From: an uncultured Armatimonadota bacterium
GTDB taxonomy: Bacteria > Armatimonadota > Armatimonadia > Armatimonadales > Armatimonadaceae
DNA: 64,000 nucleotides
Direction: 5' to 3'
Assembly (NCBI GenBank): GCA_903910385.1
Contig: CAIVZM010000007.1
Span: 1 to 64,000, forward strand
A program made the position numbers and the translations under genes. The notes under the pieces were generated by a model that did not search any database, was not told where the DNA came from, and saw only the letters and a program-made list of their open reading frames with translations. Below are positions 1-64,000 of this stretch, one piece after another (positions within the stretch are counted from its first letter, which is position 1; every line of letters starts with the position of its first letter).

Positions 1-62
1 CCGCCCCTACGTTCCGCATATCGGCCAGCGGTATCTGCGTAGGAGCGGGGCTTGCCTCCGCC
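1..62. repeat. Inverted repeat at the left edge
   Basis: CCGCCCCTACG at 1-11 is answered by CGTAGGAGCGG at 38-48, a 10 of 11 match in inverted orientation. The second arm continues into GGGGCTTGCCTCCGCCC. The element is cut by the window edge. It looks like one copy of a dispersed GC-rich intergenic palindrome. No coding sequence is visible before folB. Confidence 0.4.
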
Positions 63-94
63 CTTAAATTGCACCTCCACGCTTAAATTGCACC
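63..94. repeat. 13-bp direct repeat upstream of folB
   Basis: CTTAAATTGCACC occurs at 63-75 and again at 82-94, separated by 6 bases, about 70 bases upstream of the folB start. It could be a double operator or a simple slip duplication; nothing in the sequence decides this. Confidence 0.45.
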
Positions 95-162
95 ATGACC
101 ATCACATAAAGCCCTAACCTCCTTCCGCCCGTTAAACGCTCCCCTACGGTACAATCAAGGAT

Positions 163-531
163 ATGGGACGCGTTGTAATAGAGGGAATGGCTTTTCGAGG
201 GCGACATGGCGTCCACGATATGGAGGAGTCGCTGGGGGCGCGGTTTGTGGTGGACTGCGAACTTACCTTCGATTTCGCCGGGATTCCCGACCAGATATCC
301 GCGACAGTCAATTACGCCGAGATATATGAAATCGTCCGGCAGGAAGCGGAAGGCGCTCGTCGTCACCTGATCGAGCGTCTCGCCAACGATATCGCCGCTC
401 GATTGCTACGAGAACATCCCCGGTTGGAAAGCGTGATGGTCCGCGTCCATAAACCTCATGCGCCTATACCGGGCATCTTCTCCGATGTGTATGCGGAAAC
501 CACACAGGAACGCGACGGTAAGACTCGTTGA
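163..531 (+). CDS. folB: Dihydroneopterin aldolase FolB
   Basis: This cytosolic folate-pathway enzyme cleaves 7,8-dihydroneopterin to 6-hydroxymethyl-7,8-dihydropterin and glycolaldehyde. Its 122 residues are normal for the family. The N-terminal GRHGVHDMEESLG segment (13-25) carries the conserved glutamate. The VRVHKPHAP segment (93-101) carries the catalytic lysine, K97. The ATG at 163 keeps the first beta strand. No clear Shine-Dalgarno is present. A TACAAT at 150-155 would place the transcript start within a base or two of the ATG, so a leaderless message is conceivable, but no -35 is visible. The stop overlaps the folK start by 4 bases, so the two are translationally coupled. Confidence 0.93.
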   Translation: MGRVVIEGMAFRGRHGVHDMEESLGARFVVDCELTFDFAGIPDQISATVNYAEIYEIVRQEAEGARRHLIERLANDIAARLLREHPRLESVMVRVHKPHAPIPGIFSDVYAETTQERDGKTR

Positions 532-980
532 ACGCAGAAACCGCCTACATCGCGTTGGGAGCGAACCTGGGCGAGCCAGAACAGGCGATCCGGGACGCTA
601 TCGAGCGCATCCGCACCCTCGGCGAAGTCATGGCTGTTTCCTCTATTCACATCACCGCTCCCGTCGGCGGCCCGCCCGATCAACCCGACTACCGAAACGC
701 CGTCCTTGCCCTCCGCACGACAATCCCCCCGGAGGAACTACTTGGCCGCCTGCTGGATATCGAACGCGAAATGGGTCGCGTCCGCCGCGAACGGTGGGGA
801 CCTCGCATCATCGATCTCGACCTTCTCACCTACGGCGACCGGGTGATAGACACCCCCACTCTCACCCTCCCCCACCCCCGCATGAACGAACGCCCCTTCG
901 TCCTCGAACCGCTTGCGGAAATCCGCAACAAGTCAGAAATCATAACTATCGAAGTTGAATTGCCGGGTATCGGAAACTAA
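528..980 (+). CDS. folK: 6-hydroxymethyl-7,8-dihydropterin pyrophosphokinase FolK
   Basis: FolK transfers pyrophosphate from ATP to 6-hydroxymethyl-7,8-dihydropterin, the product of the preceding gene. The 150-residue protein has the family layout: YIALGANLGEPEQAIRDA near the N-terminus, then the signature WGPRIIDLDLLTYG, then LPHPRMNERPFVLEPLAEI. The start is TTG, sharing bases with the folB stop (TTGA overlap); no ATG or GTG lies before the first beta strand. folP and folC are not nearby, so this is only part of the pathway. FolE2 and PTPS enzymes acting upstream in pterin synthesis lie about 58 kb away in the same window. Confidence 0.93.
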   Translation: MNAETAYIALGANLGEPEQAIRDAIERIRTLGEVMAVSSIHITAPVGGPPDQPDYRNAVLALRTTIPPEELLGRLLDIEREMGRVRRERWGPRIIDLDLLTYGDRVIDTPTLTLPHPRMNERPFVLEPLAEIRNKSEIITIEVELPGIGN

Positions 981-1180
981 TGAAAACACCGTTTGAATTG
1001 TATTGCGCTGTCCGGTTGATCACTGACCGCTTTTGTCCTGACTATTCTGTCTGCCAGGCGTCCTGACCTCACGGGCGAACGTCCTCATCTCCCTGTCGGA
1101 TGCGCTAATCTCGCCCCTTGCCTCTCTTACGTCACTGTTGAGGCAAATGATTCCCCGGTTGGACAAACGGTTTTTATGTT

Positions 1181-2803
1181 TTAACGAGTGCTAACTTCCA
1201 AACGATGCAAATCATCAAGTAAAGGAGACATTCCAGAATTAATACGAGGAGTATCGCTGGGTGCATAACCAGCATTTACGTAAAGGAGCAATGCTCTCTT
1301 GGTTTTCGGATTCAATGACACAAGGCAATATTCGCCGCGACCAGTTGAGCCGGAATGATGTAACCAACCACCAGTGTCAACTGCCCATCCTGCATAAGTG
1401 GTATGTGACGGCGATTGTTCGCTAATGATTCTTTGATATATCGTCTCAGGTAATTGCGCCGAGTTATTCATTGTGCAAATAGCGAAAGCGCATAAATCGG
1501 GCAGGATCAATCTCAAAGAACCTTGAGGAGCAAATCGCCAACTGTCAGGTCTGACCGCTGTATTTGGCGTTGCGGTTTTGCCATTGATGTAATGCGGAAA
1601 GACATCATCTACGATGGGCTGTATTGAATAATCTAACATTTGCGGGTTTGTAAGTCCTATATTTTTTCCCAACTTACCATAGAGCCAAGACTCATACGAT
1701 GTCTTGCTGAGACGCTCAACCATCGCGGCGGCAATTACAGCACCGACATTGCTGTATTCATAAACGCTACCGGGTTCACGAAGTTGGGGTAACGGAAGTG
1801 TGCGTTGCAATTGACCGTACCTCCATGCAACACCCCCTGACTTGTCCGTTCCGTAGGCGGGGCCACCAGTCAATCCGGTTGTATGCGTTATCAATTCCCG
1901 GAGCGTCGCTCTCAAAAGCGGGCTTTGCGGGTACTGCTTTGCCAGTTCAGGGAATATTTCACCCACTGTGGTTTCATACTTGATGGTTCCGTCAGCAACG
2001 AAGAAAGCGATGAGTGAACCTGTTACCACCTTCGACACAGAGCCAATATTTAGGTGGTCGCTGACCCTTGCGGGCATATTCGCGCCGACTTTGCGCGTTC
2101 CCGATGCGACGCAGGCTTGGACTCGCCCGTCCTTGATAAAGGCGCACCAGACGCCCGGTAAGCCGAAGTCACGTCGCCACCGCTCCGCCATCTCCGTTAC
2201 CATGCCCTGATACGACAGGTTGTTGAAGTCAATCGGGGGAAACGCAGGGTTCTGGTCGGTGAACCGTATGTCGTCCACCATGATGTATCCTCGGTCGGCG
2301 GAGGCGGTGGCGTCTACGATTTCTATGTGCGCCTTCTTGCCCACAAACTCCGATACGTCAAACGAGGACTCTGAAAGGGTTACGGTTCCGTTCCCGGTGG
2401 CGGTGCGAACGATCTTATTGTCCACGATCAGGTTCAGACACGCCTGATTCGGATGGTTGCCGCCGCCGATTTTGAAGGTAAGAAAGGGTTTCTCGATAGT
2501 GAACTCTTTGGAGATTGCCTTGCCGATGGCGGCGTTGCCTTTCTTGGGATGCAGGGAGCAGAGGAAGCTACGTCCGGTGTAGCCGCGTATCTTGCCGGTG
2601 AAAGTAGCATCGGTGGCGGGAGCGGTTCCAAAGGCGTCTCCTTCGATGGTCCAACCGTCGTAGTTGCCGGATTCAAAGTCGGCGAAGACTTCGGTTGTCG
2701 GGGCGGCGTTGGTCTTTGGCGTGTCCTGCACGAAGGCTTTTCCTGTCGTCAGGGCGGCGGGGAGAAGCAGGGCGGATTGCAAGAAGTCGCGGCGCGTGGG
2801 CAC
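1181..2803 (-). CDS. Tat-exported serine hydrolase (class C beta-lactamase-like fold)
   Basis: A penicillin-binding-protein/class C beta-lactamase-type serine hydrolase or esterase of 540 residues. I chose the GTG at 2803 because AAAGGAA lies 9 bases before it and because it puts the twin-arginine signal TRRDFLQ directly at the N-terminus. A longer TTG start at 2845 is possible. Residues about 40-185 form a beta-sandwich resembling the domain attached to GH32 levanases (ADFESGNYDGW, FKIGGGNHPNQACLNLIVD). The catalytic domain follows, with S-V-S-K at 255-258, Y-S-N at 350-352 and a late H-S-G. Substrate cannot be told; the sandwich may bind carbohydrate. The gene stands alone. Confidence 0.82.
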   Translation of the reverse strand: MPTRRDFLQSALLLPAALTTGKAFVQDTPKTNAAPTTEVFADFESGNYDGWTIEGDAFGTAPATDATFTGKIRGYTGRSFLCSLHPKKGNAAIGKAISKEFTIEKPFLTFKIGGGNHPNQACLNLIVDNKIVRTATGNGTVTLSESSFDVSEFVGKKAHIEIVDATASADRGYIMVDDIRFTDQNPAFPPIDFNNLSYQGMVTEMAERWRRDFGLPGVWCAFIKDGRVQACVASGTRKVGANMPARVSDHLNIGSVSKVVTGSLIAFFVADGTIKYETTVGEIFPELAKQYPQSPLLRATLRELITHTTGLTGGPAYGTDKSGGVAWRYGQLQRTLPLPQLREPGSVYEYSNVGAVIAAAMVERLSKTSYESWLYGKLGKNIGLTNPQMLDYSIQPIVDDVFPHYINGKTATPNTAVRPDSWRFAPQGSLRLILPDLCAFAICTMNNSAQLPETIYQRIISEQSPSHTTYAGWAVDTGGWLHHSGSTGRGEYCLVSLNPKTKRALLLYVNAGYAPSDTPRINSGMSPLLDDLHRLEVSTR

Positions 2804-2883
2804 TGTGATGTGTTCCTTTGATTCCTTAACATGATTATAACTCAATATTCACCGAAAAGGCGATAAAGGGTTTCGAGAAGGTT

Positions 2884-3309
2884 TCAGTTCGGGGAATCAA
2901 TCATCAAAGCCCGAAATCCGGCTTGCTCGAAGTGATGGTCGGAGGTAACGGCTTCCCTTAAGCCTTCGTCCTCCATAACGAGGAAGGAAATACAATCGGT
3001 GAGGCTCCACGCCTTATCCGCCCGCGCATTATAGAGTTCCAGACCGCGACGCAGAAGCGCAGAATCTACAGGGACAATGCGGATATTCGGTTCCTCATAA
3101 GCGGCGCGGATAAACTCCGCAATTCCCTGCCGATTAATGCGACTGAGAGCGTTGGCGGATTCAATCAAGACAGCCTCGGTAATCCAGACTTCGTGCGCAG
3201 AGGCGATTTCGGGAAAGAGGCGCAGGGCGCTGTCGTGGTAGGCGTCGCGGTGACTGAGGAGAGCCTGAATGTAGGCGGTATCAAGGAGAAGACTACGTTT
3301 GCGTCTCAC
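2884..3309 (-). CDS. PIN-domain toxin (VapC-like ribonuclease)
   Basis: A PIN-domain protein of 141 residues, the size of VapC toxins, which are Mg-dependent RNases. The acidic residues expected for metal binding are D10 (SLLLDTAYI), E45 or E50, D105 (WSLTDCISF) and D124 (TSDHHFEQAGF). The order is typical of the family. The GTG start at 3309 overlaps the stop of the preceding small gene by 4 bases, the arrangement of an antitoxin-toxin pair. The RNA target cannot be told from sequence. A housekeeping PIN nuclease is possible but less likely given the coupled partner. Confidence 0.85.
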   Translation of the reverse strand: MRRKRSLLLDTAYIQALLSHRDAYHDSALRLFPEIASAHEVWITEAVLIESANALSRINRQGIAEFIRAAYEEPNIRIVPVDSALLRRGLELYNARADKAWSLTDCISFLVMEDEGLREAVTSDHHFEQAGFRALMIDSPN

Positions 3310-3569
3310 GCCCCTTCTCTTTCTTCACAGTCATCACTTCTGTCAGCGCCGCCTCGCTTTGGCGTTCCGTAAAGGTAATGATCATGTTCCTCTGACCAGT
3401 CCTGCGGCATTTCCACCGTTCCAGCAAGGCGGCGCAAAATATCCCACGCGCTCTCACGTTGCGTGGCTTTCTCATCCCATTCCGCTGTCAGACGCGCCCC
3501 GACGGGCAAACTGACGGGCGCAACGGGTTGAAAGGTCGCGCCATCATACACCAGATCAATCTTCGTCAT
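3306..3569 (-). CDS. Antitoxin-like protein (DUF104 / AF2212 type)
   Basis: An 87-residue protein whose N-terminus (TKIDLVYDGATFQPVAPVSL, then PVGARL) matches the pattern of DUF104/AF2212-type antitoxins: a short beta hairpin of the form xxAxYxxGxxxPxxPxxLPEGxxV. The rest is charged and has no clear domain, and probably wraps the toxin. It precedes and overlaps the PIN-domain gene by 4 bases, so translation would be coupled and the antitoxin made first. Family membership is recall from the pattern, not a search. The ATG at 3569 is the only sensible start. Confidence 0.72.
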   Translation of the reverse strand: MTKIDLVYDGATFQPVAPVSLPVGARLTAEWDEKATQRESAWDILRRLAGTVEMPQDWSEEHDHYLYGTPKRGGADRSDDCEEREGA

Positions 3570-3586
3570 ACGGACATTATACAGTC

Positions 3587-4648
3587 TCAGTTATCCGTAT
3601 GTCCTGTGAATTTTCGCCATAATTCGGAGGCGATGTGGTCGGCGTTCGCTTTGACGCCCATGGCGGTAAAGTAGTCGCAGATGCGGGTGATGTCACGATA
3701 AAAGAGGTCTTCGGCGTCGGGGTTGCCTTCGCGGGAGATGACCTGCGGGAAGTCGATCAGGGTGATTTTACCGTTGTGGTAGAGGATATTGTAAGCGGAA
3801 AGGTCGCCGTGTATCCAGCCGAGAGATAGCAATAAGGCGATATTTCGCTTGACTTCGAGGAAAAGTAGTTGGGCTTCGTCCTGATTCAGCGAGGTTTCAA
3901 TCAGGGTTGGCGCGGCGCGGTTTTCGTCGCCGATATATTCCATCAGAAGCGCATTTTCCGAGGCGGCGATTGGGCGAGGGACGGCGGCGCCCGCCTGATG
4001 CAATGCCTGAAGCGTCGTAAATTCATACATCAGCCAGGACGTATGCTGTACCTGTTTTCCGAAAGCGGTCTTCTTGCCCAACGCTTTCATCAGACGGGTA
4101 TCCGAGTTCTTGACCGCTTTACCTTCCGCAGTGAGGACGGTTCGGCCTGCCCGGTACTGGGCATCGTTACGGAGATTTCGGACGATACGCGGGCGATAGA
4201 CTTTGGCGGCGATAAATTCTGATTGGACAACTTCCTGTATGTTCTGAGAGGCGCGACAACAATAGACACTGGCTTCCTTGCCGCCTTTGACCGATGCCAG
4301 CACATCCGTGATCATGCCCTGATCATAGAAGTCGCGCAGGGACGAAAGGAGCCACACTTTTTCGTGACGGGTCGGTTTATAGGTAGCGATGAGATCACTC
4401 AGACCATCGCTGTCGGCGAGCAGGCGTTCGAGAACTTTCTCAGAGCCGGTATCGTGACGGCGGCCCTTATGGCGCACCTGCAGTCGGAATTGTCGCTCTT
4501 CCTGTAACTCCGCTTCGACGATATCGTCGGGCAGATCTTCCCAGTCTTCTTCCGGGGTTGTGGCGTCGTCGCCAGTTTCATTCGTGGCTACAGAGAGAAC
4601 GGACAGTGTATCGAGCAATGATGTCGCTTCCTTTCGGTCAATCCCCAT
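3587..4648 (-). CDS. RIO-family atypical serine/threonine kinase
   Basis: A RIO1-like protein kinase or ATPase of 353 residues from the chosen start. Visible motifs are the flexible ATP loop VKGGKEASVYCC, the catalytic loop HGDLSAYN and the metal-binding loop LIDFPQ, followed by the RIO-type DITRICDYF. RIO proteins act in ribosome maturation in archaea and eukaryotes; bacterial members are poorly characterised. The ATG at 4648 has GAGGAA 9 bases before it. The frame stays open to a TTG at 4732 that has no ribosome site and would overlap the upstream propeller gene. Between them lies AGGAAATCTCATT, which would suit an unusual ATT start. I rate the ATG most likely. Confidence 0.85.
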   Translation of the reverse strand: MGIDRKEATSLLDTLSVLSVATNETGDDATTPEEDWEDLPDDIVEAELQEERQFRLQVRHKGRRHDTGSEKVLERLLADSDGLSDLIATYKPTRHEKVWLLSSLRDFYDQGMITDVLASVKGGKEASVYCCRASQNIQEVVQSEFIAAKVYRPRIVRNLRNDAQYRAGRTVLTAEGKAVKNSDTRLMKALGKKTAFGKQVQHTSWLMYEFTTLQALHQAGAAVPRPIAASENALLMEYIGDENRAAPTLIETSLNQDEAQLLFLEVKRNIALLLSLGWIHGDLSAYNILYHNGKITLIDFPQVISREGNPDAEDLFYRDITRICDYFTAMGVKANADHIASELWRKFTGHTDN

Positions 4649-4712
4649 TGGGATCAATTCCTCTATCGCCGGAACGAAGCGTTTTGCTTGATTTTTCGAA
4701 ATGAGATTTCCT

Positions 4713-5978
4713 TTACTGCGGACGCCAATCAAAACCGTCGATACAAACCTGACCGGAGACGATAGGCGTCAGAGCATTCGGGCGTGCGGTCGGCGCTACC
4801 AGTAAGGAGATTGTCGGTTCCGTCATCGCCTGACCGTTAGTCTTTTTGCCGATTTCCGTCCAGTCCACGTTCGATGTACTGGCATAGTACTTGCCATCCG
4901 GAGCGAAGGTAACATACCGGGCCGAAGACCAGAAAGATACCGATCCTGTTCGGGAGTCGACGATCAATTGAAGACCGGGCATGGCGCGGTGCACAAACGC
5001 CCCCCATAGGAAACGGTTCTTTTCGTCAGGGAGAGCGGTTATATTTCGCAAGTCATGTAATTCCCGCCCCTGACGAAATTGCGCGGCAAGCGATGAGTAA
5101 TCACGCACTATCGACGCTTCACGCATCAGGTCGCCGGTTGCGCGATACAGACGCAGTTTGTCCGGACCGCTGGGATCATTCACCGAGCCTTTGTAGGTAA
5201 TCGAGGCGAAGATATCCTCACGCCACCATTGTGTATCTCCTCCGGGCGTCTTCCACTCGCCGATTTTCTTCCCTGTGTTGTTATATACCTGATTTTGATT
5301 TTCGCTGGCACAAAGAATCCAGTCTCCCTGACGGGCGATTAGATCACTGGTCGGTAACTCGTTTTGAATTGCGCCGGTCTTCCAGTCGATCACCGCGCTG
5401 GCATAGCTGGTGACTCCTGCTTTGGATACAGAGTCGTATCCGCCCAGAATACGATCAGAGGACGCCCACTCCGCAGAACTGATGTTGAAGCCCTCTTTGA
5501 TGCCAACGCGATGCGTTGAAGCGTTATCGGCGATCTCACCGGCATACAGGGACGATTTATAAAAAACGCCCGCAGTATAATAATTCTGAAGGATGAGGAA
5601 CCGCTTGCCATCCGGAGATATTTTAAGGTCATGTAGATAATTGCCCGGTTGCCCGGAAAACAACGTGCGAACGCTTTTCGTTTCGATGTCTAACTCACTG
5701 ACAGAATCCGGTTTCGACCCGTTTGCCCAGGAGCGCAAAAAGAGGATTCGTTTCCCGTCTGAGGTCCATTTCGGTTCAATGTCATCGGATTTTCCGTCTG
5801 TCCATCGTCGTAAACTTGTTCCATCGGGGCGAATTGTATAAAGATGGAAGTGCGTGATTTTCCCCTTGCCCGGCGCATAAAATCGAGCGGAGAAGACCAG
5901 CAGACTTTCCGCTCGTCCGGGCAACGGCAGAGCAAGAAAGAGAACAATCAGCAAAGAAAAGATGGAGACGGGATTCAT
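4713..5978 (-). CDS. Exported TolB-like beta-propeller protein
   Basis: A 421-residue protein with a Sec signal peptide (hydrophobic SIFSLLIVLFLALPLPGRA, cleavage near residue 23). After it come WD40/PD40-type repeats as in TolB, for example the EPKWTSDGKRILFLRS and DLKISPDGKRFLIL blades. It is probably periplasmic and a scaffold rather than an enzyme; no catalytic motif is visible. No tol or pal genes are adjacent, so TolB itself is unlikely. It lies just upstream of the RIO kinase on the same strand and may share its transcript, although a functional link is not obvious. Confidence 0.75.
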   Translation of the reverse strand: MNPVSIFSLLIVLFLALPLPGRAESLLVFSARFYAPGKGKITHFHLYTIRPDGTSLRRWTDGKSDDIEPKWTSDGKRILFLRSWANGSKPDSVSELDIETKSVRTLFSGQPGNYLHDLKISPDGKRFLILQNYYTAGVFYKSSLYAGEIADNASTHRVGIKEGFNISSAEWASSDRILGGYDSVSKAGVTSYASAVIDWKTGAIQNELPTSDLIARQGDWILCASENQNQVYNNTGKKIGEWKTPGGDTQWWREDIFASITYKGSVNDPSGPDKLRLYRATGDLMREASIVRDYSSLAAQFRQGRELHDLRNITALPDEKNRFLWGAFVHRAMPGLQLIVDSRTGSVSFWSSARYVTFAPDGKYYASTSNVDWTEIGKKTNGQAMTEPTISLLVAPTARPNALTPIVSGQVCIDGFDWRPQ

Positions 5979-6075
5979 ACCGATTAGAATCCCGCCCTTG
6001 ATTAAAGTTGCATTTCTAATTCACAACAAAGACATCGTCGTCGCTGTCAGTGGCAGAGGCAGTAACAGAGAGAAG

Positions 6076-8469
6076 TTAATCCCGGATGCGTAACAGGGTT
6101 GCGCCGGCGCCGCCATCTTCCGGGTCCGCCATTCGCAGGGAAGCGACCCGGGAATCATCCTTTAGATACTGCCAGATCGCCTGCCGAAGCTGACCGCTTC
6201 CCTTGCCATGGATGATACGGACGCCATCCAATCCGGCGGTCATTGCATCGTCCAGATATTTATCCAGTCGAGGCAATGCGGCATCGACACGGAGACCGAT
6301 CAACGTGATCTCCGGGGAAATATCCTGCGCTTTGGCGAGGGCAAGCGCAGCTATTCCCCCATTACCGTTCGCCTTAGCAGGTTGCAGAACGGGAGCCGGG
6401 GTTGCAACAGACTTGTCCCGGCGAAGTTGAGATAACGGGACAGTGACGCGCATCGCGCCGACCTGCACCAGCGCAGAATCGCCATCCGAATTGCCGAGTA
6501 CATCCCCCACCATACCACCCAGAGAAAGCACCCGGACTTTCTCCCCTTTTTTCAGGACAGAGGGCGCTTCCGATTCATCGATCGGGAGCGGATCGCGCTC
6601 ATAGCCGATGCCGCCGATCAGTTCGTCAGCGGTGTCTTTCATCTTTTTCCGGGCGGACTGGGTCTTTCGACCTTCTTTGCCGATGCGCCGAAGCTCACCG
6701 ATGATGTTTTCCATCTTCTCGGTGTTTCGTCGTATCAGGACTTTGGCTTCTTCCGATGCGCGTTCCTTGGCTTCTCGTCGCAGGGTTTCGAGGTCACGCA
6801 ACCGCGCTTCGTACCGGGTCTTCATTTCGGCGAGTTCGCGGGAGTATCGTTCCGCCTTGCGGCGTTCCTCATCAGCGACCCGTTTGGCTTTTTCCAGCCG
6901 TTGCATCACTTCGCCGGTTTCGACATCGGCGCGATCCAGAAAGCGTTCCGCCTCGTCCAGAACCGGATTCGGCATCCCCAATCGGCGGGCGATGTGGAAG
7001 GCGTTGGAGGAACCGGGGACGCCCTGTAAAACGCGATAGGTGGGGCGCAACGTCTCTGGATCGAATTCTACTGAGGCGTTTTCAATACCGTCCCTCATGT
7101 AAGCGTATTCTTTGAGTTCGCCGTAGTGGGTAGTCGCAATGACACGAGCATTATGCGACAGCAGGTAAGACAACACGGCTTTCGCGAGCGCGGCGCCTTC
7201 GCCGGGATCGGTTCCTGAACCTAACTCATCCATCAGCACCAGCGCCCGCATCCCGACACGCTTCAGAATGCTCACGATATTGGTCACGTGACCGGAAAAT
7301 GTGGAGAGCGATTGCGCGATACTCTGTTCATCGCCGATATCGGCGAAAATCTGATCGAAGTGCGCCAGTTCCGCGCCGTCTCCGGCGGGGATATGCATAC
7401 CTGCCTGCGCCATCAGAGTCAGCAGACCGACTGTCTTCAAACTGACCGTCTTGCCTCCAGTGTTCGGTCCGGTCAGCAGGAGGATTTTGTAGGGATCGCC
7501 AAAGGACAATGAAATCGGGACGACAATATTAGGATCGATCAGCGGATGACGAGCGTCCCGTAGTTTGACGATTCCCTTTGTATTGAATACCGGGGAGACG
7601 GCGTTCATATCTTCCGCCAGTTTCGCCTTGGCGCTGGCAAGATCCATTCCCGCCACTATTTCAACCGAGGAATGGATGCGTGAACCCAATCGGGCGACGG
7701 AGGCGGTGAGTTTGGTGAGAATACGTTCAATCTCGCGGCGTTCCTGAAGTTCCGTTTCGCGGATTTCATTGTTGATTTCCACGACCGCCATCGGTTCGAT
7801 AAAGACGGTCGCCCCGGATGCCGACTGGTCATGGACGATTCCCGGAATCTTGCCTTTCCATTCCGCACGGACCGCCAGGCAACGACGGTCATCCCGTTGC
7901 ACGATGACAGCGTCCATCAGCATCGGGCGGATGGTAGCGGAGGAAAGAAACTGGTTTAAACGTTCATTGATGCGGTTGCTCAGAACTTTCAGTCGGGAAC
8001 GCAGTGAAGCGAGTTGCGGCGATGCGGAATCCATGACTTCGCCGCCACGTCCGATGACCATCCCAATTTCACCCAGCAGTTGCGGAAACTCTTCGATTCC
8101 CTTCGCCCTGTCCGCCAGTAAGGGGCACTTTTCGGCATGGCGTAAAAGATATCCCTTAACCTTACCCGCACCCTGAAGCGTCGACGTGAGGTCATGAAAT
8201 TCATAGGGCGTCAACGCCTGCCCGACTTCGGCGCGTACCAGTAACGGGCGTACATCATGGATTCCCCCGAGAGGAAACGGGCCGTGTTCGTCCACCATTC
8301 GACGGGCTTCCGATGTCTCCTGTTGCCGCTCCCGGACAAAAGCGACCAGTGGCGTCGGCTGTAATTCCTTCGCTCGATCCACCCCCAGCGAACAGGCAGC
8401 CCTTTCCGCCAGCATTGCGGTGATTTTTTCGTACTCCAACACCCGGAGCGTATGCGCATCAAAGTCCAT
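6076..8469 (-). CDS. mutS2: MutS2 ATPase/endonuclease
   Basis: MutS2 is a MutS-family ABC-type ATPase with a C-terminal Smr nuclease domain, known from other bacteria to act in recombination control or in splitting collided ribosomes. The 797 residues fit the usual 770-800. The core carries the Walker A motif LLTGPNTGGKT (near residue 335) and Walker B LVLMDELGSGTDPGEGAAL. A long charged coiled coil follows (about 515-610), then a small KOW-like segment, then the Smr domain with LRVDAAL and HGKGSGQLR near the C-terminus. It lacks the mismatch-binding domain of MutS1. The ATG at 8469 has only a weak ribosome site. It is divergent from the deiminase gene. Confidence 0.95.
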   Translation of the reverse strand: MDFDAHTLRVLEYEKITAMLAERAACSLGVDRAKELQPTPLVAFVRERQQETSEARRMVDEHGPFPLGGIHDVRPLLVRAEVGQALTPYEFHDLTSTLQGAGKVKGYLLRHAEKCPLLADRAKGIEEFPQLLGEIGMVIGRGGEVMDSASPQLASLRSRLKVLSNRINERLNQFLSSATIRPMLMDAVIVQRDDRRCLAVRAEWKGKIPGIVHDQSASGATVFIEPMAVVEINNEIRETELQERREIERILTKLTASVARLGSRIHSSVEIVAGMDLASAKAKLAEDMNAVSPVFNTKGIVKLRDARHPLIDPNIVVPISLSFGDPYKILLLTGPNTGGKTVSLKTVGLLTLMAQAGMHIPAGDGAELAHFDQIFADIGDEQSIAQSLSTFSGHVTNIVSILKRVGMRALVLMDELGSGTDPGEGAALAKAVLSYLLSHNARVIATTHYGELKEYAYMRDGIENASVEFDPETLRPTYRVLQGVPGSSNAFHIARRLGMPNPVLDEAERFLDRADVETGEVMQRLEKAKRVADEERRKAERYSRELAEMKTRYEARLRDLETLRREAKERASEEAKVLIRRNTEKMENIIGELRRIGKEGRKTQSARKKMKDTADELIGGIGYERDPLPIDESEAPSVLKKGEKVRVLSLGGMVGDVLGNSDGDSALVQVGAMRVTVPLSQLRRDKSVATPAPVLQPAKANGNGGIAALALAKAQDISPEITLIGLRVDAALPRLDKYLDDAMTAGLDGVRIIHGKGSGQLRQAIWQYLKDDSRVASLRMADPEDGGAGATLLRIRD

Positions 8470-8588
8470 AGCGATATTACCTACCCATTATCGCCGCAAT
8501 CCGTTCCTCCGTAAAGGGGATGACAAAATTCTTTCCGCACAGAGGAACGCGACGTGGATGGTTTTTTCGCTACTGACGCATGTATGAG

Positions 8589-8617
8589 TTATCGAATTCT
8601 CCTATTATGGGTATAAT
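8589..8617 (+). promoter_or_regulatory. Likely promoter of the deiminase gene, implying a leaderless mRNA
   Basis: TATAAT at 8612-8617 is a perfect -10 box. A weak -35, TTATCG (3 of 6), lies 17 bases upstream at 8589-8594. With usual spacing, transcription would start at about 8624, which is exactly the A of the gene's ATG. There is no Shine-Dalgarno before that ATG, which agrees with a leaderless message. Confidence 0.55.
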
Positions 8618-8623
8618 GCGCCT

Positions 8624-10156
8624 ATGTCCCTGAACGATCCGGCCCTGATTTTCGGTGATTTTGACCATGATGGAAAAAGGGACTCACGAGCGTTCCAACC
8701 GGGACAATGGATGATCGTCCCCCCTGTTTCCATCGAGAACCCGGATGCATCCCCATCCGCCACTCTACGCGTGCGTCCTCTCCCTGGACAAGCCTCCTCG
8801 CAAGTCGTCATAAAGGCGACGGGTATCGCACCGGAGTTATGGATCCGCGAGGGTAAAATATGGAGCCAACCAGCGCGTCCATCGCCCCAACCAAGCTCCA
8901 CGGGCGTCTCTGTGACATTTAATCTGCCCTTGTCGCCGGAAGGTAGCGAAATAGGGGTTTCGGTTTCGCCGCCTCTGAACGCCGACCGTTTTATTCTGGA
9001 GATTGATGGACAACCAATTCTTTGTCGATTGACTCCTGTCCTTTTGACATCTTCGCTGGACCCTGCTGAGGAAGTCTTTGTCGTTCGGAATCCGCTGAAT
9101 CGGAAGTTTGTTACCGAGCTTTCCCGAATCGTATCGAATGTCGAAGGCAAGCCGCGATTACGGATGATAGATACTGCTACCGGTTCTTCTGATTTATGGA
9201 TTCAGGATGCGGTGGAAATCGGGCGTTTCGCTTATCCGGTTTCAGGTAGAAAGATAACGCAAGGCGTTGCGCCGATTACAGGCTTACGGGCAAAACATAC
9301 GATGGGGTTAAACTGTGGCCCGCTCGATACGGCAGTCCGATCCTACTTTGATAATGTCACCCCATCTGCGGTCTCCATTAATGCAGGCGATTCATTGCCG
9401 GATCGCCGATGGATTGACTGGTTTGGCAATCTTGAGGTAAGCCCGGCGGTCAAAGGCTTTCCACACGGCAGACTTCTCACCGGCGACCAGAAAGGGCTGA
9501 GACTCCATCCAGAAGTCCTTCGTTTTCTGGAACTGCAGAAAATTCAATGGCCGCCACTGTTTCTGGATGTCAGTTGGTTGACCATCGGTCATGTGGATGA
9601 AACGATCAATTTCGTCCCTGCACCGGACCGACAGGGCTTTCGCGTTCTGATTCCCTCGCCAGCCTCGGCGCGACGCTTGCTGGAGGATGCCGCCCGCTCC
9701 GGGCAGGCGCATACCGCCGTCTTCGCCGGTAAATCGGAATTCCGTCAGAGTTCCGAGACGACAGTCGCCCAAATCCTGGAAGAATGCGCAAACTCACCGG
9801 AAAATCGTGCAATCGACGGTTTCATGAAAGAAACTGTCCGACAAATCCGGGAAGGATTATCCGTTGAAGACGCCGATATTATAGCGGTTCCCTGTTTGTT
9901 CAAAGACGGGCTTGCAGTGATCCCCAATATGGTCAACTCGCTGGTTCTGGGGCGTGATCTTATCCTTCCTTCTCCGGTTGGGCCGGTGATCGAGGGAGAG
10001 GACCTGTTCCAGAAACCGATGCGATCTTCGCTGGAACCGCTTGGACTGCGTCTCCATTTTGTGGACATCTGGGAACCGTATCATGTCCGTTCCGGCGAGA
10101 TTCACTGCGGCACGAACGCGATTCGCCGTCTACGAAATCCTGTGTGGTGGAGGTGA
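8624..10156 (+). CDS. Protein-arginine deiminase (PAD) family enzyme
   Basis: A 510-residue homologue of vertebrate peptidyl-arginine deiminases, which convert arginine to citrulline in proteins in a Ca-dependent way. The active-site set is complete. LWIQDAVEIG gives W192 and D195; GHVDETINFVPA gives H323 and D325; GEIHCGTNAIRR gives the nucleophile C495. The downstream PNMVN and EPLGL segments also match animal PADs. The N-terminus carries DFDHDGKRD (12-20), a DxDxDG calcium loop like that of the PAD middle domain. No signal peptide is present, so it should be cytosolic. PADs of this type are known in cyanobacteria and some other bacteria. It is followed 6 bases later by a small co-translated gene. 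Confidence 0.88.
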   Translation: MSLNDPALIFGDFDHDGKRDSRAFQPGQWMIVPPVSIENPDASPSATLRVRPLPGQASSQVVIKATGIAPELWIREGKIWSQPARPSPQPSSTGVSVTFNLPLSPEGSEIGVSVSPPLNADRFILEIDGQPILCRLTPVLLTSSLDPAEEVFVVRNPLNRKFVTELSRIVSNVEGKPRLRMIDTATGSSDLWIQDAVEIGRFAYPVSGRKITQGVAPITGLRAKHTMGLNCGPLDTAVRSYFDNVTPSAVSINAGDSLPDRRWIDWFGNLEVSPAVKGFPHGRLLTGDQKGLRLHPEVLRFLELQKIQWPPLFLDVSWLTIGHVDETINFVPAPDRQGFRVLIPSPASARRLLEDAARSGQAHTAVFAGKSEFRQSSETTVAQILEECANSPENRAIDGFMKETVRQIREGLSVEDADIIAVPCLFKDGLAVIPNMVNSLVLGRDLILPSPVGPVIEGEDLFQKPMRSSLEPLGLRLHFVDIWEPYHVRSGEIHCGTNAIRRLRNPVWWR

Positions 10157-10162
10157 ATAACG

Positions 10163-10429
10163 ATGGGCGAATATCACGACTTTGCAATGCTTGTACATAT
10201 CGAACCGGAGCAGCGAGCGATTGAATGGGAACACGTTTTGCGATCCGCCGCCCCGCCACCGGGGATTTGTTTGAATATCCGAAATCCGCGACTGCTTTTT
10301 TTCGTCGTGAATGCGGACAACGAATTTCTGGCGATCGACATGGCGGAGCAATGGCTTACCCGCGTGTCTCGCGCACTTCTCACGCCATTTCAGTTACGCT
10401 TCAATGCGCAACCATCCGAAGAGATTTAG
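10163..10429 (+). CDS. Small uncharacterised protein coupled to the deiminase
   Basis: An 88-residue protein that I do not recognise. It starts 6 bases after the deiminase stop, and its ribosome site GGAGGTGA ends 6 bases before the ATG and overlaps the end of the deiminase gene. It is therefore real and translated with its neighbour. It has no signal peptide, membrane segment or cysteine cluster, and is rich in hydrophobic and aromatic residues (RLLFFVV, MAEQW). A partner, substrate or inhibitor of the deiminase are all possible; none is shown by the sequence. Confidence 0.7.
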   Translation: MGEYHDFAMLVHIEPEQRAIEWEHVLRSAAPPPGICLNIRNPRLLFFVVNADNEFLAIDMAEQWLTRVSRALLTPFQLRFNAQPSEEI

Positions 10430-10462
10430 CGTTTCGCAAGCATCAGAATGCTTGCGAAACGC
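10429..10462. terminator. Perfect 15-bp hairpin between convergent genes
   Basis: GCGTTTCGCAAGCAT at 10429-10443 pairs perfectly with 10448-10462 across a CAGA loop. It sits exactly between the stops of two convergent genes (10429 and 10464). There is no strong T tract on either side, but position and stability suggest a bidirectional terminator. Confidence 0.75.
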
Positions 10463-10463
10463 A

Positions 10464-10940
10464 TCATAATTTGATGTCCAGAAGCGAGGCGATACCTACC
10501 CCCTTGACCCGCGACAGTTTGGTGGGGTCGGTAACATTACGGTTCGAGATAGGAATCAGCACTTTTGCGCGTACAGTGACCCCGATTCGCGCCTGCCCTT
10601 CCAGTTGGGCGACGGCTTTTACCTGATCGACCTGCTTCGTCGGACCGCTGACCTGCACGGCGCCCGCGTAAGTTCCACGTCCCACCGAAAGGATGGGGAC
10701 GACATTGGTGCTTTCCCCGCTATCGGCCCCCGGTTTGTTTCCGGTGATTTTATTGACAAATTTGTCGATATCGGGACCGAACTTATCGACAGCGATCAGA
10801 ATCGCGGCGCCAGCGACGCCACCTTTCAGAATGTCGCCGATATTTTGCGCTCGTGTCGGGGTCAACTGCCCGATAATCATTCCACCCAGCGCCGCAGCGA
10901 CCGCCCAGGCGACGGCGGTATTTCGGTTAATAGTCTTCAT
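10464..10940 (-). CDS. Small exported protein of unknown function
   Basis: A 158-residue protein with an N-terminal signal or anchor (AVAWAVAAALGGMIIGQL, then an alanine-rich cleavage region near ARA-Q). A second weakly hydrophobic stretch GGVAGAAILIAVDKFG follows. The C-terminal half looks like a beta-rich domain (TYAGAVQVSGPTKQVDQVKA, VTVRAKVLIPI). The ribosome site GGAGG is 7 bases from the ATG, which makes the start firm. No family is recognised. It lies downstream of mnmG but behind that gene's terminator, so it probably has its own promoter. Confidence 0.7.
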   Translation of the reverse strand: MKTINRNTAVAWAVAAALGGMIIGQLTPTRAQNIGDILKGGVAGAAILIAVDKFGPDIDKFVNKITGNKPGADSGESTNVVPILSVGRGTYAGAVQVSGPTKQVDQVKAVAQLEGQARIGVTVRAKVLIPISNRNVTDPTKLSRVKGVGIASLLDIKL

Positions 10941-10961
10941 GGTAAAGCCTCCGGAAAGGAA

Positions 10962-10986
10962 AACGCCGCACCTGTAACGCGGCGTT
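10962..10986 (-). terminator. Rho-independent terminator of mnmG
   Basis: Read on the minus strand, AACGCCGC pairs with GCGGCGTT across a 9-base loop, followed by TTCCTTTCC. It lies 50 bases beyond the mnmG stop and just before the ribosome site of the next minus-strand gene. Confidence 0.7.
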
Positions 10987-11035
10987 CTTATTTGTATTAC
11001 GAGGGGATGGAAATCGAAGTTCGTTTAAATTGAGC

Positions 11036-12964
11036 TCACAAACTTCTCGCGCCTGCCAGCATAGCATCCGTTTGCTTGCTCTGTGAACGACGGGACAGAT
11101 ATAACGATAGGACTGAGATATCGGAAGGCGTGATTCCCGGTATACGCGCCGCCTGACCAAGCGAGGCGGGACGCAGTCTGCCCAGTTTATCTTTCCCCTC
11201 AGCAGACAGGGAAGGAACTTCCTCATAATCGATACTTTGAGGTAGCAAGACATGGTCTTGCCGTCGCGCCGTCGCTACCTGCGCCCGTTCACGCTCAATA
11301 AAGACTCCGTAACGCTCATCGATGATAATCTGTTCTAACGGCGCGAAATCTTCCAGAGACAAATCGGCAAGTTCCGCAACCTGAGCCTCCGTTACATCAG
11401 GACGGCGTGCAAGTTCCGCCAGAGTAATGCGTGTTGTCACCGGACTGATTCCGCGTTCCGCCAATCGTGCATTGTCTACCCCGGAAATCGTCGTCTTGGT
11501 GAGAATCGCTCTGACAGAATCCAACCGGTTCTTCTTTGCCTGAAACAGATTCCACTGGGTATCCTCCACCAGACCGATAGCGCGACCGATCTCTGTCAGT
11601 CGTAAATCGGCGTTGTCCTGTCGTAAGGTCAGACGAAATTCCGCGCGTGAGGTGAGCATGCGGTAGGGGTCATTAACCCCTTTCGTCACCAGATCATCGA
11701 TCAGCACTCCAATATAAGCGTCCGAGCGAGAAAGCGTGAAGGGTTGCCGTTCCTGTGCAAACAACGCGGCATTCGCTCCCGCCATCAGTCCCTGCGCCGC
11801 CGCTTCCTCGTAACCGGAGGTGCCGTTGATTTGCCCCGCCAGAAAAAGCCCCGCGATTCGCTTTGTCATCAGAGCGGAGGTCAATTCGGTCGGGGGGACG
11901 GCATCATATTCCACCGCATAACCGGGACGAATCATTTCCACCTTTTCCAGACCGTTCATGGTGCGCAGAAATGCAAGTTGAACGTCCGCTGGCAGACTGG
12001 TGCTCATTCCCTGCACATAGAGCAGATTGTTGTCCCATCCTTCCTGTTCCAGAAAAACGGGATGCGCTTCCTTCTGTGCGAAGCGCACCACCTTATCCTC
12101 AATAGAAGGACAATAGCGCGGCCCCACTCCCTCAATGAATCCGCCATACATCGCCGACAGATGAAGATTCTGGCGGATGACTTCGTGAGTTGCCGGGTTG
12201 GTGTAGGTTTGCCATGCCGGAAGCAGGTCGCCGCCATCCGGCGCGACATGGCGACGAATCGGAGTCCGAAAAGAGAAGGGTGGCGTCTCAGGTTCGGAAG
12301 GTTGCGCCTCAGTTTGTGAAAAGTCTACGGATTCCTTTGCAATACGCGGCGTCGTTCCGGTCTTGAGACGAAGCAAGGGGAAACCCAGATCAGAGAGGGA
12401 GGCGGAAAGACCATACGCCGCTTTTTCGACATTCTTAATTTCCGGAATGCCGCGCCCCGCTTCCCACTTTCTTTCGCCCATATGACAGAGCCCGCGTAGG
12501 AATGTGCCTGTCGTAACGACCACCGCACGACTCCGGAGTTCCACGCCATCGGACAGGCGAACTCCGATAACAACACCCTCTTCCACAAGCAAACTATCGA
12601 CCATCGCTTCCAGAAGGGTCAGGCATGGCGTTGCACGGAGGTAATCCTGCATGGCGGCGGGATACGACTCCACATCCACCTGCGCCCGTAAAGCGCGTAC
12701 CGCCGGCCCTTTGGACGTGTTGAGCATTCGAATGTGTGTTAGAGTCGCATCTGTGATAACTCCCATCGCTCCGCCGAGGGCATCCGTTTCACGAACGAGA
12801 TGGCCTTTAGCAGGACCGCCAATCGAACAGTTACAGGGCAATGTCGCAATGCGCGAAAGGTCACCTGTTACCAGCAATGTACGGCTTCCCAGTCGCGCCG
12901 CCGCCAGCGCCGCTTCGCACCCGGCGTGTCCACCTCCAATGATAATTACTTCCGCATCATTCAT
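11036..12964 (-). CDS. mnmG: tRNA uridine-5-carboxymethylaminomethyl modification enzyme MnmG
   Basis: MnmG (GidA), with MnmE, installs the carboxymethylaminomethyl group on U34 of certain tRNAs using FAD, NADH and methylene-THF. The 642-residue length is normal. The FAD-binding motif [21 protein letters not shown] is at the N-terminus. The family block [18 protein letters not shown] follows, and the [19 protein letters not shown] motif lies in the middle. The C-terminal helical domain ([16 protein letters not shown]) is intact. mnmE is not in the window. rsmG (gidB) lies nearby but is separated by a metalloprotease gene on the other strand. Confidence 0.96.
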
Positions 12965-13108
12965 AGCATGTCATTTTATCATCGGGATATGTCCGCCGAC
13001 TCCACTTTCTCTAAATGACGATGCTTGTTCGGTATTCTCTTTAAATCTATTGACAAAGAACTTCCCATCTGTTAACGTTTTGAAGAGCCTGAGAACGAAT
13101 AAATTTCT

Positions 13109-13185
13109 CCGGGGCAAGCCCCGGCATATTTGCCTAATATCTACGGCCTGAGAGCCGCTGGTAGTTAGAACGGGGCAAGCCCCGG
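13109..13185. repeat. Paired CGGGGCAAGCCCCGG hairpins
   Basis: Two copies of the self-complementary CGGGGCAAGCCCCGG lie at 13110-13124 and 13171-13185, each followed by an ATATT (after C and directly after the repeat with A). Between them is a third potential hairpin, CTACGGC...GCCG...GTAG (about 13141-13164). They lie upstream of the metalloprotease (plus) and of mnmG (minus). They could be dispersed palindromes or a structured leader. I could not match them to a known riboswitch. Confidence 0.5.
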
Positions 13186-13209
13186 AATATTGACACGAAG
13201 AGAATAAAA

Positions 13210-14259
13210 ATGAAAAAATTATCCCTTCCGGTGATTCTGGCATTGAGTCTGATCTCACTTTCGACAACTCGCGCGCTGGCGGCATTCACAATCAAGATCA
13301 ATCCCGGCGCCACACTTGCCACGAACAATAGCGCCCTTGCCGCGTTTAATCGAGCAGCGAATCAATGGGCAAGCAAGATCACCGACAATGTTACGATCAC
13401 TGTCAATGCAGACCTCGGGACTTTTTCTAATAACAACATCATCGGGTCTACCAGTAATCGCGAACTGTTTAGTGATTACAACTCACTTCGAAATCTCCTC
13501 GTCAATAAACACCCGACGGACAAGCTTCTGGGGGCGCTTCCGACCTCGGCGCAATTTTCCGCCATACTTCCACAGGGCGTCACCCTATCCGGCAATCTTT
13601 CGACAAGCAAAGCGAATCTCAAGGCATTGGGTCTCACCAGCCTTGATACGCAATTTGGTGAGTCAGACGGTTCTATCACATTCAACAAAGCGTTCTCCTT
13701 CGATTACGATAATTCCAACGGCGTCTCTGCTAACACAATTGACTTCGAGACGGTCGCCGCACATGAAATAGGTCACTTACTGGGCTTCACTTCCTCGGTA
13801 GACGACATCGATTCAGGGGAAACTAGCGTCATTCCTTCCTTTATGGATCTGTATCGCTTTAGCGGAAATAACGCACCGACGACACTGGCAGGCTTTTCCA
13901 GCGTCACTCGCGATCTGCGAGCGGGGTCGGATGCGGTAACAGCTACTGTCGATAAGTTGTTCACCATCAATAATGTTGCGGTGAATCAGGTGAGAATGTC
14001 TACCGGAGTATCGAAAGGCGACGGACGACAAGCGAGTCACTGGAAAGACGACCAGTTTACAGGCATCAATATTGGCATCATGGATCCCAGCCTGTCCTTC
14101 GGACTGCGAACGAACGTGAACCCCAATGATCTGATCGCTATGCGGTTACTGGGTTACACTTTAGCTGCCCCACCCGTAACCGCCCCGGAACCAGCCGCCG
14201 GAGTTCTCGTAGCGCTCGGAATTACTTGCGCCTTCCTGATAAGACAAAAAAAACGATAA
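13210..14259 (+). CDS. PEP-CTERM anchored zinc metalloprotease
   Basis: A 349-residue exported protein. It has an N-terminal signal peptide (LPVILALSLISLSTTRALA). The zincin motif HEIGHLLGF at 185-193, with a following aspartate-rich stretch, is of the metzincin-like HExxHxxGF type. The C-terminus APEPAAGVLVALGITCAFLI then RQKKR is a PEP-CTERM sorting signal: the PEP motif, a membrane helix and a basic tail, recognised by an exosortase. The middle (VTITVNADLG, SALAAFNRAANQW) resembles other PEP-CTERM metalloproteases. The exosortase itself is not in the window. The ribosome site is weak. A 17-bp duplication (AAGACAAAAAAAACGAT type) runs across the stop codon. Confidence 0.82.
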   Translation: MKKLSLPVILALSLISLSTTRALAAFTIKINPGATLATNNSALAAFNRAANQWASKITDNVTITVNADLGTFSNNNIIGSTSNRELFSDYNSLRNLLVNKHPTDKLLGALPTSAQFSAILPQGVTLSGNLSTSKANLKALGLTSLDTQFGESDGSITFNKAFSFDYDNSNGVSANTIDFETVAAHEIGHLLGFTSSVDDIDSGETSVIPSFMDLYRFSGNNAPTTLAGFSSVTRDLRAGSDAVTATVDKLFTINNVAVNQVRMSTGVSKGDGRQASHWKDDQFTGINIGIMDPSLSFGLRTNVNPNDLIAMRLLGYTLAAPPVTAPEPAAGVLVALGITCAFLIRQKKR

Positions 14260-14272
14260 GACAAAAAAACGT
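14239..14272. repeat. Tandem duplication across a stop codon
   Basis: GATAAGACAAAAAAAACG is followed immediately by a near-identical GATAAGACAAAAAAACG. The first copy encodes the last residues of the metalloprotease (RQKKR) and its stop; the second copy is non-coding. It is a slippage-prone A-run at the end of the sorting signal. Confidence 0.55.
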
Positions 14273-14446
14273 TCATCCAAACAGGAGGTCGATTCCATCG
14301 CAGGATGGTTGCGCATCCATATGTCGCCGTCCCCTTCCGACAATGCGCGGAACGCTTCTCCAGCATCCCCCTTTGATGCTACCCGCGCCGACGCAGAGCG
14401 GGAACTGGACTGCCCCGGCTACTAAAATTGGGATACAGGGCATTAT

Positions 14447-15169
14447 TTACCGTCTCGCCGGTTTGGAATTGAAGCCTTTGCCGGAATAAACGAGTAGCCT
14501 GCGACGCGGCGCCTGCCCTTCATCGGTTTCCGTCGGCAAGTTAAGCGCAACATCGGAAATCAAAGTCAACCCCAAACGTACGGCAACCGGCGCGGCGTCC
14601 TGGAGTTCATCATCGCTGATATCCGCTTTCATCGCCACGAAGCGTCCCTGCGGCGCTAAAAAGGGTGAGCACCATTCGAGAAGCGTCGGAAGACTGGCGA
14701 CAGCTCGCGCCGTCACGAGATCGAACTTTCCCCGATACAGAGGGTTCTTTCCGGCATCTTCCGCTCGCGAATGTACGGTTTGGACGCCATAAATCCCGAT
14801 TTCAGTACAGGTTTCATTGATAAAACGCACCCTTTTCGCAAGCGAATCCAGAAGTGTCAGGCGTAAATCCGGACGCACGATCTTCAGAGGAATGCCCGGA
14901 AATCCCGCGCCTGTGCCTACATCGAGCACAGAAGAGCGTAGCTTGAGACCGGGGAGTGCGGGTAATATTGTCAGAGAGTCCGCAAAATGCTTGATAGCTA
15001 TCGCGTCCGGGGTTGTAATCCGGGTCAGATTCATCGTTTCGTTGACCGTCAGCAATCGCTCTGTAAAGTTCAGACATTGCATTTTTTGTTCTTCGGAGAG
15101 CGGAACCCCTACCGCTTCAGTAGCAGTATCCAGCATCTGTAAAAACCGGGTTTGATCCTCGCTATCCAT
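14447..15169 (-). CDS. rsmG: 16S rRNA (guanine-N7)-methyltransferase RsmG
   Basis: RsmG (GidB) methylates N7 of G527 in 16S rRNA using SAM. Its 240 residues are normal. The N-terminal helix region has LTVNETMNLTRI, then IKHFADSLTILP. The SAM-binding motif VLDVGTGAGFPGIPLKI follows, then LTLLDSLAKRVRFINE. The C-terminus ends in RRLLVYSGKGF. It is on the same strand as mnmG, but a plus-strand metalloprotease lies between, breaking the usual gidA-gidB neighbourhood. It is convergent with that protease gene; the 187 bases between them hold no clear terminator. Confidence 0.95.
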   Translation of the reverse strand: MDSEDQTRFLQMLDTATEAVGVPLSEEQKMQCLNFTERLLTVNETMNLTRITTPDAIAIKHFADSLTILPALPGLKLRSSVLDVGTGAGFPGIPLKIVRPDLRLTLLDSLAKRVRFINETCTEIGIYGVQTVHSRAEDAGKNPLYRGKFDLVTARAVASLPTLLEWCSPFLAPQGRFVAMKADISDDELQDAAPVAVRLGLTLISDVALNLPTETDEGQAPRRRLLVYSGKGFNSKPARR

Positions 15170-15339
15170 TCTTTTCGATCCTGAGCCTCTTGAAATTCAC
15201 TTTCTTTGTTATACAGGGCTTCCCGAATAATTTCTCTACCATACTGTAGCGTAAACGACCGGCGTTCTTCTCTACGCAGTAGGGTATTGTGGTAAAATCT
15301 TTGTAGTTCATAGTCGCTATTGCGAAGGAGACTTTCCTC

Positions 15340-16131
15340 TTGAACCGCTATTCTTTTTCTGCATTTCGGCCTGTCCGACAGGGATTTACCCTGATCGAGT
15401 TGTTAGTGGTCATCGCCATCATCGCGTTGCTGGCGGCGATACTTTTCCCTGTCTTTGCGACCGCCCGAGCGGCGGCGAGAAAAACGGTCTGCCTTTCCAA
15501 TCTCCGTCAAATAGGAATCGGTCTGCGTATGTACGCCGATGATTATGACGGTCTCGCTCCCGCCGCGCGTGACGCTTCAGACGCTTTTGTGCCGGCAATC
15601 TGGACTCATACCTCACCCGCCTGTCAGGCGTACATAGATACGCTTCCGATGATGCACAGCGTCCCGCACCTTTTGTCGGCGACCAAGCCCAATCCGGATT
15701 TCTATGAGACGGGCGTGCTGGACTCCTACCTGAAAAGCAAGGAAATTTGGAAGTGCTCCGGCGATACAGGTTTCGATTTTCTGGACAATAACAATTCCTG
15801 CAACGGCCCCTGCCAGATGCCGGCTCATCCGTCGATGTACGAAAAATATGGCGCGTCCTATCTGTATCGAACGGCGATCGGGCTTTCCGGCAAACCGCTG
15901 GACTCACTGGCAGGACAGGATTTAGATGGTAAAGAAGTTGGTCCCGCGCAGTACCATGTCCTTTTCGATGGAAACGGTTCCTGGCACGGGGGCGCTTTTT
16001 CCGCCGCAGGTATCGGGTTACGCTACATTTGCGTTTTTGCCGATGGTCACGCCAAACTCCTGACTAACTCACAGTATCAGGAAGCATGGAGTTATCCGGT
16101 CGGAAGCAGTTATGGTATCCCGTGTGAGTGA
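15340..16131 (+). CDS. DUF1559-type prepilin / H-X9-DG pseudopilin
   Basis: A 263-residue secretion-type pseudopilin. The type IV prepilin signal [20 protein letters not shown] begins after RPVRQ and would be cleaved after the glycine. A globular domain follows ([18 protein letters not shown]) and ends with the FADGHAKLL stretch typical of H-X9-DG proteins. These are abundant in Planctomycetota and Armatimonadota and have no assigned role. The start is a TTG with GAAGGAG 9 bases upstream; no ATG is available before the signal. The 3' end overlaps the next gene by 20 bases. Confidence 0.85.
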
Positions 16132-17554
16132 GATTGTGTCGACAGCGAATTGCGATCCTGAGAGCGCATCTCTCACCTTGCGTTACCGTGCCCGCTGGGC
16201 GCTCCCTATCGATGCGCCGCCGATAGAGAATGCAGAAATTGTCGTTCGGGACGGGCGTATTATCGAAGTGGGTCACGCTGGAAACGGACTTGTCGATCAG
16301 GACTTTGGCGAAGCGGTCATCATTCCCGGTTTTGTAAATGTGCATGCCCATCTGGAATACACCGTCATGCGCGGGCTTCTGGAAGATATGCCCTTCTTCC
16401 CCTGGATTCGATTGCTGACAGCGTTGAAATCCCACATCACTCCGAAAGAATGGCTGGCTTCCGCGCTTCTGGGAGCATGGGAGATGCGGTCTTCCGGAAT
16501 TACCACAATCGGAGATGCCTGCGATGGCGGCTTTTCACTGATGGCGCTCCTGATGACAGGTCAAAGCGGTATTATCTACCGGGAAGTCTTTGGGATTTCT
16601 CCTGACGAACCCATTCAGGAGATTGTGTCCTCCCTTCAGAAAAAAGTCGCCTCAATGACGGAAACTGTCACTCAGGCGGGAAGTGATCGTATCCGGATCG
16701 GAATTTCTCCCCATGCGCCCTATACCGTTCGCGGCGAACTATTCGAGGCATTAGGATCGTTCGCGAAACGGTATTCCCTGCCACAGACGATTCACCTTGC
16801 GGAATCGCTGGCGGAGGAGGATTTGTTCCAGAAGGGCATTGGGCCATTCGCTGAGATGTTCGCACGACGGGGTATAGCATGGGAAACGCCGCAACTATCC
16901 CCAACTCGGTTTTTAGATGCCTGTGGCGCAATTACACCGGGAACTCTGGCGGTACATTGCGTTCAGGTGAGTCAGGAAGATATCGCCCTGTTAAAGGCGC
17001 GAGGGGCGACGGTAGCGCATTGTCCGAAGTCTAACGGTAAATTGGGTTCTGGGTTCGCGCCGGTTCGAGCGATGCTGAATGCGGGGTTAGCTGTTGGTCT
17101 GGGCACTGACTCCGTCGCGTCGAACAATAACGCCGATATGTTCGAGGAAATGCGTTCGGCGGTTTTTACCGCCAGAGCGCGAGAGCGTGATCCTATGGCG
17201 TTGACTGCGGAAGAAGCCCTGAGATTGGCGACTCTGGGCGGAGCTGAAGCGATGGGAATGGCGCAGGAAATCGGTTCGTTGACTCCCGGCAAGCGAGCGG
17301 ATTTTTGTGTGGTCAATCTTTCCGCGAGTCATATAACGCCAGCGGAGGACAACCCGGTCGCCGCTCTTGTCTTTTCCGCACGCGCTTCAGATGTGATTGC
17401 GACTTTCATCAACGGAACTGTCAACAGAAAATCGCAGGAGATTGAGGAAGCGGTCTCCATTATGCGAATGACCAGACGAAAACTTCGGGATGCGTTATCT
17501 CTGGAGCAATCGAAACTGGAAAAAATGATGACGGGGACGCCACGGAATGCGTAA
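16112..17554 (+). CDS. Amidohydrolase (MtaD/SsnA-like deaminase family)
   Basis: A metal-dependent amidohydrolase of 480 residues, in the group that deaminates adenosine-type compounds (S-adenosylhomocysteine, methylthioadenosine, aminofutalosine) and related guanine or chloro-triazine substrates. Metal ligands appear as HAH at 78-80, then IHLAES, then AVHCVQVS, then [11 protein letters not shown] with the catalytic aspartate, followed by EEMR. The N- and C-terminal beta-sandwich ends at ADFCVV and FINGTVN. The substrate is uncertain; aminodeoxyfutalosine deaminase is one candidate, but no menaquinone genes are nearby. The ATG at 16112 has GGAAG close upstream, inside the preceding gene. It overlaps the next gene by 8 bases. 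Confidence 0.85.
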
Positions 17555-18305
17555 ACGTACGATCAGCATTGCGAAAACGAACAGTAACGCGCCCGCTACA
17601 GGCGCGAGCGATGCCGCCTGCGGTTGGGCGACTCTGGCGACCGGTGTCGCGATCTCTGGCTTTCTCCTCTGGCGCAACCATCAACCGATGGATTTCAATG
17701 AATACAATCTCCTCAATACGGCGTTGATCCTTTTTGTCCCCTTGGTGGTGATCTTGCTGCTTTTACGACGGGAGGCATCTGATTTCGGAATGACTCCGGG
17801 AGATTTGAAAGGCGGCGTCATCGCCGCTCTACTGTTGTTTGTGGCATTTATCCCTATCCTTCTCTTATTCGCTCCAATGGACGGCCCCCAGGAGTATTAC
17901 CTTAACTGGTTGGGAGAAGGGAGCGGTTCCGGATCGATACGCGGACTATTCTTCGATGGTCGACACTGGTCTAAGGGCGGAACTATCGAATGGGCGCGAT
18001 TAGCGTACCACGAATTGACCATGGCGTTTTATATGTTCGGCTGGGAATGGTTTTATCGGGGATTCCTGCTATTTGGCCTTAGCCGTCTCCTGCCGATCTG
18101 GGGAGCGGTCGGGGTGCAAACATTGCTGTTCGCAGCGCTCCACTGGGGCAAGCCCCTGCCAGAAACCCTCTCCTCCCTGCCGGGCGGAGTATTGATGGCG
18201 CTCTTAGCCTTGCGATACCGATCTTTTCTCCCCTGCTTCCTTCTCCATACCCTGATTTCAGCAGGATTTGATGCAGCGGTGCTTTACAATCACTTTTACA
18301 AATAG
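17547..18305 (+). CDS. CPBP-family intramembrane protease-like protein
   Basis: A 252-residue integral membrane protein with about six hydrophobic helices and the CPBP (CAAX protease / bacteriocin-processing) signature order. The first motif is WEWFYRG at 166-172, where most members have EExxxRG, so the first glutamate is replaced by tryptophan and the second (E167) kept. The second motif FAALHWG (Fx3H) and the third HTLISAGFD are present. Whether it is still a protease is therefore unclear. The ATG overlaps the amidohydrolase stop by 8 bases, so the two are coupled. Confidence 0.8.
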   Translation: MRKRTISIAKTNSNAPATGASDAACGWATLATGVAISGFLLWRNHQPMDFNEYNLLNTALILFVPLVVILLLLRREASDFGMTPGDLKGGVIAALLLFVAFIPILLLFAPMDGPQEYYLNWLGEGSGSGSIRGLFFDGRHWSKGGTIEWARLAYHELTMAFYMFGWEWFYRGFLLFGLSRLLPIWGAVGVQTLLFAALHWGKPLPETLSSLPGGVLMALLALRYRSFLPCFLLHTLISAGFDAAVLYNHFYK

Positions 18306-18316
18306 GACAGAATCTG

Positions 18317-19036
18317 ATGAACGAAAACATGACGGGACGAACGGTCATTATTACCGGCGCGGCGGGTGGCGTCGGTTCCGAAGTGACCAAACGGTGGGTA
18401 GAGACAGGGGCGAATGTACTGGCGGTAGAACGCTCTAAGGAGACGCTGGATAATCTCCGGGCATCCCTGCCCCCTTCGCCACGGTTCGCGATCTTTCCGA
18501 CGGATGTCACTACGGAAGAAGGAACGGCAGCGATGGTGGAAGCGGCGCGAAACGCTTTCGAAATGGAGCCAGACACCCTGATTCATCTGGTGGGCGGGTT
18601 CGCGATGGGGCCACTGGACAGTGAGCAAGCGCCATCCCAGTGGGAGAATATGCTTTTACTGAACCTGACCTCTAACTTCCATTCCTATCGCGCGATTCTA
18701 CCTGCTCTGAAACGGCGGGGGGGCGGATGGATACTTGGTATTGGCTCCCGCGTCGGAGTTCATCCCTCCGCACAAATGGCGGCGTATGCGGCTTCCAAAG
18801 CCGGGCTGATCGCCCTCACTCATGCACTGTCAGAGGAGGTCAAAGATGCCGGGATCCATGTGAATCTCCTTCTGGCATCCAACATAGACACGCCCGCGAA
18901 TCGCCATGCCATGGGCGATGCCGATGCCGCCAAATGGATAACCCCGGATGATATTGCAGAAGCCACCTTGTACCTCTGCTCCAATCAGGGACGCGCCGTC
19001 TATGGAGGAACGCTGGAGATTTATGGGCGAAGTTGA
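18317..19036 (+). CDS. Short-chain dehydrogenase/reductase
   Basis: A classical SDR of 239 residues. It has the NAD(P)-binding TGAAGGVG at about 13-20, a central NLTSNFHSYRAILP helix, the catalytic serine in GIGSRVG and the YAASK pair. The loop after that (LLASNIDTPANR) sits where the substrate lid usually is. The substrate is not predictable. It starts 11 bases after the CPBP gene and overlaps the GNAT gene by 14 bases, so it belongs to the same plus-strand transcript. Confidence 0.88.
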   Translation: MNENMTGRTVIITGAAGGVGSEVTKRWVETGANVLAVERSKETLDNLRASLPPSPRFAIFPTDVTTEEGTAAMVEAARNAFEMEPDTLIHLVGGFAMGPLDSEQAPSQWENMLLLNLTSNFHSYRAILPALKRRGGGWILGIGSRVGVHPSAQMAAYAASKAGLIALTHALSEEVKDAGIHVNLLLASNIDTPANRHAMGDADAAKWITPDDIAEATLYLCSNQGRAVYGGTLEIYGRS

Positions 19037-19790
19037 TTTCGTCCCGCAAGCGATGGAATCGTTCGTTCGGGGTATCGCCTTTACGCGTTCGATGACTCAC
19101 CTGTACGAGTCTGTCCAGTTACAGGAACGAATCTGGCTGGTTCGTGACGCCCCCCGGAAAAGCGGAAGCTATCGCACTGCTGAAGTGGCAGTCTATGAAC
19201 AACGACCTGACGAAGTTGTTGAAATCATCCGACGGGTTGTCACCGGCAAGTATTTTCTCTGTGCGTTTGCGAAAAACGCCAGCGAAACGGCATCGCTTGC
19301 TCAGGAGTACCGGCGACATGGCTATCGTTTGATGCGACGAGAACCGTTCTTTGTCGCCGAGTCGGCGCTGGCTCCGCGTTACGACGGCCCTATCCGTCGC
19401 ATTCTGGATTGGAACGATGCGAATAGGGTCAATATCGCCGCCAGATCGAAACAAATTCGGCAGTCGGATCTGACATCGGAGGACGCGCCCCTTCGATTGT
19501 ATGCGGCATTCGACGGAGAGCTCCCGGTGGGTTGGGCGCGGTGCATCAGGACGCATCACGATTGTGAATGGGTTTCCAGCGTCTTCGTTCAGGAATGCTA
19601 TCGTGGCAATGGTCTGGGACGCGCCTTGATCTCCACGCTACTCGCTGAGGATACAAAATACGGTATTTCCCGAAGCGTCCTACTCGCTAGTCAAGCGGGA
19701 GCCCGACTTTATCCACATGTAGGTTATTCGCAAATTGGGATATTACTGGTGATGGCGCCGCCAAAATTAGAAACTGCGCCGCCTGCATAA
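19023..19790 (+). CDS. GNAT-family N-acetyltransferase
   Basis: A 255-residue protein whose C-terminal half is a GNAT domain: VSSVFVQECYRGNGLGRALI is the acetyl-CoA binding motif A (RxxGxG/A), followed by SVLLASQAGARLYPHVGYS. The N-terminal half is a second, more divergent GNAT-like or accessory domain. The ATG at 19023 has GGAG close upstream and gives a 14-base overlap with the SDR gene. A start at 18948 would overlap much further and has no ribosome site. The substrate is unknown. It is the last gene of the 15.3-19.8 kb string. Confidence 0.83.
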   Translation: MGEVDFVPQAMESFVRGIAFTRSMTHLYESVQLQERIWLVRDAPRKSGSYRTAEVAVYEQRPDEVVEIIRRVVTGKYFLCAFAKNASETASLAQEYRRHGYRLMRREPFFVAESALAPRYDGPIRRILDWNDANRVNIAARSKQIRQSDLTSEDAPLRLYAAFDGELPVGWARCIRTHHDCEWVSSVFVQECYRGNGLGRALISTLLAEDTKYGISRSVLLASQAGARLYPHVGYSQIGILLVMAPPKLETAPPA

Positions 19791-19951
19791 CTTGATCTAT
19801 CCTCGAAATTATGGTGCATATTTAACAGAATAGAATGCATTGCATTACCTTTTCCACCAGGTGTACAAGGAATTTTATGCATCGAAAACGAATTCATAAT
19901 TATGTTAAATCGGCAGAAAAATCAGCGTAAAGGATCAAGACAGGGGGTTGT

Positions 19952-20710
19952 GTGGAAGAACTGACAGGTCAGGAAACGGTAGAGGTAAAGGGATGGCGAA
20001 ACGGCTTATTGCTTGTCCTACCACTTTCCACACCGTGGGATGAGGTTATAGAGCAGACACATTCACGACTTGATGAAGCGAAAGCGCGTTCGTTCTGGCG
20101 CGGCGCCCAGACCACTCTGGATTGTGGAACAAGGGAAGTATCCAGTGACGAACTCACCTCTTTGATGGATCGGATCAAGAGAGGCTTCGGTCTGGTTCCA
20201 GTGGCAATTGTCGCGCAGGACGCCTCTACCCGAATAGCAGGCGAAAAACTGGCTCTCAAGGCATACGAAGAACTTCCCGTCATCCAGAAGCATCGCGATA
20301 GGGAAAAAGAGCGTGAGACGGAAATGGCAGCGACTAATGCCGGGACGGAAATCGCGACTCGTGGTAACTTCGCTGCACAAAATGCGCTTTATGTTCCTGG
20401 AACCGTTCGATCTGGGCAACAGATCGTTCATGATACTCATCTGGTTATTGTTGGGGATGTGAATGCAGGAGCGGAAGTTTCCGCCGGCGGCGATATCATC
20501 GTGTTTGGCTCATTACGCGGTCTGGCGCATGCAGGTTGCTTCGGAGATGAGACCGCTCGTATTGTCGCAGGAAATTTGCGTCCGCCGCAATTGCGTATTG
20601 CCGGTAAGATTGCGCGATCTCCCGAGGAAAGCGAGCGTAGCCCCAACTTCCAACGACTCTCGGAGGTTGCACGGATAGAGGGAGGCGAAATCGGCGTTTT
20701 TCCGTTATAA
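19952..20710 (+). CDS. minC: Septum-site-determining protein MinC
   Basis: MinC inhibits FtsZ polymerisation away from mid-cell and is recruited to the membrane by MinD. The C-terminal beta-helix domain is clear: LYVPGTVRSGQQIVHDTHLV, then IVGDVNAGAEVSAGGDIIVF, then GSLRGLAHAG, then QLRIAGKIARSP. The N-terminal FtsZ-binding domain (VEVKGWRNGLLLVLP) is divergent but of normal size. The total of 252 residues is usual. The start is GTG at 19952 with AGGGGG just upstream. It begins the minC-minD-minE operon. Confidence 0.93.
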   Translation: MEELTGQETVEVKGWRNGLLLVLPLSTPWDEVIEQTHSRLDEAKARSFWRGAQTTLDCGTREVSSDELTSLMDRIKRGFGLVPVAIVAQDASTRIAGEKLALKAYEELPVIQKHRDREKERETEMAATNAGTEIATRGNFAAQNALYVPGTVRSGQQIVHDTHLVIVGDVNAGAEVSAGGDIIVFGSLRGLAHAGCFGDETARIVAGNLRPPQLRIAGKIARSPEESERSPNFQRLSEVARIEGGEIGVFPL

Positions 20711-20777
20711 TATCTTCTTAAGAGGTAAGGGAATATGTTGGTAAGCTTCCGGAAAATAACTGGGATGTGCGAAAAAA

Positions 20778-21602
20778 ATGGATAAACTCGGCGAAAATTC
20801 CGGGCGTGTCATTGTCATAACGTCAGGCAAAGGTGGCGTCGGTAAGACGACCACAACAGCGAACCTGGGTATGGCTCTGGCGAACCTGGGTGAAAAAGTG
20901 GCTCTGGTGGACGCCGATATTGGATTACGTAACCTTGATTTGGCGCTGGGATTGGAGAACCGCATTGTCTTCAATATTGTGGATGTAGTGGAGGGAACCA
21001 CCGAAGTCCGCAAGGCCCTGATCAAGGATAAGCGCAATCAAAATCTGGCTTTGTTACCAGCGGCGCAGACCCGTGATAAAAGCGCGGTAAGTCCTCAGCA
21101 AATGAAAGTCGTGGTCAGCCAGATTCTGGATGAAGGTTATACTTTTGTACTGATCGACTGTCCTGCTGGCATTGAACAGGGATTCAAGAACGCCACCGCC
21201 GGGGCGAATGAAGCTATTGTCGTTATCAACCCGGAAATGGCATCCGTGCGAGATGCTGACCGAATCATCGGACTTCTGGAAGCGCAGGAGTTACGCAACC
21301 CCTATCTGATTGTCAACCGGCTGAGACCAAAGATGGTCAAAAGCCAGGATATGCTCTCGGTGGAGGATGTGCAGGAAGTTCTGGGTGCATCGGTCAAGCT
21401 GATCGGAATCGTGCCGGATGATGAAGCCATCATTACCTCGACTAACCGGGGAGAACCGGTTTCCATGTCGGATACCAGTTCCGCAGGTCAGGAATACCGG
21501 GCTATCGCTCGACGCTTGCGCGGCGAATCGGTCGCTTTCCCGACATTTGAGGAAAAAGATAGTTTCATGACGCGCCTCCGGAAAATATTCGGCGGAAACT
21601 AG
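20778..21602 (+). CDS. minD: Septum-site-determining ATPase MinD
   Basis: MinD is the membrane-associated P-loop ATPase that carries MinC and is released by MinE. The deviant Walker A SGKGGVGKTTTTANLG lies near residue 13. VALVDADIGLRNLDLALGLE, LIDCPAGIEQGF and LIVNRLRP follow. The C-terminus SFMTRLRKIFGGN is the amphipathic membrane-targeting helix. Its 274 residues are normal. It follows minC by 67 bases and precedes minE by 14. Confidence 0.97.
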   Translation: MDKLGENSGRVIVITSGKGGVGKTTTTANLGMALANLGEKVALVDADIGLRNLDLALGLENRIVFNIVDVVEGTTEVRKALIKDKRNQNLALLPAAQTRDKSAVSPQQMKVVVSQILDEGYTFVLIDCPAGIEQGFKNATAGANEAIVVINPEMASVRDADRIIGLLEAQELRNPYLIVNRLRPKMVKSQDMLSVEDVQEVLGASVKLIGIVPDDEAIITSTNRGEPVSMSDTSSAGQEYRAIARRLRGESVAFPTFEEKDSFMTRLRKIFGGN

Positions 21603-21616
21603 AGAGGGAGACGAAG

Positions 21617-21910
21617 ATGCTATCGCTCTTTGAGCGCTTGCTGGGTAAGAACAACCATTCCGCAAAAGCCGTAGCGAAAGACCGCCTCCGCGCCGTTATC
21701 CTTCTGGATCGCGCCGATATACCGGGGCCGATTCTGGAGCAGATTCGCAAAGAAATATTCCTTGTCTTATCCCGCCATATTGATATCGATGAATCCGCCT
21801 TGAATGTGGATCTGGAAAAAGAAGGCGATACGGTGGCGCTTGTCGCTAACATTCCAATCCGCCGGGTCAAGGCGGAAACGGACGGGCATCCGCCCACGAG
21901 CGCATGGTAA
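21617..21910 (+). CDS. minE: Cell division topological specificity factor MinE
   Basis: MinE stimulates the MinD ATPase and drives its oscillation or ring formation. The 97-residue protein has the N-terminal membrane and MinD-binding segment (LSLFERLLG), the anti-MinCD helix (AKDRLRAVILLDRA), then the dimerisation domain (EIFLVLSRHIDIDESALNVD). The proline-rich tail is poorly conserved. The ribosome site GAGAGGGAG is well placed. The order minC-minD-minE is that of E. coli. Confidence 0.93.
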   Translation: MLSLFERLLGKNNHSAKAVAKDRLRAVILLDRADIPGPILEQIRKEIFLVLSRHIDIDESALNVDLEKEGDTVALVANIPIRRVKAETDGHPPTSAW

Positions 21911-22054
21911 GTGATCCGGTAAAATAACAATTCGCTTCACTTTTTTCAGGTGAATCGGCATGATTCTCGCTTCGTTCTGCAAACGGTGACATTCAAGCGT
22001 CCCTGAATGGCGGCTTTCCCGAGGAATTTTTCGTGCGGAAGCGGCGTGGTTTCT

Positions 22055-23521
22055 ATGGTCTTCAGCGCACCTGTTTTTCTATTTGGATTCCTGCCGCTAA
22101 CGCTGCTGATTTACTGCATTTTGCCGCGTCAATTCCGTAACGGGTGGCTGACATCCGCCAGTTTGCTTTTTTATGCCTGGGGAGAGTTAGCGTTTCTCCC
22201 GATACTGGTCGCTTCCGTTGTTTTCAATTATTATTTCGCTCTCTGGATCGACCAAACCCGTGGAACGCCGCTCAGTAAATCGATCTTAATTGTTGGTATC
22301 GCCAGCGACTTGCTATTACTCCTTTACTTCAAGTATGCGGATTTTCTGGTGGGGTCACTCAACTTTGCTGGCGAGTATTTCCATCTGTCGGCTTTGGAAT
22401 TACCGCAGATTGCGCTACCTCTTGGTATTTCTTTTTTTACTTTTCACAAGATTTCTTACAAAGTAGATGTCTACCGGGGCGATGCAGCAGCAAAACGGAA
22501 TCCTCTTGATCTAGCGCTCTATATCCTTTTCTTTCCGCAGTTGATCGCCGGGCCGATTGTCCGTTACAACGAGGTCGCCGGACAAATTACGTCTAAAGCG
22601 CGCGCATTGTCTCTTGCCCGATTTTCAAGGGGAGCGACAATTTTCGTGATCGGCTTGGCGAAGAAAACGCTGCTTGCGAACACTTTCGCCGTGCCAGCTG
22701 ACCAGATTTTTGCCCTGCCGACAGATGACCTTTCCGCTTTGGTCGCCTGGTTCGGAATTCTTTGTTATGCACTACAGATTTATTTTGATTTCGCCGGGTA
22801 TTCGGATATGGCGATTGGCATCGCCTGCATCTTTGGCTTCGATTTTCCGGCAAACTTCAACTACCCTTATATCGCAGATTCCATAACCGATTTCTGGCGA
22901 CGATGGCATATGTCGCTCTCCCGTTGGTTTCGGGACTATCTCTATATTCCGCTTGGCGGGAACCGGGTGTCTGGAGGGAGAACCTATTTCAATCTGGTGA
23001 CTGTTTTCTTTCTGTGCGGACTGTGGCATGGCGCCGCATGGACATTTGTCGCCTGGGGACTTTTCCACGGCGCGTTTCTGGTACTGGAACGAGCGTTTCT
23101 GGGACGATGGCTGGCTGCGGCGCCGAAATGGTTGCGCCATATCTACCTGATTCTGGTCGTTCTTGTAGGATGGACACTCTTCCGTTCTGATTCGCTATCC
23201 CATGCCTCTGGTTATTTTCAGGCGATGCTGGGGCTTACTCACCCCCCTGTGGGCGTCAATTCGATCTACACATATTTCGACAGTTTGAGAACAATCGCCC
23301 TACCGTTCGCTCTTCTCGCCGCGACCCCGTTTTATCTGATTATTCGTGAAAAGATGGGCATTCCTGCTGAAAGTGCGATTCCGGAGAATACGGAAACGCC
23401 AGTCGCTCGTGTATGGGGCGCCGAATTGATCGTCTTTACCTCCCTGAGCATTTGCCTTGGTCTCTCCTTGCTCTCCGTCGCTGGGGGAGCATACGATCCG
23501 TTTATCTACTTCCGGTTTTAA
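22055..23521 (+). CDS. MBOAT-family O-acyltransferase (AlgI-like)
   Basis: A 488-residue multi-spanning membrane O-acyltransferase of the AlgI/DltB type, which passes acetyl groups across the membrane for polysaccharide modification. The family block FWRRWHMSLSRWFRDYLYIP and LGGNR is present. The invariant histidine lies in LCGLWHGAAWTF. The start at 22055 gives the usual AlgI beginning MVFSAPVFLFGFLP; an upstream ATG at 22007 adds 16 unlikely residues. It is followed 5 bases later by an AlgJ-like partner, the normal pairing for exopolysaccharide O-acetylation. No polysaccharide synthase is nearby. Confidence 0.9.
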   Translation: MVFSAPVFLFGFLPLTLLIYCILPRQFRNGWLTSASLLFYAWGELAFLPILVASVVFNYYFALWIDQTRGTPLSKSILIVGIASDLLLLLYFKYADFLVGSLNFAGEYFHLSALELPQIALPLGISFFTFHKISYKVDVYRGDAAAKRNPLDLALYILFFPQLIAGPIVRYNEVAGQITSKARALSLARFSRGATIFVIGLAKKTLLANTFAVPADQIFALPTDDLSALVAWFGILCYALQIYFDFAGYSDMAIGIACIFGFDFPANFNYPYIADSITDFWRRWHMSLSRWFRDYLYIPLGGNRVSGGRTYFNLVTVFFLCGLWHGAAWTFVAWGLFHGAFLVLERAFLGRWLAAAPKWLRHIYLILVVLVGWTLFRSDSLSHASGYFQAMLGLTHPPVGVNSIYTYFDSLRTIALPFALLAATPFYLIIREKMGIPAESAIPENTETPVARVWGAELIVFTSLSICLGLSLLSVAGGAYDPFIYFRF

Positions 23522-23526
23522 GGAAT

Positions 23527-24786
23527 ATGATGAAAGGTAAGAAAATCACTCAATCGACAGACGATGCCCTGGAAGCGATAGAGCCACGAGGAGGTATCAC
23601 CATCGGATGGGCGGGAGTCACCAGACGCGTCTACCGTTTCGAATACGTTCTTGCGGCATTGCTTGGTCTTTTGCTCGCGTTGCCGCTGCCTTTAATGCTG
23701 CTACGTGGATTGACAGGAGAACCGATCATGGAATGGCATAAGGGGATTCCACCGGTAGCGAAGACCACCGCAGTTCATTACGGAATCTATGGTCGGTGGG
23801 AAACACTGGCGAAGAAAGCGACAGGGAAGGCATCGGAGTTTCAGGAAGCGTTCGCGCGTAGTTTCGGCGGTCGCACCACCCTGCGCGAAATTCACAGTGA
23901 GCTAGTGACCGAAGGTTTCGGCGTTTCCCCGGTCCCGGAAGTCCTCATCGGGCGCAATAAATGGCTGTTCTACACGGTCAACGATTCCATTCGGGGCTTT
24001 CAGGGCATCGACCCTTTCACCTCGAAAGAATTAGATCAAATTCAAAAACGGTTGATGAAACGGCGGGATGACGCCAATAGTCATGGCGCCAGATACGTTT
24101 TCGTCCTGGCTCCGGACAAGCAGACGGCGTACCCGGAGAAAATGCCCGACGGTTACCGGCAGATCGGACCATCACGAGGCGCTCAGATGATAGCTTATCT
24201 GGAGAAGAATCCCGGCATCGATTCGCTGGACTTGCTCCCGTCGCTCCAGTCGGCGAAAACCGCCGACCCGGAGCATCCCCTGTATTTGCAAATGGATACT
24301 CACTGGAGTTCTTATGGCGCCTATATCGGTTATCGAACGCTCGCAGAAAAATTGCAACAACAATTCCCCACAGTCAGACCGATGCAGCCCGATGAATTCG
24401 ATATGACCCAGGTGAGCCGTCGTTACGGTGACCTTTCGATGATGATTCAACGTGGCAAGCAGACCGAGATAGAAACCGTGCCGGTACCCCATATCACGCC
24501 ATCCCATCTACCGGAAAGCGCAGCATGGGGATACTACGAAAAAGTCAGCAAGACAGGGAAGACAGTGTCAACAACCTATCCAGATGGCGAGATTGGCAAA
24601 GCGATCATCTTTCATGATTCCTTTATGAAAAAGATGTCACCGTATTTGACACGCCATTTCCGTCGTGCGGTATGGCACTGGGGAGAATATGACCCTACGC
24701 TTGTCGCTCGGGAGAAACCGGACATCGTTATAGAAGAACATATCGAGCGTCATCTCTGGACATGGACAGGACGTAAATCGAAATAG
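23527..24786 (+). CDS. AlgJ/AlgX-like polysaccharide O-acetyltransferase
   Basis: A 419-residue protein with a short cytoplasmic N-terminus, one membrane anchor (YVLAALLGLLLALPLPLMLL) and a periplasmic SGNH-like acetyltransferase domain. The AlgX/AlgJ catalytic set is visible: the D-x-H pair in MDTHWSSYGAY and the serine in IIFHDSFMKKM. GRNKWLFY is the family N-terminal signature. The upstream MBOAT gene would hand acetyl groups to it. The ATG at 23527, or the next one at 23530, follows AAGGA. This is inferred to modify a secreted exopolysaccharide. Confidence 0.87.
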   Translation: MMKGKKITQSTDDALEAIEPRGGITIGWAGVTRRVYRFEYVLAALLGLLLALPLPLMLLRGLTGEPIMEWHKGIPPVAKTTAVHYGIYGRWETLAKKATGKASEFQEAFARSFGGRTTLREIHSELVTEGFGVSPVPEVLIGRNKWLFYTVNDSIRGFQGIDPFTSKELDQIQKRLMKRRDDANSHGARYVFVLAPDKQTAYPEKMPDGYRQIGPSRGAQMIAYLEKNPGIDSLDLLPSLQSAKTADPEHPLYLQMDTHWSSYGAYIGYRTLAEKLQQQFPTVRPMQPDEFDMTQVSRRYGDLSMMIQRGKQTEIETVPVPHITPSHLPESAAWGYYEKVSKTGKTVSTTYPDGEIGKAIIFHDSFMKKMSPYLTRHFRRAVWHWGEYDPTLVAREKPDIVIEEHIERHLWTWTGRKSK

Positions 24787-24827
24787 CGATGCATAAGCCG
24801 CAGAACAAAGGACGGGACGTACAGACA

Positions 24828-26231
24828 CTATGAATCCAGAATTGCCTTCGCCATAGCAATCGCCCCTTCCCTATCGTCCTGTGCTAATTCCCCCGCCACA
24901 ACCGCATCGGTGAGCGCAACCTTGATCTTACCGATAATGCGCCCCGGCGCAATGTCCAGAAGAGCGATAATCTCTTCACCGGTGAGAGGCGATGTCGCTG
25001 TGGTGACATTAGCCACCGATTCAATAAGCTCCATACGTTCCGAGAGACTGTCCAGATCGGCGACAGGCATTATATCCGGATTACAGGCGGCGATGTCGGC
25101 GTGAGCGACGGTGAACAAATCTTGACGCAACTCCCCGACAGAGCGAATCAGCCGACGAACAGCGGCATCTGACCATGAAGGCGTGTAGGAACCATACCGC
25201 ATATGAAGCGCGACGAGACGGGTCACGATATCCACGGTCTCATTGGGGTAACGCAGACGGAATAGAAGCTCACGAGCTATTTGCGCTCCGACATCTTCAT
25301 GATTATAGAAATGCGCATCGCCCTCAGAGTCTTCAGTGCGCGTCGCTGGTTTCCCGATATCGTGCAATAAAACGCCGAGTCTGAGTTCCAGAGGCGATTC
25401 CGACGGAAGATTTTCCAGAGCGACAAGCGTATGACGCCAGACATCATAGAGATGAAATCGATTCTGCGTGACCCCGTACATAGCAACCAATTCCGGCGCG
25501 AATTGATCTAGCAGTCGGGTCTGGCGCATCAATTCCAGACCTTTCGCGGCGCCGGGAGCCAGTAATGTCTTATTGAGTTCGTCTCGGATGCGCTCAAAGG
25601 AAATGCCATAGGCGGCATTGCATCGGTCTGCATGTACGATTATCGCCTCCATTGTCGTGGGAGCGATAGCGAAATTGAGTTTCGCTGCAAAGCGACAGGC
25701 GCGAAGCATTCGCAAAGGATCATCGGCAAATGTCTGTGCAGGATCGAGCGGTGTTCGTAAGATGCCCGATGCCAGATCAGAATGCGCTTTTTCGGTAGGA
25801 TCGATGATTTCTCCAGTATGCAGGTTTTCGAGAAAGGTATTGATGGTAAAATCACGCCGTCGAGCGTCCGTCAATAACGTACCAGGAGTCACTGTCGGTT
25901 GACGGGATCCTGACTGGTAGGTTTCCGCTCGCGCAGTCACCAGTTCCACCTGCACCAGAGACTCAGCCGGTTCCTGGATGTGAATCATTGCCGTCCCGAA
26001 TTTAGGATAAACCACAGGTGCATGAGAGGAAACGCCTTGCCTCCAGAGAAAGCGTGCAAGTTTCAGGGCATCCCCTTCCAGCACGAGATCGATATCATCG
26101 AACCCGCCGCTTCTCCCCAGCAATTTGTCGCGAACATAACCGCCGACAAGAAAGAGTCGATTTTCGTATTCTGTCTGTCGAGTGATGCGACGAAGAACGT
26201 CAAGAGTGTATTGAGCGGCGATCTCTGACAA
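24828..26231 (-). CDS. CCA-adding / poly(A) polymerase family nucleotidyltransferase with HD domain
   Basis: A class II tRNA nucleotidyltransferase or poly(A) polymerase family protein of 467 residues. The nucleotidyltransferase head has LVGGYVRDKLLGR and FDDIDLVLEGD with its two metal-binding aspartates. RRDFTINTF and the neck FADDPLRMLRACRFAAKL follow. The C-terminal half carries an HD domain (LGVLLHDIGKP, then HYNHE-type FYNHEDVGA). That combination is typical of bacterial CCA-adding enzymes with phosphohydrolase activity. It could also be an A-adding enzyme of a split pair; no second copy is in the window. The start is TTG at 26231, with AGGA just upstream. Confidence 0.88.
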   Translation of the reverse strand: MSEIAAQYTLDVLRRITRQTEYENRLFLVGGYVRDKLLGRSGGFDDIDLVLEGDALKLARFLWRQGVSSHAPVVYPKFGTAMIHIQEPAESLVQVELVTARAETYQSGSRQPTVTPGTLLTDARRRDFTINTFLENLHTGEIIDPTEKAHSDLASGILRTPLDPAQTFADDPLRMLRACRFAAKLNFAIAPTTMEAIIVHADRCNAAYGISFERIRDELNKTLLAPGAAKGLELMRQTRLLDQFAPELVAMYGVTQNRFHLYDVWRHTLVALENLPSESPLELRLGVLLHDIGKPATRTEDSEGDAHFYNHEDVGAQIARELLFRLRYPNETVDIVTRLVALHMRYGSYTPSWSDAAVRRLIRSVGELRQDLFTVAHADIAACNPDIMPVADLDSLSERMELIESVANVTTATSPLTGEEIIALLDIAPGRIIGKIKVALTDAVVAGELAQDDREGAIAMAKAILDS

Positions 26232-26266
26232 TTGTTCCTACCCTTTCGACAACGGTGAACGTCTGA

Positions 26267-26330
26267 TATACACTACAGATTAAGAGTAGCGCATTTCTTA
26301 TACACTACAGATTAAGAGTAGCGCATTTCT
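26267..26330. repeat. Two perfect tandem 32-bp repeats
   Basis: A 32-base unit beginning TATACACTACAG and ending GCGCATTTCT is present twice without a gap, at 26267-26298 and 26299-26330. It lies between the divergent CCA-adding gene and a small gene's promoter. Such a pair may be a double binding site or recent duplication; it is not a CRISPR, since there is no spacer. Confidence 0.8.
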
Positions 26331-26416
26331 CAGTATTCATTGGTGCGATTTAACTTATTATATCGGTTGCCTATGGGAATTGAAGGAGAATCACGCTCAG
26401 TACCTGTCGATGGAAT

Positions 26417-26445
26417 TTGCCGACTCTCCGTTACCGTGCTATAGT
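26417..26445 (+). promoter_or_regulatory. Sigma-70-type promoter with downstream hairpin
   Basis: TTGCCG at 26417-26422 and TATAGT at 26440-26445 are separated by 17 bases. Transcription would start near 26452, immediately before a hairpin: GGCGTTCC at 26453-26460 pairs with 26467-26474. The start site lies inside the longest open frame that begins at 26417, so the real gene must start further down. Confidence 0.65.
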
Positions 26446-26542
26446 AGGAGGTGGCGTTCCTGACAGGGAACGCCGTTCGTTTTGTCGTGGTTTTGTTTGT
26501 CATCTGGCTCGCGCCGGGATTGCACAGGGGTATTGCATAGCC

Positions 26543-26908
26543 ATGTCACCGTCTCCGGAGAGAGACCGACCGACTGTTGTCGGCGCGGTGCAGGAAAAAC
26601 TGAACGAGTTTCAGGCGCTTGTCGCGCCAGTAGAACGCGCCATAAAAGAGTTGCAATTTTCGCAGGGCTTGATGCGCGCCCGAGTGGAGGAAGAAATCAA
26701 CACTCTTTCGCCCGCTCTGTCAGCTTTATCTGAAGCCCTTGATATTTCGACGCTTGATTTGCTGACCGCTTCGGATCGGTCTGCGTTTTTGCGGGAAGCG
26801 GTAGAGCGGGTCGGCCTGCCCATTGAGGAAGTGCGGCGACGCATTCTGGAAGCGGGAGCCGGAGCGCAAGAACAACTTCTGGCGCTGGGAGTTCCGGAAA
26901 CGGCTTAA
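26543..26908 (+). CDS. Small helical protein of unknown function
   Basis: A 121-residue protein, predicted mostly helical, with a long heptad-like stretch (about 15-75: VQEKLNEFQALVAPVERAIK) and an acidic C-terminal half. No known domain is recognised. The ATG at 26543 is chosen because an upstream promoter (-10 at 26440-26445) excludes longer starts; the ribosome site is weak. A small hairpin with ATCCCC/GGGGAT stems (26909-26924) follows the stop. It may be co-transcribed with the next gene. Confidence 0.55.
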   Translation: MSPSPERDRPTVVGAVQEKLNEFQALVAPVERAIKELQFSQGLMRARVEEEINTLSPALSALSEALDISTLDLLTASDRSAFLREAVERVGLPIEEVRRRILEAGAGAQEQLLALGVPETA

Positions 26909-26924
26909 ATCCCCTTACGGGGAT
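26909..26924 (+). other. Short stem-loop after a small gene
   Basis: ATCCCC and GGGGAT form a 6-bp stem with a TTAC loop directly after the stop codon at 26908. No T tract follows. It could attenuate transcription or stabilise the 3' end. Confidence 0.35.
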
Positions 26925-26953
26925 GAGAGCCAAGAAATAAAAGTGGATTGGTT

Positions 26954-27487
26954 ATGTCTAAAGGGTCTCCAGTAGTATTAATTGCCATAATATTAGTTGC
27001 ACTGGGCGCATTGGCGTTCCTGAATTCCGCGATGCAACCGAAAGACCCTCAGGCAGAGCAAAAAGCGGCTCAGGAAAAGGCTGCCAAAGCGGTAAAGGAC
27101 AGCGGGAAAAGCGCCCAATCGACGGCGGATGAATTGATGACCCCGGGTGGCGGGAACGAACTTGTCGCTCTGGGCGATGATGCAGTTGTCGGAGATCCAA
27201 AGGGCGCCAAGGAAGTCGTCATCGGATACTCCTGGACGCCTGCGGTTCAGAATAACCCGGCGAAGATATATAGCCTGGTGCAACAGGCGCGTAATGAATT
27301 GAAGGGCGTCCGTATTCGCGTAGTAAATGTGGATGCGAACCCGGATGTTGGAATGGGAATCAGTATTGCTGGTAAAACAGTGTGTCCTCCCGATCCGGAT
27401 GGCGGTTATTCCGATAGCGCGTATGCGCTCAAAAGTATCCGTGGAGGTCTTGGCGTGAAAGCGACTACGACCGCCGCACCGTTGTAA
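26954..27487 (+). CDS. Membrane-anchored protein of unknown function
   Basis: A 177-residue protein with a single N-terminal membrane helix (VVLIAIILVALGALAFLNSA), a charged alanine/lysine-rich linker (about 30-60) and a C-terminal extracytoplasmic domain (AKEVVIGYSWTPAVQNNPAK; VRIRVVNVDANPDVGMGISI). The domain has an alpha/beta thioredoxin-like look, but no catalytic cysteine pair; its single cysteine is in TVCPP. I chose the ATG at 26954 over a TTG two codons earlier. The ribosome site is poor. The gene lies 48 bases before rpsT, on the same strand. Confidence 0.6.
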   Translation: MSKGSPVVLIAIILVALGALAFLNSAMQPKDPQAEQKAAQEKAAKAVKDSGKSAQSTADELMTPGGGNELVALGDDAVVGDPKGAKEVVIGYSWTPAVQNNPAKIYSLVQQARNELKGVRIRVVNVDANPDVGMGISIAGKTVCPPDPDGGYSDSAYALKSIRGGLGVKATTTAAPL

Positions 27488-27535
27488 ACGATAATCAAAA
27501 CATCGAATTTGTACAATCTGTAAGGAAATTAGCAA

Positions 27536-27805
27536 GTGCCGAATATCAAATCTGTCAAGAAGGACGTCTTGCGTTCACGCCAGCGTCAACTCCGCAATCA
27601 GGCGACCAGGAGTCGCATCAAGACGTTCGTGAAGAAGACCAATACGGCTATCGTCGCGGGTGATGCGAAGGAAATCGCCTCTTCTCTGAGCGTTTTCTCC
27701 AGCGTTGTTGACAAGGCCGCCAAGCGGGGAATTATTCATCCGAATGCCGCCAACCGTCGCAAGTCCCGGTTGATGAGCCGCGCCGCCAAGGCGCTTGTCG
27801 CTTAG
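27536..27805 (+). CDS. rpsT: 30S ribosomal protein S20
   Basis: S20 binds 16S rRNA and is one of the primary assembly proteins. The 89-residue sequence is typical: PNIKSVKKDVLRSRQRQLRN at the N-terminus, then KTFVKKTNTAI, then the signature AAKRGIIHPNAANRRKSRLM. The start is GTG at 27536 with AAGGAA 10 bases upstream. rpsT is often monocistronic next to holA, as here (holA is convergent). Confidence 0.96.
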   Translation: MPNIKSVKKDVLRSRQRQLRNQATRSRIKTFVKKTNTAIVAGDAKEIASSLSVFSSVVDKAAKRGIIHPNAANRRKSRLMSRAAKALVA

Positions 27806-27821
27806 CCATTCTTCGAGTGTT

Positions 27822-27888
27822 TGAGTCAGAACAATGAGGTTGCCAGACAAACGTTTACACGTTATGGTAACGCCATTGTTCTGACTCA
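27822..27888. terminator. Large inverted repeat between rpsT and holA
   Basis: TGAGTCAGAACAATG at 27822-27836 pairs perfectly with 27874-27888, enclosing 37 bases that include a smaller AACG/CGTT hairpin. It lies between the convergent ends of rpsT and holA, so a bidirectional terminator is the simplest reading. The long interior and the absence of T tracts also fit a small palindromic mobile or REP-like element. Confidence 0.6.
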
Positions 27889-27925
27889 TCGACCTGAGTA
27901 TGGAATGATTGCCCACGATACTCAG

Positions 27926-29047
27926 TCAACACAGTTCCACTACCAGACGTTCCAGTACGATCTGAGGCGAATCTCCCCCCGGTTCGACCCCCTTCAAAGC
28001 AAGGTCAGCCATCAACAGCCTTTCTAGGCGAACCGCCAGCTCCGCGCCACTGAAATTCCGCGCCTGGTTCACATATTTATCCGCCATCCAGGACAACCTC
28101 GGATTCGCTACCATTCCGCCTGCCCCATCCGCAGGAAGCAATGCCAGAACTTCGGGAGAAGGTGGAGAGGCATTTCGTCCTGCCATCCGCTTTTCTCCCA
28201 GATAGCGAAACTGCGCCAGTAATCGAATCTGCCGTGCCAGCATTACCAGAGCACGTGCTGCGATACCGTCCGCTCTGCCTCCGCCACGAAACAGGGTAGA
28301 GACATGACCAAGAGCTTCTCCGGTGCGCCGCATCCCTACGGCGTCACAGAGTTTGAAGATGACATCGTCCGGACTGCGTGAAACCACTGCTTCCACATCG
28401 GCGGCGGAAATCACCGGGTTCTCCCCAGCATGCGCAGCTGCCTTGGCGACTTCGGTGGTCAAACGGATAACATCATCCGCCGGTAACTGAGACAGCAAAG
28501 ATATCGCCTCAGATGAAAGCTTCTTACCCGCTTCACGCGCCGCCTGAAGGAGATAATCTCTCGAATCGTCCGCTTTCGGCAGTGCGAAATCCAGCATCTG
28601 TCCCACTTTTTTGACAGCATTCGCCAGTTCCGTCGCGACAACGCTCCCACGTTTCGCTTTTCCTTCCTCAAATATGGGCGATCCGGTATGGAGAATCAGA
28701 AGACCGCCGGTGGGTACTCTGTCAATTCCGGCGGCAAGTCGTTTCTGCTCCTCGGTATCCATCTGGTTGACATCACGGATCAGAATGACTTTTTTGCCTG
28801 AACCTAATGGGATCGTCGAGACAGAACTGAGAGCGCCGGAAGCGGTAGCATGGGAGCCATCCAGAATTTCGGTATCAAAATCCGCAAAGTCCTGATCAGC
28901 CGCTTCCGTTAGCAGACGTTGCGCCTGCGTTTTTTTCTTTTCGGAATCACTTCCTGTCAGCAAAATGACGCGCGGAGGTCCTTCCGGCGCTACCAGTTCT
29001 TTTGTCTTTGCGGTTGATTTCGACTTATCGCTGCGCGGTGTCGCCAT
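27926..29047 (-). CDS. holA: DNA polymerase III delta subunit HolA
   Basis: The delta subunit of the clamp loader opens the beta sliding clamp. The 373-residue protein follows the HolA plan. An N-terminal domain has VILLTGSDSEKKKTQAQRLL and KVILIRDVNQM. A middle part has LILHTGSP and KKVGQMLDFALPKADDSRDY. The helical C-terminal collar has FKLCDAVGMRRTGEALG and ALVMLARQIRLLAQFRYLGE. The ATG at 29047 has AAGGAAG 6 bases upstream and gives a 23-base overlap with the transglutaminase gene; an ATG at 29134 would overlap by 110 bases. Confidence 0.9.
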   Translation of the reverse strand: MATPRSDKSKSTAKTKELVAPEGPPRVILLTGSDSEKKKTQAQRLLTEAADQDFADFDTEILDGSHATASGALSSVSTIPLGSGKKVILIRDVNQMDTEEQKRLAAGIDRVPTGGLLILHTGSPIFEEGKAKRGSVVATELANAVKKVGQMLDFALPKADDSRDYLLQAAREAGKKLSSEAISLLSQLPADDVIRLTTEVAKAAAHAGENPVISAADVEAVVSRSPDDVIFKLCDAVGMRRTGEALGHVSTLFRGGGRADGIAARALVMLARQIRLLAQFRYLGEKRMAGRNASPPSPEVLALLPADGAGGMVANPRLSWMADKYVNQARNFSGAELAVRLERLLMADLALKGVEPGGDSPQIVLERLVVELC

Positions 29048-31241
29048 AAGCAACTTCCTTTGAAAGTTCGATTTTCGGATGGGAACGGAGCGCAGAGAGC
29101 GCGGCTTTACTCGCTGTAACAGCGTTCTGGACATCTTGCGACGACGAAGCTACAGAGCTATAAAGCGCCATTTCTACAATGGCTGTCAGTTCCGCAAGCG
29201 GGTTGGTAACGCTCTCATTGAAAATCTCCCGCGACTGACGGAGATACTCCGACGGCGTTGTAGTGACAGAGAACGGCGCTCCTCTTCGTTCCAATTTGCG
29301 GATTGTCTTACGGTAAACGCGCGCAACTTCCACCGCCTCGCCTTTGCCGGTCGCATACAATACCTTGCGCTGTCTCATCCTTGAACGCCACTCGTTCAAA
29401 AGTACCGCAATCAGGGTGCAGGTGGCAAGCCCAACGAAAACCATTGTCACTCCGCCATTTCGCCAGAAATCGCGAAGCGGGTTCGCTTTTACCACTGTAG
29501 GCGGGGTCTGGGTCGGCGTCGTCGTACCCCCAGTATCGGTAGTCGCATCGAAGGGAACCCATCCATAGCCAACGAAATAAACTTCTGTCCATGCATGAAG
29601 ATCAGAGCCACGCAACAGATACCATTGGCGTTTATCCCCGGCTACGATTGGCAGTGCGCTCCCAGAGGGGGCAGGGCTTCCGGGCGCGAATCCTGTCACA
29701 ACACGAGCGGGTATGCCCGCATAACGGCAGAGCATGGTCAATGAGGTGGCATAGAGATCGCAGTACCCCTCCCTGGATTCATTCAGGAAGAATTCCACCG
29801 CATCCCTATCACGGGGTACGGCGCGGGCTTCCCTGGTATAAATACATCGTGCGGCGACAAAGCGACGTATAGCTTGCGTCTTGTCGTAGGGGTTTGTCGC
29901 GTTCCCCACCGCCTCCCGAGTCAATTGGGCAAGTACATCATTGGAAGCCCCTAAATTAAGGTATCTATCCGTAATTTCGGAGGGATATTTCGATCCTGTA
30001 AAGCGTAAATCGCTGGGTATAGGATCAGTGACTTCCGAATCGACCTCATAATCCGCACCCATGCCACGACCTGTCCCAATCGTGTTATCACTTCTCTGAA
30101 CGATTGCCAGAACGGGCGCGCGGACGGCCTTTGGTTCCGCCGCATGGTACAGCGGTCCAAAAATACCTTCTACCAGATGAAATTTATGCGTTACATTGGA
30201 TGTCTTGAGTCGTTTCTCGGTCAGAGGTAGCAAGGTGAACTCCTCAACCTCATTCTGTGAACTTGAGGCGGTGGGCGCCAGCGATTTCGCAGTCATTTCC
30301 AGAGTGTTTACCCATGCTTGCCCCGTGTACTGATCATAAATACGACCACGCCAGTAACGAGGCTCATCGGTGAGGGCATACATTCTTTCGGACGGATCAT
30401 CGTCGATGGGACCAAGCCCGACATTGAATTGATTGAGATTGTCAAAAGTCAACTTCGATCGCCCGCCGAGTGCACGGCGGACTGGGGCGGGAGGAACCCT
30501 CAGGCGTTGAAGGATCGCATTGAGGGACAGGTTTCTTCCCAGCATCTGTACCGGGAAAGCGATCAAAAAACCCATCACCAGGGCTGCGCCCCAAACCATA
30601 AGAGCGATTATCAGTTGCGGGCGGATATGCGCCATCGAGAGTCCTGAAAACCACGAATCTTCCACCGTTGGCGCATCGTGCGCATCCGATTGAAATATAG
30701 CGTTCTGATGGATCAGCAGAAAGACTGCTGCAGCCAGAAAAACTATGAATCCGACAATCAATTCCAGATTGATGTTGACGGTGCCGGTTAGACCGACAAT
30801 AGCAATCGCCCATACACAGGTGAAAACAACGGACTCATCGCTTAGCCAGAGAAACGTGCAAAACGCCGATGCCAGAGCTAGCCCGGAGACGATGGTGAGT
30901 TCTTGCGATCCCTGCGCTTCTGCTGGCAACAATTCTGCGAAAAAACCCAGATTGCGGAATGCCATGAAAAACAGAATGCCCACCGCCAGGACGCCATACT
31001 GAATATATCGTTTCGGAATTTGACGCAATCTCAGATAGTAAGCGGACGCCGCGCCGACCATAGACAAAATGATCACGAAATAACCGAACCGTAAATCGCT
31101 CAATTGTCGTGCGACAATGAGTAACGAACTGATTTGCACTACCAATCCCGCTAGATAAAGCGCAGTGGAAGGGCGCGTCACCAGTGACGAGACAGTCTCT
31201 CCTTCTCTTTGTTCAAATAGTTTCCCGAATAATGCGTTCAA
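29025..31241 (-). CDS. TgpA-type membrane transglutaminase-like protein
   Basis: A 738-residue protein with about six N-terminal membrane helices (TgpA N domain, residues about 20-215) and a periplasmic transglutaminase-like domain. The catalytic triad is visible: cysteine in REGYCDLYATSLTMLCRYAG, histidine in DLHAWTEVYF, aspartate in GWVPFDATTD. A further membrane helix (GGVTMVFVGLATCTLIAVLL) and a DUF4129-like cytoplasmic tail follow. The TTG start at 31241 has a perfect AAGGAGG 8 bases upstream. Together with the adjacent DUF58 gene it forms the common DUF58-TgpA pair, often accompanied by a MoxR ATPase that is missing here. Confidence 0.9.
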   Translation of the reverse strand: MNALFGKLFEQREGETVSSLVTRPSTALYLAGLVVQISSLLIVARQLSDLRFGYFVIILSMVGAASAYYLRLRQIPKRYIQYGVLAVGILFFMAFRNLGFFAELLPAEAQGSQELTIVSGLALASAFCTFLWLSDESVVFTCVWAIAIVGLTGTVNINLELIVGFIVFLAAAVFLLIHQNAIFQSDAHDAPTVEDSWFSGLSMAHIRPQLIIALMVWGAALVMGFLIAFPVQMLGRNLSLNAILQRLRVPPAPVRRALGGRSKLTFDNLNQFNVGLGPIDDDPSERMYALTDEPRYWRGRIYDQYTGQAWVNTLEMTAKSLAPTASSSQNEVEEFTLLPLTEKRLKTSNVTHKFHLVEGIFGPLYHAAEPKAVRAPVLAIVQRSDNTIGTGRGMGADYEVDSEVTDPIPSDLRFTGSKYPSEITDRYLNLGASNDVLAQLTREAVGNATNPYDKTQAIRRFVAARCIYTREARAVPRDRDAVEFFLNESREGYCDLYATSLTMLCRYAGIPARVVTGFAPGSPAPSGSALPIVAGDKRQWYLLRGSDLHAWTEVYFVGYGWVPFDATTDTGGTTTPTQTPPTVVKANPLRDFWRNGGVTMVFVGLATCTLIAVLLNEWRSRMRQRKVLYATGKGEAVEVARVYRKTIRKLERRGAPFSVTTTPSEYLRQSREIFNESVTNPLAELTAIVEMALYSSVASSSQDVQNAVTASKAALSALRSHPKIELSKEVAYGDTAQR

Positions 31242-32460
31242 ACCACCGACCTCCTTCTTCCCACGGCGAATGTTGACGTTCGATTATCCGAAGCTCTGCT
31301 CCAGCAACCGCCGGAGAAGTGACTAATGGCCCGCCAAATGAGGACGGTTCAAAGAAAAAGACATTGACAGAATCACCCAGTTGCACCCGTCGGTTCAAAA
31401 ACCCGGTCAGTTTCGAATCTCCTTCGGAGGTTAATACCGCCCAATGGCGACCGCTTTCCGGCGGTAGCCCTTGCAGAGCCTCGCTAAGCGATGTCACAGC
31501 ATCACATTCGAACCCGGCAAGGGTATTCAGTAACTGAAAACGACCGACGGCAGGATCGCCATCTGAAGGACGTACGGTCAGATGCCCCCGTTGCGTTACC
31601 AGAGTGACGCCCCCGCCTGCGGCAAGCGTCCGATCCGCCAGAGTCGCCGCCGCTTTGATAGCGTATTCTAAGGTCGTCTCGCGTCCCACGCCGTACTCGG
31701 CATCCTTTGACAAGTCAAGAGCGATGACGGTGTCCTGCTGATAAGCGCGTTCGTGTTCCACCACGACCAGATGACCGCGTCGAGCGGAGGACGGCCAGTG
31801 CACTCGTCGCAGAGGATCTCCCATGCGGTATTCACGGACGCCATGAAAGTCCATGCCATCGCCACGACGCGTCTTACCATCACGTTCCCGAAGACCATAC
31901 GTTCCTTCGCCACCCTGAGCGGAATCGTACATGGGCAATGGTTCCGGCAGCACAACCATCGTCGATTGTACGGGAATCGTTGCAGTAAACGTAAATAGAC
32001 CCAGTGGATCTGTCGTTTCGAGATTTGTCGGACCAAGCTGATAGACGCCGCGTTTTTGAGGTATAAGGGCGTATTCGGCATAGCCCTCTCGTCCGTTCCA
32101 GTCTTTTAAAGGAATTTCCGGGTCATCTCTTCCTTCAAGGAGCAAAAACGCCGGGATCGCTTCTCGAATCCGGACAGTAGTTTGTGGCAATCCTCCCCGC
32201 GATCGTAGTTTCAGCTGGATATGAAAGGCTTTTCCCTCACGCGCTGTATCCAGATGAAGACGTTCACCGGAAAATCGCGCTGCGAAGAAATAGGCAATGG
32301 CGTAGGAAGCAAGGGGCAAAACCGCCAGTGTGACCGCCATCAGATACAGATACTGTAGATCAAGCAGAACCGCGACAACAAACAAAAACACAAACGCCAG
32401 CGTAATGACGATGGATTTCATTCCGGCGATGGCATTTCGCTGGTTCGCGCGATTTTTCAT
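31213..32460 (-). CDS. DUF58-domain membrane protein
   Basis: A 415-residue protein with two N-terminal membrane helices (IVITLAFVFLFVVAVLLDLQ; MAVTLAVLPLASYAIAYFF), a beta-sandwich, then the DUF58 signature REYRMGDPLRRVHWPSSARR followed by LVVVEHERA. A von Willebrand A-like region (TVIALDLSKDAEYG) follows. Function is unproven; family members partner MoxR and TgpA proteins in envelope processes. The ATG is preceded by GAGGAAAA. It overlaps the transglutaminase start by 29 bases. Confidence 0.88.
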   Translation of the reverse strand: MKNRANQRNAIAGMKSIVITLAFVFLFVVAVLLDLQYLYLMAVTLAVLPLASYAIAYFFAARFSGERLHLDTAREGKAFHIQLKLRSRGGLPQTTVRIREAIPAFLLLEGRDDPEIPLKDWNGREGYAEYALIPQKRGVYQLGPTNLETTDPLGLFTFTATIPVQSTMVVLPEPLPMYDSAQGGEGTYGLRERDGKTRRGDGMDFHGVREYRMGDPLRRVHWPSSARRGHLVVVEHERAYQQDTVIALDLSKDAEYGVGRETTLEYAIKAAATLADRTLAAGGGVTLVTQRGHLTVRPSDGDPAVGRFQLLNTLAGFECDAVTSLSEALQGLPPESGRHWAVLTSEGDSKLTGFLNRRVQLGDSVNVFFFEPSSFGGPLVTSPAVAGAELRIIERQHSPWEEGGRWFERIIRETI

Positions 32461-33129
32461 TTTTCCTCATTACAATCGATCATACTGCTCCGCACACGAA
32501 AGGAGTTTGTTTTGCGCTACATGGCTTAATTGTCTAACCGGAGTGTCAGGCGCTTTGCGGAGCCTCTCACTTTCAGGACTTCCGTCAACAGCGTCATGAA
32601 GGTTGTCCGTCCGCACTTTGACAACCACTTCGTCAACTCATCCTGAGCGTCGTTGAGGATTACAGCGCTTTCCCTTACCGGGACGGCAATAATCGAAAAA
32701 AGCTTAGCCATGATGGGCGATCCACTCACGGTGAAGAGGTTCTTCCCCCTGATGTTCCACGATGCACATATACGATATCAATTAGACCTTGTTTCGTACT
32801 GCGGCGGCGTTGGCGGAAAATACCATGTCAGGCAGTCCCGGTTCTGGATTGATGCGCTTTACCGACGCTTTCAGCATCTCCGTTAGTACCAAGTACAGCC
32901 CGAAGGATTGTTCTGTCGCTTTCTCATTCAGGACGATTCTGGGTTCCCCTACCATCTAAGGGTTTATCACATACTCGACGCCGAAATAGCGCGGATCGCA
33001 CAGGAGAAATTGACCTGTCAAAGTTTGGTTGGACAACGCCCATTTCCTTTTCCATTCAGGAAGTGAAAGCGTTCCTCTGTAATCAGGTAATCCATAAGTA
33101 ATCCATAAGGCGACGAACTTATTCTATAA
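32461..33129. other. 669-bp gap with no convincing gene
   Basis: Open frames here are short (67 to 77 codons), lack ribosome sites and show no family resemblance. Patches read like decayed coding sequence on the minus strand, but I cannot name a source. No hairpin with a T tract, tRNA or repeat is evident. It may hold a degraded gene plus the promoter of the DUF58-transglutaminase-holA operon. Confidence 0.5.
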
Positions 33130-33507
33130 TTACCCTTTTTGTTGCGCCCGTTGTTCCAAAATATCGGTCAGACGTGGAGAGAGGCCAAGGTAATCGCCCA
33201 TTTTAAAAATGACGGATGGATGACGGACTCGCGCCATTTCCAGAAGACCCGGTAAATCGTCACAAACGTGCGTCCCGGTGTGCAGAAAATAAGGCACCGC
33301 GGTTACCATTTTCGCGCCTTTGAGAATGGACTGATCGATAGCGGTGGGTATATCTGGTTCGTTGCATTCCATGTATCCCACTTCGATTATCGGGAAACGG
33401 GCGGTGGCTTCAGGACGACTTCGTAATTCCTCTACGACCCGCAACATCTCCTTATTGGCGACTGGCCGGGGTGAGCCGTGCACCATAACGACGAGCGCTT
33501 CAGTCAT
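33130..33507 (-). CDS. CbiX/SirB-like chelatase, short form (two His present)
   Basis: A 125-residue single-domain CbiX-type protein. Such proteins insert Co2+ or Fe2+ into sirohydrochlorin, or Ni2+ for coenzyme F430. The two metal-binding histidines are H10 in MVHGSP and H80 in YFLHTGTHVCDDLP. The size fits the short homodimeric class. It overlaps the neighbouring paralogue by 8 bases. No cobalamin or siroheme genes are adjacent. The metal and tetrapyrrole cannot be told from sequence. Confidence 0.85.
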   Translation of the reverse strand: MTEALVVMVHGSPRPVANKEMLRVVEELRSRPEATARFPIIEVGYMECNEPDIPTAIDQSILKGAKMVTAVPYFLHTGTHVCDDLPGLLEMARVRHPSVIFKMGDYLGLSPRLTDILEQRAQQKG

Positions 33508-33991
33508 GTAATTTTTTCTCTCCAGGAACTTTCGGACATAGCGGCGTCTGATATAACGGGCAATCCGGTGAGGGTCGGCATGATAATGTCGCCCGCTTCA
33601 GTGGCTCGCTCCATTGATCATTGTCCGCAGTTCTGGCGCTGAGGGCGGATTCCCAGAGCGCATCCGCAAGACGGGTATCGAATCCGAGCGCTTCCGCCAC
33701 CTGAAAATCAACATTTGGAAATTGCGCCTGAATCGGTGTCAATACCTCCGGCAGACTTTTGCTGACGAAAAAACCGGGAATCAGAAAATAAGGGAGAATG
33801 AGGATGCGGGTAGCTCCCAATGCAACCGCTTCGTGAACGGTTTCAGCAAACGACGGCTGAGAATAATTGAGAAATCCTACGCCGACAAAATCGAACTCAC
33901 GCCGGTCTCGTAACCGAGCCGCATGCGCTTCAACCGCTTCGACTGACCCGCACAGCAATGAACCATGAGAAAAAAGTATAAGCGCATTCAT
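33500..33991 (-). CDS. CbiX/SirB-like paralogue lacking the second histidine, with Cys-rich tail
   Basis: A 163-residue CbiX-like domain starting LILFSHGSLLCGS, with H9 kept. At the position of the second metal histidine it has ILPYFLIPGFFVSKSLPEV, that is F75 instead of H. The C-terminal tail carries three closely spaced cysteines (SCRPSPDCPLYQTPLCP), unusual for the family and able to bind metal or an iron-sulfur cluster. It is translationally coupled to the intact paralogue downstream. I infer a heterodimer in which this subunit is regulatory or structural. Confidence 0.78.
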   Translation of the reverse strand: MNALILFSHGSLLCGSVEAVEAHAARLRDRREFDFVGVGFLNYSQPSFAETVHEAVALGATRILILPYFLIPGFFVSKSLPEVLTPIQAQFPNVDFQVAEALGFDTRLADALWESALSARTADNDQWSEPLKRATLSCRPSPDCPLYQTPLCPKVPGEKKLHD

Positions 33992-34098
33992 TCATTGCAT
34001 TGTACCGCGAACTGCTGTTTTTTGCGGTCGCATACGAACGCTTGACTTGAACCTCATAAGAGTTGACAGGCGGGTAATTTTCAACGGCGCAAGTCCAG

Positions 34099-34881
34099 CT
34101 AAAAGAGAGACATCTGTTGCTGACCGGGCGGCGTTGGCGGAATCATGTTCAGCATCTCCATGAGAGCGAATAATGTCGCCGGGGCATGTCCTTCATAAAA
34201 ATTTCGGACATAAAAATAGAGATCGTCCTCAGAATGATCCCTGACGCGAATACGTTCCGCCCATCGTTTCAGGTCGGCGGAACGGTCGAACTGGCGTTCA
34301 TTGAATCGCGCTACAGCGTTTTCTTCGCCCAGTAATCGGACATAGCATAGAGGAGAACCGCTATCGATGCGCTCCGTCGTAGCGCAACGCAGTCCACGAG
34401 CAAGAAGCGATTCCGCGATATCGGTTCGCTCCCAGCCTATCGACCTAAATTCAACCACTAAAGGAATGGCATTCGGCCGGTCATCACCCACTGACTCGTC
34501 CAGAAATGTTTCCAGTACGCCTCGTTCATCGATGTTAAAATCCGGAGGCAGTTGTAACAGTATAGACCCTAACTTCCTGCCGAGATGATCTCGCAACAGA
34601 TTACCGAACTCGCGGGCGCTCGTCCCTGATGAACGGAGACGCTGTTCATGCGTGATAGCTCGCGGGACTTTCGCGGAAAATCGGAAGTCATCGGGAACCT
34701 GCGAAGCCCATCCCTGAAGAGTGGAAGGGCGGGGCGCTCCGTAAAAAGTAGTATCCAGTTCGACCGTCGAAAATATTCGGCAGTATTCCGTCAGAAACTT
34801 ACCAGCAGGCAGGTCTGAAGTGTAAAACGGGCCTTTCCAATCTTCGTAAGCCCAGCCCATAGTTCCGAAACGGACGCTCAT
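34099..34881 (-). CDS. DUF72 (YecE-like) protein
   Basis: A DUF72 TIM-barrel protein of 260 residues. Hallmarks are the start VRFGTMGWAYEDWKGPFY, then YCRIFSTVELDTTFYGAPRP, then FRFSAKVPRAITHEQRL and LLQLPPDF. YFYVRNFYEGHAPATL precedes the C-terminus. The function is unknown. The protein ends in QQQMSLF, which matches the QxxLF-type beta-sliding-clamp binding motif, so a DNA-associated role is possible. The gene is 25 bases downstream of two amidohydrolase-like genes on the same strand. Confidence 0.88.
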   Translation of the reverse strand: MSVRFGTMGWAYEDWKGPFYTSDLPAGKFLTEYCRIFSTVELDTTFYGAPRPSTLQGWASQVPDDFRFSAKVPRAITHEQRLRSSGTSAREFGNLLRDHLGRKLGSILLQLPPDFNIDERGVLETFLDESVGDDRPNAIPLVVEFRSIGWERTDIAESLLARGLRCATTERIDSGSPLCYVRLLGEENAVARFNERQFDRSADLKRWAERIRVRDHSEDDLYFYVRNFYEGHAPATLFALMEMLNMIPPTPPGQQQMSLF

Positions 34882-34906
34882 CTTTTATGTTTCATCTGAT
34901 GATAAA

Positions 34907-35818
34907 TTAAAGAGCGCTTGGCCCCCAGGAGTCCTTCCGCTTGCCATCCGTCGTCTCTGGAACGGGAGCGGGAGGAGTGACATTGCCAATAAGATAGTTG
35001 GGAGTGGCTGGTTCATCCGGGCCGAACGCCTGTTGAGAAGCGGTTATCTCCGGGGCTCCACCATCCAGGTGCAGGAGTTTTTCGGCGTTGCGATATAAAA
35101 TGCGTGTGGAATCATCTGTGGATAGCCCCGCTTCATTCAACATTCCCAGAACCGCCGCCGGGTCCGTATGCGGAGCTCCTGAGGCGAAAAGAATTTTACG
35201 GGAGCCATGCATGATATCGATCGCATAATTGATCTTCTCAGGTATCAAGGCGCCGGAAATATCGATATTCAGATTCGGATGCCGGGTCACCATAGAAAGG
35301 GACTCGCGCCACTCCTCTCCGCCCATTCCGGAAGCGATCATTTTCAGGTTCGCGAATTCCTCGGCGATGCGAATACACTGCGCCATCGCTCTGGCATCCC
35401 GCGTTTCAATCAATAGAGGTTTGGTAAAGCGCCGGAAGGCGTTCAGCAACTCCCGCACATCGGCGACGCTCAATGGCTGATTCGTGAGAGGGTCTGGGTA
35501 AAGCGCCGCGCCGACCAGTCGCGGATGATAAAGCGACCGCTTCATCTGCTCGCTCAAATCGTTAGCGCGCCCCGGATGCAAAGCGATCCATCCAAGAACA
35601 TTTACTCCTCCGATAGGAGTCTCCGCTTTCACGGCATCGCTGACAGCTCGATTCCCCTCTACCGTGTCATACTTTCTCGCTAGCAGGGAGGAAATACAGA
35701 CTGTTCCTATCCCCCGCTTAGCCATGACCCGTTGAATTTCTGGGATATCTTTCCAGTTCGGCGCGGCGGCGACGCTTCCCCATCCACAGTGGACATCGAT
35801 AAAACGCCCGTCACTCAT
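34907..35818 (-). CDS. Amidohydrolase-2-like protein, degenerate metal site
   Basis: A 303-residue TIM-barrel protein of the ACMSD/amidohydrolase-2 type. It begins FIDVHCGWGS, where active members have DxHxHxG, so one histidine is missing. LLIETRDARAMAQC, then NLNIDISGA and ILFASGAPHTDP correspond to the later barrel strands. The C-terminal 50 residues are proline-rich and without homology that I can see. The ATG overlaps the upstream paralogue's stop by 4 bases (ATGA). The substrate is unknown and catalytic competence is uncertain. Confidence 0.72.
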   Translation of the reverse strand: MSDGRFIDVHCGWGSVAAAPNWKDIPEIQRVMAKRGIGTVCISSLLARKYDTVEGNRAVSDAVKAETPIGGVNVLGWIALHPGRANDLSEQMKRSLYHPRLVGAALYPDPLTNQPLSVADVRELLNAFRRFTKPLLIETRDARAMAQCIRIAEEFANLKMIASGMGGEEWRESLSMVTRHPNLNIDISGALIPEKINYAIDIMHGSRKILFASGAPHTDPAAVLGMLNEAGLSTDDSTRILYRNAEKLLHLDGGAPEITASQQAFGPDEPATPNYLIGNVTPPAPVPETTDGKRKDSWGPSAL

Positions 35819-36558
35819 GCCGTCGCATTCCTTCCCGACAGTAGTCTGCGAGCGTTCCCATTCAGGATCGCTTCGCGATCAGAATCCGAGATTTCCGCTG
35901 CTGCGACCATAGCCAACGCGGCGCCCAGGGCTTGAACCGGCGCCCCGGAAGCGAAGACGACCCTGCTCGCGCCAATCGCGCCGACGGCGGCGGCGATTTC
36001 TCCAATACCTCGCAGGCCGTCTGTGGCTATAAACACCCGATTATCCGCCCGTGCCACCGCTATCGCCTCAATCAGATTTTCTCCAATGACAGAGCCCATG
36101 ATAACGGGTCCGGAATATCCCGTCTCCCGAAGTTCCGCCGCAAGCGCGGTTCCATCGCCAGGGCGAGAAACCTCAATCCATAGTGGTAGATTTGCGGCAT
36201 CCGGTGACTGCGCCACTGCCCGTAGCATATCGGTCAACGGGGCGTACAGCATGGGCCACTTCTGAGTAGCAGGCAACAAACAGAGCATCTTGGCTCCCGT
36301 AATCGTTTGCAATACCTGAGGTTGTCGGGGGTCCAGAACACAGGCAGGAAGCAATGCGCCGCCCGCCTGCGTACAGAGGTGAATCGTCTCACGGTTACCG
36401 GCAGAGGCGCTATAGTAAAGCCCACGCGTGGAAAGGGTAACCGCGCCCGCAACGCCATGCTTTTGCAGTACCGCCAATAACGGTTCGACCCCATGCTCAC
36501 CGGGACGGGGCGGAACAGGACCGAAAAGTGTAAACATATCCAGAACGACATCAGCCAC
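35815..36558 (-). CDS. Second amidohydrolase-like barrel, metal site lost
   Basis: A 247-residue protein resembling the downstream amidohydrolase-like gene in layout: DMFTLFGPVPP at the N-terminus in place of a metal-binding DxHxHxG, a central PLWIEVSRPGDG, and RVVFASGAPVQALGAAL aligned with ILFASGAPHTDP of the neighbour. All metal histidines appear to be lost, so a non-catalytic or partner subunit is likely. The start is GTG at 36558, overlapping the gltX stop by 8 bases. The two paralogues and gltX are thus one transcript. Confidence 0.65.
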   Translation of the reverse strand: MADVVLDMFTLFGPVPPRPGEHGVEPLLAVLQKHGVAGAVTLSTRGLYYSASAGNRETIHLCTQAGGALLPACVLDPRQPQVLQTITGAKMLCLLPATQKWPMLYAPLTDMLRAVAQSPDAANLPLWIEVSRPGDGTALAAELRETGYSGPVIMGSVIGENLIEAIAVARADNRVFIATDGLRGIGEIAAAVGAIGASRVVFASGAPVQALGAALAMVAAAEISDSDREAILNGNARRLLSGRNATA

Positions 36559-38167
36559 GCGCTAACTCCACTGCATGCGCCAATCGTGTCAGCGTTCGCT
36601 TCTTTCCCATAGCTGCAATCGTCTCGAATAAGCCCGGTCCGGTTTCCCTTCCTGTCACAGCAACTCGAACGGGATGTGTCAGTTCGCCCTTTTCCCGGTT
36701 AAATTCAATTCCTGTGTTTCTCACTGCTTGTTCGACGACTGTTTCATTCCAGGGTTCAATATTTGATAGTGATGAAGCGACTGCGCTTAAATACGCTGCT
36801 GTCGTCATCCCTCCCTTTCTCAACCAGTTCGCCACACTTTTCTCGCTATACACCGGCAGTTCCGGAAAGAAGAAGTCCGTCAGGGCAGAAACTTCATCCA
36901 ACCGTTTGACGCGCTCCTGCTCCAGCTCCAGTGCGACAGACGCATAGGTTACTTCCTCGATATTTGGATTATCGGGGAGAAGTTTCGCATTCTGTAAAAA
37001 CGGCAACGCCCGCTGTACAAAATCCTCTCGGGAGAGATTACGAATATAGACACCATTCATCCACAGAAGCTTATCGGCGTCAAAAATGCCTGGCGCCGTG
37101 GAAATGGCTTCGACCGAGAAAGCGGAAAGTAACTCCGAAAGCGGCATGACCTCACGATCATCGCCCGGTGACCACCCGATGAGGGCGAGAAAGTTCACGA
37201 GCGCTTCCGGCAGGTACCCTTCCTGATTGATCAGACCGGACAGGAAATCGCCTGTCAGTTCCCCGTCCTTTAGTTCCGGCACAGGTCCGATCAGTGGTTT
37301 AGCGCCGTGACGCTTCGAAAGTTTCTTTTTATCGGTACCCAGCACACTGGGGGCATGGATCCAGATCGGTTGCTCCCAACCCAGCGCCTGCACCAGACAG
37401 ACGTGTTTGGGGAACGAGGGGATCCACTCTTCGCCGCGCAGAACATGAGAAATCAGCATGTCATGGTCGTCGACAATCGCCGCCAGATGATAAGGCGGAA
37501 AGCCATCGGATTTCTGGATGATGAAGTCATCCATCGTGGTGGCGTCCCAGATCGTTTCGCCCCGTAACGCATCAACGGTGCGAATAGGACCGGAAACCGG
37601 CATTTTGAAGCGGATAACCGCAGGTTCACCCCTGGCGATGCGATCACGAGACTCTCCAAGAGAAAAATCACGATAGCGGCGGTTGTAAAGAAACGGGATT
37701 TTACGCGCCATTGCGACGGCTCTTTGAGCGTCCAGTTCCTCCTGAGTTTCAAAAGCGTAGTAGGCTTTTCCTTCCTCCAGTAACTGCTCCAGAACCTCGC
37801 TGTAACGGGTAAGTCGCTGAGATTGGAAATAAGGACCATACTCGCCGTCGAAATCCGGCAAGATCGATGGGTCAACCGCGCCATACTTCTGGACATCCAA
37901 TGCAGCGACACTGGATTTGTCTGGGCCTTCATCGTACATAATGCCCAACGCCTGCATGGAACGAATCAAACTTTCCAAGGAACCCGGCACTACGCGCGCC
38001 TGATCGGTGTCCTCGACGCGCAGTATGAACTGTCCGCCAAATTTCTTCGCCACTAGCCAGGAAAAGAGCGCTGTCCGAAACGCTCCAACATGAAGAAAAC
38101 CCGTCGGGCTGGGCGCAAAACGCGTCCGAACCGGCCGGTCAAAAGAATCACTCGTTAACTCCGTCAT
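36551..38167 (-). CDS. gltX: Glutamate-tRNA ligase
   Basis: A class I aminoacyl-tRNA synthetase of 538 residues. The HIGH-type motif is RFAPSPTGFLHVGAFRTAL; the KMSKS-type motif is KKLSKRHGA. VDDHDMLISHVLRGEEWIPS is the usual connecting block. The anticodon-binding domain is longer than in E. coli GltX (about 470 residues). Whether it is discriminating or also charges tRNA-Gln is not evident; no gatCAB is nearby. The ATG at 38167 is preferred over the GTG one codon upstream. Confidence 0.95.
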   Translation of the reverse strand: MTELTSDSFDRPVRTRFAPSPTGFLHVGAFRTALFSWLVAKKFGGQFILRVEDTDQARVVPGSLESLIRSMQALGIMYDEGPDKSSVAALDVQKYGAVDPSILPDFDGEYGPYFQSQRLTRYSEVLEQLLEEGKAYYAFETQEELDAQRAVAMARKIPFLYNRRYRDFSLGESRDRIARGEPAVIRFKMPVSGPIRTVDALRGETIWDATTMDDFIIQKSDGFPPYHLAAIVDDHDMLISHVLRGEEWIPSFPKHVCLVQALGWEQPIWIHAPSVLGTDKKKLSKRHGAKPLIGPVPELKDGELTGDFLSGLINQEGYLPEALVNFLALIGWSPGDDREVMPLSELLSAFSVEAISTAPGIFDADKLLWMNGVYIRNLSREDFVQRALPFLQNAKLLPDNPNIEEVTYASVALELEQERVKRLDEVSALTDFFFPELPVYSEKSVANWLRKGGMTTAAYLSAVASSLSNIEPWNETVVEQAVRNTGIEFNREKGELTHPVRVAVTGRETGPGLFETIAAMGKKRTLTRLAHAVELARG

Positions 38168-38356
38168 CACCCGCTTAGGATAGGCGACACGATACCCTTT
38201 GTCAAGAAAACAACCTTATGAACTACCACTGGGGAGCGAATCTATAGGATTGTGTATCACGTAGCGTCTCATTCGCCTCACGCAGGTAAAGACTGGAGTT
38301 CTCTGACTACGTGATGCGATTCCCTCTCCAGGTAGGTAATGACAGTGATAACACCC

Positions 38357-38393
38357 AAAAAAACAATCCGCCCAACGAATATCGTGGACGGAT
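38357..38393 (-). terminator. Rho-independent terminator of glnA
   Basis: On the minus strand, a stem (ATCCGTCCACGA with TCGTTGGGCGGAT, one G-U pair and one bulge) is followed by GTTTTTTT. It lies 55-90 bases past the glnA stop. A second smaller hairpin, CTCGCC/GGCGAG, lies between the two at about 38412-38427. Confidence 0.85.
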
Positions 38394-38445
38394 CGTTTCG
38401 ACTTTCAGTTTCTCGCCCGAAGGCGAGCGACTTCCCGGAAATCGC

Positions 38446-39867
38446 TTAGCAGTCGTAGTACAGGAAGAATTCGTAGGGATGCGGGCGCAATGCCACTCCT
38501 TCCACCTCACGCAGACGCTTCAGCGAAATATAGGTCTCGATCAACCCCAGGCTGAAAACATCGCCTTGCAACAGGAACTCATGATCCTGCTCCAGAGCAT
38601 TTAGAACTTCATTCAAAGAGCCGGGAGTTTGCGCGATTCCCATCCTCTCATGTGCGGACAGTTCGTAAATGTCCTTATCGACCGGCGCCGGGGGCTCAAT
38701 TTTGTTCTTGATCCCGTCGATGCCTGCCAGAACCATCGCTGCGAACAGCAGATAGGGGTTGGCGGTCGGGTCCGGAGCGCGGAACTCGACACGCTTAGAC
38801 TTTTCACTTCCGACAACCGGAATACGGATCGCCGCAGAGCGGTTACGTGCGGAGTACACCAAGTTGATCGGCGCCTCGTAGCCGGGAACCAGACGACGAT
38901 AGGAGTTGGTGGAACTTGCGCCGAAGGCAAGAAGCGCGGGAGCGTGCTTCAAAATTCCGCCGATGTAATAGATCGCAGTCTGCGACAGCTTTCCGTAGCC
39001 TTCCGGATCGAAGAACAGGTTCTTGCCGTCTTTCCAGAAGGAAACGCTGGTATGCATTCCCGAACCGTTGTCCTGGAAAATCGGTTTCGGCATGAAGGTC
39101 GCCGTGTAACCATTGACAGCCGCCGTGTTCTTGACGATATATTTGTGGGTCAGCAACTTGTCAGCCATGTTAACGAGGGAGTCGAACTTGATACCAATTT
39201 CGCACTGTCCTGCATTACCGACTTCGTGGTGATGCGCATCCACTTCGATTCCGGCTTCCAACAGGTTGGTCACCATCTCGGAGCGCAAATCTTGCAGTGT
39301 ATCGGCGGGCGGGGTCGGGAAATACCCTTCCTTCGTCCTCATTTTGTAGCCGAGGTTACCGCCTTCTTCCACGCGTCCGGAGTTCCATGCCGCCTCGTTA
39401 GAGTCGATATGATAGAAACCTTCGTTCGCGCTCTGACCATAACGAATGGAATTGAAAACGTAAAACTCGGCTTCCGGACCAAAGTAAGCGACATCTGCAA
39501 TGCCTTCCGACTTCAGGAACGCTTCCGCCCGTTTCGCAAGGGAGCGAGGGTCACGCGGATAAACGCTACGGGTAATCGGGTCTTCGACATCCGCGATCAG
39601 AATCAGAGTGGGAACTTCGGCGAATGGATCAAGAAACGCTGAACTCGCATCAGGCACGAGGAGCATATCGGATTCATCAATGGTTTGAAAACCACGGACA
39701 GAAGAGCCATCAAAAGGGAAACCGTCCGTGAACAAAGATTCGTCGACACGATGAGCAGGTAAGGAGAAGTGATGCCACATTCCCAACACGTCAACAAAGC
39801 GAATGTCCACAAACTTAACCCCACCGTCCTTGATAATCGTCAGGACATCGCTGGAGGTCTTAGCCAT
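38446..39867 (-). CDS. glnA: Glutamine synthetase, type I
   Basis: Dodecameric type I glutamine synthetase, forming glutamine from glutamate, ammonia and ATP. The 473-residue protein has the N-terminal latch VKFVDIRFVDVLGMWHHFSL, then the DGSS loop (FPFDGSSVRGF), AEFYVFNSI, the ATP-binding and catalytic blocks (HHHEVGNAGQCEIGIKF; FMPKPIFQDNGSGMH), and AAIRIPVVGSEKSKRVEFR. A tyrosine in KDIYEL is placed where GS-I-beta enzymes are adenylylated; no adenylyltransferase is nearby. It is divergent from the first Amt gene, with head-to-head promoters, and has its own terminator. Confidence 0.97.
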   Translation of the reverse strand: MAKTSSDVLTIIKDGGVKFVDIRFVDVLGMWHHFSLPAHRVDESLFTDGFPFDGSSVRGFQTIDESDMLLVPDASSAFLDPFAEVPTLILIADVEDPITRSVYPRDPRSLAKRAEAFLKSEGIADVAYFGPEAEFYVFNSIRYGQSANEGFYHIDSNEAAWNSGRVEEGGNLGYKMRTKEGYFPTPPADTLQDLRSEMVTNLLEAGIEVDAHHHEVGNAGQCEIGIKFDSLVNMADKLLTHKYIVKNTAAVNGYTATFMPKPIFQDNGSGMHTSVSFWKDGKNLFFDPEGYGKLSQTAIYYIGGILKHAPALLAFGASSTNSYRRLVPGYEAPINLVYSARNRSAAIRIPVVGSEKSKRVEFRAPDPTANPYLLFAAMVLAGIDGIKNKIEPPAPVDKDIYELSAHERMGIAQTPGSLNEVLNALEQDHEFLLQGDVFSLGLIETYISLKRLREVEGVALRPHPYEFFLYYDC

Positions 39868-40025
39868 AGTTGAGAAACAACCTTTCGTAAAAGGGATTGA
39901 TTTTCACGACGTGCATTCGGGAAGCTTCCGCGACCATGTTATTCCAGATACAGTTTTGAACACAGTAGTTAACGGTATCGGGAAAGCGGTTCGAAACGGG
40001 GCGGAATGCCGCAGAAAGAGATATC

Positions 40026-40055
40026 AGTATACCAACCTCAAATGCTTTTTGTCAA
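40026..40055 (-). promoter_or_regulatory. glnA promoter
   Basis: On the minus strand, TTGACA (bases 40055-40050) and TATACT (40031-40026) are separated by 18 bases, a near-consensus sigma-70 promoter. Transcription would start about 160 bases before the glnA ATG. Its -35 box is the left half of a palindrome shared with the Amt promoter. Confidence 0.8.
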
Positions 40056-40058
40056 CCC

Positions 40059-40087
40059 TTGACATTCGGTCTTACTTGCTTTAATAT
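40059..40087 (+). promoter_or_regulatory. Promoter of the first Amt gene
   Basis: TTGACA at 40059-40064 and TAATAT at 40082-40087 are separated by 17 bases. Transcription would start near 40094, giving a 210-base leader. The two opposed -35 boxes form TGTCAA-CCC-TTGACA (40050-40064), so a regulator bound there would act on both genes. A second TATAAT at 40191-40196 has no clear -35. Confidence 0.8.
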
Positions 40088-40303
40088 TTTTTAGAAGCTC
40101 TTGTGAAGCTTGGAACTTCGCTGTAATCCACTTAATTCTGTTTTACTGCTCAATTTCTTTGAGCGATGGACGGAGGGGATATACATCGTGTATAATATTT
40201 CTCATTCAAGCTGAATATTACCAGCTTTAGCTCTCAACATCCTTCTTGCGTTTGTATCGACTTTGTCGTTCAGCGATATATTACTGTACTAAAGGAAGGC
40301 GTC

Positions 40304-41695
40304 ATGATTCTCTCACCAAAACTCTGCATTATCGAAAGTAGCAGATTTTTCAATCGATTTTTGGGATGTCTTGTGATTCTTTTGTCGCTTACTGGCGCGA
40401 GTTTCGCTCAGGATACTTCCTCGCCTGCACCGACAGTTAATCCCGGAGATACCACCTGGCTTCTGGTCTCATCTGCGCTAGTGTTGTTGATGACGCCTGG
40501 TCTTGCTCTCTTTTACGGGGGTATGGTACGCGGCAAAAACATCCTGAACATGCTGATGCAGTCTTTTATAGCCATGTCAGTCGTCACGCTTGTATGGGTG
40601 ATCGCCGGATACAGTCTGGCGTTTGCCAAAGGCGAGGGAGCGCTTGCGCCGTTTATCGGAACGCTGGCATGGGCGGGTCTGGAAGGAGTGGGACAGACTC
40701 CGCATTCCTTCTACGCTACGACAGCGCCGCATCAGTCATTCATGATCTACCAGATGATGTTTGCCATTATCACACCAGCCCTGATCAGCGGCGCGATTGC
40801 AGATCGCATGAAGTTTTCCGCTTACATTATCTTTATCGCATTGTGGAGTCTGCTCGTTTACTCACCACTGGCGCATATTGTCTGGAGTGAAGAAGGCTTT
40901 CTGCTCAAATACGGCTCTCTGGATTTTGCCGGTGGGACGGTCGTACACATCTCCTCGGGTATATCCGCCCTTGTGCTAGCGATTATGCTTGGAAAGCGGA
41001 ATACCGCCAATGAGGATATGCGTCCCCACAACCTGCCCATGACCCTGATCGGCGCCGCTCTACTCTGGTTCGGTTGGTTCGGATTCAACGCTGGTTCCGC
41101 ATTAGCTTCCAACGGTCTCGCCGTCAGCGCCTTCGTAGTGACACACATCGCAGCAGCAGTCGCCGGATTGACCTGGATTCTGATCGAGTGGGTCATGATC
41201 AAGAAACCGACCGCACTCGGATATGCAACCGGCGCGGTAGCGGGCCTTGTCGCCATCACCCCGGCGTCCGGTTTTGTCAAACCGATACCGGCGATTGCGA
41301 TTGGTTGCGGAGTCTCGTTCATTTGCTACTTCGCTATCAAGTTGAAGTCCCGCCTCGGGTATGATGACGCTCTGGACGTTTTCGGAGTCCACGGCGTCGG
41401 CGGAATCTGGGGAGCCATTGCCACCGGACTGTTCGCGCAGAAATCAGTAAACGCCGCAGGCGCGGACGGCCTTTTCTTTGGCGGCCCGGAATTACTGGTC
41501 AAACAGATTGTCGGTATCCTCTTCGCGCTTGTCATGGGCGGCGTCGGAACGTTTATTATCGGCAGTATCCTGAAAGCGACCATCGGTATCCGTGTCTCCG
41601 AATCGGAAGAAGCTACTGGGCTTGATATTACGCAACATGGCGAAGAAGCTTATCCCCTCTCCTCTGAAGGAGCTCTTGGAGTACCGAATCATTAA
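40304..41695 (+). CDS. amtB: Ammonium transporter (AmtB-like)
   Basis: An Amt/MEP/Rh family ammonium channel of 463 residues. It has a signal peptide (FLGCLVILLSLTGASFAQ), then 11 membrane helices. Family blocks are TPGLALFYGGMVRGKNILNM, DFAGGTVVHISSGISALVLA and LWFGWFGFNAGSALASNG, with the twin pore histidines in VVHIS and the later DVFGVHGVGGIWG. The ribosome site AAGGAAGG is well placed. No glnK follows, which is unusual for an AmtB. A strong hairpin terminator lies beyond the stop. Confidence 0.95.
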   Translation: MILSPKLCIIESSRFFNRFLGCLVILLSLTGASFAQDTSSPAPTVNPGDTTWLLVSSALVLLMTPGLALFYGGMVRGKNILNMLMQSFIAMSVVTLVWVIAGYSLAFAKGEGALAPFIGTLAWAGLEGVGQTPHSFYATTAPHQSFMIYQMMFAIITPALISGAIADRMKFSAYIIFIALWSLLVYSPLAHIVWSEEGFLLKYGSLDFAGGTVVHISSGISALVLAIMLGKRNTANEDMRPHNLPMTLIGAALLWFGWFGFNAGSALASNGLAVSAFVVTHIAAAVAGLTWILIEWVMIKKPTALGYATGAVAGLVAITPASGFVKPIPAIAIGCGVSFICYFAIKLKSRLGYDDALDVFGVHGVGGIWGAIATGLFAQKSVNAAGADGLFFGGPELLVKQIVGILFALVMGGVGTFIIGSILKATIGIRVSESEEATGLDITQHGEEAYPLSSEGALGVPNH

Positions 41696-41728
41696 ACTTT
41701 GAACGTAAGTTCAAACCAGTCCCAGTCT

Positions 41729-41761
41729 CAAACGGCGAACTGATTTTCAGTTCGCCGTTTG
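41729..41761 (+). terminator. Strong terminator after the first Amt gene
   Basis: CAAACGGCGAACTG at 41729-41742 pairs perfectly over 14 bases with 41748-41761, with a 5-base ATTTT loop. The tail TGCGTTCTTAATCTTCTCTT is T-rich. It isolates this gene from the next Amt. Confidence 0.85.
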
Positions 41762-41791
41762 TGCGTTCTTAATCTTCTCTTAAAAAACTTC

Positions 41792-41820
41792 TTGACATTT
41801 GATTCAAATTGACTTATATT
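41792..41820 (+). promoter_or_regulatory. Promoter upstream of the second Amt gene
   Basis: TTGACA at 41792-41797 and TATATT at 41815-41820 are separated by 17 bases, a near-consensus sigma-70 promoter. Transcription would begin about 708 bases before the ATG of the second Amt gene. Confidence 0.75.
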
Positions 41821-42534
41821 CGCATCAATCTGAGAGGCGCATCGTCCGGCTGTAGTTTTTGCGCCGCAGTCCAACAATCCCACCCTTCTGGATAGTCCTA
41901 CGGCGTTGCTGAAATGACGAATCCGGACCCGGTTCTTGACAGAGTTGTCAAACAGTACGGAGGCAATGACCGCCACCGCTATACTGCGCTATAGGCGCGT
42001 GCGGATTTGACGGATGCCGATAGAAACGATTCTGTTGACAATTATACGAGGATCCTTCGTCAGTAATTTTGGCGTTGTCGCTCTACGTCGCCATTCCGCA
42101 AACGGTTTTTCTTCCCCGCCTGTCGTCCAGATTTTCGGACAAACTCGCCAGAAACCAATACAGGTTACTGGTATTCGTTTATTCGTCTTGTTGGCAGCCT
42201 CCATGTCGATACTCGCAATATTGACCTGCCTGAGATTTATTACTTACATCCCCCTGTTGAGTCGTATTTCCCGTCTCCCTGTATGGGAGCAACGACAATC
42301 ATTCCCAAAATTTGCTGAGAACGCAAGGTTTACAACCAACCGCCGACACCTTTTTGGCGTTCGTGGGTTGATCAAAAGCGGTTCTCCTCAAAAACGATCT
42401 CGTAAGCGCTTCACTGACCCAAAAGATTTCCCTGAGAGTTTTTCTCAAGCACGCCTGGCAAAGGCGTTATCCGTCTCAATCACGTTAAATCGCCACGCTC
42501 CGTTTGGCGCGGCAAAAAGCAGAGGAAAAGTTAA
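41821..42534 (+). other. Long leader region before the second Amt gene
   Basis: About 710 bases separate the promoter from the Amt ATG. An open frame of 230 codons (42014-42706) runs through it and into the transporter in another frame; it has no ribosome site and an R/S-rich, non-protein-like composition. I see no known riboswitch. The region could be a structured regulatory leader or contain a small RNA. The real ribosome site, AGAGGAAAAG, lies just before 42535. Confidence 0.5.
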
Positions 42535-44163
42535 ATGGCTACCGCATCGTCCCCGAATGCCGGGGGTAGGATCGCACCAACTAACGGGCGACTCCGACTT
42601 TCAGAGAAAATGGTTCGCCTGGTTGACCGTTTGCGTCAGCCGGAATGGCGAAAATATGGCATCGCTCTATTTGCCGGGAAAGGACTCGGAATCCTACTTG
42701 TCCTGACGGTGATGGTTTGTTATGCAGGTCTTTGGGGTGGTTCCGCCCGTGCTGATGATCCGGTCATCAAGGCCAATGACATTGTAAATCCACTCAATAC
42801 ATTCTGGGTTCTCTTAGCGGCATTCCTCGTTTTCGGGATGCAGGTCGGCTTTACCATGCTGGAAGCGGGCTTCTGCCGATCACGCGAGACCGTAAACGTC
42901 CTGATGGAATGCGTGGTCGATACCTGCCTTTGTGGGCTACTGTTCTGGGCATGGGGCTTTGCGTTCATGTTTGGACATGGCAATGGTTGGATCGGTTGGG
43001 GCGACGGCAAGGGTCTTAGCTGGTTCTTTCTGGAAAATATTCCTGATACCTACGAAGGTTATGGAGTCGCTACGATCGCTTACTGGTTATTCCAGTTCGC
43101 CTTTGCAGACACTTGTTCTACGATCACTTCCGGAGCCATGATCGGTCGTACCGGTTGGATCGGCGACCTGCTTTATTCCTTCTGTGTCTCCGGTTTCATC
43201 TATCCGATTGTCGGTCACTGGGCCTGGGGGCCGGATGGCTTCCTGTTGACCTTCCTTGGTGGATTCCATGACTTTGCCGGTTCCTCCGTTGTACACACGA
43301 TGGGCGGAATGATCGCTCTGGCGGGTTCGATTGCGCTTGGACCGCGCCTCGGACGCGTATTCAAGCGGGATGGCGGCGGACCCATGTTGCCGCATGACCT
43401 TGTCATCGCGACATCGGGCGGATTGATACTCTGGTTCGGATGGTATGGGTTCAACCCCGGTTCCACGCTTTCCGCCATGGATATGCAGGGATGCGGACGA
43501 GTCGCTACCAACACCACGCTCGCCGCTTGCGCTGGCGGCCTCGCGGCTATGTTTTACGGTTATCCTCAGACGAAGAAATGGGATGTGGGCTTCACCGTCA
43601 ACGGATTTCTCGCAGGTCTTGTCGCCATTACCTGTCCCTGTTACTGGGTAAATCCCATGGGTTCTGTGATTATCGGCGCAATTGCGGGCGTCATCGTTAT
43701 TATGGGCATCAACTTCATGGAGTGGTTGCGCATTGATGATCCGATTGGCGCGGTGCCGGTACACGGCATTTGCGGTATGTGGGGAACCTGGTCGCTCGGA
43801 TTGTTCGCCTGTGGTAAATACTATGCGCCAGGAACGACGGGTGCGACGCCTCTGGACAAAGATCATGCCGCTCTCGCTGGTTTGTTCTACGGTGGCGGAA
43901 CTCAACTCCTGGTGGCGCAAATCGCTGGCAACCTCATTATCGCTGCCGGGGCGTTCTTCTCCGCCCTTGCCGTTATGTATATCGTTAAGGCAATGGGCTT
44001 CTTGCGCGTCTCACGAGCAGGAGAACTGGAAGGTCTGGATTTGCACGAGCATGGCATCCCGGCATACCCGGAGTACGAATTGATTCCCTCTGCTACGCCG
44101 CAAGGCGCAACCGGCGCGGCAATAAGCTCCGAGGCTTCGAAGTCACCAGCAACTCGTCACTGA
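42535..44163 (+). CDS. amt: Ammonium transporter, second long form
   Basis: A second Amt channel of 542 residues, about 80 longer than the first. It has an N-terminal cytoplasmic extension (about 40 residues), a hydrophobic segment (KGLGILLVLTVMVCYAGLWG), then Amt helices. Signature blocks are VGFTMLEAGFCRSRETVNVL, FAGSSVVHTMGGMIALAGSI and LWFGWYGFNPGSTLSAMD, with histidines in VVHT and AVPVHGICGMWG. The tail HEHGIPAYPEYELIPS is like that of cyanobacterial Amt1. It is more distant from the first Amt than a recent duplicate. Its own terminator follows. Confidence 0.93.
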   Translation: MATASSPNAGGRIAPTNGRLRLSEKMVRLVDRLRQPEWRKYGIALFAGKGLGILLVLTVMVCYAGLWGGSARADDPVIKANDIVNPLNTFWVLLAAFLVFGMQVGFTMLEAGFCRSRETVNVLMECVVDTCLCGLLFWAWGFAFMFGHGNGWIGWGDGKGLSWFFLENIPDTYEGYGVATIAYWLFQFAFADTCSTITSGAMIGRTGWIGDLLYSFCVSGFIYPIVGHWAWGPDGFLLTFLGGFHDFAGSSVVHTMGGMIALAGSIALGPRLGRVFKRDGGGPMLPHDLVIATSGGLILWFGWYGFNPGSTLSAMDMQGCGRVATNTTLAACAGGLAAMFYGYPQTKKWDVGFTVNGFLAGLVAITCPCYWVNPMGSVIIGAIAGVIVIMGINFMEWLRIDDPIGAVPVHGICGMWGTWSLGLFACGKYYAPGTTGATPLDKDHAALAGLFYGGGTQLLVAQIAGNLIIAAGAFFSALAVMYIVKAMGFLRVSRAGELEGLDLHEHGIPAYPEYELIPSATPQGATGAAISSEASKSPATRH

Positions 44164-44192
44164 TTCCCAGGAGTTTCGAATTACTCAAAACT

Positions 44193-44225
44193 AAACGCCT
44201 CACGCTTTATGAGCGTGAGGCGTTT
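44193..44225. terminator. Bidirectional terminator between Amt and the xylosidase
   Basis: AAACGCCTCACGCT at 44193-44206 pairs over 14 bases with AGCGTGAGGCGTTT at 44212-44225. On the plus strand it is followed by GTCTT, and on the minus strand by AGTTTTG. It lies between convergent genes. Confidence 0.85.
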
Positions 44226-44248
44226 GTCTTACAGTAAAAGAGTAACCA

Positions 44249-46444
44249 CTACAAAAGCCACAATATCCCGGTGACGCCGCGAGGGTAATATCGTGACCCC
44301 AAGTCGCCGCCATCAGTGGAATGCACCTGATCAGTAAAGGCAAAATCACGGCAGTCTCCCTCACGTTGCCAGCGGGAATGCGCGGCATCGTATTCCGCAG
44401 GCAGTGTGACTCCGAGCGCCTTCTCTGCGACACACTGCGAGAGGAATATCTTGCTCATCCAGGTATTGGTAGATGTGGAAGACATCTTCCAGCCACCGGA
44501 CACATCATCTATACAGACCCCCTGTTTCAAAACGCTCCTGAGATGACGCCGTAACTGACTGATCATTTGCCCATAAGGTCCGAGCGGGGAAATAGCCTCC
44601 TCATCTCCCCAGATCAAGGGATAGATCAATCCCTCGATGATCGGAATCACCTGACTTTCAAAGCCGGGACTCTCCTTCTCAAAGACGGCAGGGAAACGCT
44701 CTTCTTCATCGTTCCAAAATCCGGTGATAGTTCGGACAGCCAGAGCGGCCTGCTCTTCGGCTTCCGCAGCGGCATCTTCATCGCCTAATGCGTCGAAAAT
44801 ACGTGATAATCCCAGATAGGAAGCCCAGGTCTTTACCGCGAGATAGGCGGAAGCGCGCGCTTGCCCCAGCGAAGGGTCCAGCGAATCATAGGTCGTAATT
44901 TCCTGACCCGACGCGCAACGGGACGAATCCAGCGTCATGACGCCATCCCGGTTGTTTTCCGGTCCATCGCGGTTCACCATGCTTTTGAGGCAGGAAATCA
45001 ATATCGAACGGCGCGTCGCCAGCCACAGAATATCCCCGTTGCCATAAATCGTTTTGAGACCGTAGAGCGCGGCGCAGAGGCAGAAGTTACACAGTTGCTC
45101 CTGTGTCATGTAGGAGAAGCAATCGTCCAGGTCCGGGCGTTCGTAGGAAGAATAACCGGGCGGCGTAAAGTGATTGGCGACTCCCATATCATGCGTGAAG
45201 GAAATGCCGCCGGGGTAATTTGGTCGCCCCGGGTCATTCACATCGATACATTGATCTTGATAGGAATAACGGGAGATGAAGAGATCGAGCGCGTTTCGTA
45301 GCGTCCAGGGATGATACCGCAGTTCGAAGAACGCATGATCGACGGTCAAGTCGAAGGTATTGAGCATTTTGTACTCTCCTTCGTTGACCACCCAGAGCGG
45401 ATGAAATGGCGCTACGGCGGTGGAATACGGGGGACGGGGAATAGCGCCGCGTTCATCGTCCAGCAACATGGTTGAGCCGTGATAGGAGTGTGTCGCATGC
45501 GCCAGTAGGAATTTGCGTTCCTCATTCATTCCGGAATTTTGCAGTTCCGTATCGCGTTGGCTCGCTTCCGCCAGATAACGTTGGTGATGCTGGATGGCAT
45601 ACCAGAGAACCGCTTCCATATCCGAAAAGAACCGGGTATAGAGGTAGGAACAGGCAATTCCCGAGGTGACCACCCCACTCCGATAAAACCCCAGTGCAAT
45701 AATGTAGGTACGGGCCTTCCCCGCTGGCGCACGAAGGAGGACGCCACCCCGATTCGCCAGATGATGACGTGGCGGCGCTTTATCCGGGCTGACATTTGCA
45801 ACAGCCGACTGAATATCCCATGACAGCGTCTCTCTCACATCATCCGCGTGATGATCCGGGGAAGGAGCGACGGCGAACCCGAAAAGCGACGCTCTGGCGA
45901 TACCCTTTAACCCGGATGCAGTTTCGGACAGGGGGCGGAGCGCATCCTTATCGCTGATGCCAAAGAATGCATAAGCGTCTTCGGCGCTATGCGTGTTATC
46001 AACCGTGATTTCCGCGAAGATCGCCGGACATACATGGCGCCGGATTTCCTCATCGCCAAGCTCCGTTATATCTGGAACGACACCGAAGGGAGTCAGTAGG
46101 CGAAACGTAATATCTCCGGCGCTCCAGGAATCGGAACACCAGCCCATTTCACGGGTAATATCCTTCGGCGAAAAGGGGTCCCAGTTGCTTGCGTTGACGT
46201 TTCCGGATGCACTATCGCCACTATACGCCGAAGCGCCGCTCTCCTGAGAGCCTGAATAAAAAGGGAAAGACTGCGTCCCCTGCCCCGGTCTTACCAGAGC
46301 GATATAGACATCCTGGTCGGCGGGACCGGACAATTCCAATCCAAAGCCGCCTCGCTTTCCATATCTACCCAGGGTAAACGAAGCGAAGGCGCCAAAGGGA
46401 CTATGGTGAGCGTAAAAATCAGCGGAGATCGAATTCAGATACAT
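44249..46444 (-). CDS. GH52 family beta-xylosidase
   Basis: A glycoside hydrolase family 52 enzyme of 731 residues, predicted to release xylose from the non-reducing ends of xylo-oligosaccharides. It matches the family along its length: FYAHHSPFGAFASFTLG at the N-terminus, then VVNEGEYKMLNTFDLTVD with the nucleophile E355, and PGGISFTHDMGVAN. EITTYDSLDPSLGQAR holds the catalytic acid D520, and RYYPRGVTGILWL ends the protein. There is no signal peptide, so it acts on imported oligosaccharides. No xylan-uptake genes are adjacent. The insertion RGAIPRPPYSTAVAPFHP (332-349) before the nucleophile appears specific to this protein. Confidence 0.93.
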   Translation of the reverse strand: MYLNSISADFYAHHSPFGAFASFTLGRYGKRGGFGLELSGPADQDVYIALVRPGQGTQSFPFYSGSQESGASAYSGDSASGNVNASNWDPFSPKDITREMGWCSDSWSAGDITFRLLTPFGVVPDITELGDEEIRRHVCPAIFAEITVDNTHSAEDAYAFFGISDKDALRPLSETASGLKGIARASLFGFAVAPSPDHHADDVRETLSWDIQSAVANVSPDKAPPRHHLANRGGVLLRAPAGKARTYIIALGFYRSGVVTSGIACSYLYTRFFSDMEAVLWYAIQHHQRYLAEASQRDTELQNSGMNEERKFLLAHATHSYHGSTMLLDDERGAIPRPPYSTAVAPFHPLWVVNEGEYKMLNTFDLTVDHAFFELRYHPWTLRNALDLFISRYSYQDQCIDVNDPGRPNYPGGISFTHDMGVANHFTPPGYSSYERPDLDDCFSYMTQEQLCNFCLCAALYGLKTIYGNGDILWLATRRSILISCLKSMVNRDGPENNRDGVMTLDSSRCASGQEITTYDSLDPSLGQARASAYLAVKTWASYLGLSRIFDALGDEDAAAEAEEQAALAVRTITGFWNDEEERFPAVFEKESPGFESQVIPIIEGLIYPLIWGDEEAISPLGPYGQMISQLRRHLRSVLKQGVCIDDVSGGWKMSSTSTNTWMSKIFLSQCVAEKALGVTLPAEYDAAHSRWQREGDCRDFAFTDQVHSTDGGDLGSRYYPRGVTGILWLL

Positions 46445-46488
46445 TATTACCCTGAATCTTATATTAATATTACAGATAAATTATCGCA

Positions 46489-47787
46489 TCAACGTTGTAG
46501 AGGGTTCCGCAGACGTTCATAAATTCGATTTTCCAGCGCTGCGAAACTGGCTTCGCCTGCCATGATTCGTCCCACCAACCGTGTGCCGGCAGGATTTTTG
46601 ACTCCGAGTCGGTAGGACAGGTATGGCGCCCGGTGAAACACTTTACCGACTCGCAGGGCAGCGTCGAACTCGGCGGCGAATTGATCCCGGACGGAATCCG
46701 TGTACTGTTGCGTCGTTCCCGCTATCAGATGTGTGGCGGCAAGGTCGCCCGTCCGAATCGCGTATTGAATGCCCTCGCCGAACAACGGTTGAACGACTCC
46801 TGCGGCATCCCCGATAAGCAGAACCCGCCCATCCGCTGTCGCCAGTGGTTCCGCGCCAGTCCAGAAAGGAATAGGATGCGCCCAAAGTCGAGGCGCATCT
46901 TCGCCTAGAGGGTACGTTCGCCCGACGGAACCGAGCATAATATCAATCGCCCGCTTCAATACGAGGCCCACACCACGTTCCGCCTCGGCGGTAGGCTGTT
47001 TTGGAAGAAGCATACCCGCGCCCACGGAAAGAAATCCGTCTTTGGGGAAAATCCATGCGTACCCGTTTGGGACTGTGCCATAATCCAGGTACGCCGTTCC
47101 GGGTAATAACTCCCGTTCGGATAACTCCCCTTCGGATAACTCCCCTTCGGATAACTCCCCTTCGGATGAAACGGAATCGGGTTTCGCCGTGGGAATCTCT
47201 ATTTCACGCGCAATGCCATACCGTCTGCCCAGACGAAGACCGGCGCGTGGCCCGATAATTCCCTTTGCGCCATCCGCTCCAACGACGTATCGGGAGCGCC
47301 ATTCTTGTCCTTCCGCTGATAAGGTCACGGCATCCGTAGTGACAGCGATTCCAGTGACCTTCACTCCCATCAGAAGAGTCGCACCCTGTGATTGCGCCCG
47401 CTGTACCAGATAGTTATCGAATCGTGGTCTTTGCACCATCCATACCTGCGCCGGCTCTCCTGTGGAGGTCGTCATATCGGCGACTATGGGGGACTTTCCC
47501 TTCCAGGAGTGGCGCAGTCGTGTCACTGTCAGATCGGCGAATTCTTCGGGATTTTCAAAACCGGAAACGTCCCGCATCAGCGAAGCAGGGATACCGCCGC
47601 CACATGGCTTATAACGTGGTAACACAGCCGCTCGTTCTAAAATGAGAACCTTTAGACCTGCCGCCGCACATTTCCAGGCGCAGGTAGCCCCGCCCGGTCC
47701 CGCTCCAACCACAATTACATCCCAGATTTCGTTCTTTTCGTCCGTCACTCGATCCACTCGTTCTTTATACATTCGTCCCGTTGCCAT
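46489..47787 (-). CDS. Geranylgeranyl reductase-family flavoprotein
   Basis: An FAD-dependent oxidoreductase of 432 residues in the geranylgeranyl reductase group, which saturates isoprenoid chains of lipids, quinones or carotenoids. It has the N-terminal dinucleotide motif VIVVGAGPGGATCAWKCAAA, the family PRYKPCGGGIP block, GYAWIFPKDGFLSVGAG, and the second FAD motif VLLIGDAAGVVQPLFGEGIQ. The substrate is not predictable. In the middle lie four SEGEL-type pentapeptide repeats encoded by tandem 15-base units. The start is uncertain (ATG at 47787 or internal GTG codons). It lies 44 bases upstream of the GH52 gene. Confidence 0.85.
   Translation of the reverse strand: MATGRMYKERVDRVTDEKNEIWDVIVVGAGPGGATCAWKCAAAGLKVLILERAAVLPRYKPCGGGIPASLMRDVSGFENPEEFADLTVTRLRHSWKGKSPIVADMTTSTGEPAQVWMVQRPRFDNYLVQRAQSQGATLLMGVKVTGIAVTTDAVTLSAEGQEWRSRYVVGADGAKGIIGPRAGLRLGRRYGIAREIEIPTAKPDSVSSEGELSEGELSEGELSERELLPGTAYLDYGTVPNGYAWIFPKDGFLSVGAGMLLPKQPTAEAERGVGLVLKRAIDIMLGSVGRTYPLGEDAPRLWAHPIPFWTGAEPLATADGRVLLIGDAAGVVQPLFGEGIQYAIRTGDLAATHLIAGTTQQYTDSVRDQFAAEFDAALRVGKVFHRAPYLSYRLGVKNPAGTRLVGRIMAGEASFAALENRIYERLRNPLQR
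47107..47167. repeat. 15-bp tandem repeat inside the flavoprotein gene
   Basis: Four near-identical 15-base units of the type CCTTCGGATAACTCC encode the peptide repeat S-E-G-E-L on the minus strand. Because the unit is a multiple of three, copy changes keep the reading frame. It sits in a loop between the FAD motif and the DYGTVPNGYAWIFP block. Confidence 0.8.
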
Positions 47788-47966
47788 TACAGGAACAGGT
47801 CAGTTTAGGCAAGCGCATTTACTGCCGCTTCTATTCTACCTGATCGAATATAATTGCTTACACCGCATCGCTACTTTTTACATAGTCGCGTGAATTGGGT
47901 AGAACTCTCTGCATCATCGCTTTTGCCAATGCCCTTCCCATCCCATGCCCATTTCCGAATGATGTC

Positions 47967-48007
47967 AATCGGACTCCAGCATAATAAAAATCGGACTCCA
48001 GCATAAT
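47967..48007. repeat. Two 19-bp direct repeats upstream of metG
   Basis: AATCGGACTCCAGCATAAT occurs at 47967-47985 and 47989-48007, three bases apart. A third partial copy, AATCGGACT, lies at 48059-48067, immediately before the metG ATG. The arrangement could be a set of operator sites. Confidence 0.65.
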
Positions 48008-48070
48008 TAACAAGAGTGAAAATCCGCTGTTAGAACATCGGTAAGACGATACAATGGCAATCGGACTATT

Positions 48071-50056
48071 ATGAGCCAATACCGGAAACGATACTACATA
48101 ACCACCCCGATTTATTACGTCAATGGAACGCCGCATATCGGGACCGCTACCACAACCCTGCTGGCGGACGCCACAGCACGATATCGTAAATTGCGCGGTG
48201 ACAATACCCTGTTTCTGACAGGAACCGATGAGAACGCCCGCAAAGTGCTGGAAGCTGCGGAAAAAGCGGGGAAAGACCCTCACGCCTTCGTCGATGAAGT
48301 CTCTCAACGATTTGTGGATACCTGGCGGTTCATGGGAATCGAACAGGATGTTTTCTTTCGCACCACCGAGTCCCGTCATGCTCGCGCCGTGCAGGAAGTC
48401 TTCCGGCGTCTACAGGAATCCGGCGATGTCTACCTGGGGACGTATGAAGGCTGGTACTCGGTTAATGACGAAACCTTTTTCCGGGATACGGATGTCGATC
48501 CCGTAACGCGAACGGCGAAAGAAACCGGGGCGAAGGTGGAGCGTGTGACCGAAGAATCGTATTTCTTCCGTCTCTCCCGCTATGGTGACGCCCTGAAGGC
48601 GCATATTCTCTCAAACCCGGACTTTCTGATTCCCGATACGCGACGTAATGAAGTTCTATCCTTTATAGATCAGGGCTTGCGTGATATCGCTATCACCCAG
48701 AATCGGGTCGGTTGGGGCATTCCGGTTCCCGGCGAAACGGGCAAGGTCATTTATGTCTGGTTCGATGCCCTGATAAATTACCTGACTGCCACCGGTTGGC
48801 CGGACGAAGGCTGGGAGAACATCTGGCCCGCCGACGCCCATCTGATGGCGAAGGAAATTTTTACCCGTTTCCATGCCACCCTCTGGCCCGCCATGCTGAT
48901 GGCGCTGAACCTGCCTCTGCCGCGTCACGTTGTCGGACATGGATGGTGGGTAGTAGGGGGTGAGAAGGGATCGAAATCCAAGGGCAATATCCCCTCTTGT
49001 GAAGAGGTGGTCGCTTACTTACAGGAGCAATCGGGTGCGACACAGGAAATCTGCGTCGATGCACTGCGCTATTACCTGATCCGCGATATCCGCTTCACGG
49101 ATGATGCCGAGTACTCTCGCGAAATGCTGGTGACGCGCTTCAATGCAGACCTGGCGAATGATCTGGGCAATGTTCTCAACCGGGTACTACGTGCGAAATA
49201 CTTCGAAGGAGTCATTCCCACACCGAGGGCGTTAGACCCGGAATTATCCGCTTTCGCGGCGAGCGCCGTTTCGGGATATGAATCAGCATTGGAGCGATTC
49301 GATTGGGGTTCCGCCTTGCAATCGGTCTGGACTCTGGTATCAGCAGTCAACAAATACCTGGATGAGAAAGCCCCGTGGGCGCTAGCGAAGAACGGCGACG
49401 CGGCAGGAGTGGCGGATGTGGTTTATAACGCTTTGGAAGGAACGAGACTTGCCGCCTATCTCAACTCGCCCGTGATGCCCTATGCCGCCGGGCAGATAGC
49501 GTCACAACTCGGGCTGGCGGAAATAGCAGGGTTCGACTCGTGGGAGACCGCTTCCAAATTTGGCGCGTTGCCGTCAGGTCTCACTATCGGTGAGCCGACT
49601 CCCCTCTTTCCCCGGATCGACACGAAAAAGGCGTTTCCCGTCGCGCAAGTGAGCGTGAAAACGATAGAGAAAGAAACCAGAAAAATGAGCGCAGAAACGA
49701 AAACGGATACCGCACAAACACCGGAATCCAGCCTGATTTCCATTGATGATTTCGCCCGGATCGAATTTCGAGTCGCTGATATTGTGAGCGCAGAGCGCAT
49801 CGAAGGAGCGAAAAAACTCCTGCTTCTCGAAGTCAAAGTCGGGGAAGAGGAACGACAGATCGTAAGCGGTATCGCCGATGCCTACGCTCCGGAAGACCTG
49901 GTCGGAAAACAGATTGTCGTGGTGGCGAACTTGCAACCCGCGACGATACGCGGCGTTTCCTCACAGGGTATGCTGCTTGCCGCTACGGATGCCGAAGGTC
50001 GCGCAGTCCTTCTTCACCCGGACAAAGCGGTCGCATCCGGAAGCAAAGTCCGATAA
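48071..50056 (+). CDS. metG: Methionine-tRNA ligase
   Basis: Class I methionyl-tRNA synthetase of 661 residues. It has YVNGTPHIGTATTTLLADA with the HIGH motif at 21-24, then FLTGTDENARKV, then a KMSKS-type signature read as KGSKSKGN (299-306; the usual methionine is a glycine). After about residue 540 a linker leads to a C-terminal tRNA-binding OB domain (DFARIEFRVADIVSAERIEG) of the Csaa/Trbp111 type. The ATG lies next to a repeated sequence motif and has no strong ribosome site; a TACAAT at 48050-48055 is a possible -10. tmk follows 48 bases later. Confidence 0.95.
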   Translation: MSQYRKRYYITTPIYYVNGTPHIGTATTTLLADATARYRKLRGDNTLFLTGTDENARKVLEAAEKAGKDPHAFVDEVSQRFVDTWRFMGIEQDVFFRTTESRHARAVQEVFRRLQESGDVYLGTYEGWYSVNDETFFRDTDVDPVTRTAKETGAKVERVTEESYFFRLSRYGDALKAHILSNPDFLIPDTRRNEVLSFIDQGLRDIAITQNRVGWGIPVPGETGKVIYVWFDALINYLTATGWPDEGWENIWPADAHLMAKEIFTRFHATLWPAMLMALNLPLPRHVVGHGWWVVGGEKGSKSKGNIPSCEEVVAYLQEQSGATQEICVDALRYYLIRDIRFTDDAEYSREMLVTRFNADLANDLGNVLNRVLRAKYFEGVIPTPRALDPELSAFAASAVSGYESALERFDWGSALQSVWTLVSAVNKYLDEKAPWALAKNGDAAGVADVVYNALEGTRLAAYLNSPVMPYAAGQIASQLGLAEIAGFDSWETASKFGALPSGLTIGEPTPLFPRIDTKKAFPVAQVSVKTIEKETRKMSAETKTDTAQTPESSLISIDDFARIEFRVADIVSAERIEGAKKLLLLEVKVGEEERQIVSGIADAYAPEDLVGKQIVVVANLQPATIRGVSSQGMLLAATDAEGRAVLLHPDKAVASGSKVR

Positions 50057-50104
50057 AGCGAACAGAGATCGGCAACGAACCGGTCTTCAGGAGATGAATC
50101 GGGA

Positions 50105-50734
50105 ATGGCGCAGGCGGAACGTAAAGACAGCGGACTTTTTATCACGTTCGAAGGACCGGAAGGAGCGGGCAAGACGACGCAGATCACGTTGCTGGAACAG
50201 CGACTTGCCACACAGGGAAGAACCGTCACACGGACGCGCGAACCCGGCGGAGATTCCGTCGGGGAACGTGTCCGCGAATTGCTTCTGAACGGGTCGCCGG
50301 GCGTGGAAGCGGAACTGTTACTCTTTGCGGCGGCGCGAGCCCAGAATGTCCAGACTGTTGTTCGACCTGCTCTGGAAGCGGGTCATGTGGTTCTCTGTGA
50401 CCGATTCATCGATTCTACAGTCGCCTATCAGGGTTTTGCCAGAGGGTTGAATCGTGATTTCATCAACCGGATCAATGTATTCGCCACCGGCGGATTGATG
50501 CCAGATCGCACCTATCTCCTCGATTTGCCAGTAGCTGATGGCTTGTTACGTCGTCATCAGGACACGGAACAAAACCGTCTGGACCGGGAAAGTCTTTCGT
50601 TCCATGAAAAAGTGCGCGATGGCTTTCTCTCTCTGGTTCAAGATAATACCCAAAGGATCATCCTTATCGACGCTTCACGTTCCGTAGACGCCGTCTCGCG
50701 AGACCTGTGGGAATCGATCCAACAATTACTATAA
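50105..50734 (+). CDS. tmk: Thymidylate kinase
   Basis: dTMP kinase, phosphorylating dTMP to dTDP, of 209 residues. The P-loop is LFITFEGPEGAGKTTQITLL, then TREPGGDSVGERVRELLL, the DRFIDSTVAYQGFARGL lid region, and YLLDLPVADG. The layout is complete. It starts 48 bases after metG and is likely in the same transcript; holB, often a neighbour of tmk, is not here. Confidence 0.95.
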   Translation: MAQAERKDSGLFITFEGPEGAGKTTQITLLEQRLATQGRTVTRTREPGGDSVGERVRELLLNGSPGVEAELLLFAAARAQNVQTVVRPALEAGHVVLCDRFIDSTVAYQGFARGLNRDFINRINVFATGGLMPDRTYLLDLPVADGLLRRHQDTEQNRLDRESLSFHEKVRDGFLSLVQDNTQRIILIDASRSVDAVSRDLWESIQQLL

Positions 50735-50871
50735 AGCTTCTCACGACTATTCGTTTTGCGGTAACAACTTATAAAGTCTGAACCTCGTTTCCCCCCACTC
50801 TACAAAGGCGGATTGAGGTACAATCGAACCAAGGGGCAAGGATCGCCCTGACCCTGGAAGGAACCTGCGCT

Positions 50872-52857
50872 TTGTCTATCCGATTCTCGTCATCCCACAT
50901 CGCTATCTGTTCTGTTGCGCTCTCATTTCTGTTTAGCGTCCCTGTGACTGGAGCGCAGGCTCAGGAAGTACGCTCCGTTCCGCCGCCGGGCGTTACGATA
51001 CCGGAGAATGACCGCAAAGAATTGACCGATGGCGTCGCTGCGCTCGCCCGCGAGATTCAAAGTCTGCAAAGTGATTTGAAAGGCAAGCCGCAACTCCTGC
51101 GCTTTCTACCCGATGTCCAGATTTATGAAAAAGCTGTCCGTTATGTACTCTCGTACAACGAATTCTATGATGTAAAACAGGTAGCCACGGCGCGTCAACT
51201 GCTGGCGCAGGGAAATGAGCGGGCGAAGGCATTGCGCAATGGCGATGCTTCCTGGATGAAGCAGAACGGCCTTCTTGCCCTCGGGTATATCAGCAAGATC
51301 GATGGTTCCGTGCAGCCGTATGGCATTGTCGTGCCAAAGGAATGGATTGCTGGGGATAAAACGCCCCGGCGCCTCGATTTCTTCTGCCACGGTCGCGGCG
51401 AGCAATTGACCGAACTCGCCTTTATCAATGAACGGCAGAATCAGCCGGGAGAATTCACGCCTCCGGGCGCGTTTGTGATCCATCCCTATGGACGCTTTTG
51501 TTGCGCGAACCGATTTGCAGGAGAAGTGGATTTGTTCGAAGCGCTAGCGGATGCAAAGACACGATACGCAATCGACTCGGATCGTACCATCGTCCGGGGT
51601 TTTTCCATGGGAGGCGCGTCCTGCTGGCAGTACGCGACCCATTACGCCGATTGGTGGGCAGCGGCGGCGCCGGGAGCGGGATTTTCCGAAACGCTCGAAT
51701 TTCTCCGCCTCGATCCCACGAAGTTGCCCCCATATGAGGTGACACTGATGAGGTGGTACAACCCGACAGACTATGCTACGAATCTGTATCAGTGCCCGAC
51801 CGTCGCGTACAACGGCGCGGATGACGGTCAAAAACAGGCGGCAGACCGTATGCAGGACGCCATGGCGCAGAAAGGTTTGCGCCTGACACGTGTTGTCGCA
51901 CCCAAAACCGGACACTGGTACAACGCGGACGCCAAAAAAGAGATCGACTCCCGACTTGCGGTTTTCGCGGAAAAGGGTCGTGATACGCTTCCAAATTCCA
52001 TTCGCTTCACGACCTTCACCCTTCGTTACAATTCCATGAACTGGATCACGGTCACCGGGTTGGGACAGCACTGGGAACGCGCCCGTGTCAACGCTGACCG
52101 TACTGAAGATGGTATCACTATCCAGACTGAGAACATCACCCGACTGTCGCTCTCGCCAAAAGTTGCGGATGCGGCTCGGAAATCGGTGACAATCGACGGC
52201 GAACGATTAAAGGGGACAGCGTTCGCTAAAACCCGCGAAGGCAAGTGGACGGTCGATAGAAACGCGGATGCTCGCCGCCTTCGGAAAAAGCCCGGATTAC
52301 AGGGGCCTATCGATGACGCTTTCATGGACAGGTTCGTTATGGTCAAACCGACAGGAGTCGCCTTGAATCCTCGCACCGGCGGGTGGACGGATACAGAACT
52401 TCAGCATGCCGTTCGCGCCTGGCGGGCGCAGATGCGCGGAGATGCGCCTGTTCTTGAGGACATAGCGGTCACTGATGCGGAAATCCGCAGTTCAAACCTC
52501 GTCCTCTGGGGAGACCCTTCCAGTAACGCTGTCCTTGCCCGAATCGCAGGAAAGTTACCCGTAAAATGGGAAAAAGACGGGTCGATCCGGGTGGGCGCGA
52601 AAGTATTCTCGGCGGGAACGTCCGTTCCCATTCTGGTCTATCCCAATCCCCTCAATCCGAACCGTTATATCGTTCTCAATAGCGGATTGACCTGGCGGGA
52701 GAGCGCGTACCTGAACAACGCCCAGCAACGCCCAAGATTGCCGGATTGGGCGGTGATCGATATCACCACACCGCCGGACGCTAACTCTCCCGGTCGTATT
52801 GCGGACGCTGGCTTTTTCGATGAGGAATGGAAAGTTCAGACCAACCCGATAAAGTGA
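50872..52857 (+). CDS. Secreted alpha/beta hydrolase (prolyl-oligopeptidase-like)
   Basis: A 661-residue exported serine hydrolase. It has a signal peptide (AICSVALSFLFSVPVTGAQA) and a helical N-terminal region. The hydrolase core has LDFFCHGRGEQ (oxyanion-like HG motif), the nucleophile in VRGFSMGGASCWQ, a probable acid in AYNGADDGQKQ and the histidine in PKTGHWYN. A C-terminal beta-rich domain (about 385-660) has no family that I recognise. The substrate, peptide or ester, cannot be told. The start is TTG at 50872 with GGAAGGAA upstream. A TACAAT at 50819-50824 is a possible -10. It is convergent with, and overlaps by 22 bases, the next gene. Confidence 0.8.
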   Translation: MSIRFSSSHIAICSVALSFLFSVPVTGAQAQEVRSVPPPGVTIPENDRKELTDGVAALAREIQSLQSDLKGKPQLLRFLPDVQIYEKAVRYVLSYNEFYDVKQVATARQLLAQGNERAKALRNGDASWMKQNGLLALGYISKIDGSVQPYGIVVPKEWIAGDKTPRRLDFFCHGRGEQLTELAFINERQNQPGEFTPPGAFVIHPYGRFCCANRFAGEVDLFEALADAKTRYAIDSDRTIVRGFSMGGASCWQYATHYADWWAAAAPGAGFSETLEFLRLDPTKLPPYEVTLMRWYNPTDYATNLYQCPTVAYNGADDGQKQAADRMQDAMAQKGLRLTRVVAPKTGHWYNADAKKEIDSRLAVFAEKGRDTLPNSIRFTTFTLRYNSMNWITVTGLGQHWERARVNADRTEDGITIQTENITRLSLSPKVADAARKSVTIDGERLKGTAFAKTREGKWTVDRNADARRLRKKPGLQGPIDDAFMDRFVMVKPTGVALNPRTGGWTDTELQHAVRAWRAQMRGDAPVLEDIAVTDAEIRSSNLVLWGDPSSNAVLARIAGKLPVKWEKDGSIRVGAKVFSAGTSVPILVYPNPLNPNRYIVLNSGLTWRESAYLNNAQQRPRLPDWAVIDITTPPDANSPGRIADAGFFDEEWKVQTNPIK

Positions 52858-53438
52858 GGGCAATCTTCCGGGCCGAGACAGGCGGGAACCTTCCGCCAGA
52901 CGCCGCCCCGGTAGTCCCGTGGGTCAGAAAGCCGCACGACCGGGACAATGATGCCGTGAGGACATAGTTGACAGGGGCCATCCTCGGCAAGATTCTCCGG
53001 TCGCAGAGCGCGTCGGGGGGCGACCTCCGACTGCTCCGGGGACAGAGGACTGTCGGTGCGCGGAGAGTCAGGGAGTGAGATCGGAGGCGTTCCTGGATCT
53101 CCGGCGCGAGCCAGAATACGCAGCACGCCTACCCGGTAGAGATCCGCAGGCGTATCCGGGTTCCCTTCCGGAACGGGGTGCGCATCACCCCGAATCAGAT
53201 CGCCGACGCCGATTTCCCGCCGTGACATCGTGGCGGGACCGAGAGCTACCGTGAAACGTCCGACTGTACTACGATTGGAATCGGCTTTCCCCATCCATTC
53301 GTTTTCCGGTGTAAATGAGCCTTCGACAACGAGCAGATAGCCTGCGCTTTTCGCTGTTGTCACCCCTTCAAATTTCGTCAGAGTCAGACGTGGCTTGACC
53401 GCCGTCACCGCTCCCCAGAAGCGCACCGTTTTTTCCAT
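52836..53438 (-). CDS. Uncharacterised protein with a C-terminal Cys cluster
   Basis: A 200-residue protein with two parts. The N-terminal half (KTVRFWGAVTAVKPRLTLTK, RREIGVGDLIRGDAHPV) looks like an OB-type beta barrel. After a proline/serine-rich linker comes a C-terminal cysteine-histidine cluster (GPCQLCPHG, then PACLGPEDCPHF): four cysteines, able to bind zinc or iron-sulfur. I recall similarly arranged conserved hypothetical proteins in other phyla, but no function. The 3' end overlaps the convergent hydrolase gene by 22 bases. Confidence 0.7.
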   Translation of the reverse strand: MEKTVRFWGAVTAVKPRLTLTKFEGVTTAKSAGYLLVVEGSFTPENEWMGKADSNRSTVGRFTVALGPATMSRREIGVGDLIRGDAHPVPEGNPDTPADLYRVGVLRILARAGDPGTPPISLPDSPRTDSPLSPEQSEVAPRRALRPENLAEDGPCQLCPHGIIVPVVRLSDPRDYRGGVWRKVPACLGPEDCPHFIGLV

Positions 53439-53640
53439 CTTGCGCCGCCTGTGATTTCCCCCAGATACTCCGCATCATCGGAAGTTGAGAGGAAATCTCT
53501 TTCCACGATTCTCTTTTTGACAATACCATGCCCCCGGATGGATAAGTCAACTTCGGAAAAAATTATTCAAAAATCTCTATCTTTCCCTGTTAGTATCTCT
53601 GTTAAAACCGGGTTTATAATGCCAAGTAACGGCGCCAGAG

Positions 53641-54123
53641 TTAATCTTCAGTTTGAAGAGCGTCCGATTCGATTTCGCGCCACCAGGCGGAAAAACGCCG
53701 GGGAACGCGAGCAGCATTGTAGGATACGAGCGAGGGAACCGGGATCACCTCGACCTTATGCGATTCTTCCAATGCGCGGCGGTAGTCTGCAAAGCGACTC
53801 TCTGGCGTCATCGTGGTGACAATAGTCTCCGCTTTCCATTGTTGGGCAAACGCACGCACCTCAGCGACGACATTTCCTCGCCGGAGAGAACAAACTCTTC
53901 CCGCTGCTGTCCGCTCCTTGAAAATCTCGACCACGGATTCATACAGAAAAAACAGGCGGTGGAAAGCGAATTGCGCTTCACTAAGGAAATCCTCGTCAAA
54001 AACAAAGACTACCGGCGCGTCCGGATACCGCGTCAACGCCGGGTTATTTGCGGAAAGGTGATCGCCGTGTAGCCATATTACCTGTGGCGTCCGGTCTGCG
54101 TCCGCCTCGGTTTTCATGTTCAT
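53641..54123 (-). CDS. Photolyase N-terminal alpha/beta half (separate protein)
   Basis: A 160-residue protein resembling only the N-terminal Rossmann-like domain of DNA photolyases (VIWLHGDHLSANNPALTRYP, VVFVFDEDFL, then AFAQQWKAETIVTTMTPESR). It has no FAD-binding domain. The ATG at 54123 is chosen since GGAG lies 6 bases before it; a longer TTG start at 54135 is possible. The gene overlaps the preceding FAD-domain gene by 80 bases, so both products are made together. I infer that the two halves assemble into one photolyase- or cryptochrome-like complex. Confidence 0.78.
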   Translation of the reverse strand: MNMKTEADADRTPQVIWLHGDHLSANNPALTRYPDAPVVFVFDEDFLSEAQFAFHRLFFLYESVVEIFKERTAAGRVCSLRRGNVVAEVRAFAQQWKAETIVTTMTPESRFADYRRALEESHKVEVIPVPSLVSYNAARVPRRFSAWWREIESDALQTED

Positions 54124-54928
54124 ACTCATCTCCAAATAGGCGCTTGCCTAACTGTTCATAGCTTGCATCGAAGGGGCAGGTATTACTCCTTGCCGCTTCA
54201 CAGTGGGTGCAGTAGGTCGTTCCTGTGCGGGAATCGCGACTGAATTTTTCGACGTTGCTCCGGTTGAAGAAATATGGTTTGTGCGAAAATGTGGAAGCCA
54301 CCCATTGCCAGGAGAGATTGTTGGATGCCGGGTCACCGTCCAGCAGGAATCGGTAGAATAATTTCGCTCCGGTCTGCCAGGTGATTTTACGATGGTGCGT
54401 CAGGTAGGCGGCGAACCACATTCGCGCATGATTGTACATATAGCCGGTCTGGTACAGTTGCTGTAGCGAGATATCCATGCAATTGAGTCCGGTACTGGCG
54501 GCGGTAATTTCCATAGGGAGTTCCGTCCGATATCCCAGCGGAATCTTAGGTTCTTCCATATCCGCGGTAATCTCATCCCCATAACGCTCCCATTGCAGCT
54601 GCCAGAATTGACGCCATGCCAGTTCCTGTATAAATTTCACCGCTTTTCTCGCTCCAATTTTCGCAGTCGCCACCTTCCGCGCTTCCCGCAGGGTAATACA
54701 TCCATGGCGAAGATAGGGTGAGAGAAGCGACGCGCCGGAATCCGCGCCAACATCGTTCCGGCGCTCCTCATAACGCGCAACATCGAATCGTTCCAGTCGT
54801 CTCAATCCCTGAGAGCGCCCCCCGATATGCGACGCGGGGGTCGGCTCACCGGCATATAGACCGGTCAGAGCATGGGCTAGTCGGTCCGCCGCCTCCGACC
54901 GATTCTCGTTTTTCCAATCGATTTCCAT
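54044..54928 (-). CDS. Photolyase/cryptochrome FAD-binding half with a Cys quartet
   Basis: A 294-residue protein consisting of a photolyase FAD-binding domain alone: SLLSPYLRHGCITLREARK, FIQELAWRQFWQLQWERYG, YMYNHARMWFAAYL and DGDPASNNLSWQWVASTFSH. Cysteines C150 (TGLNCMD), C240 and C243 (YCTHC) and C251 (TCPF) are spaced like the quartet that binds [4Fe-4S] in FeS-BCP photolyases. FAD binding is well supported; the cluster is inferred. Similar free-standing halves exist in cyanobacteria, as far as I recall. It is transcribed before the N-terminal half, reversing the fused order. Confidence 0.85.
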   Translation of the reverse strand: MEIDWKNENRSEAADRLAHALTGLYAGEPTPASHIGGRSQGLRRLERFDVARYEERRNDVGADSGASLLSPYLRHGCITLREARKVATAKIGARKAVKFIQELAWRQFWQLQWERYGDEITADMEEPKIPLGYRTELPMEITAASTGLNCMDISLQQLYQTGYMYNHARMWFAAYLTHHRKITWQTGAKLFYRFLLDGDPASNNLSWQWVASTFSHKPYFFNRSNVEKFSRDSRTGTTYCTHCEAARSNTCPFDASYEQLGKRLFGDEYEHENRGGRRPDATGNMATRRSPFRK

Positions 54929-55224
54929 AATTCATCCTGTGAAGTAATAAACAAAAGTAAATACAAAATTGCACCGGGAATTTTGAGGGGATTCCATTTC
55001 GCATCTCTTGCCGAAATTTCACGGTTAATGCCGGAAAAATGGAACATTCAATGTTGGCGTTTCGTCCTAACCAAGCGGGTAAGGGTGGTAATGCGCGCCT
55101 ACTGAATTGCACCTGTACACAATTTCGACAAAAGCGCGGCTATAATACAACAGAGCTATATTATCCAATCAATATCTGTCTTAGGTCCGATCACACGACC
55201 GGCCTCAGGAAGCAGGAAACCCAG

Positions 55225-56283
55225 GTGAATTGTGGAAAGTGGCGCGATCTAGCGTCTGAATATGTCGAAGGCACACTTCCTCCGCCGATGCGTGAGGTGA
55301 TGGCGAATCACGTTAAGACCTGTCCTTCTTGTCAGGAAGACGAAAAAATTCTGCACGGTCTCTACGCAGCGATGAGCGACCTGCCGGAAGTAGACCCTCC
55401 GTCCTTCTTTGCGGATAAAGTGATGGCGCGGATCGAGCGGGAACAGGCAGCCGGTCCGTGGTGGCAGCGCATGCTGGCGGGGCTTCCCAATCTGGGACGT
55501 ACCGTCTTTGGTGTTGGTCTTGCTTCGGCGGCGGCAGTCGCTGTCGTCTGGTGTATCAATCGCCCGGTCAACGTCAACTCCCTGTTGAAAGCGACATTGA
55601 TGCCCGATGCGGCTAGCTTGAGCATTACCGGTTCTCCCCTGCCGCGTCTCCGCGTCATCGAGAGTCATGATTTACGGGAGGGGAAAACCTACGGATTCAG
55701 GTTCCGCATCGAAAATTCGGATTCCGGCAATGTCCGTGTATATGTCCCGAACGCCGCCAAGTCCGTTTACTCCTTCCCTGTCAACAAGCAAGAGACCAGT
55801 CCCGTTTATTTGCCACTGGCGCTCGCCCGTGATCAGAAAACGTTGGCGCTGACAATCGATTGGGAAGCCAATATCCCGAACGCACAATCCGGGAAGCAGG
55901 AAATGGCGCACTCACGAGCGCTGGTTGTCCCGCTTCCGCAAGCGGCGAACTCAGTGGATGAACGTCTCACAATGGACTTGCCGGAAATGCGACTCGCGGA
56001 TGCAGTCCGAATGATGGCGGGCGAGTACGGCGCTGCTGTCGCGATGGAAGATATTCAGTTTTCCGAAAAGGTTCGTTTGACGGCGAAAAATGAAACCCTT
56101 GTCGAAGCCCTGCAACGACAACTGTCTCCCCTCGGCTTGAAGATCGAATTCAGCGCGAATGGCATTGCAATTCAGAAAGCGACAGCGCCTTCGGCGAGCC
56201 TTTCAGAGACTGCCACTTCTGCGCCCGCTCGCATCGCGCCTGCGGAGTCCAAAACGTCCGAAGCGGGCAGCGCCACACCCTGA
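55225..56283 (+). CDS. Zinc-finger (anti-sigma type) membrane protein with STN-like domain
   Basis: A 352-residue protein. The N-terminus is a zf-HC2/anti-sigma zinc finger: C3, then H29-x3-C33-x2-C36 (ANHVKTCPSCQ). A membrane helix is at about 94-110 (VFGVGLASAAAVAVVW). The extracytoplasmic part is beta-rich and ends with an STN/secretin-like fold (LPEMRLADAVRMMAGEYGA, LVEALQRQLSPLGLKIEF) and a serine/alanine-rich tail. No sigma factor is adjacent, so it may sense envelope state for a distant one. The GTG at 55225 has GGAA upstream; an earlier ATG at 55039 lies before a TATAAT at 55141. Confidence 0.72.
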   Translation: MNCGKWRDLASEYVEGTLPPPMREVMANHVKTCPSCQEDEKILHGLYAAMSDLPEVDPPSFFADKVMARIEREQAAGPWWQRMLAGLPNLGRTVFGVGLASAAAVAVVWCINRPVNVNSLLKATLMPDAASLSITGSPLPRLRVIESHDLREGKTYGFRFRIENSDSGNVRVYVPNAAKSVYSFPVNKQETSPVYLPLALARDQKTLALTIDWEANIPNAQSGKQEMAHSRALVVPLPQAANSVDERLTMDLPEMRLADAVRMMAGEYGAAVAMEDIQFSEKVRLTAKNETLVEALQRQLSPLGLKIEFSANGIAIQKATAPSASLSETATSAPARIAPAESKTSEAGSATP

Positions 56284-56303
56284 TTGAGAATGACGGCTGA
56301 AGC

Positions 56304-57755
56304 GTGAAAAAACGTCTTTCGGAATTCGCTCGCGTCGCTGCCGATTTTTCGGCGCGGCGCGATTTATTTCGCCCCCTTTCCGAAGACGAACCGCGTGTAA
56401 TAGTTGCCCTATCCGGCGGTCCTGATTCTTGCGCTCTGTTACTGGCGCTAATCGAAGGGGCAACAGAGGGTCTGACTCCACGCCCGGTCGCGGCGGCGCA
56501 TTTCCATCATGGATTACGGGGCGCGGATGCCAATGCGGACGCCGCCTTTTGCGCGGCGCTGTGCGCACGATTACAAATCCCCTGTCTTATTGATATTGGG
56601 GCTGTTCCGCGAACCGGTAACGGCGCTTACGCCAACGACACGGCACGTCGTATGCGTTACGATTCCCTCGTAGAAGCCGCCAGGAAACTTGGCGCCAATA
56701 TCCTTGCAACCGCGCACACGGCGGACGACCAGGCGGAAACCGTACTGGGACGGGTTTTTAGAGGCGCCAGTGTCGATGGTATTGCCGGTATACCTGCACG
56801 ACGATCACTAACGCCCGATTTGTTAGTGGTTCGCCCCCTTCTATTGCAACGACGCTCGGAAGTGGAAGCGTATTGTCACGCCAACGGAATTGTTCCACGG
56901 CATGACCCTTCAAACGACAAGGAAAACTTTCCTCGTGTCCGATTGCGCCGCCAGTTACCTGAACTCGCCACTCTGTACAATCCGAGATTAACAGAGGCTT
57001 TGATGCGTCTTGCGAATCTTGCTGCGGAGGACGCAACGTATCTGACCGAAAAAGCGAACATTCTCTGGTCTGAAGCGGCGCTCATTGATGCACCGTCTCA
57101 TGTAAGCCTTCAGGTTGCCCCCTTAAGGGAATCACCTGCCGCTTTACGTCGTCGCGTCCTGCTACGCGCCATACGCCATGCCTGTGGAGACGATTCGGAG
57201 GAAGCGTCGACCTTCGCCTTTGTCGAACGTCTGGAAACGTTGCTACAAGGGGGGCGGGGTTCCGTCTCTTTACCCGGCGGTATAGAGGCGAATCTGGTTC
57301 AGAATAACCTGATCCTGAAAAAACCTGATGAATCCGTCGCCCCTCTATCTTTTAATGTCCCGTTGCCGGTTCCTGGGGATGCTCGAATTGAGAGTATCGA
57401 TTTTGACTTGACATCTCAATGGATATCATCCAATGAAATGCCGCCGCGTGTCGCTCGCTCGCTCAATATAGCAATGGCGTTCGACGAGAAAGCATCGCTA
57501 TTGATTCGACCGACACTGCCCGGCGAGCATATTGCGCCCCTGGGGATGAACGGAAGAACGCGTCGAATCCGGGATATGATGTCGGAAGCGGGTTGGTCCG
57601 CCTCCAGAAGAAATTCCGCTCCGCTTGTCGTTTGTGCAGTTACGGGGCGCGTCCTTTGGATCGTTGGTCTGGCGCAGGCGGAAGAGACCCGAGTTCTACC
57701 ATCTACACAGCGTATTCTGTCTCTCAACGCCAGGTTCTGTCGCTGGATTCCATAA
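56304..57755 (+). CDS. tilS: tRNA(Ile)-lysidine synthase TilS
   Basis: TilS attaches lysine to C34 of the CAU-anticodon tRNA-Ile, using ATP, so that it reads AUA. The 483 residues include the PP-loop VIVALSGGPDSCALLLALI, the HFHHGLRGADANAD block, TAHTADDQAETVLGR and the C-terminal lysidine domain (GMNGRTRRIRDMMSEAGWSA). The start is GTG at 56304. It follows the zinc-finger gene by 20 bases. ftsH and hpt, frequent neighbours, are not present. Confidence 0.93.
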   Translation: MKKRLSEFARVAADFSARRDLFRPLSEDEPRVIVALSGGPDSCALLLALIEGATEGLTPRPVAAAHFHHGLRGADANADAAFCAALCARLQIPCLIDIGAVPRTGNGAYANDTARRMRYDSLVEAARKLGANILATAHTADDQAETVLGRVFRGASVDGIAGIPARRSLTPDLLVVRPLLLQRRSEVEAYCHANGIVPRHDPSNDKENFPRVRLRRQLPELATLYNPRLTEALMRLANLAAEDATYLTEKANILWSEAALIDAPSHVSLQVAPLRESPAALRRRVLLRAIRHACGDDSEEASTFAFVERLETLLQGGRGSVSLPGGIEANLVQNNLILKKPDESVAPLSFNVPLPVPGDARIESIDFDLTSQWISSNEMPPRVARSLNIAMAFDEKASLLIRPTLPGEHIAPLGMNGRTRRIRDMMSEAGWSASRRNSAPLVVCAVTGRVLWIVGLAQAEETRVLPSTQRILSLNARFCRWIP

Positions 57756-57787
57756 AAACCCTGACTCTTCAGACGATATGTGTTAAA

Positions 57788-58195
57788 ATGTCTTCAACGA
57801 TGTCATCCGAAGCCAGTGAAGCCCAGACGACCATCTCCTCCGACGAAAGTCACGCCGCTAAAACGCGTGTCATTCGAAAGCGACGTCGCACTTCGAGCTC
57901 CAAATCACCGACAAACCAGAATTCGTTCGGTTTTCGCTCCTTCCTGCTGACCATTGTGCTGCTTCTCATCCTCGGTTCTTTTCTGGGGGTCAACCCACAG
58001 CAGATCATGACAGATCTCAATAAAGGTCTGCATCTTTCGGATTTGTGGAAAAATTTCCGCTGGGAAACAGGCTTGTTGATCGTCATTGCCATTATTATGA
58101 TCATCATGATGATTCCGAATGCAGAAGATCGAATTCTACGTTTCCTTGGTCTTCGCAAAAAACATGATCGCTCCCATAGAGATACGATTTCCTGA
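57788..58195 (+). CDS. Small two-helix membrane protein
   Basis: A 135-residue protein with a basic, serine-rich N-terminus (VIRKRRRTSSSKS) and two membrane helices (FLLTIVLLLILGSFLGV; LLIVIAIIMIIMMIP), then a short basic tail. There is no recognised domain. The ATG at 57788 follows an AT-rich TGTTAAA; a longer open frame to 57593 overlaps tilS and is unlikely to be used. It probably shares the tilS transcript. Confidence 0.6.
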   Translation: MSSTMSSEASEAQTTISSDESHAAKTRVIRKRRRTSSSKSPTNQNSFGFRSFLLTIVLLLILGSFLGVNPQQIMTDLNKGLHLSDLWKNFRWETGLLIVIAIIMIIMMIPNAEDRILRFLGLRKKHDRSHRDTIS

Positions 58196-58219
58196 GAACG
58201 CCTTATTTCCTTTTCGCAT

Positions 58220-59176
58220 ATGTTGACAAGCCTCAGGTTCCTGTCTCATAGTTTTGCCGAGATGCGTTCTCGCGTCCCTACGACGACAGCGTCCCTCGTC
58301 CCGCTTTTGATCTACCGGGATATTGTGGATGCGACCGCACAGACAGTATTGAATCATCATCATGATTTTTGCTCTCTGTATCTGGTTCGGCGAGGTAGCG
58401 GAATCCATGTGATCGACGGGGTAGAGTTCGCCGTCGCTCGTGGAGATGTTTATGTCATGGGCGTCGGAATGCCTCACTACTTCCACTCTGGCGATCATCT
58501 GGAAACTGATACCATCCATTTCTCCCCAACTATTTTCGATCGTGAAACGCTGGAAATCCTGATTGGGACTCCAGGCTTTCACTCCCTGTATATCGGCGAT
58601 GATGTTCTGGAAAAAGACCCGGAATCCGCCAGAGTTTCCGCAGAGCGATCTGAGGCGCGACGATGGTTGCATCTCACTCCCGCCGCTTATGCACAAATCG
58701 AAGGGGAAATGACGGAACTGAGAACGGAATATCTGCGAGGCAATTCTGAAAGCGCTCTTCTGATCCGTTCGTTGTTCGTTCGTCTTCTGGTGCATCTCTC
58801 CCGTTTTTATACGGAATATGCAGCGCGAGAAAAACGTCACGCTGAAGTGAATGGGCATGAAAGAACCGTCGCCGCCGCCGTCCGCTTCATGGAGGAGAAA
58901 TTCGCCTCTCCCCTTCGTATCGAGCAGGTCGCCGCGCATGTCTATCTTTCCCCGGATCGCTTCACAGAGGTTTTTGCAGCGGCGATGGGACGCACTCCCC
59001 GGGACTATTTACGACATCTGCGCCTCGAAAGAGCGAAAACCTTGCTGACCGGAAGTCAGGTTCCCATTTCAGAGGTTGCACGGCTTTCCGGCTTCGGAGA
59101 AGCTCCCTACTTCACGAGGGCGCTCCGCGCGGCGACAGGACTGACGCCTCGAGCTTACCGTAACCAGAAATCCTGA
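58220..59176 (+). CDS. AraC-family transcriptional regulator
   Basis: A 318-residue regulator. The N-terminal cupin sensor domain (NHHHDFCSLYLVRRGSGIHV, GDVYVMGVGMPHYFHSG) has metal- or sugar-type histidines. The C-terminal double helix-turn-helix is complete: LRIEQVAAHVYLSPDRFTEV, then VARLSGFGEAPYFTRAL. The effector is unknown. Members with this architecture often regulate plant-polysaccharide use, but no sugar genes are next to it. A terminator follows on the plus side, shared with folE2. Confidence 0.87.
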   Translation: MLTSLRFLSHSFAEMRSRVPTTTASLVPLLIYRDIVDATAQTVLNHHHDFCSLYLVRRGSGIHVIDGVEFAVARGDVYVMGVGMPHYFHSGDHLETDTIHFSPTIFDRETLEILIGTPGFHSLYIGDDVLEKDPESARVSAERSEARRWLHLTPAAYAQIEGEMTELRTEYLRGNSESALLIRSLFVRLLVHLSRFYTEYAAREKRHAEVNGHERTVAAAVRFMEEKFASPLRIEQVAAHVYLSPDRFTEVFAAAMGRTPRDYLRHLRLERAKTLLTGSQVPISEVARLSGFGEAPYFTRALRAATGLTPRAYRNQKS

Positions 59177-59187
59177 CCGAACGATTT

Positions 59188-59222
59188 AAAAATTAAAAAC
59201 GCCCACGGCAAGAGCCGTGGAC
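59188..59222 (-). terminator. Rho-independent terminator of folE2
   Basis: On the minus strand, GTCCACGGC pairs with GCCGTGGGC across a TCTT loop, followed by GTTTTTAATTTTT. It lies 40-75 bases past the folE2 stop and also faces the end of the convergent AraC gene. Confidence 0.88.
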
Positions 59223-59264
59223 GTCGAAGTTTCGCTAAAGAACTAAAGAGCTAGAGAATAAGTC

Positions 59265-60281
59265 TTAGCAGACCAGATTCTGGAAGTCCATGAAATCCGC
59301 CTGCATGCCATTGGGGATTCCCCGGGCAATAACGGCGACCGCATCATGAGAATGCAGGGATTCCAGATGAGCGCATGCGACTGTGAAGTCTTTGATACGC
59401 AAATCGGCATTCAGTTGCTCGTAGACCAGACGAGCGGCGTCCTCGACAAACTTGATATAAGCTCCGTTCATCTCGGCGAACGCCTGCTCATCCTCCCGCT
59501 TGACCATGACCTGCGTCTCGGTATGCAACGCCTCGACCATATGCCGTTGTAAATCTTCGATGTTCAGAGTCCAGCCATCAGCGACTTCGATTTTGATGCG
59601 GGCTTTGCTTCGTTGCGAATGCGGTATGGCGTAAACGCCTCGCGTGTCGCGGGCATGCTCGCTCAATTCCGCCGAGCAGGGACAGGCGGAAGAATACACG
59701 AAGTCAAAATGGATAAATCGCTGTACGCGATTATTACCATTAGCGACAATTTCGAAGGCGCAGTTGTAAAACTGGTATCCTTCCAGACCGCTCCGTAGAC
59801 TTTTCTGGATCATGGGATAGGAAAATCCCACTCGCAAACGCGCCTGTAAACTCGGCAACTTCTCCTGATACGCCCGAACGATTTCACGCATGGTTTCCAG
59901 AGAGAATTCTGCATCCTTGTAATCATAAAACGAACGGACGATGCGGGACATATTGATGCCCTTCTGATCCGCTTGCAGGGATACAGTCCCGGTGATGGTC
60001 GCCTGCAAGGTAACTGCGGAGCCATCCTCCACCGCAAACTTCAGCGGAAGATGAAAGCCAGAGACGCCTACCTGAGGAATGGGGACATTCGCCCCCTCGA
60101 CGGCATCGACAGCTTCCTGCATATCCGGGAGGCTGTTGCGATAATCCTCGTCCGGGACGAAGTTCGCATCGTAGTCCTGTCGTAACTCCGGCAATTCACG
60201 CCCGGCGATACGATGAAGATACATTTTCTTATTGCGGACCTGATTAACCGATTCCGCACCATTTTCTGAAATAGTAATCAC
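59265..60281 (-). CDS. folE2: GTP cyclohydrolase FolE2 (type IB)
   Basis: Zinc-independent type of GTP cyclohydrolase I, opening GTP to 7,8-dihydroneopterin triphosphate, the first step toward folate, queuosine and biopterin. The 338-residue protein has the FolE2 signatures [12 protein letters not shown], then [20 protein letters not shown] and [15 protein letters not shown] with the catalytic cysteine, then [12 protein letters not shown] and ARGIPNG. The N-terminus before residue 20 is uncertain; the GTG at 60281 is used here and an ATG at 60224 is possible. It is followed by a strong terminator. The double PTPS gene lies just upstream on the same strand. Confidence 0.94.
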
Positions 60282-60449
60282 TGTCTCGTTTTTCCTTTAC
60301 CGGTCAGGCGGTTGGAACGATAACCGTAGGCGTTCAAAATTCCCTTATCGAACATTGTCCGAGAAAGAGACTAAGATACGCTTAGCTGACCGTCTCTCAT
60401 TTTAATTTTCCAACAATCGGGCGTGTTGGACACGCTTTTGTCCAGCGAT

Positions 60450-61319
60450 TCAAACGTCGAACGCAGGATCGCTCTCTCCGTAGTATTCGAACCAGTTGCG
60501 ATCCGTTTCTCTTACCACTACTTTGTGCAGGCGGGCGGGTGAGGGTATTTTATCGCTCAGTATATCCCAGATGACTCTCGTCAGGTTTTCGGACGTCGGA
60601 TTTATGCCTTCAAATTCCGCCGTGTCGTCATTTAGAAATTTATGATCGAAACGACCTTCAATCTCCTTCGCCAGCACATTATCTAACACAGAAAGGTCGA
60701 TAACCATTCCCGTTATTGGATCCGGTTCTCCGATGACGGTCACTTCGACGCCATAGTTATGACCATGTCCACGGGGGTTGTTACACTTTCCGAATATTTC
60801 TTTATTTTCGCTGTCCGATAATCTTGGCGCATGCAAGCGGTGTGCGGCGGCAAAATCGAACGCCCGGGTCAGGGCTACCATATCGTTTATCTTTCCGTAT
60901 ACATCCAGACTCAGGGTCGCCCAGAGCGTTGGCGATTCCCAGAGCGTGACGCGCTTCAATTCCCCTGCCTGACTTCCCGCTTCCTGAAGAAATCTTTCTG
61001 CGATATAGCGGGCGATATTTTCCGTAGTGGGCAACGTCTCGGCGAAATGACAGACTTCGTAGTTCAGATGCTTATCCGCGATTGCGCCAACGACACGCTC
61101 TTTGAGGACTTTGTCAACGTCTGTCATGTTGACGACCATACCGGTGTCCGGATTGATCTCCCCTGCTACGGTCGCCTCGACAACATAATTATGCCCATGT
61201 CCCCATCGTGACGCCCATTTGCCAAACAGGCGTCGGTTCTCCTCTTCGCTTTTATCCGGCAGATAGTAAGCATGACCTGCCGCAAATGCGACCCGTCGCC
61301 GGAGATACATCTTTCCCAT
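60450..61319 (-). CDS. Tandem 6-pyruvoyltetrahydropterin synthase/QueD-like protein
   Basis: Two PTPS domains in one 289-residue chain. The first (about 1-145) has H16 and HGH at 41-43, but W35 where the catalytic cysteine should be (GKWASRWGHGHNY). The second (about 146-289) has H160, C179 in FGKCNNPRGHGHNY, and HGH, so it looks active. The family takes dihydroneopterin triphosphate to 6-pyruvoyl-tetrahydropterin or 6-carboxy-tetrahydropterin (QueD). The adjacent folE2 would make its substrate. Which product forms is not clear: no queC or queE is nearby, and folB is present elsewhere in the window. The first domain is inferred to be structural or differently reactive. Confidence 0.85.
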   Translation of the reverse strand: MGKMYLRRRVAFAAGHAYYLPDKSEEENRRLFGKWASRWGHGHNYVVEATVAGEINPDTGMVVNMTDVDKVLKERVVGAIADKHLNYEVCHFAETLPTTENIARYIAERFLQEAGSQAGELKRVTLWESPTLWATLSLDVYGKINDMVALTRAFDFAAAHRLHAPRLSDSENKEIFGKCNNPRGHGHNYGVEVTVIGEPDPITGMVIDLSVLDNVLAKEIEGRFDHKFLNDDTAEFEGINPTSENLTRVIWDILSDKIPSPARLHKVVVRETDRNWFEYYGESDPAFDV

Positions 61320-61424
61320 TTTTATTTTGCGTTTTCCCTATATATCGAACATTAATCAACCGGTCAGGTTCCGAGATTCAGACAATTCTTTCGGCGAGGT
61401 ATGAAGAATCTCATCATATGGCGC

Positions 61425-61469
61425 AATGTGAAGATGATTAGTGTGAAGATGATTAATGTGAAGATGATT
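61425..61469. repeat. Three tandem 15-bp repeats
   Basis: AATGTGAAGATGATT, AGTGTGAAGATGATT and AATGTGAAGATGATT follow one another without gaps at 61425-61469. They lie between the PTPS gene and the end of kdsC, in non-coding DNA. Confidence 0.8.
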
Positions 61470-61541
61470 ACAGATGACCAATCATTCATTACCGGAGAAG
61501 CTAAGACTTGAACGGATTAGCTCGCTGAAACCGCGATACCG

Positions 61542-62117
61542 TTATTGCACCATTCCGATCGCCGGTATGGAGAGAGAAAGTAAGTAGGCGCCCAGAGCAG
61601 CATCGTAGTCACCTCGTGCGCGAAGAATCGCCTCAATAGTGTCACGAGCCGCGCCATCGCCACCGGCATGGGGCGCTATATAGTGGGCAAGCGCACGAAC
61701 TTCTGCGACGGCGTTTGACGGCGCACATACCGCCCCGGCAAGATGCATTGCGGGAATATCGTTCAAGTCATCACCCAGAAACGCGACTTCTTCTGGGAGA
61801 ACTCCGGCGCGTAGCGTCAATTCCACAAACGCAGTCGCTTTGTCCCGTGCGCCCTGTCGTAACAGGGAGACGCCGAGTTCACGAGCGCGTCGTTCGACGA
61901 TGGTCGATTTTCTTCCTGTAATCCATCCGATTTGTAAGTTAACCTGACGCGCAAGGACAATCCCCAGTCCATCATGGATATTGAACCGCTTCATTTCCTT
62001 ACCGGCATCATCAAAATATACAGAGCCGTCTGTCAACGTCCCATCGACATCCATCAGAAGAAGCTTGATACGCACCAGGGACGCGAGTTGAGGCTCGAGG
62101 ATAAGGTTTTCAGGCAT
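61542..62117 (-). CDS. kdsC: KDO-8-phosphate phosphatase KdsC (HAD family)
   Basis: A HAD phosphatase of 191 residues in the KdsC group, releasing phosphate from 3-deoxy-manno-octulosonate 8-phosphate on the way to KDO. Signatures are LLLMDVDGTLTDGSVYF, then IHDGLGIVLA, then WITGRKSTIVERRARELG and VAFLGDDLNDIPAMHLAG. The ATG at 62117 overlaps the kdsD stop by 8 bases. Presence of the kdsD-kdsC pair implies an outer-membrane lipopolysaccharide or KDO-containing polymer. A related N-acylneuraminate-9-phosphatase is a less likely alternative. Confidence 0.9.
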   Translation of the reverse strand: MPENLILEPQLASLVRIKLLLMDVDGTLTDGSVYFDDAGKEMKRFNIHDGLGIVLARQVNLQIGWITGRKSTIVERRARELGVSLLRQGARDKATAFVELTLRAGVLPEEVAFLGDDLNDIPAMHLAGAVCAPSNAVAEVRALAHYIAPHAGGDGAARDTIEAILRARGDYDAALGAYLLSLSIPAIGMVQ

Positions 62118-63105
62118 CAGGCAATACAATCCCCGCACGAACAAGGTCTTTCAGAGTGAGAATGCCGATGGGCTTCCCGTTCCCGTCCGTCACAACCAGA
62201 TCACCGATTTTAACGCTGTCATGTTCGAAACGATCCAATGCTTCTACAGCAAGACGGTCGGCGACAGTGGTGCGGGGCGCAGGCGTCATGGCATCCCGGA
62301 CTGCAACATTCAATCCATCGCCGCCGAGACGGGTCAGACATCGGCGCGTATCACCATCGCTTAAGACTCCCACCAGTTTACCGACATCATCCACGACACA
62401 GGCAAGCCCGGCTCCCGCACGTGTGATAGCGAAAAGAGCCGCCTGCACGGTCGCCGATTCAGATACGATGGCTATCTGGTCGCCGGTTCGCATTACATCC
62501 GCCACCCGCAACAGAAGGCGACGACCCAATGAACCTGCCGGATGTAAGGCGGCATATTCCGTCTTTCCAAACCCTCTCGCCTCCATAACTGCAATCGCCA
62601 GAGCGTCTCCCAGTGCAATCATTGCTGTGGTTGAGGTCGTGGGCGCAAGCCCCAGAGGACATGCTTCACGCAGGACAGCGACATTCAGGACGATATCGGA
62701 GGTTTCCGCCAGAGTCGAAACAGGATTTCCTGTCATCCCGATCAGGAAAGCCGCACGACGACGCAACGAAGGAAGGATCGCACGTATTTCATCCGTTTCA
62801 CCGCTGTAGGAAATCGCAAGCGCGGTATCGTCGCCAGTTACCATGCCCAGATCGCCGTGCAGAGCTTCGCCGGGATGCAGGAAAAGAGCAGGGGTTCCAG
62901 TGGAGGCAAGCGTCCCGACCACCTTACGCCCAATGTTACCGGATTTGCCCATACCGGTGACAACGACTCGTCCCTTGGTGCGCAGAACCATCTCGCAGGC
63001 GTCATCGAAAGACGAATCCAGTCGATCCGCCATCAATCGCAGGGCGTCCGCCTCTTCGTGCAGTACACGACGGGCATGGTCACGTGGCGTTACCAAATTA
63101 GGCAT
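62110..63105 (-). CDS. kdsD: Arabinose-5-phosphate isomerase KdsD/KpsF
   Basis: Isomerises ribulose 5-phosphate to arabinose 5-phosphate for KDO synthesis. The 331-residue chain has an N-terminal SIS domain (VVVTGMGKSGNIGRKVVGTL, then FLHPGEALHGDLGMV, then ISYSGETDEI) and two C-terminal CBS domains (DVMRTGDQIAIVSESATVQA; RDAMTPAPRTTVADRLAVEA). It is coupled to kdsC by an 8-base overlap. Confidence 0.94.
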   Translation of the reverse strand: MPNLVTPRDHARRVLHEEADALRLMADRLDSSFDDACEMVLRTKGRVVVTGMGKSGNIGRKVVGTLASTGTPALFLHPGEALHGDLGMVTGDDTALAISYSGETDEIRAILPSLRRRAAFLIGMTGNPVSTLAETSDIVLNVAVLREACPLGLAPTTSTTAMIALGDALAIAVMEARGFGKTEYAALHPAGSLGRRLLLRVADVMRTGDQIAIVSESATVQAALFAITRAGAGLACVVDDVGKLVGVLSDGDTRRCLTRLGGDGLNVAVRDAMTPAPRTTVADRLAVEALDRFEHDSVKIGDLVVTDGNGKPIGILTLKDLVRAGIVLPDA

Positions 63106-63141
63106 ATTCAGAGAATAGTATCATTCCTGTACGAGCGATCG

Positions 63142-63768
63142 CTAACGAAGAGCGAACCGCAATAATCCACCCGCCAGAGTCGCACAGAGAAGCCCCGTGA
63201 TGACCACATCAAGACGAAGACGACGACGTGCCGCCTGATACGCTGCAAAAGGTAAAAGTATGGATATCCCTATCAAAGAGAGTTCGGTCAGACCACGAAA
63301 AAAAGTTGATAGATTCCGGTACGTGACCAATTCACGATAGGATAAACTGGAAAACGCCAGTGCGCGACGCATCGCTTCTTCGTAACCAATGCTTCCAGAG
63401 CCTGCAACAGTATCGCCGCCGAAATGTTGGGAGACCTTCGCAGTCGCCGCCAGCGCCATCGGAATGCCATGCATGATCGCCGCGAGTAGTGAAAAAATAA
63501 CCGCCGCGAAAAAGAGGGTTCGCAGACGCGCTTCAAACTCGGAGTACAGGGGGAAGTATAGGAGTCGCCGCCCATTTATTTCCCGTCGCACCGCTTCGTG
63601 ACGACGGGGATAGCGATCTTCGTCCAGATGCGCGTACACATCCCATAACGCTTCGGGAGAAAGTTCGCGCAAATATTGCTTGAACGCATCAATATCCCGT
63701 TCTTCGTCGATCATTGAGAGCGGTTCGGGCAGGTACAGAGGCGTTTCACCGGATGTCGCTGGCGTCAT
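63142..63768 (-). CDS. Small membrane protein of unknown function
   Basis: A 208-residue protein with a charged N-terminal half (about 1-75: DIDAFKQYLRELSPEALWDV) and two membrane segments (LFFAAVIFSLLAAIMHGIPM; LTELSLIGISILLPFAAY), plus a third at the C-terminus (VVITGLLCATLAGGLLRFAL). No family is recognised. The start at 63768 follows AAAGGGA; an ATG at 63786 has none. It lies directly upstream of the kds pair, on the same strand, so it may be linked to envelope synthesis. Confidence 0.62.
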   Translation of the reverse strand: MTPATSGETPLYLPEPLSMIDEERDIDAFKQYLRELSPEALWDVYAHLDEDRYPRRHEAVRREINGRRLLYFPLYSEFEARLRTLFFAAVIFSLLAAIMHGIPMALAATAKVSQHFGGDTVAGSGSIGYEEAMRRALAFSSLSYRELVTYRNLSTFFRGLTELSLIGISILLPFAAYQAARRRLRLDVVITGLLCATLAGGLLRFALR

Positions 63769-63789
63769 CGCATTCCCTTTCCGCATCAG

Positions 63790-63827
63790 TATACCTCTAT
63801 ACCTTTATACCTTTTTCCGAATGTCAA
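63790..63827 (-). promoter_or_regulatory. TTGACA followed by three 8-bp TATA repeats
   Basis: On the minus strand TTGACA (63827-63822) precedes three 8-base AAGGTATA-type units (63813-63790), giving TATAAA, TATAGA and TATACT at spacings of 12, 20 and 28 bases. None has ideal 17-base spacing. It lies upstream of the small membrane protein and the kds genes. Confidence 0.45.
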
Positions 63828-63883
63828 TAAGCGAGTAATTGTAGAAAATATCCTGAAGTCACCGCTTGTCCGGGCATCAGGAC

Positions 63884-64000
63884 TTATTTCGGCTTGAACG
63901 AAGAAGCGGTGAGCTTTTCCAGACGTTGCCGCGCCCAACGTGTTGCGCCATCGCTCAACCCGCCGATCTCCAATGCACGGGAATAGGAGGCACGAGCGTT
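63884..64000 (-). CDS. C-terminal fragment of a TPR-like protein (cut by window edge)
   Basis: The last 39 codons of a minus-strand gene whose start lies beyond the right edge. The translation NARASYSRALEIGGLSDGAT then RWARQRLEKLTASSFKPK resembles one tetratricopeptide-type helix pair with a basic tail. The stop TAA is at 63884-63886. The frame stays open to the window end. The rest of the protein, and hence its function, cannot be seen. Confidence 0.55.
   Translation of the reverse strand, partial: NARASYSRALEIGGLSDGATRWARQRLEKLTASSFKPK

Follow-up and report, generated by a model that had tools for sequence, protein, structure and literature searches.

The closest described counterparts of the locus reported here come from marine picocyanobacteria. 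Haney et al. (2022; PMC9426592) described, in marine Synechococcus and Cyanobium, the Phr4/Phr5 pair, in which a FAD-only gene precedes an alpha/beta-only gene in a different reading frame, the fused version Phr6 of Cyanobium, and four Fe-S-type cysteines in these proteins; the Synechococcus pair had already been noted in 2012 (PMC3441193). The UV-protective function of the pair is documented for Synechococcus RS9916 only: Synechococcus mutants in the pair show sensitivity to UV-C, and in E. coli the pair confers UV-C protection with no significant light dependence (PMC9426592). Among other photolyases, FeS-BCPs, or prokaryotic (6-4) photolyases (PhrB, PDB 4dja; SePhrB), have four [4Fe-4S] cysteines (C350, C438, C441, and C454 in PhrB; PMC3204975) in a single chain that begins with a PF04244-type domain. 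Class I CPD photolyases, such as those of E. coli (PhrB) and A. nidulans (1owl/1tez), are also one chain, with the alpha/beta domain first, a longer C-terminus, and no Fe-S cysteines. NewPHL (Phr7) enzymes, which are single-strand CPD photolyases, have an N-terminal FAD domain but lack the Cys quartet and end in a C-terminal Z-domain. Finally, short photolyase-like (SPL) proteins, cited in PMC9649867 and PMC9178010, resemble by description the FAD half studied here, being FAD-domain-only chains that lack the alpha/beta domain, but they are described with no partner gene.

The window, a 64,000-nucleotide stretch of DNA from an uncultured Armatimonadota bacterium, carries such a pair on its reverse strand. 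One gene (54044..54928, 294 aa) encodes the FAD-binding, catalytic half of a photolyase (PF03441, E=1e-22; 53-row alignment), and the next (53641..54123, 160 aa from an ATG at 54123) encodes the alpha/beta, antenna half (PF00875, E=1.9e-9, with a DPRP match below the cut-off; 46-row alignment), for which an in-frame TTG at 54135 is an alternative start giving 164 aa. A Pfam search found no alpha/beta domain in the FAD-half gene and no FAD domain in the alpha/beta-half gene, and a profile search of its own genome with the alpha/beta half gave a match at E=2.4e-46. The initial annotation, which had seen only one domain in each gene and an overlap of 80 bases, is thus confirmed by Pfam and by the sequence. 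The overlap (54044..54123, reverse strand) extends to 92 bases if counted from the TTG, and the alpha/beta half lies in the +1 frame relative to the FAD half. A start/Shine-Dalgarno scan and the sequence itself place a Shine-Dalgarno-like GGAG (54130..54133, reverse strand) 6 bases ahead of the start codon at 54123. In the 53-row alignment the conserved core of the FAD half stops at about residue 266, and its last 28-30 residues, which fall within the overlap, are unconserved. In contrast to the 80-base overlap, the marine genes have a fixed junction of seven G-C bases; this junction, a lineage-specific feature reported for marine strains that does not define the family, is absent from the window, and many relatives differ from it too. 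The window protein is ~45-48% identical to the cyanobacterial members fetched, and its host is an armatimonadotal bacterium. The arrangement is less rare than the initial annotation implied, as reports of the same pair in marine Synechococcus date from 2012 and 2022.

The FAD half has cysteines at residues 150, 240, 243, and 251, as first annotated, and the proposed resemblance to the [4Fe-4S] set of FeS-BCPs holds residue by residue. In a profile–profile alignment of the window FAD half with Armatimonadota FeS-BCPs (234 columns, E=1e-12), all four cysteines are aligned, with C150, C240, C243, and C251 opposite C359, C447, C450, and C463 of L103, which correspond to C350, C438, C441, and C454 of PhrB; the alignment leaves off the start Met and numbers the window cysteines 149, 239, 242, and 250. 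The first presumed [4Fe-4S] ligand, C150 (54479..54481, reverse strand), is present in 41/41 relatives of the Phr4/6 set; the presumed CxxC ligands, C240 and C243 (54200..54211, reverse strand), and the presumed fourth ligand, C251 in the CPF motif (54176..54178, reverse strand), are each kept in 40/41, and all four columns are cysteine in 10/10 FeS-BCPs. By the same column counts, the quartet is absent from class I rows and nearly absent from NewPHL-like rows. The spacing between C243 and C251 is x7, compared with x5 in Phr4/Phr5 (C257-C263 in RS9916). Because the quartet aligns with the four FeS-BCP ligand cysteines and is conserved in relatives, it is not a chance occurrence, and on the strength of this homology and conservation we strongly infer that the window FAD half carries a [4Fe-4S] cluster. 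In the wider set, L013 (G015:C296) and L051 were the only relatives found without the C-terminal three cysteines, and because of this loss the cluster appears to be dispensable in some relatives. In both, the alpha/beta half still adjoins, making these natural Fe-S-less versions of the FAD half.

The family extends well beyond the picocyanobacteria. In a search giving 61 relatives, the closest belong to the same family-level group as the window, at 55-68% identity; four of these (L004-L007) are split like the window pair, and two (L008 and L009) are fused into one frame of 443-444 aa. An error of assembly as the source of the split is ruled out by these four likewise split genomes. Across the phylum, 12 of the 291 genomes searched contained the family, one of the 12 (G060) being NewPHL-like in the tree. 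A scan of a genome collection returned 240 relatives, and the best 80 of the 240, which were fetched, come by record title from Armatimonadota, Acidobacteriota, Chloroflexota, Cyanobacteriota, Planctomycetota, Pseudomonadota, Actinomycetota, and other phyla, most of them as metagenome bins, such that single outliers could be misbinned; relatives also occur in Deinococcota. The halves are annotated as "FAD-binding domain-containing protein" and "hypothetical protein," and because of these names the enzyme has probably been overlooked in several phyla.

The loci examined comprise 63 split and 24 fused forms, and their arrangements bear on how the two halves are made. The single-chain form of this permuted photolyase is produced by relatives, some within the same family-level group, and Haney et al. 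suggested frameshifting for phr4/phr5 (PMC9426592). By analogy, a programmed +1 frameshift in the overlap could yield a single FAD–alpha/beta chain from the window, a proposal that draws on the fused relatives, which include two from the same family-level group, and on the window alpha/beta frame, which is +1 and already open ahead of the FAD stop. However, offsets of 2 (n=41), 1 (n=13), and 0 (n=9) are all found among the split loci, and about half of the split pairs have the second start codon 4 bases ahead of the FAD stop, often together with a Shine-Dalgarno-like sequence. Such a 4-base stop/start overlap is typical of coupled translation. Moreover, in two Chloroflexota loci (L080, 4890-7079, and L097, 2057-4414) a complete ORF, in L080 a PF01553 acyltransferase, stands between the FAD and alpha/beta halves, and in Chlorogloeopsis, Calothrix, and Coleofasciculus the FAD half stands alone (L100, L087, L090) and the alpha/beta half, a strong match (E about 1e-56), lies at a different site in the genome (L122, L121, L120), the paired loci sharing no sequence; in a control genome with linked halves the alpha/beta search returned the same locus. 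Frameshifting could not join halves that are interrupted or unlinked, and two subunits are therefore the simplest solution for the family and, by extension, for the window, where the alpha/beta gene starts at an ATG of its own preceded by GGAG. We consequently regard a frameshifted chain as very unlikely. The varied frame offsets, the 4-base overlaps, the intervening acyltransferase gene, and the unlinked cyanobacterial halves make separate subunits the most likely state of the window products. Least probable of all is that the halves are the remnants of a decaying photolyase gene: a different contig of the genome does encode a complete class I photolyase, but both halves are open, their key positions are conserved, and relatives that are 55-68% identical carry the same split.

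A tree of 70 rows places the window among Armatimonadota members in a set of 5 rows (support 99/94), itself within 7 rows that include the fused pair (95/87). The FeS-BCPs form a separate group with full support (100/100), and the window lies outside it. NewPHL-like rows, whose reference sequences were identified by architecture and not by name, are interspersed with the Phr4/6 rows at modest support values (85/94 and 81/93), some of the branches being long; Haney et al. likewise placed Phr7 among Phr4/6 (PMC9426592). The window clade and the cyanobacterial members are in the same part of the tree, and Phr4/6 sequences form no single clade (four changes, of which the starred branches force only one). 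Like the window FAD half, NewPHL enzymes have the FAD domain at the N-terminus and an E/N/M active site; the NewPHL-like C-terminal parts gave no match to the alpha/beta profile.

The active site of the window FAD half differs from that of the FeS-BCPs. E102 (54623..54625, reverse strand) aligns with the lesion-contact Glu of class I CPD photolyases, where FeS-BCPs have Gln; N166 (54431..54433, reverse strand) aligns with the class I CPD active-site Asn, where the (6-4)-specific FeS-BCPs have the essential His366; and M170 (54419..54421, reverse strand) aligns with the class I CPD Met, where FeS-BCPs have Leu370. In relatives these columns are E in 38/41, N in 39/41, and M in 38/41, compared with Q/H/L in 10/10 FeS-BCPs. 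The window FAD half also has the conserved Trp pair and so shares with class I CPD photolyases both the E/N/M and the Trp residues. Because the E/N/M residues are of class I type, the lesion would probably be the cyclobutane pyrimidine dimer (CPD). Haney et al., in contrast, took the Fe-S residues and the UV-C phenotype as grounds for predicting (6-4) repair (PMC9426592), and a (6-4) enzyme resembling the Fe-S photolyases is a rival on the lesion alone, leaving the two-subunit reading unaffected. The Cys quartet common to FeS-BCPs and the response of the Synechococcus pair to UV-C rather than UV-B (PMC9426592) are consistent with it. Against it, His366 of PhrB is essential for (6-4) repair, which H366N abolishes (PMC4619345), and this residue is Asn in the window and in 39/41 relatives, with Glu and Met replacing Gln and Leu; together, the E/N/M residues and the inactivity of H366N argue against the (6-4) prediction. 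In addition, the Cys-less NewPHL-like proteins, reported as single-strand CPD photolyases, lie near or inside the family in the tree, with weak support. On balance, (6-4) repair seems unlikely, and CPD remains the favored lesion. The E. coli result, UV-C protection with no significant effect of light, is odd for a photolyase and fits neither the CPD nor the (6-4) view well.

The initial annotation also allowed for a light sensor, for which nothing was found in favor, as the catalytic active-site residues are kept. Some FeS-BCP members do act in signaling, with CryB of Rhodobacter an example (PMC3320616), but a cryptochrome-like role in place of repair sits poorly with the retained CPD-type lesion-contact residues, with the UV sensitivity of the Synechococcus pair mutants (PMC9426592), and with the frequency of repair-gene neighbors, and we consider it highly improbable. 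Genes for FeS-BCPs border the pair in many Chloroflexota and, among Armatimonadota, in L006, L007, and L013; picocyanobacteria have a class I photolyase near the pair, and in Acidobacteriota the pair is directly followed by another two-domain photolyase (L031:6133-7617, L048:6169-7593, and others). An FeS-BCP or other photolyase gene beside the pair in many loci thus provides a DNA-repair context. The acidobacterial follow-on photolyase has a PF03441 FAD domain, is divergent in the tree, and carries R/F/A instead of E/N/M. The window pair's own neighbors are non-repair genes, and the window genome gave no match to FeS-BCP or PF04244.

The AlphaFold model of the FAD half (pLDDT 87, pTM 0.82; low confidence in the last ~20-28 residues) has class I photolyases as its best PDB fold matches, followed by cryptochromes, and class I CPD photolyases are also the best PDB matches by sequence; PhrB (5lfa, 4dja) is among the fold matches, with TM 0.65-0.66. 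The model of a fused Armatimonadota relative combines a FAD fold with an alpha/beta fold (pTM 0.87), both domains being mostly confident and low confidence being found mainly in the Cys-loop region, the linker, and the ends. In a fold search, this fused model aligned over lengths that correspond to its FAD part alone, an outcome expected of an order-dependent search. The alpha/beta half has no PDB homolog by sequence, its sole match being a chance match to a capsid protein, and because of this the antenna chromophore has no sequence-based prediction. No match to CofG/CofH (FO synthase) above the curated cut-off was found in the pair's own genome, and for this reason 8-HDF is unlikely to be the antenna chromophore.

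Collectively, the homologous quartet, the FAD-first fused relatives, and the separation of the halves where frameshifting is impossible make a two-subunit, iron-sulfur-type photolyase the best reading of the sequence, in keeping with what was first proposed. The pair would be a circularly permuted photolyase in two-gene form, with the FAD domain first and the alpha/beta domain second, and is likely to constitute one light-driven DNA-repair enzyme of two polypeptides, a [4Fe-4S] catalytic FAD subunit and an alpha/beta antenna subunit. One mRNA would give rise to both polypeptides, through coupled or independent initiation, and these would then associate; the FAD subunit would contain a structural [4Fe-4S] cluster, and blue light would excite the reduced FAD, from which an electron would pass to the dimer and split it. 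The pair, its reversed order, the fused form, and the cysteines are already known from marine picocyanobacteria (PMC9426592; PMC3441193). Judged against the open-access literature covered, three points may be new: the breadth of the distribution, the case against obligatory frameshifting, and a CPD-type active site in an Fe-S-type photolyase; a search of open-access papers for photolyases in Armatimonadota gave nothing relevant. The full proposition, a two-subunit, CPD-specific iron-sulfur photolyase from a widespread family with permuted fused, overlapping, interrupted, and unlinked forms, is put forward tentatively, as somewhat short of an even chance. If true, it would undo the association that is assumed to exist between (6-4) repair and the Fe-S cluster, and the cluster would be an ancestral trait, lost by the Cys-less NewPHL and class I enzymes. 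Because it combines the cluster cysteines with a CPD-type active site, the pair makes it possible to test cleanly whether the Fe-S cluster is tied to (6-4) repair or is merely an old structural element. The arrangements also suggest that a photolyase whose antenna and catalytic domains are separate, even unlinked, gene products can function or at least be retained.

Directly upstream of the window pair, and divergently transcribed, is a gene for a zf-HC2 (anti-sigma-type) protein (55039-56283), and a 661-aa protein of the prolyl-oligopeptidase family (PF00326) is encoded at 50872-52857. Elsewhere in the family, Deinococcus plasmids (L113, L114) carry the enzyme in both split and fused form, the split pair being a FAD-domain gene and a "hypothetical protein" with a 4-base overlap and the fused version measuring 472 aa.
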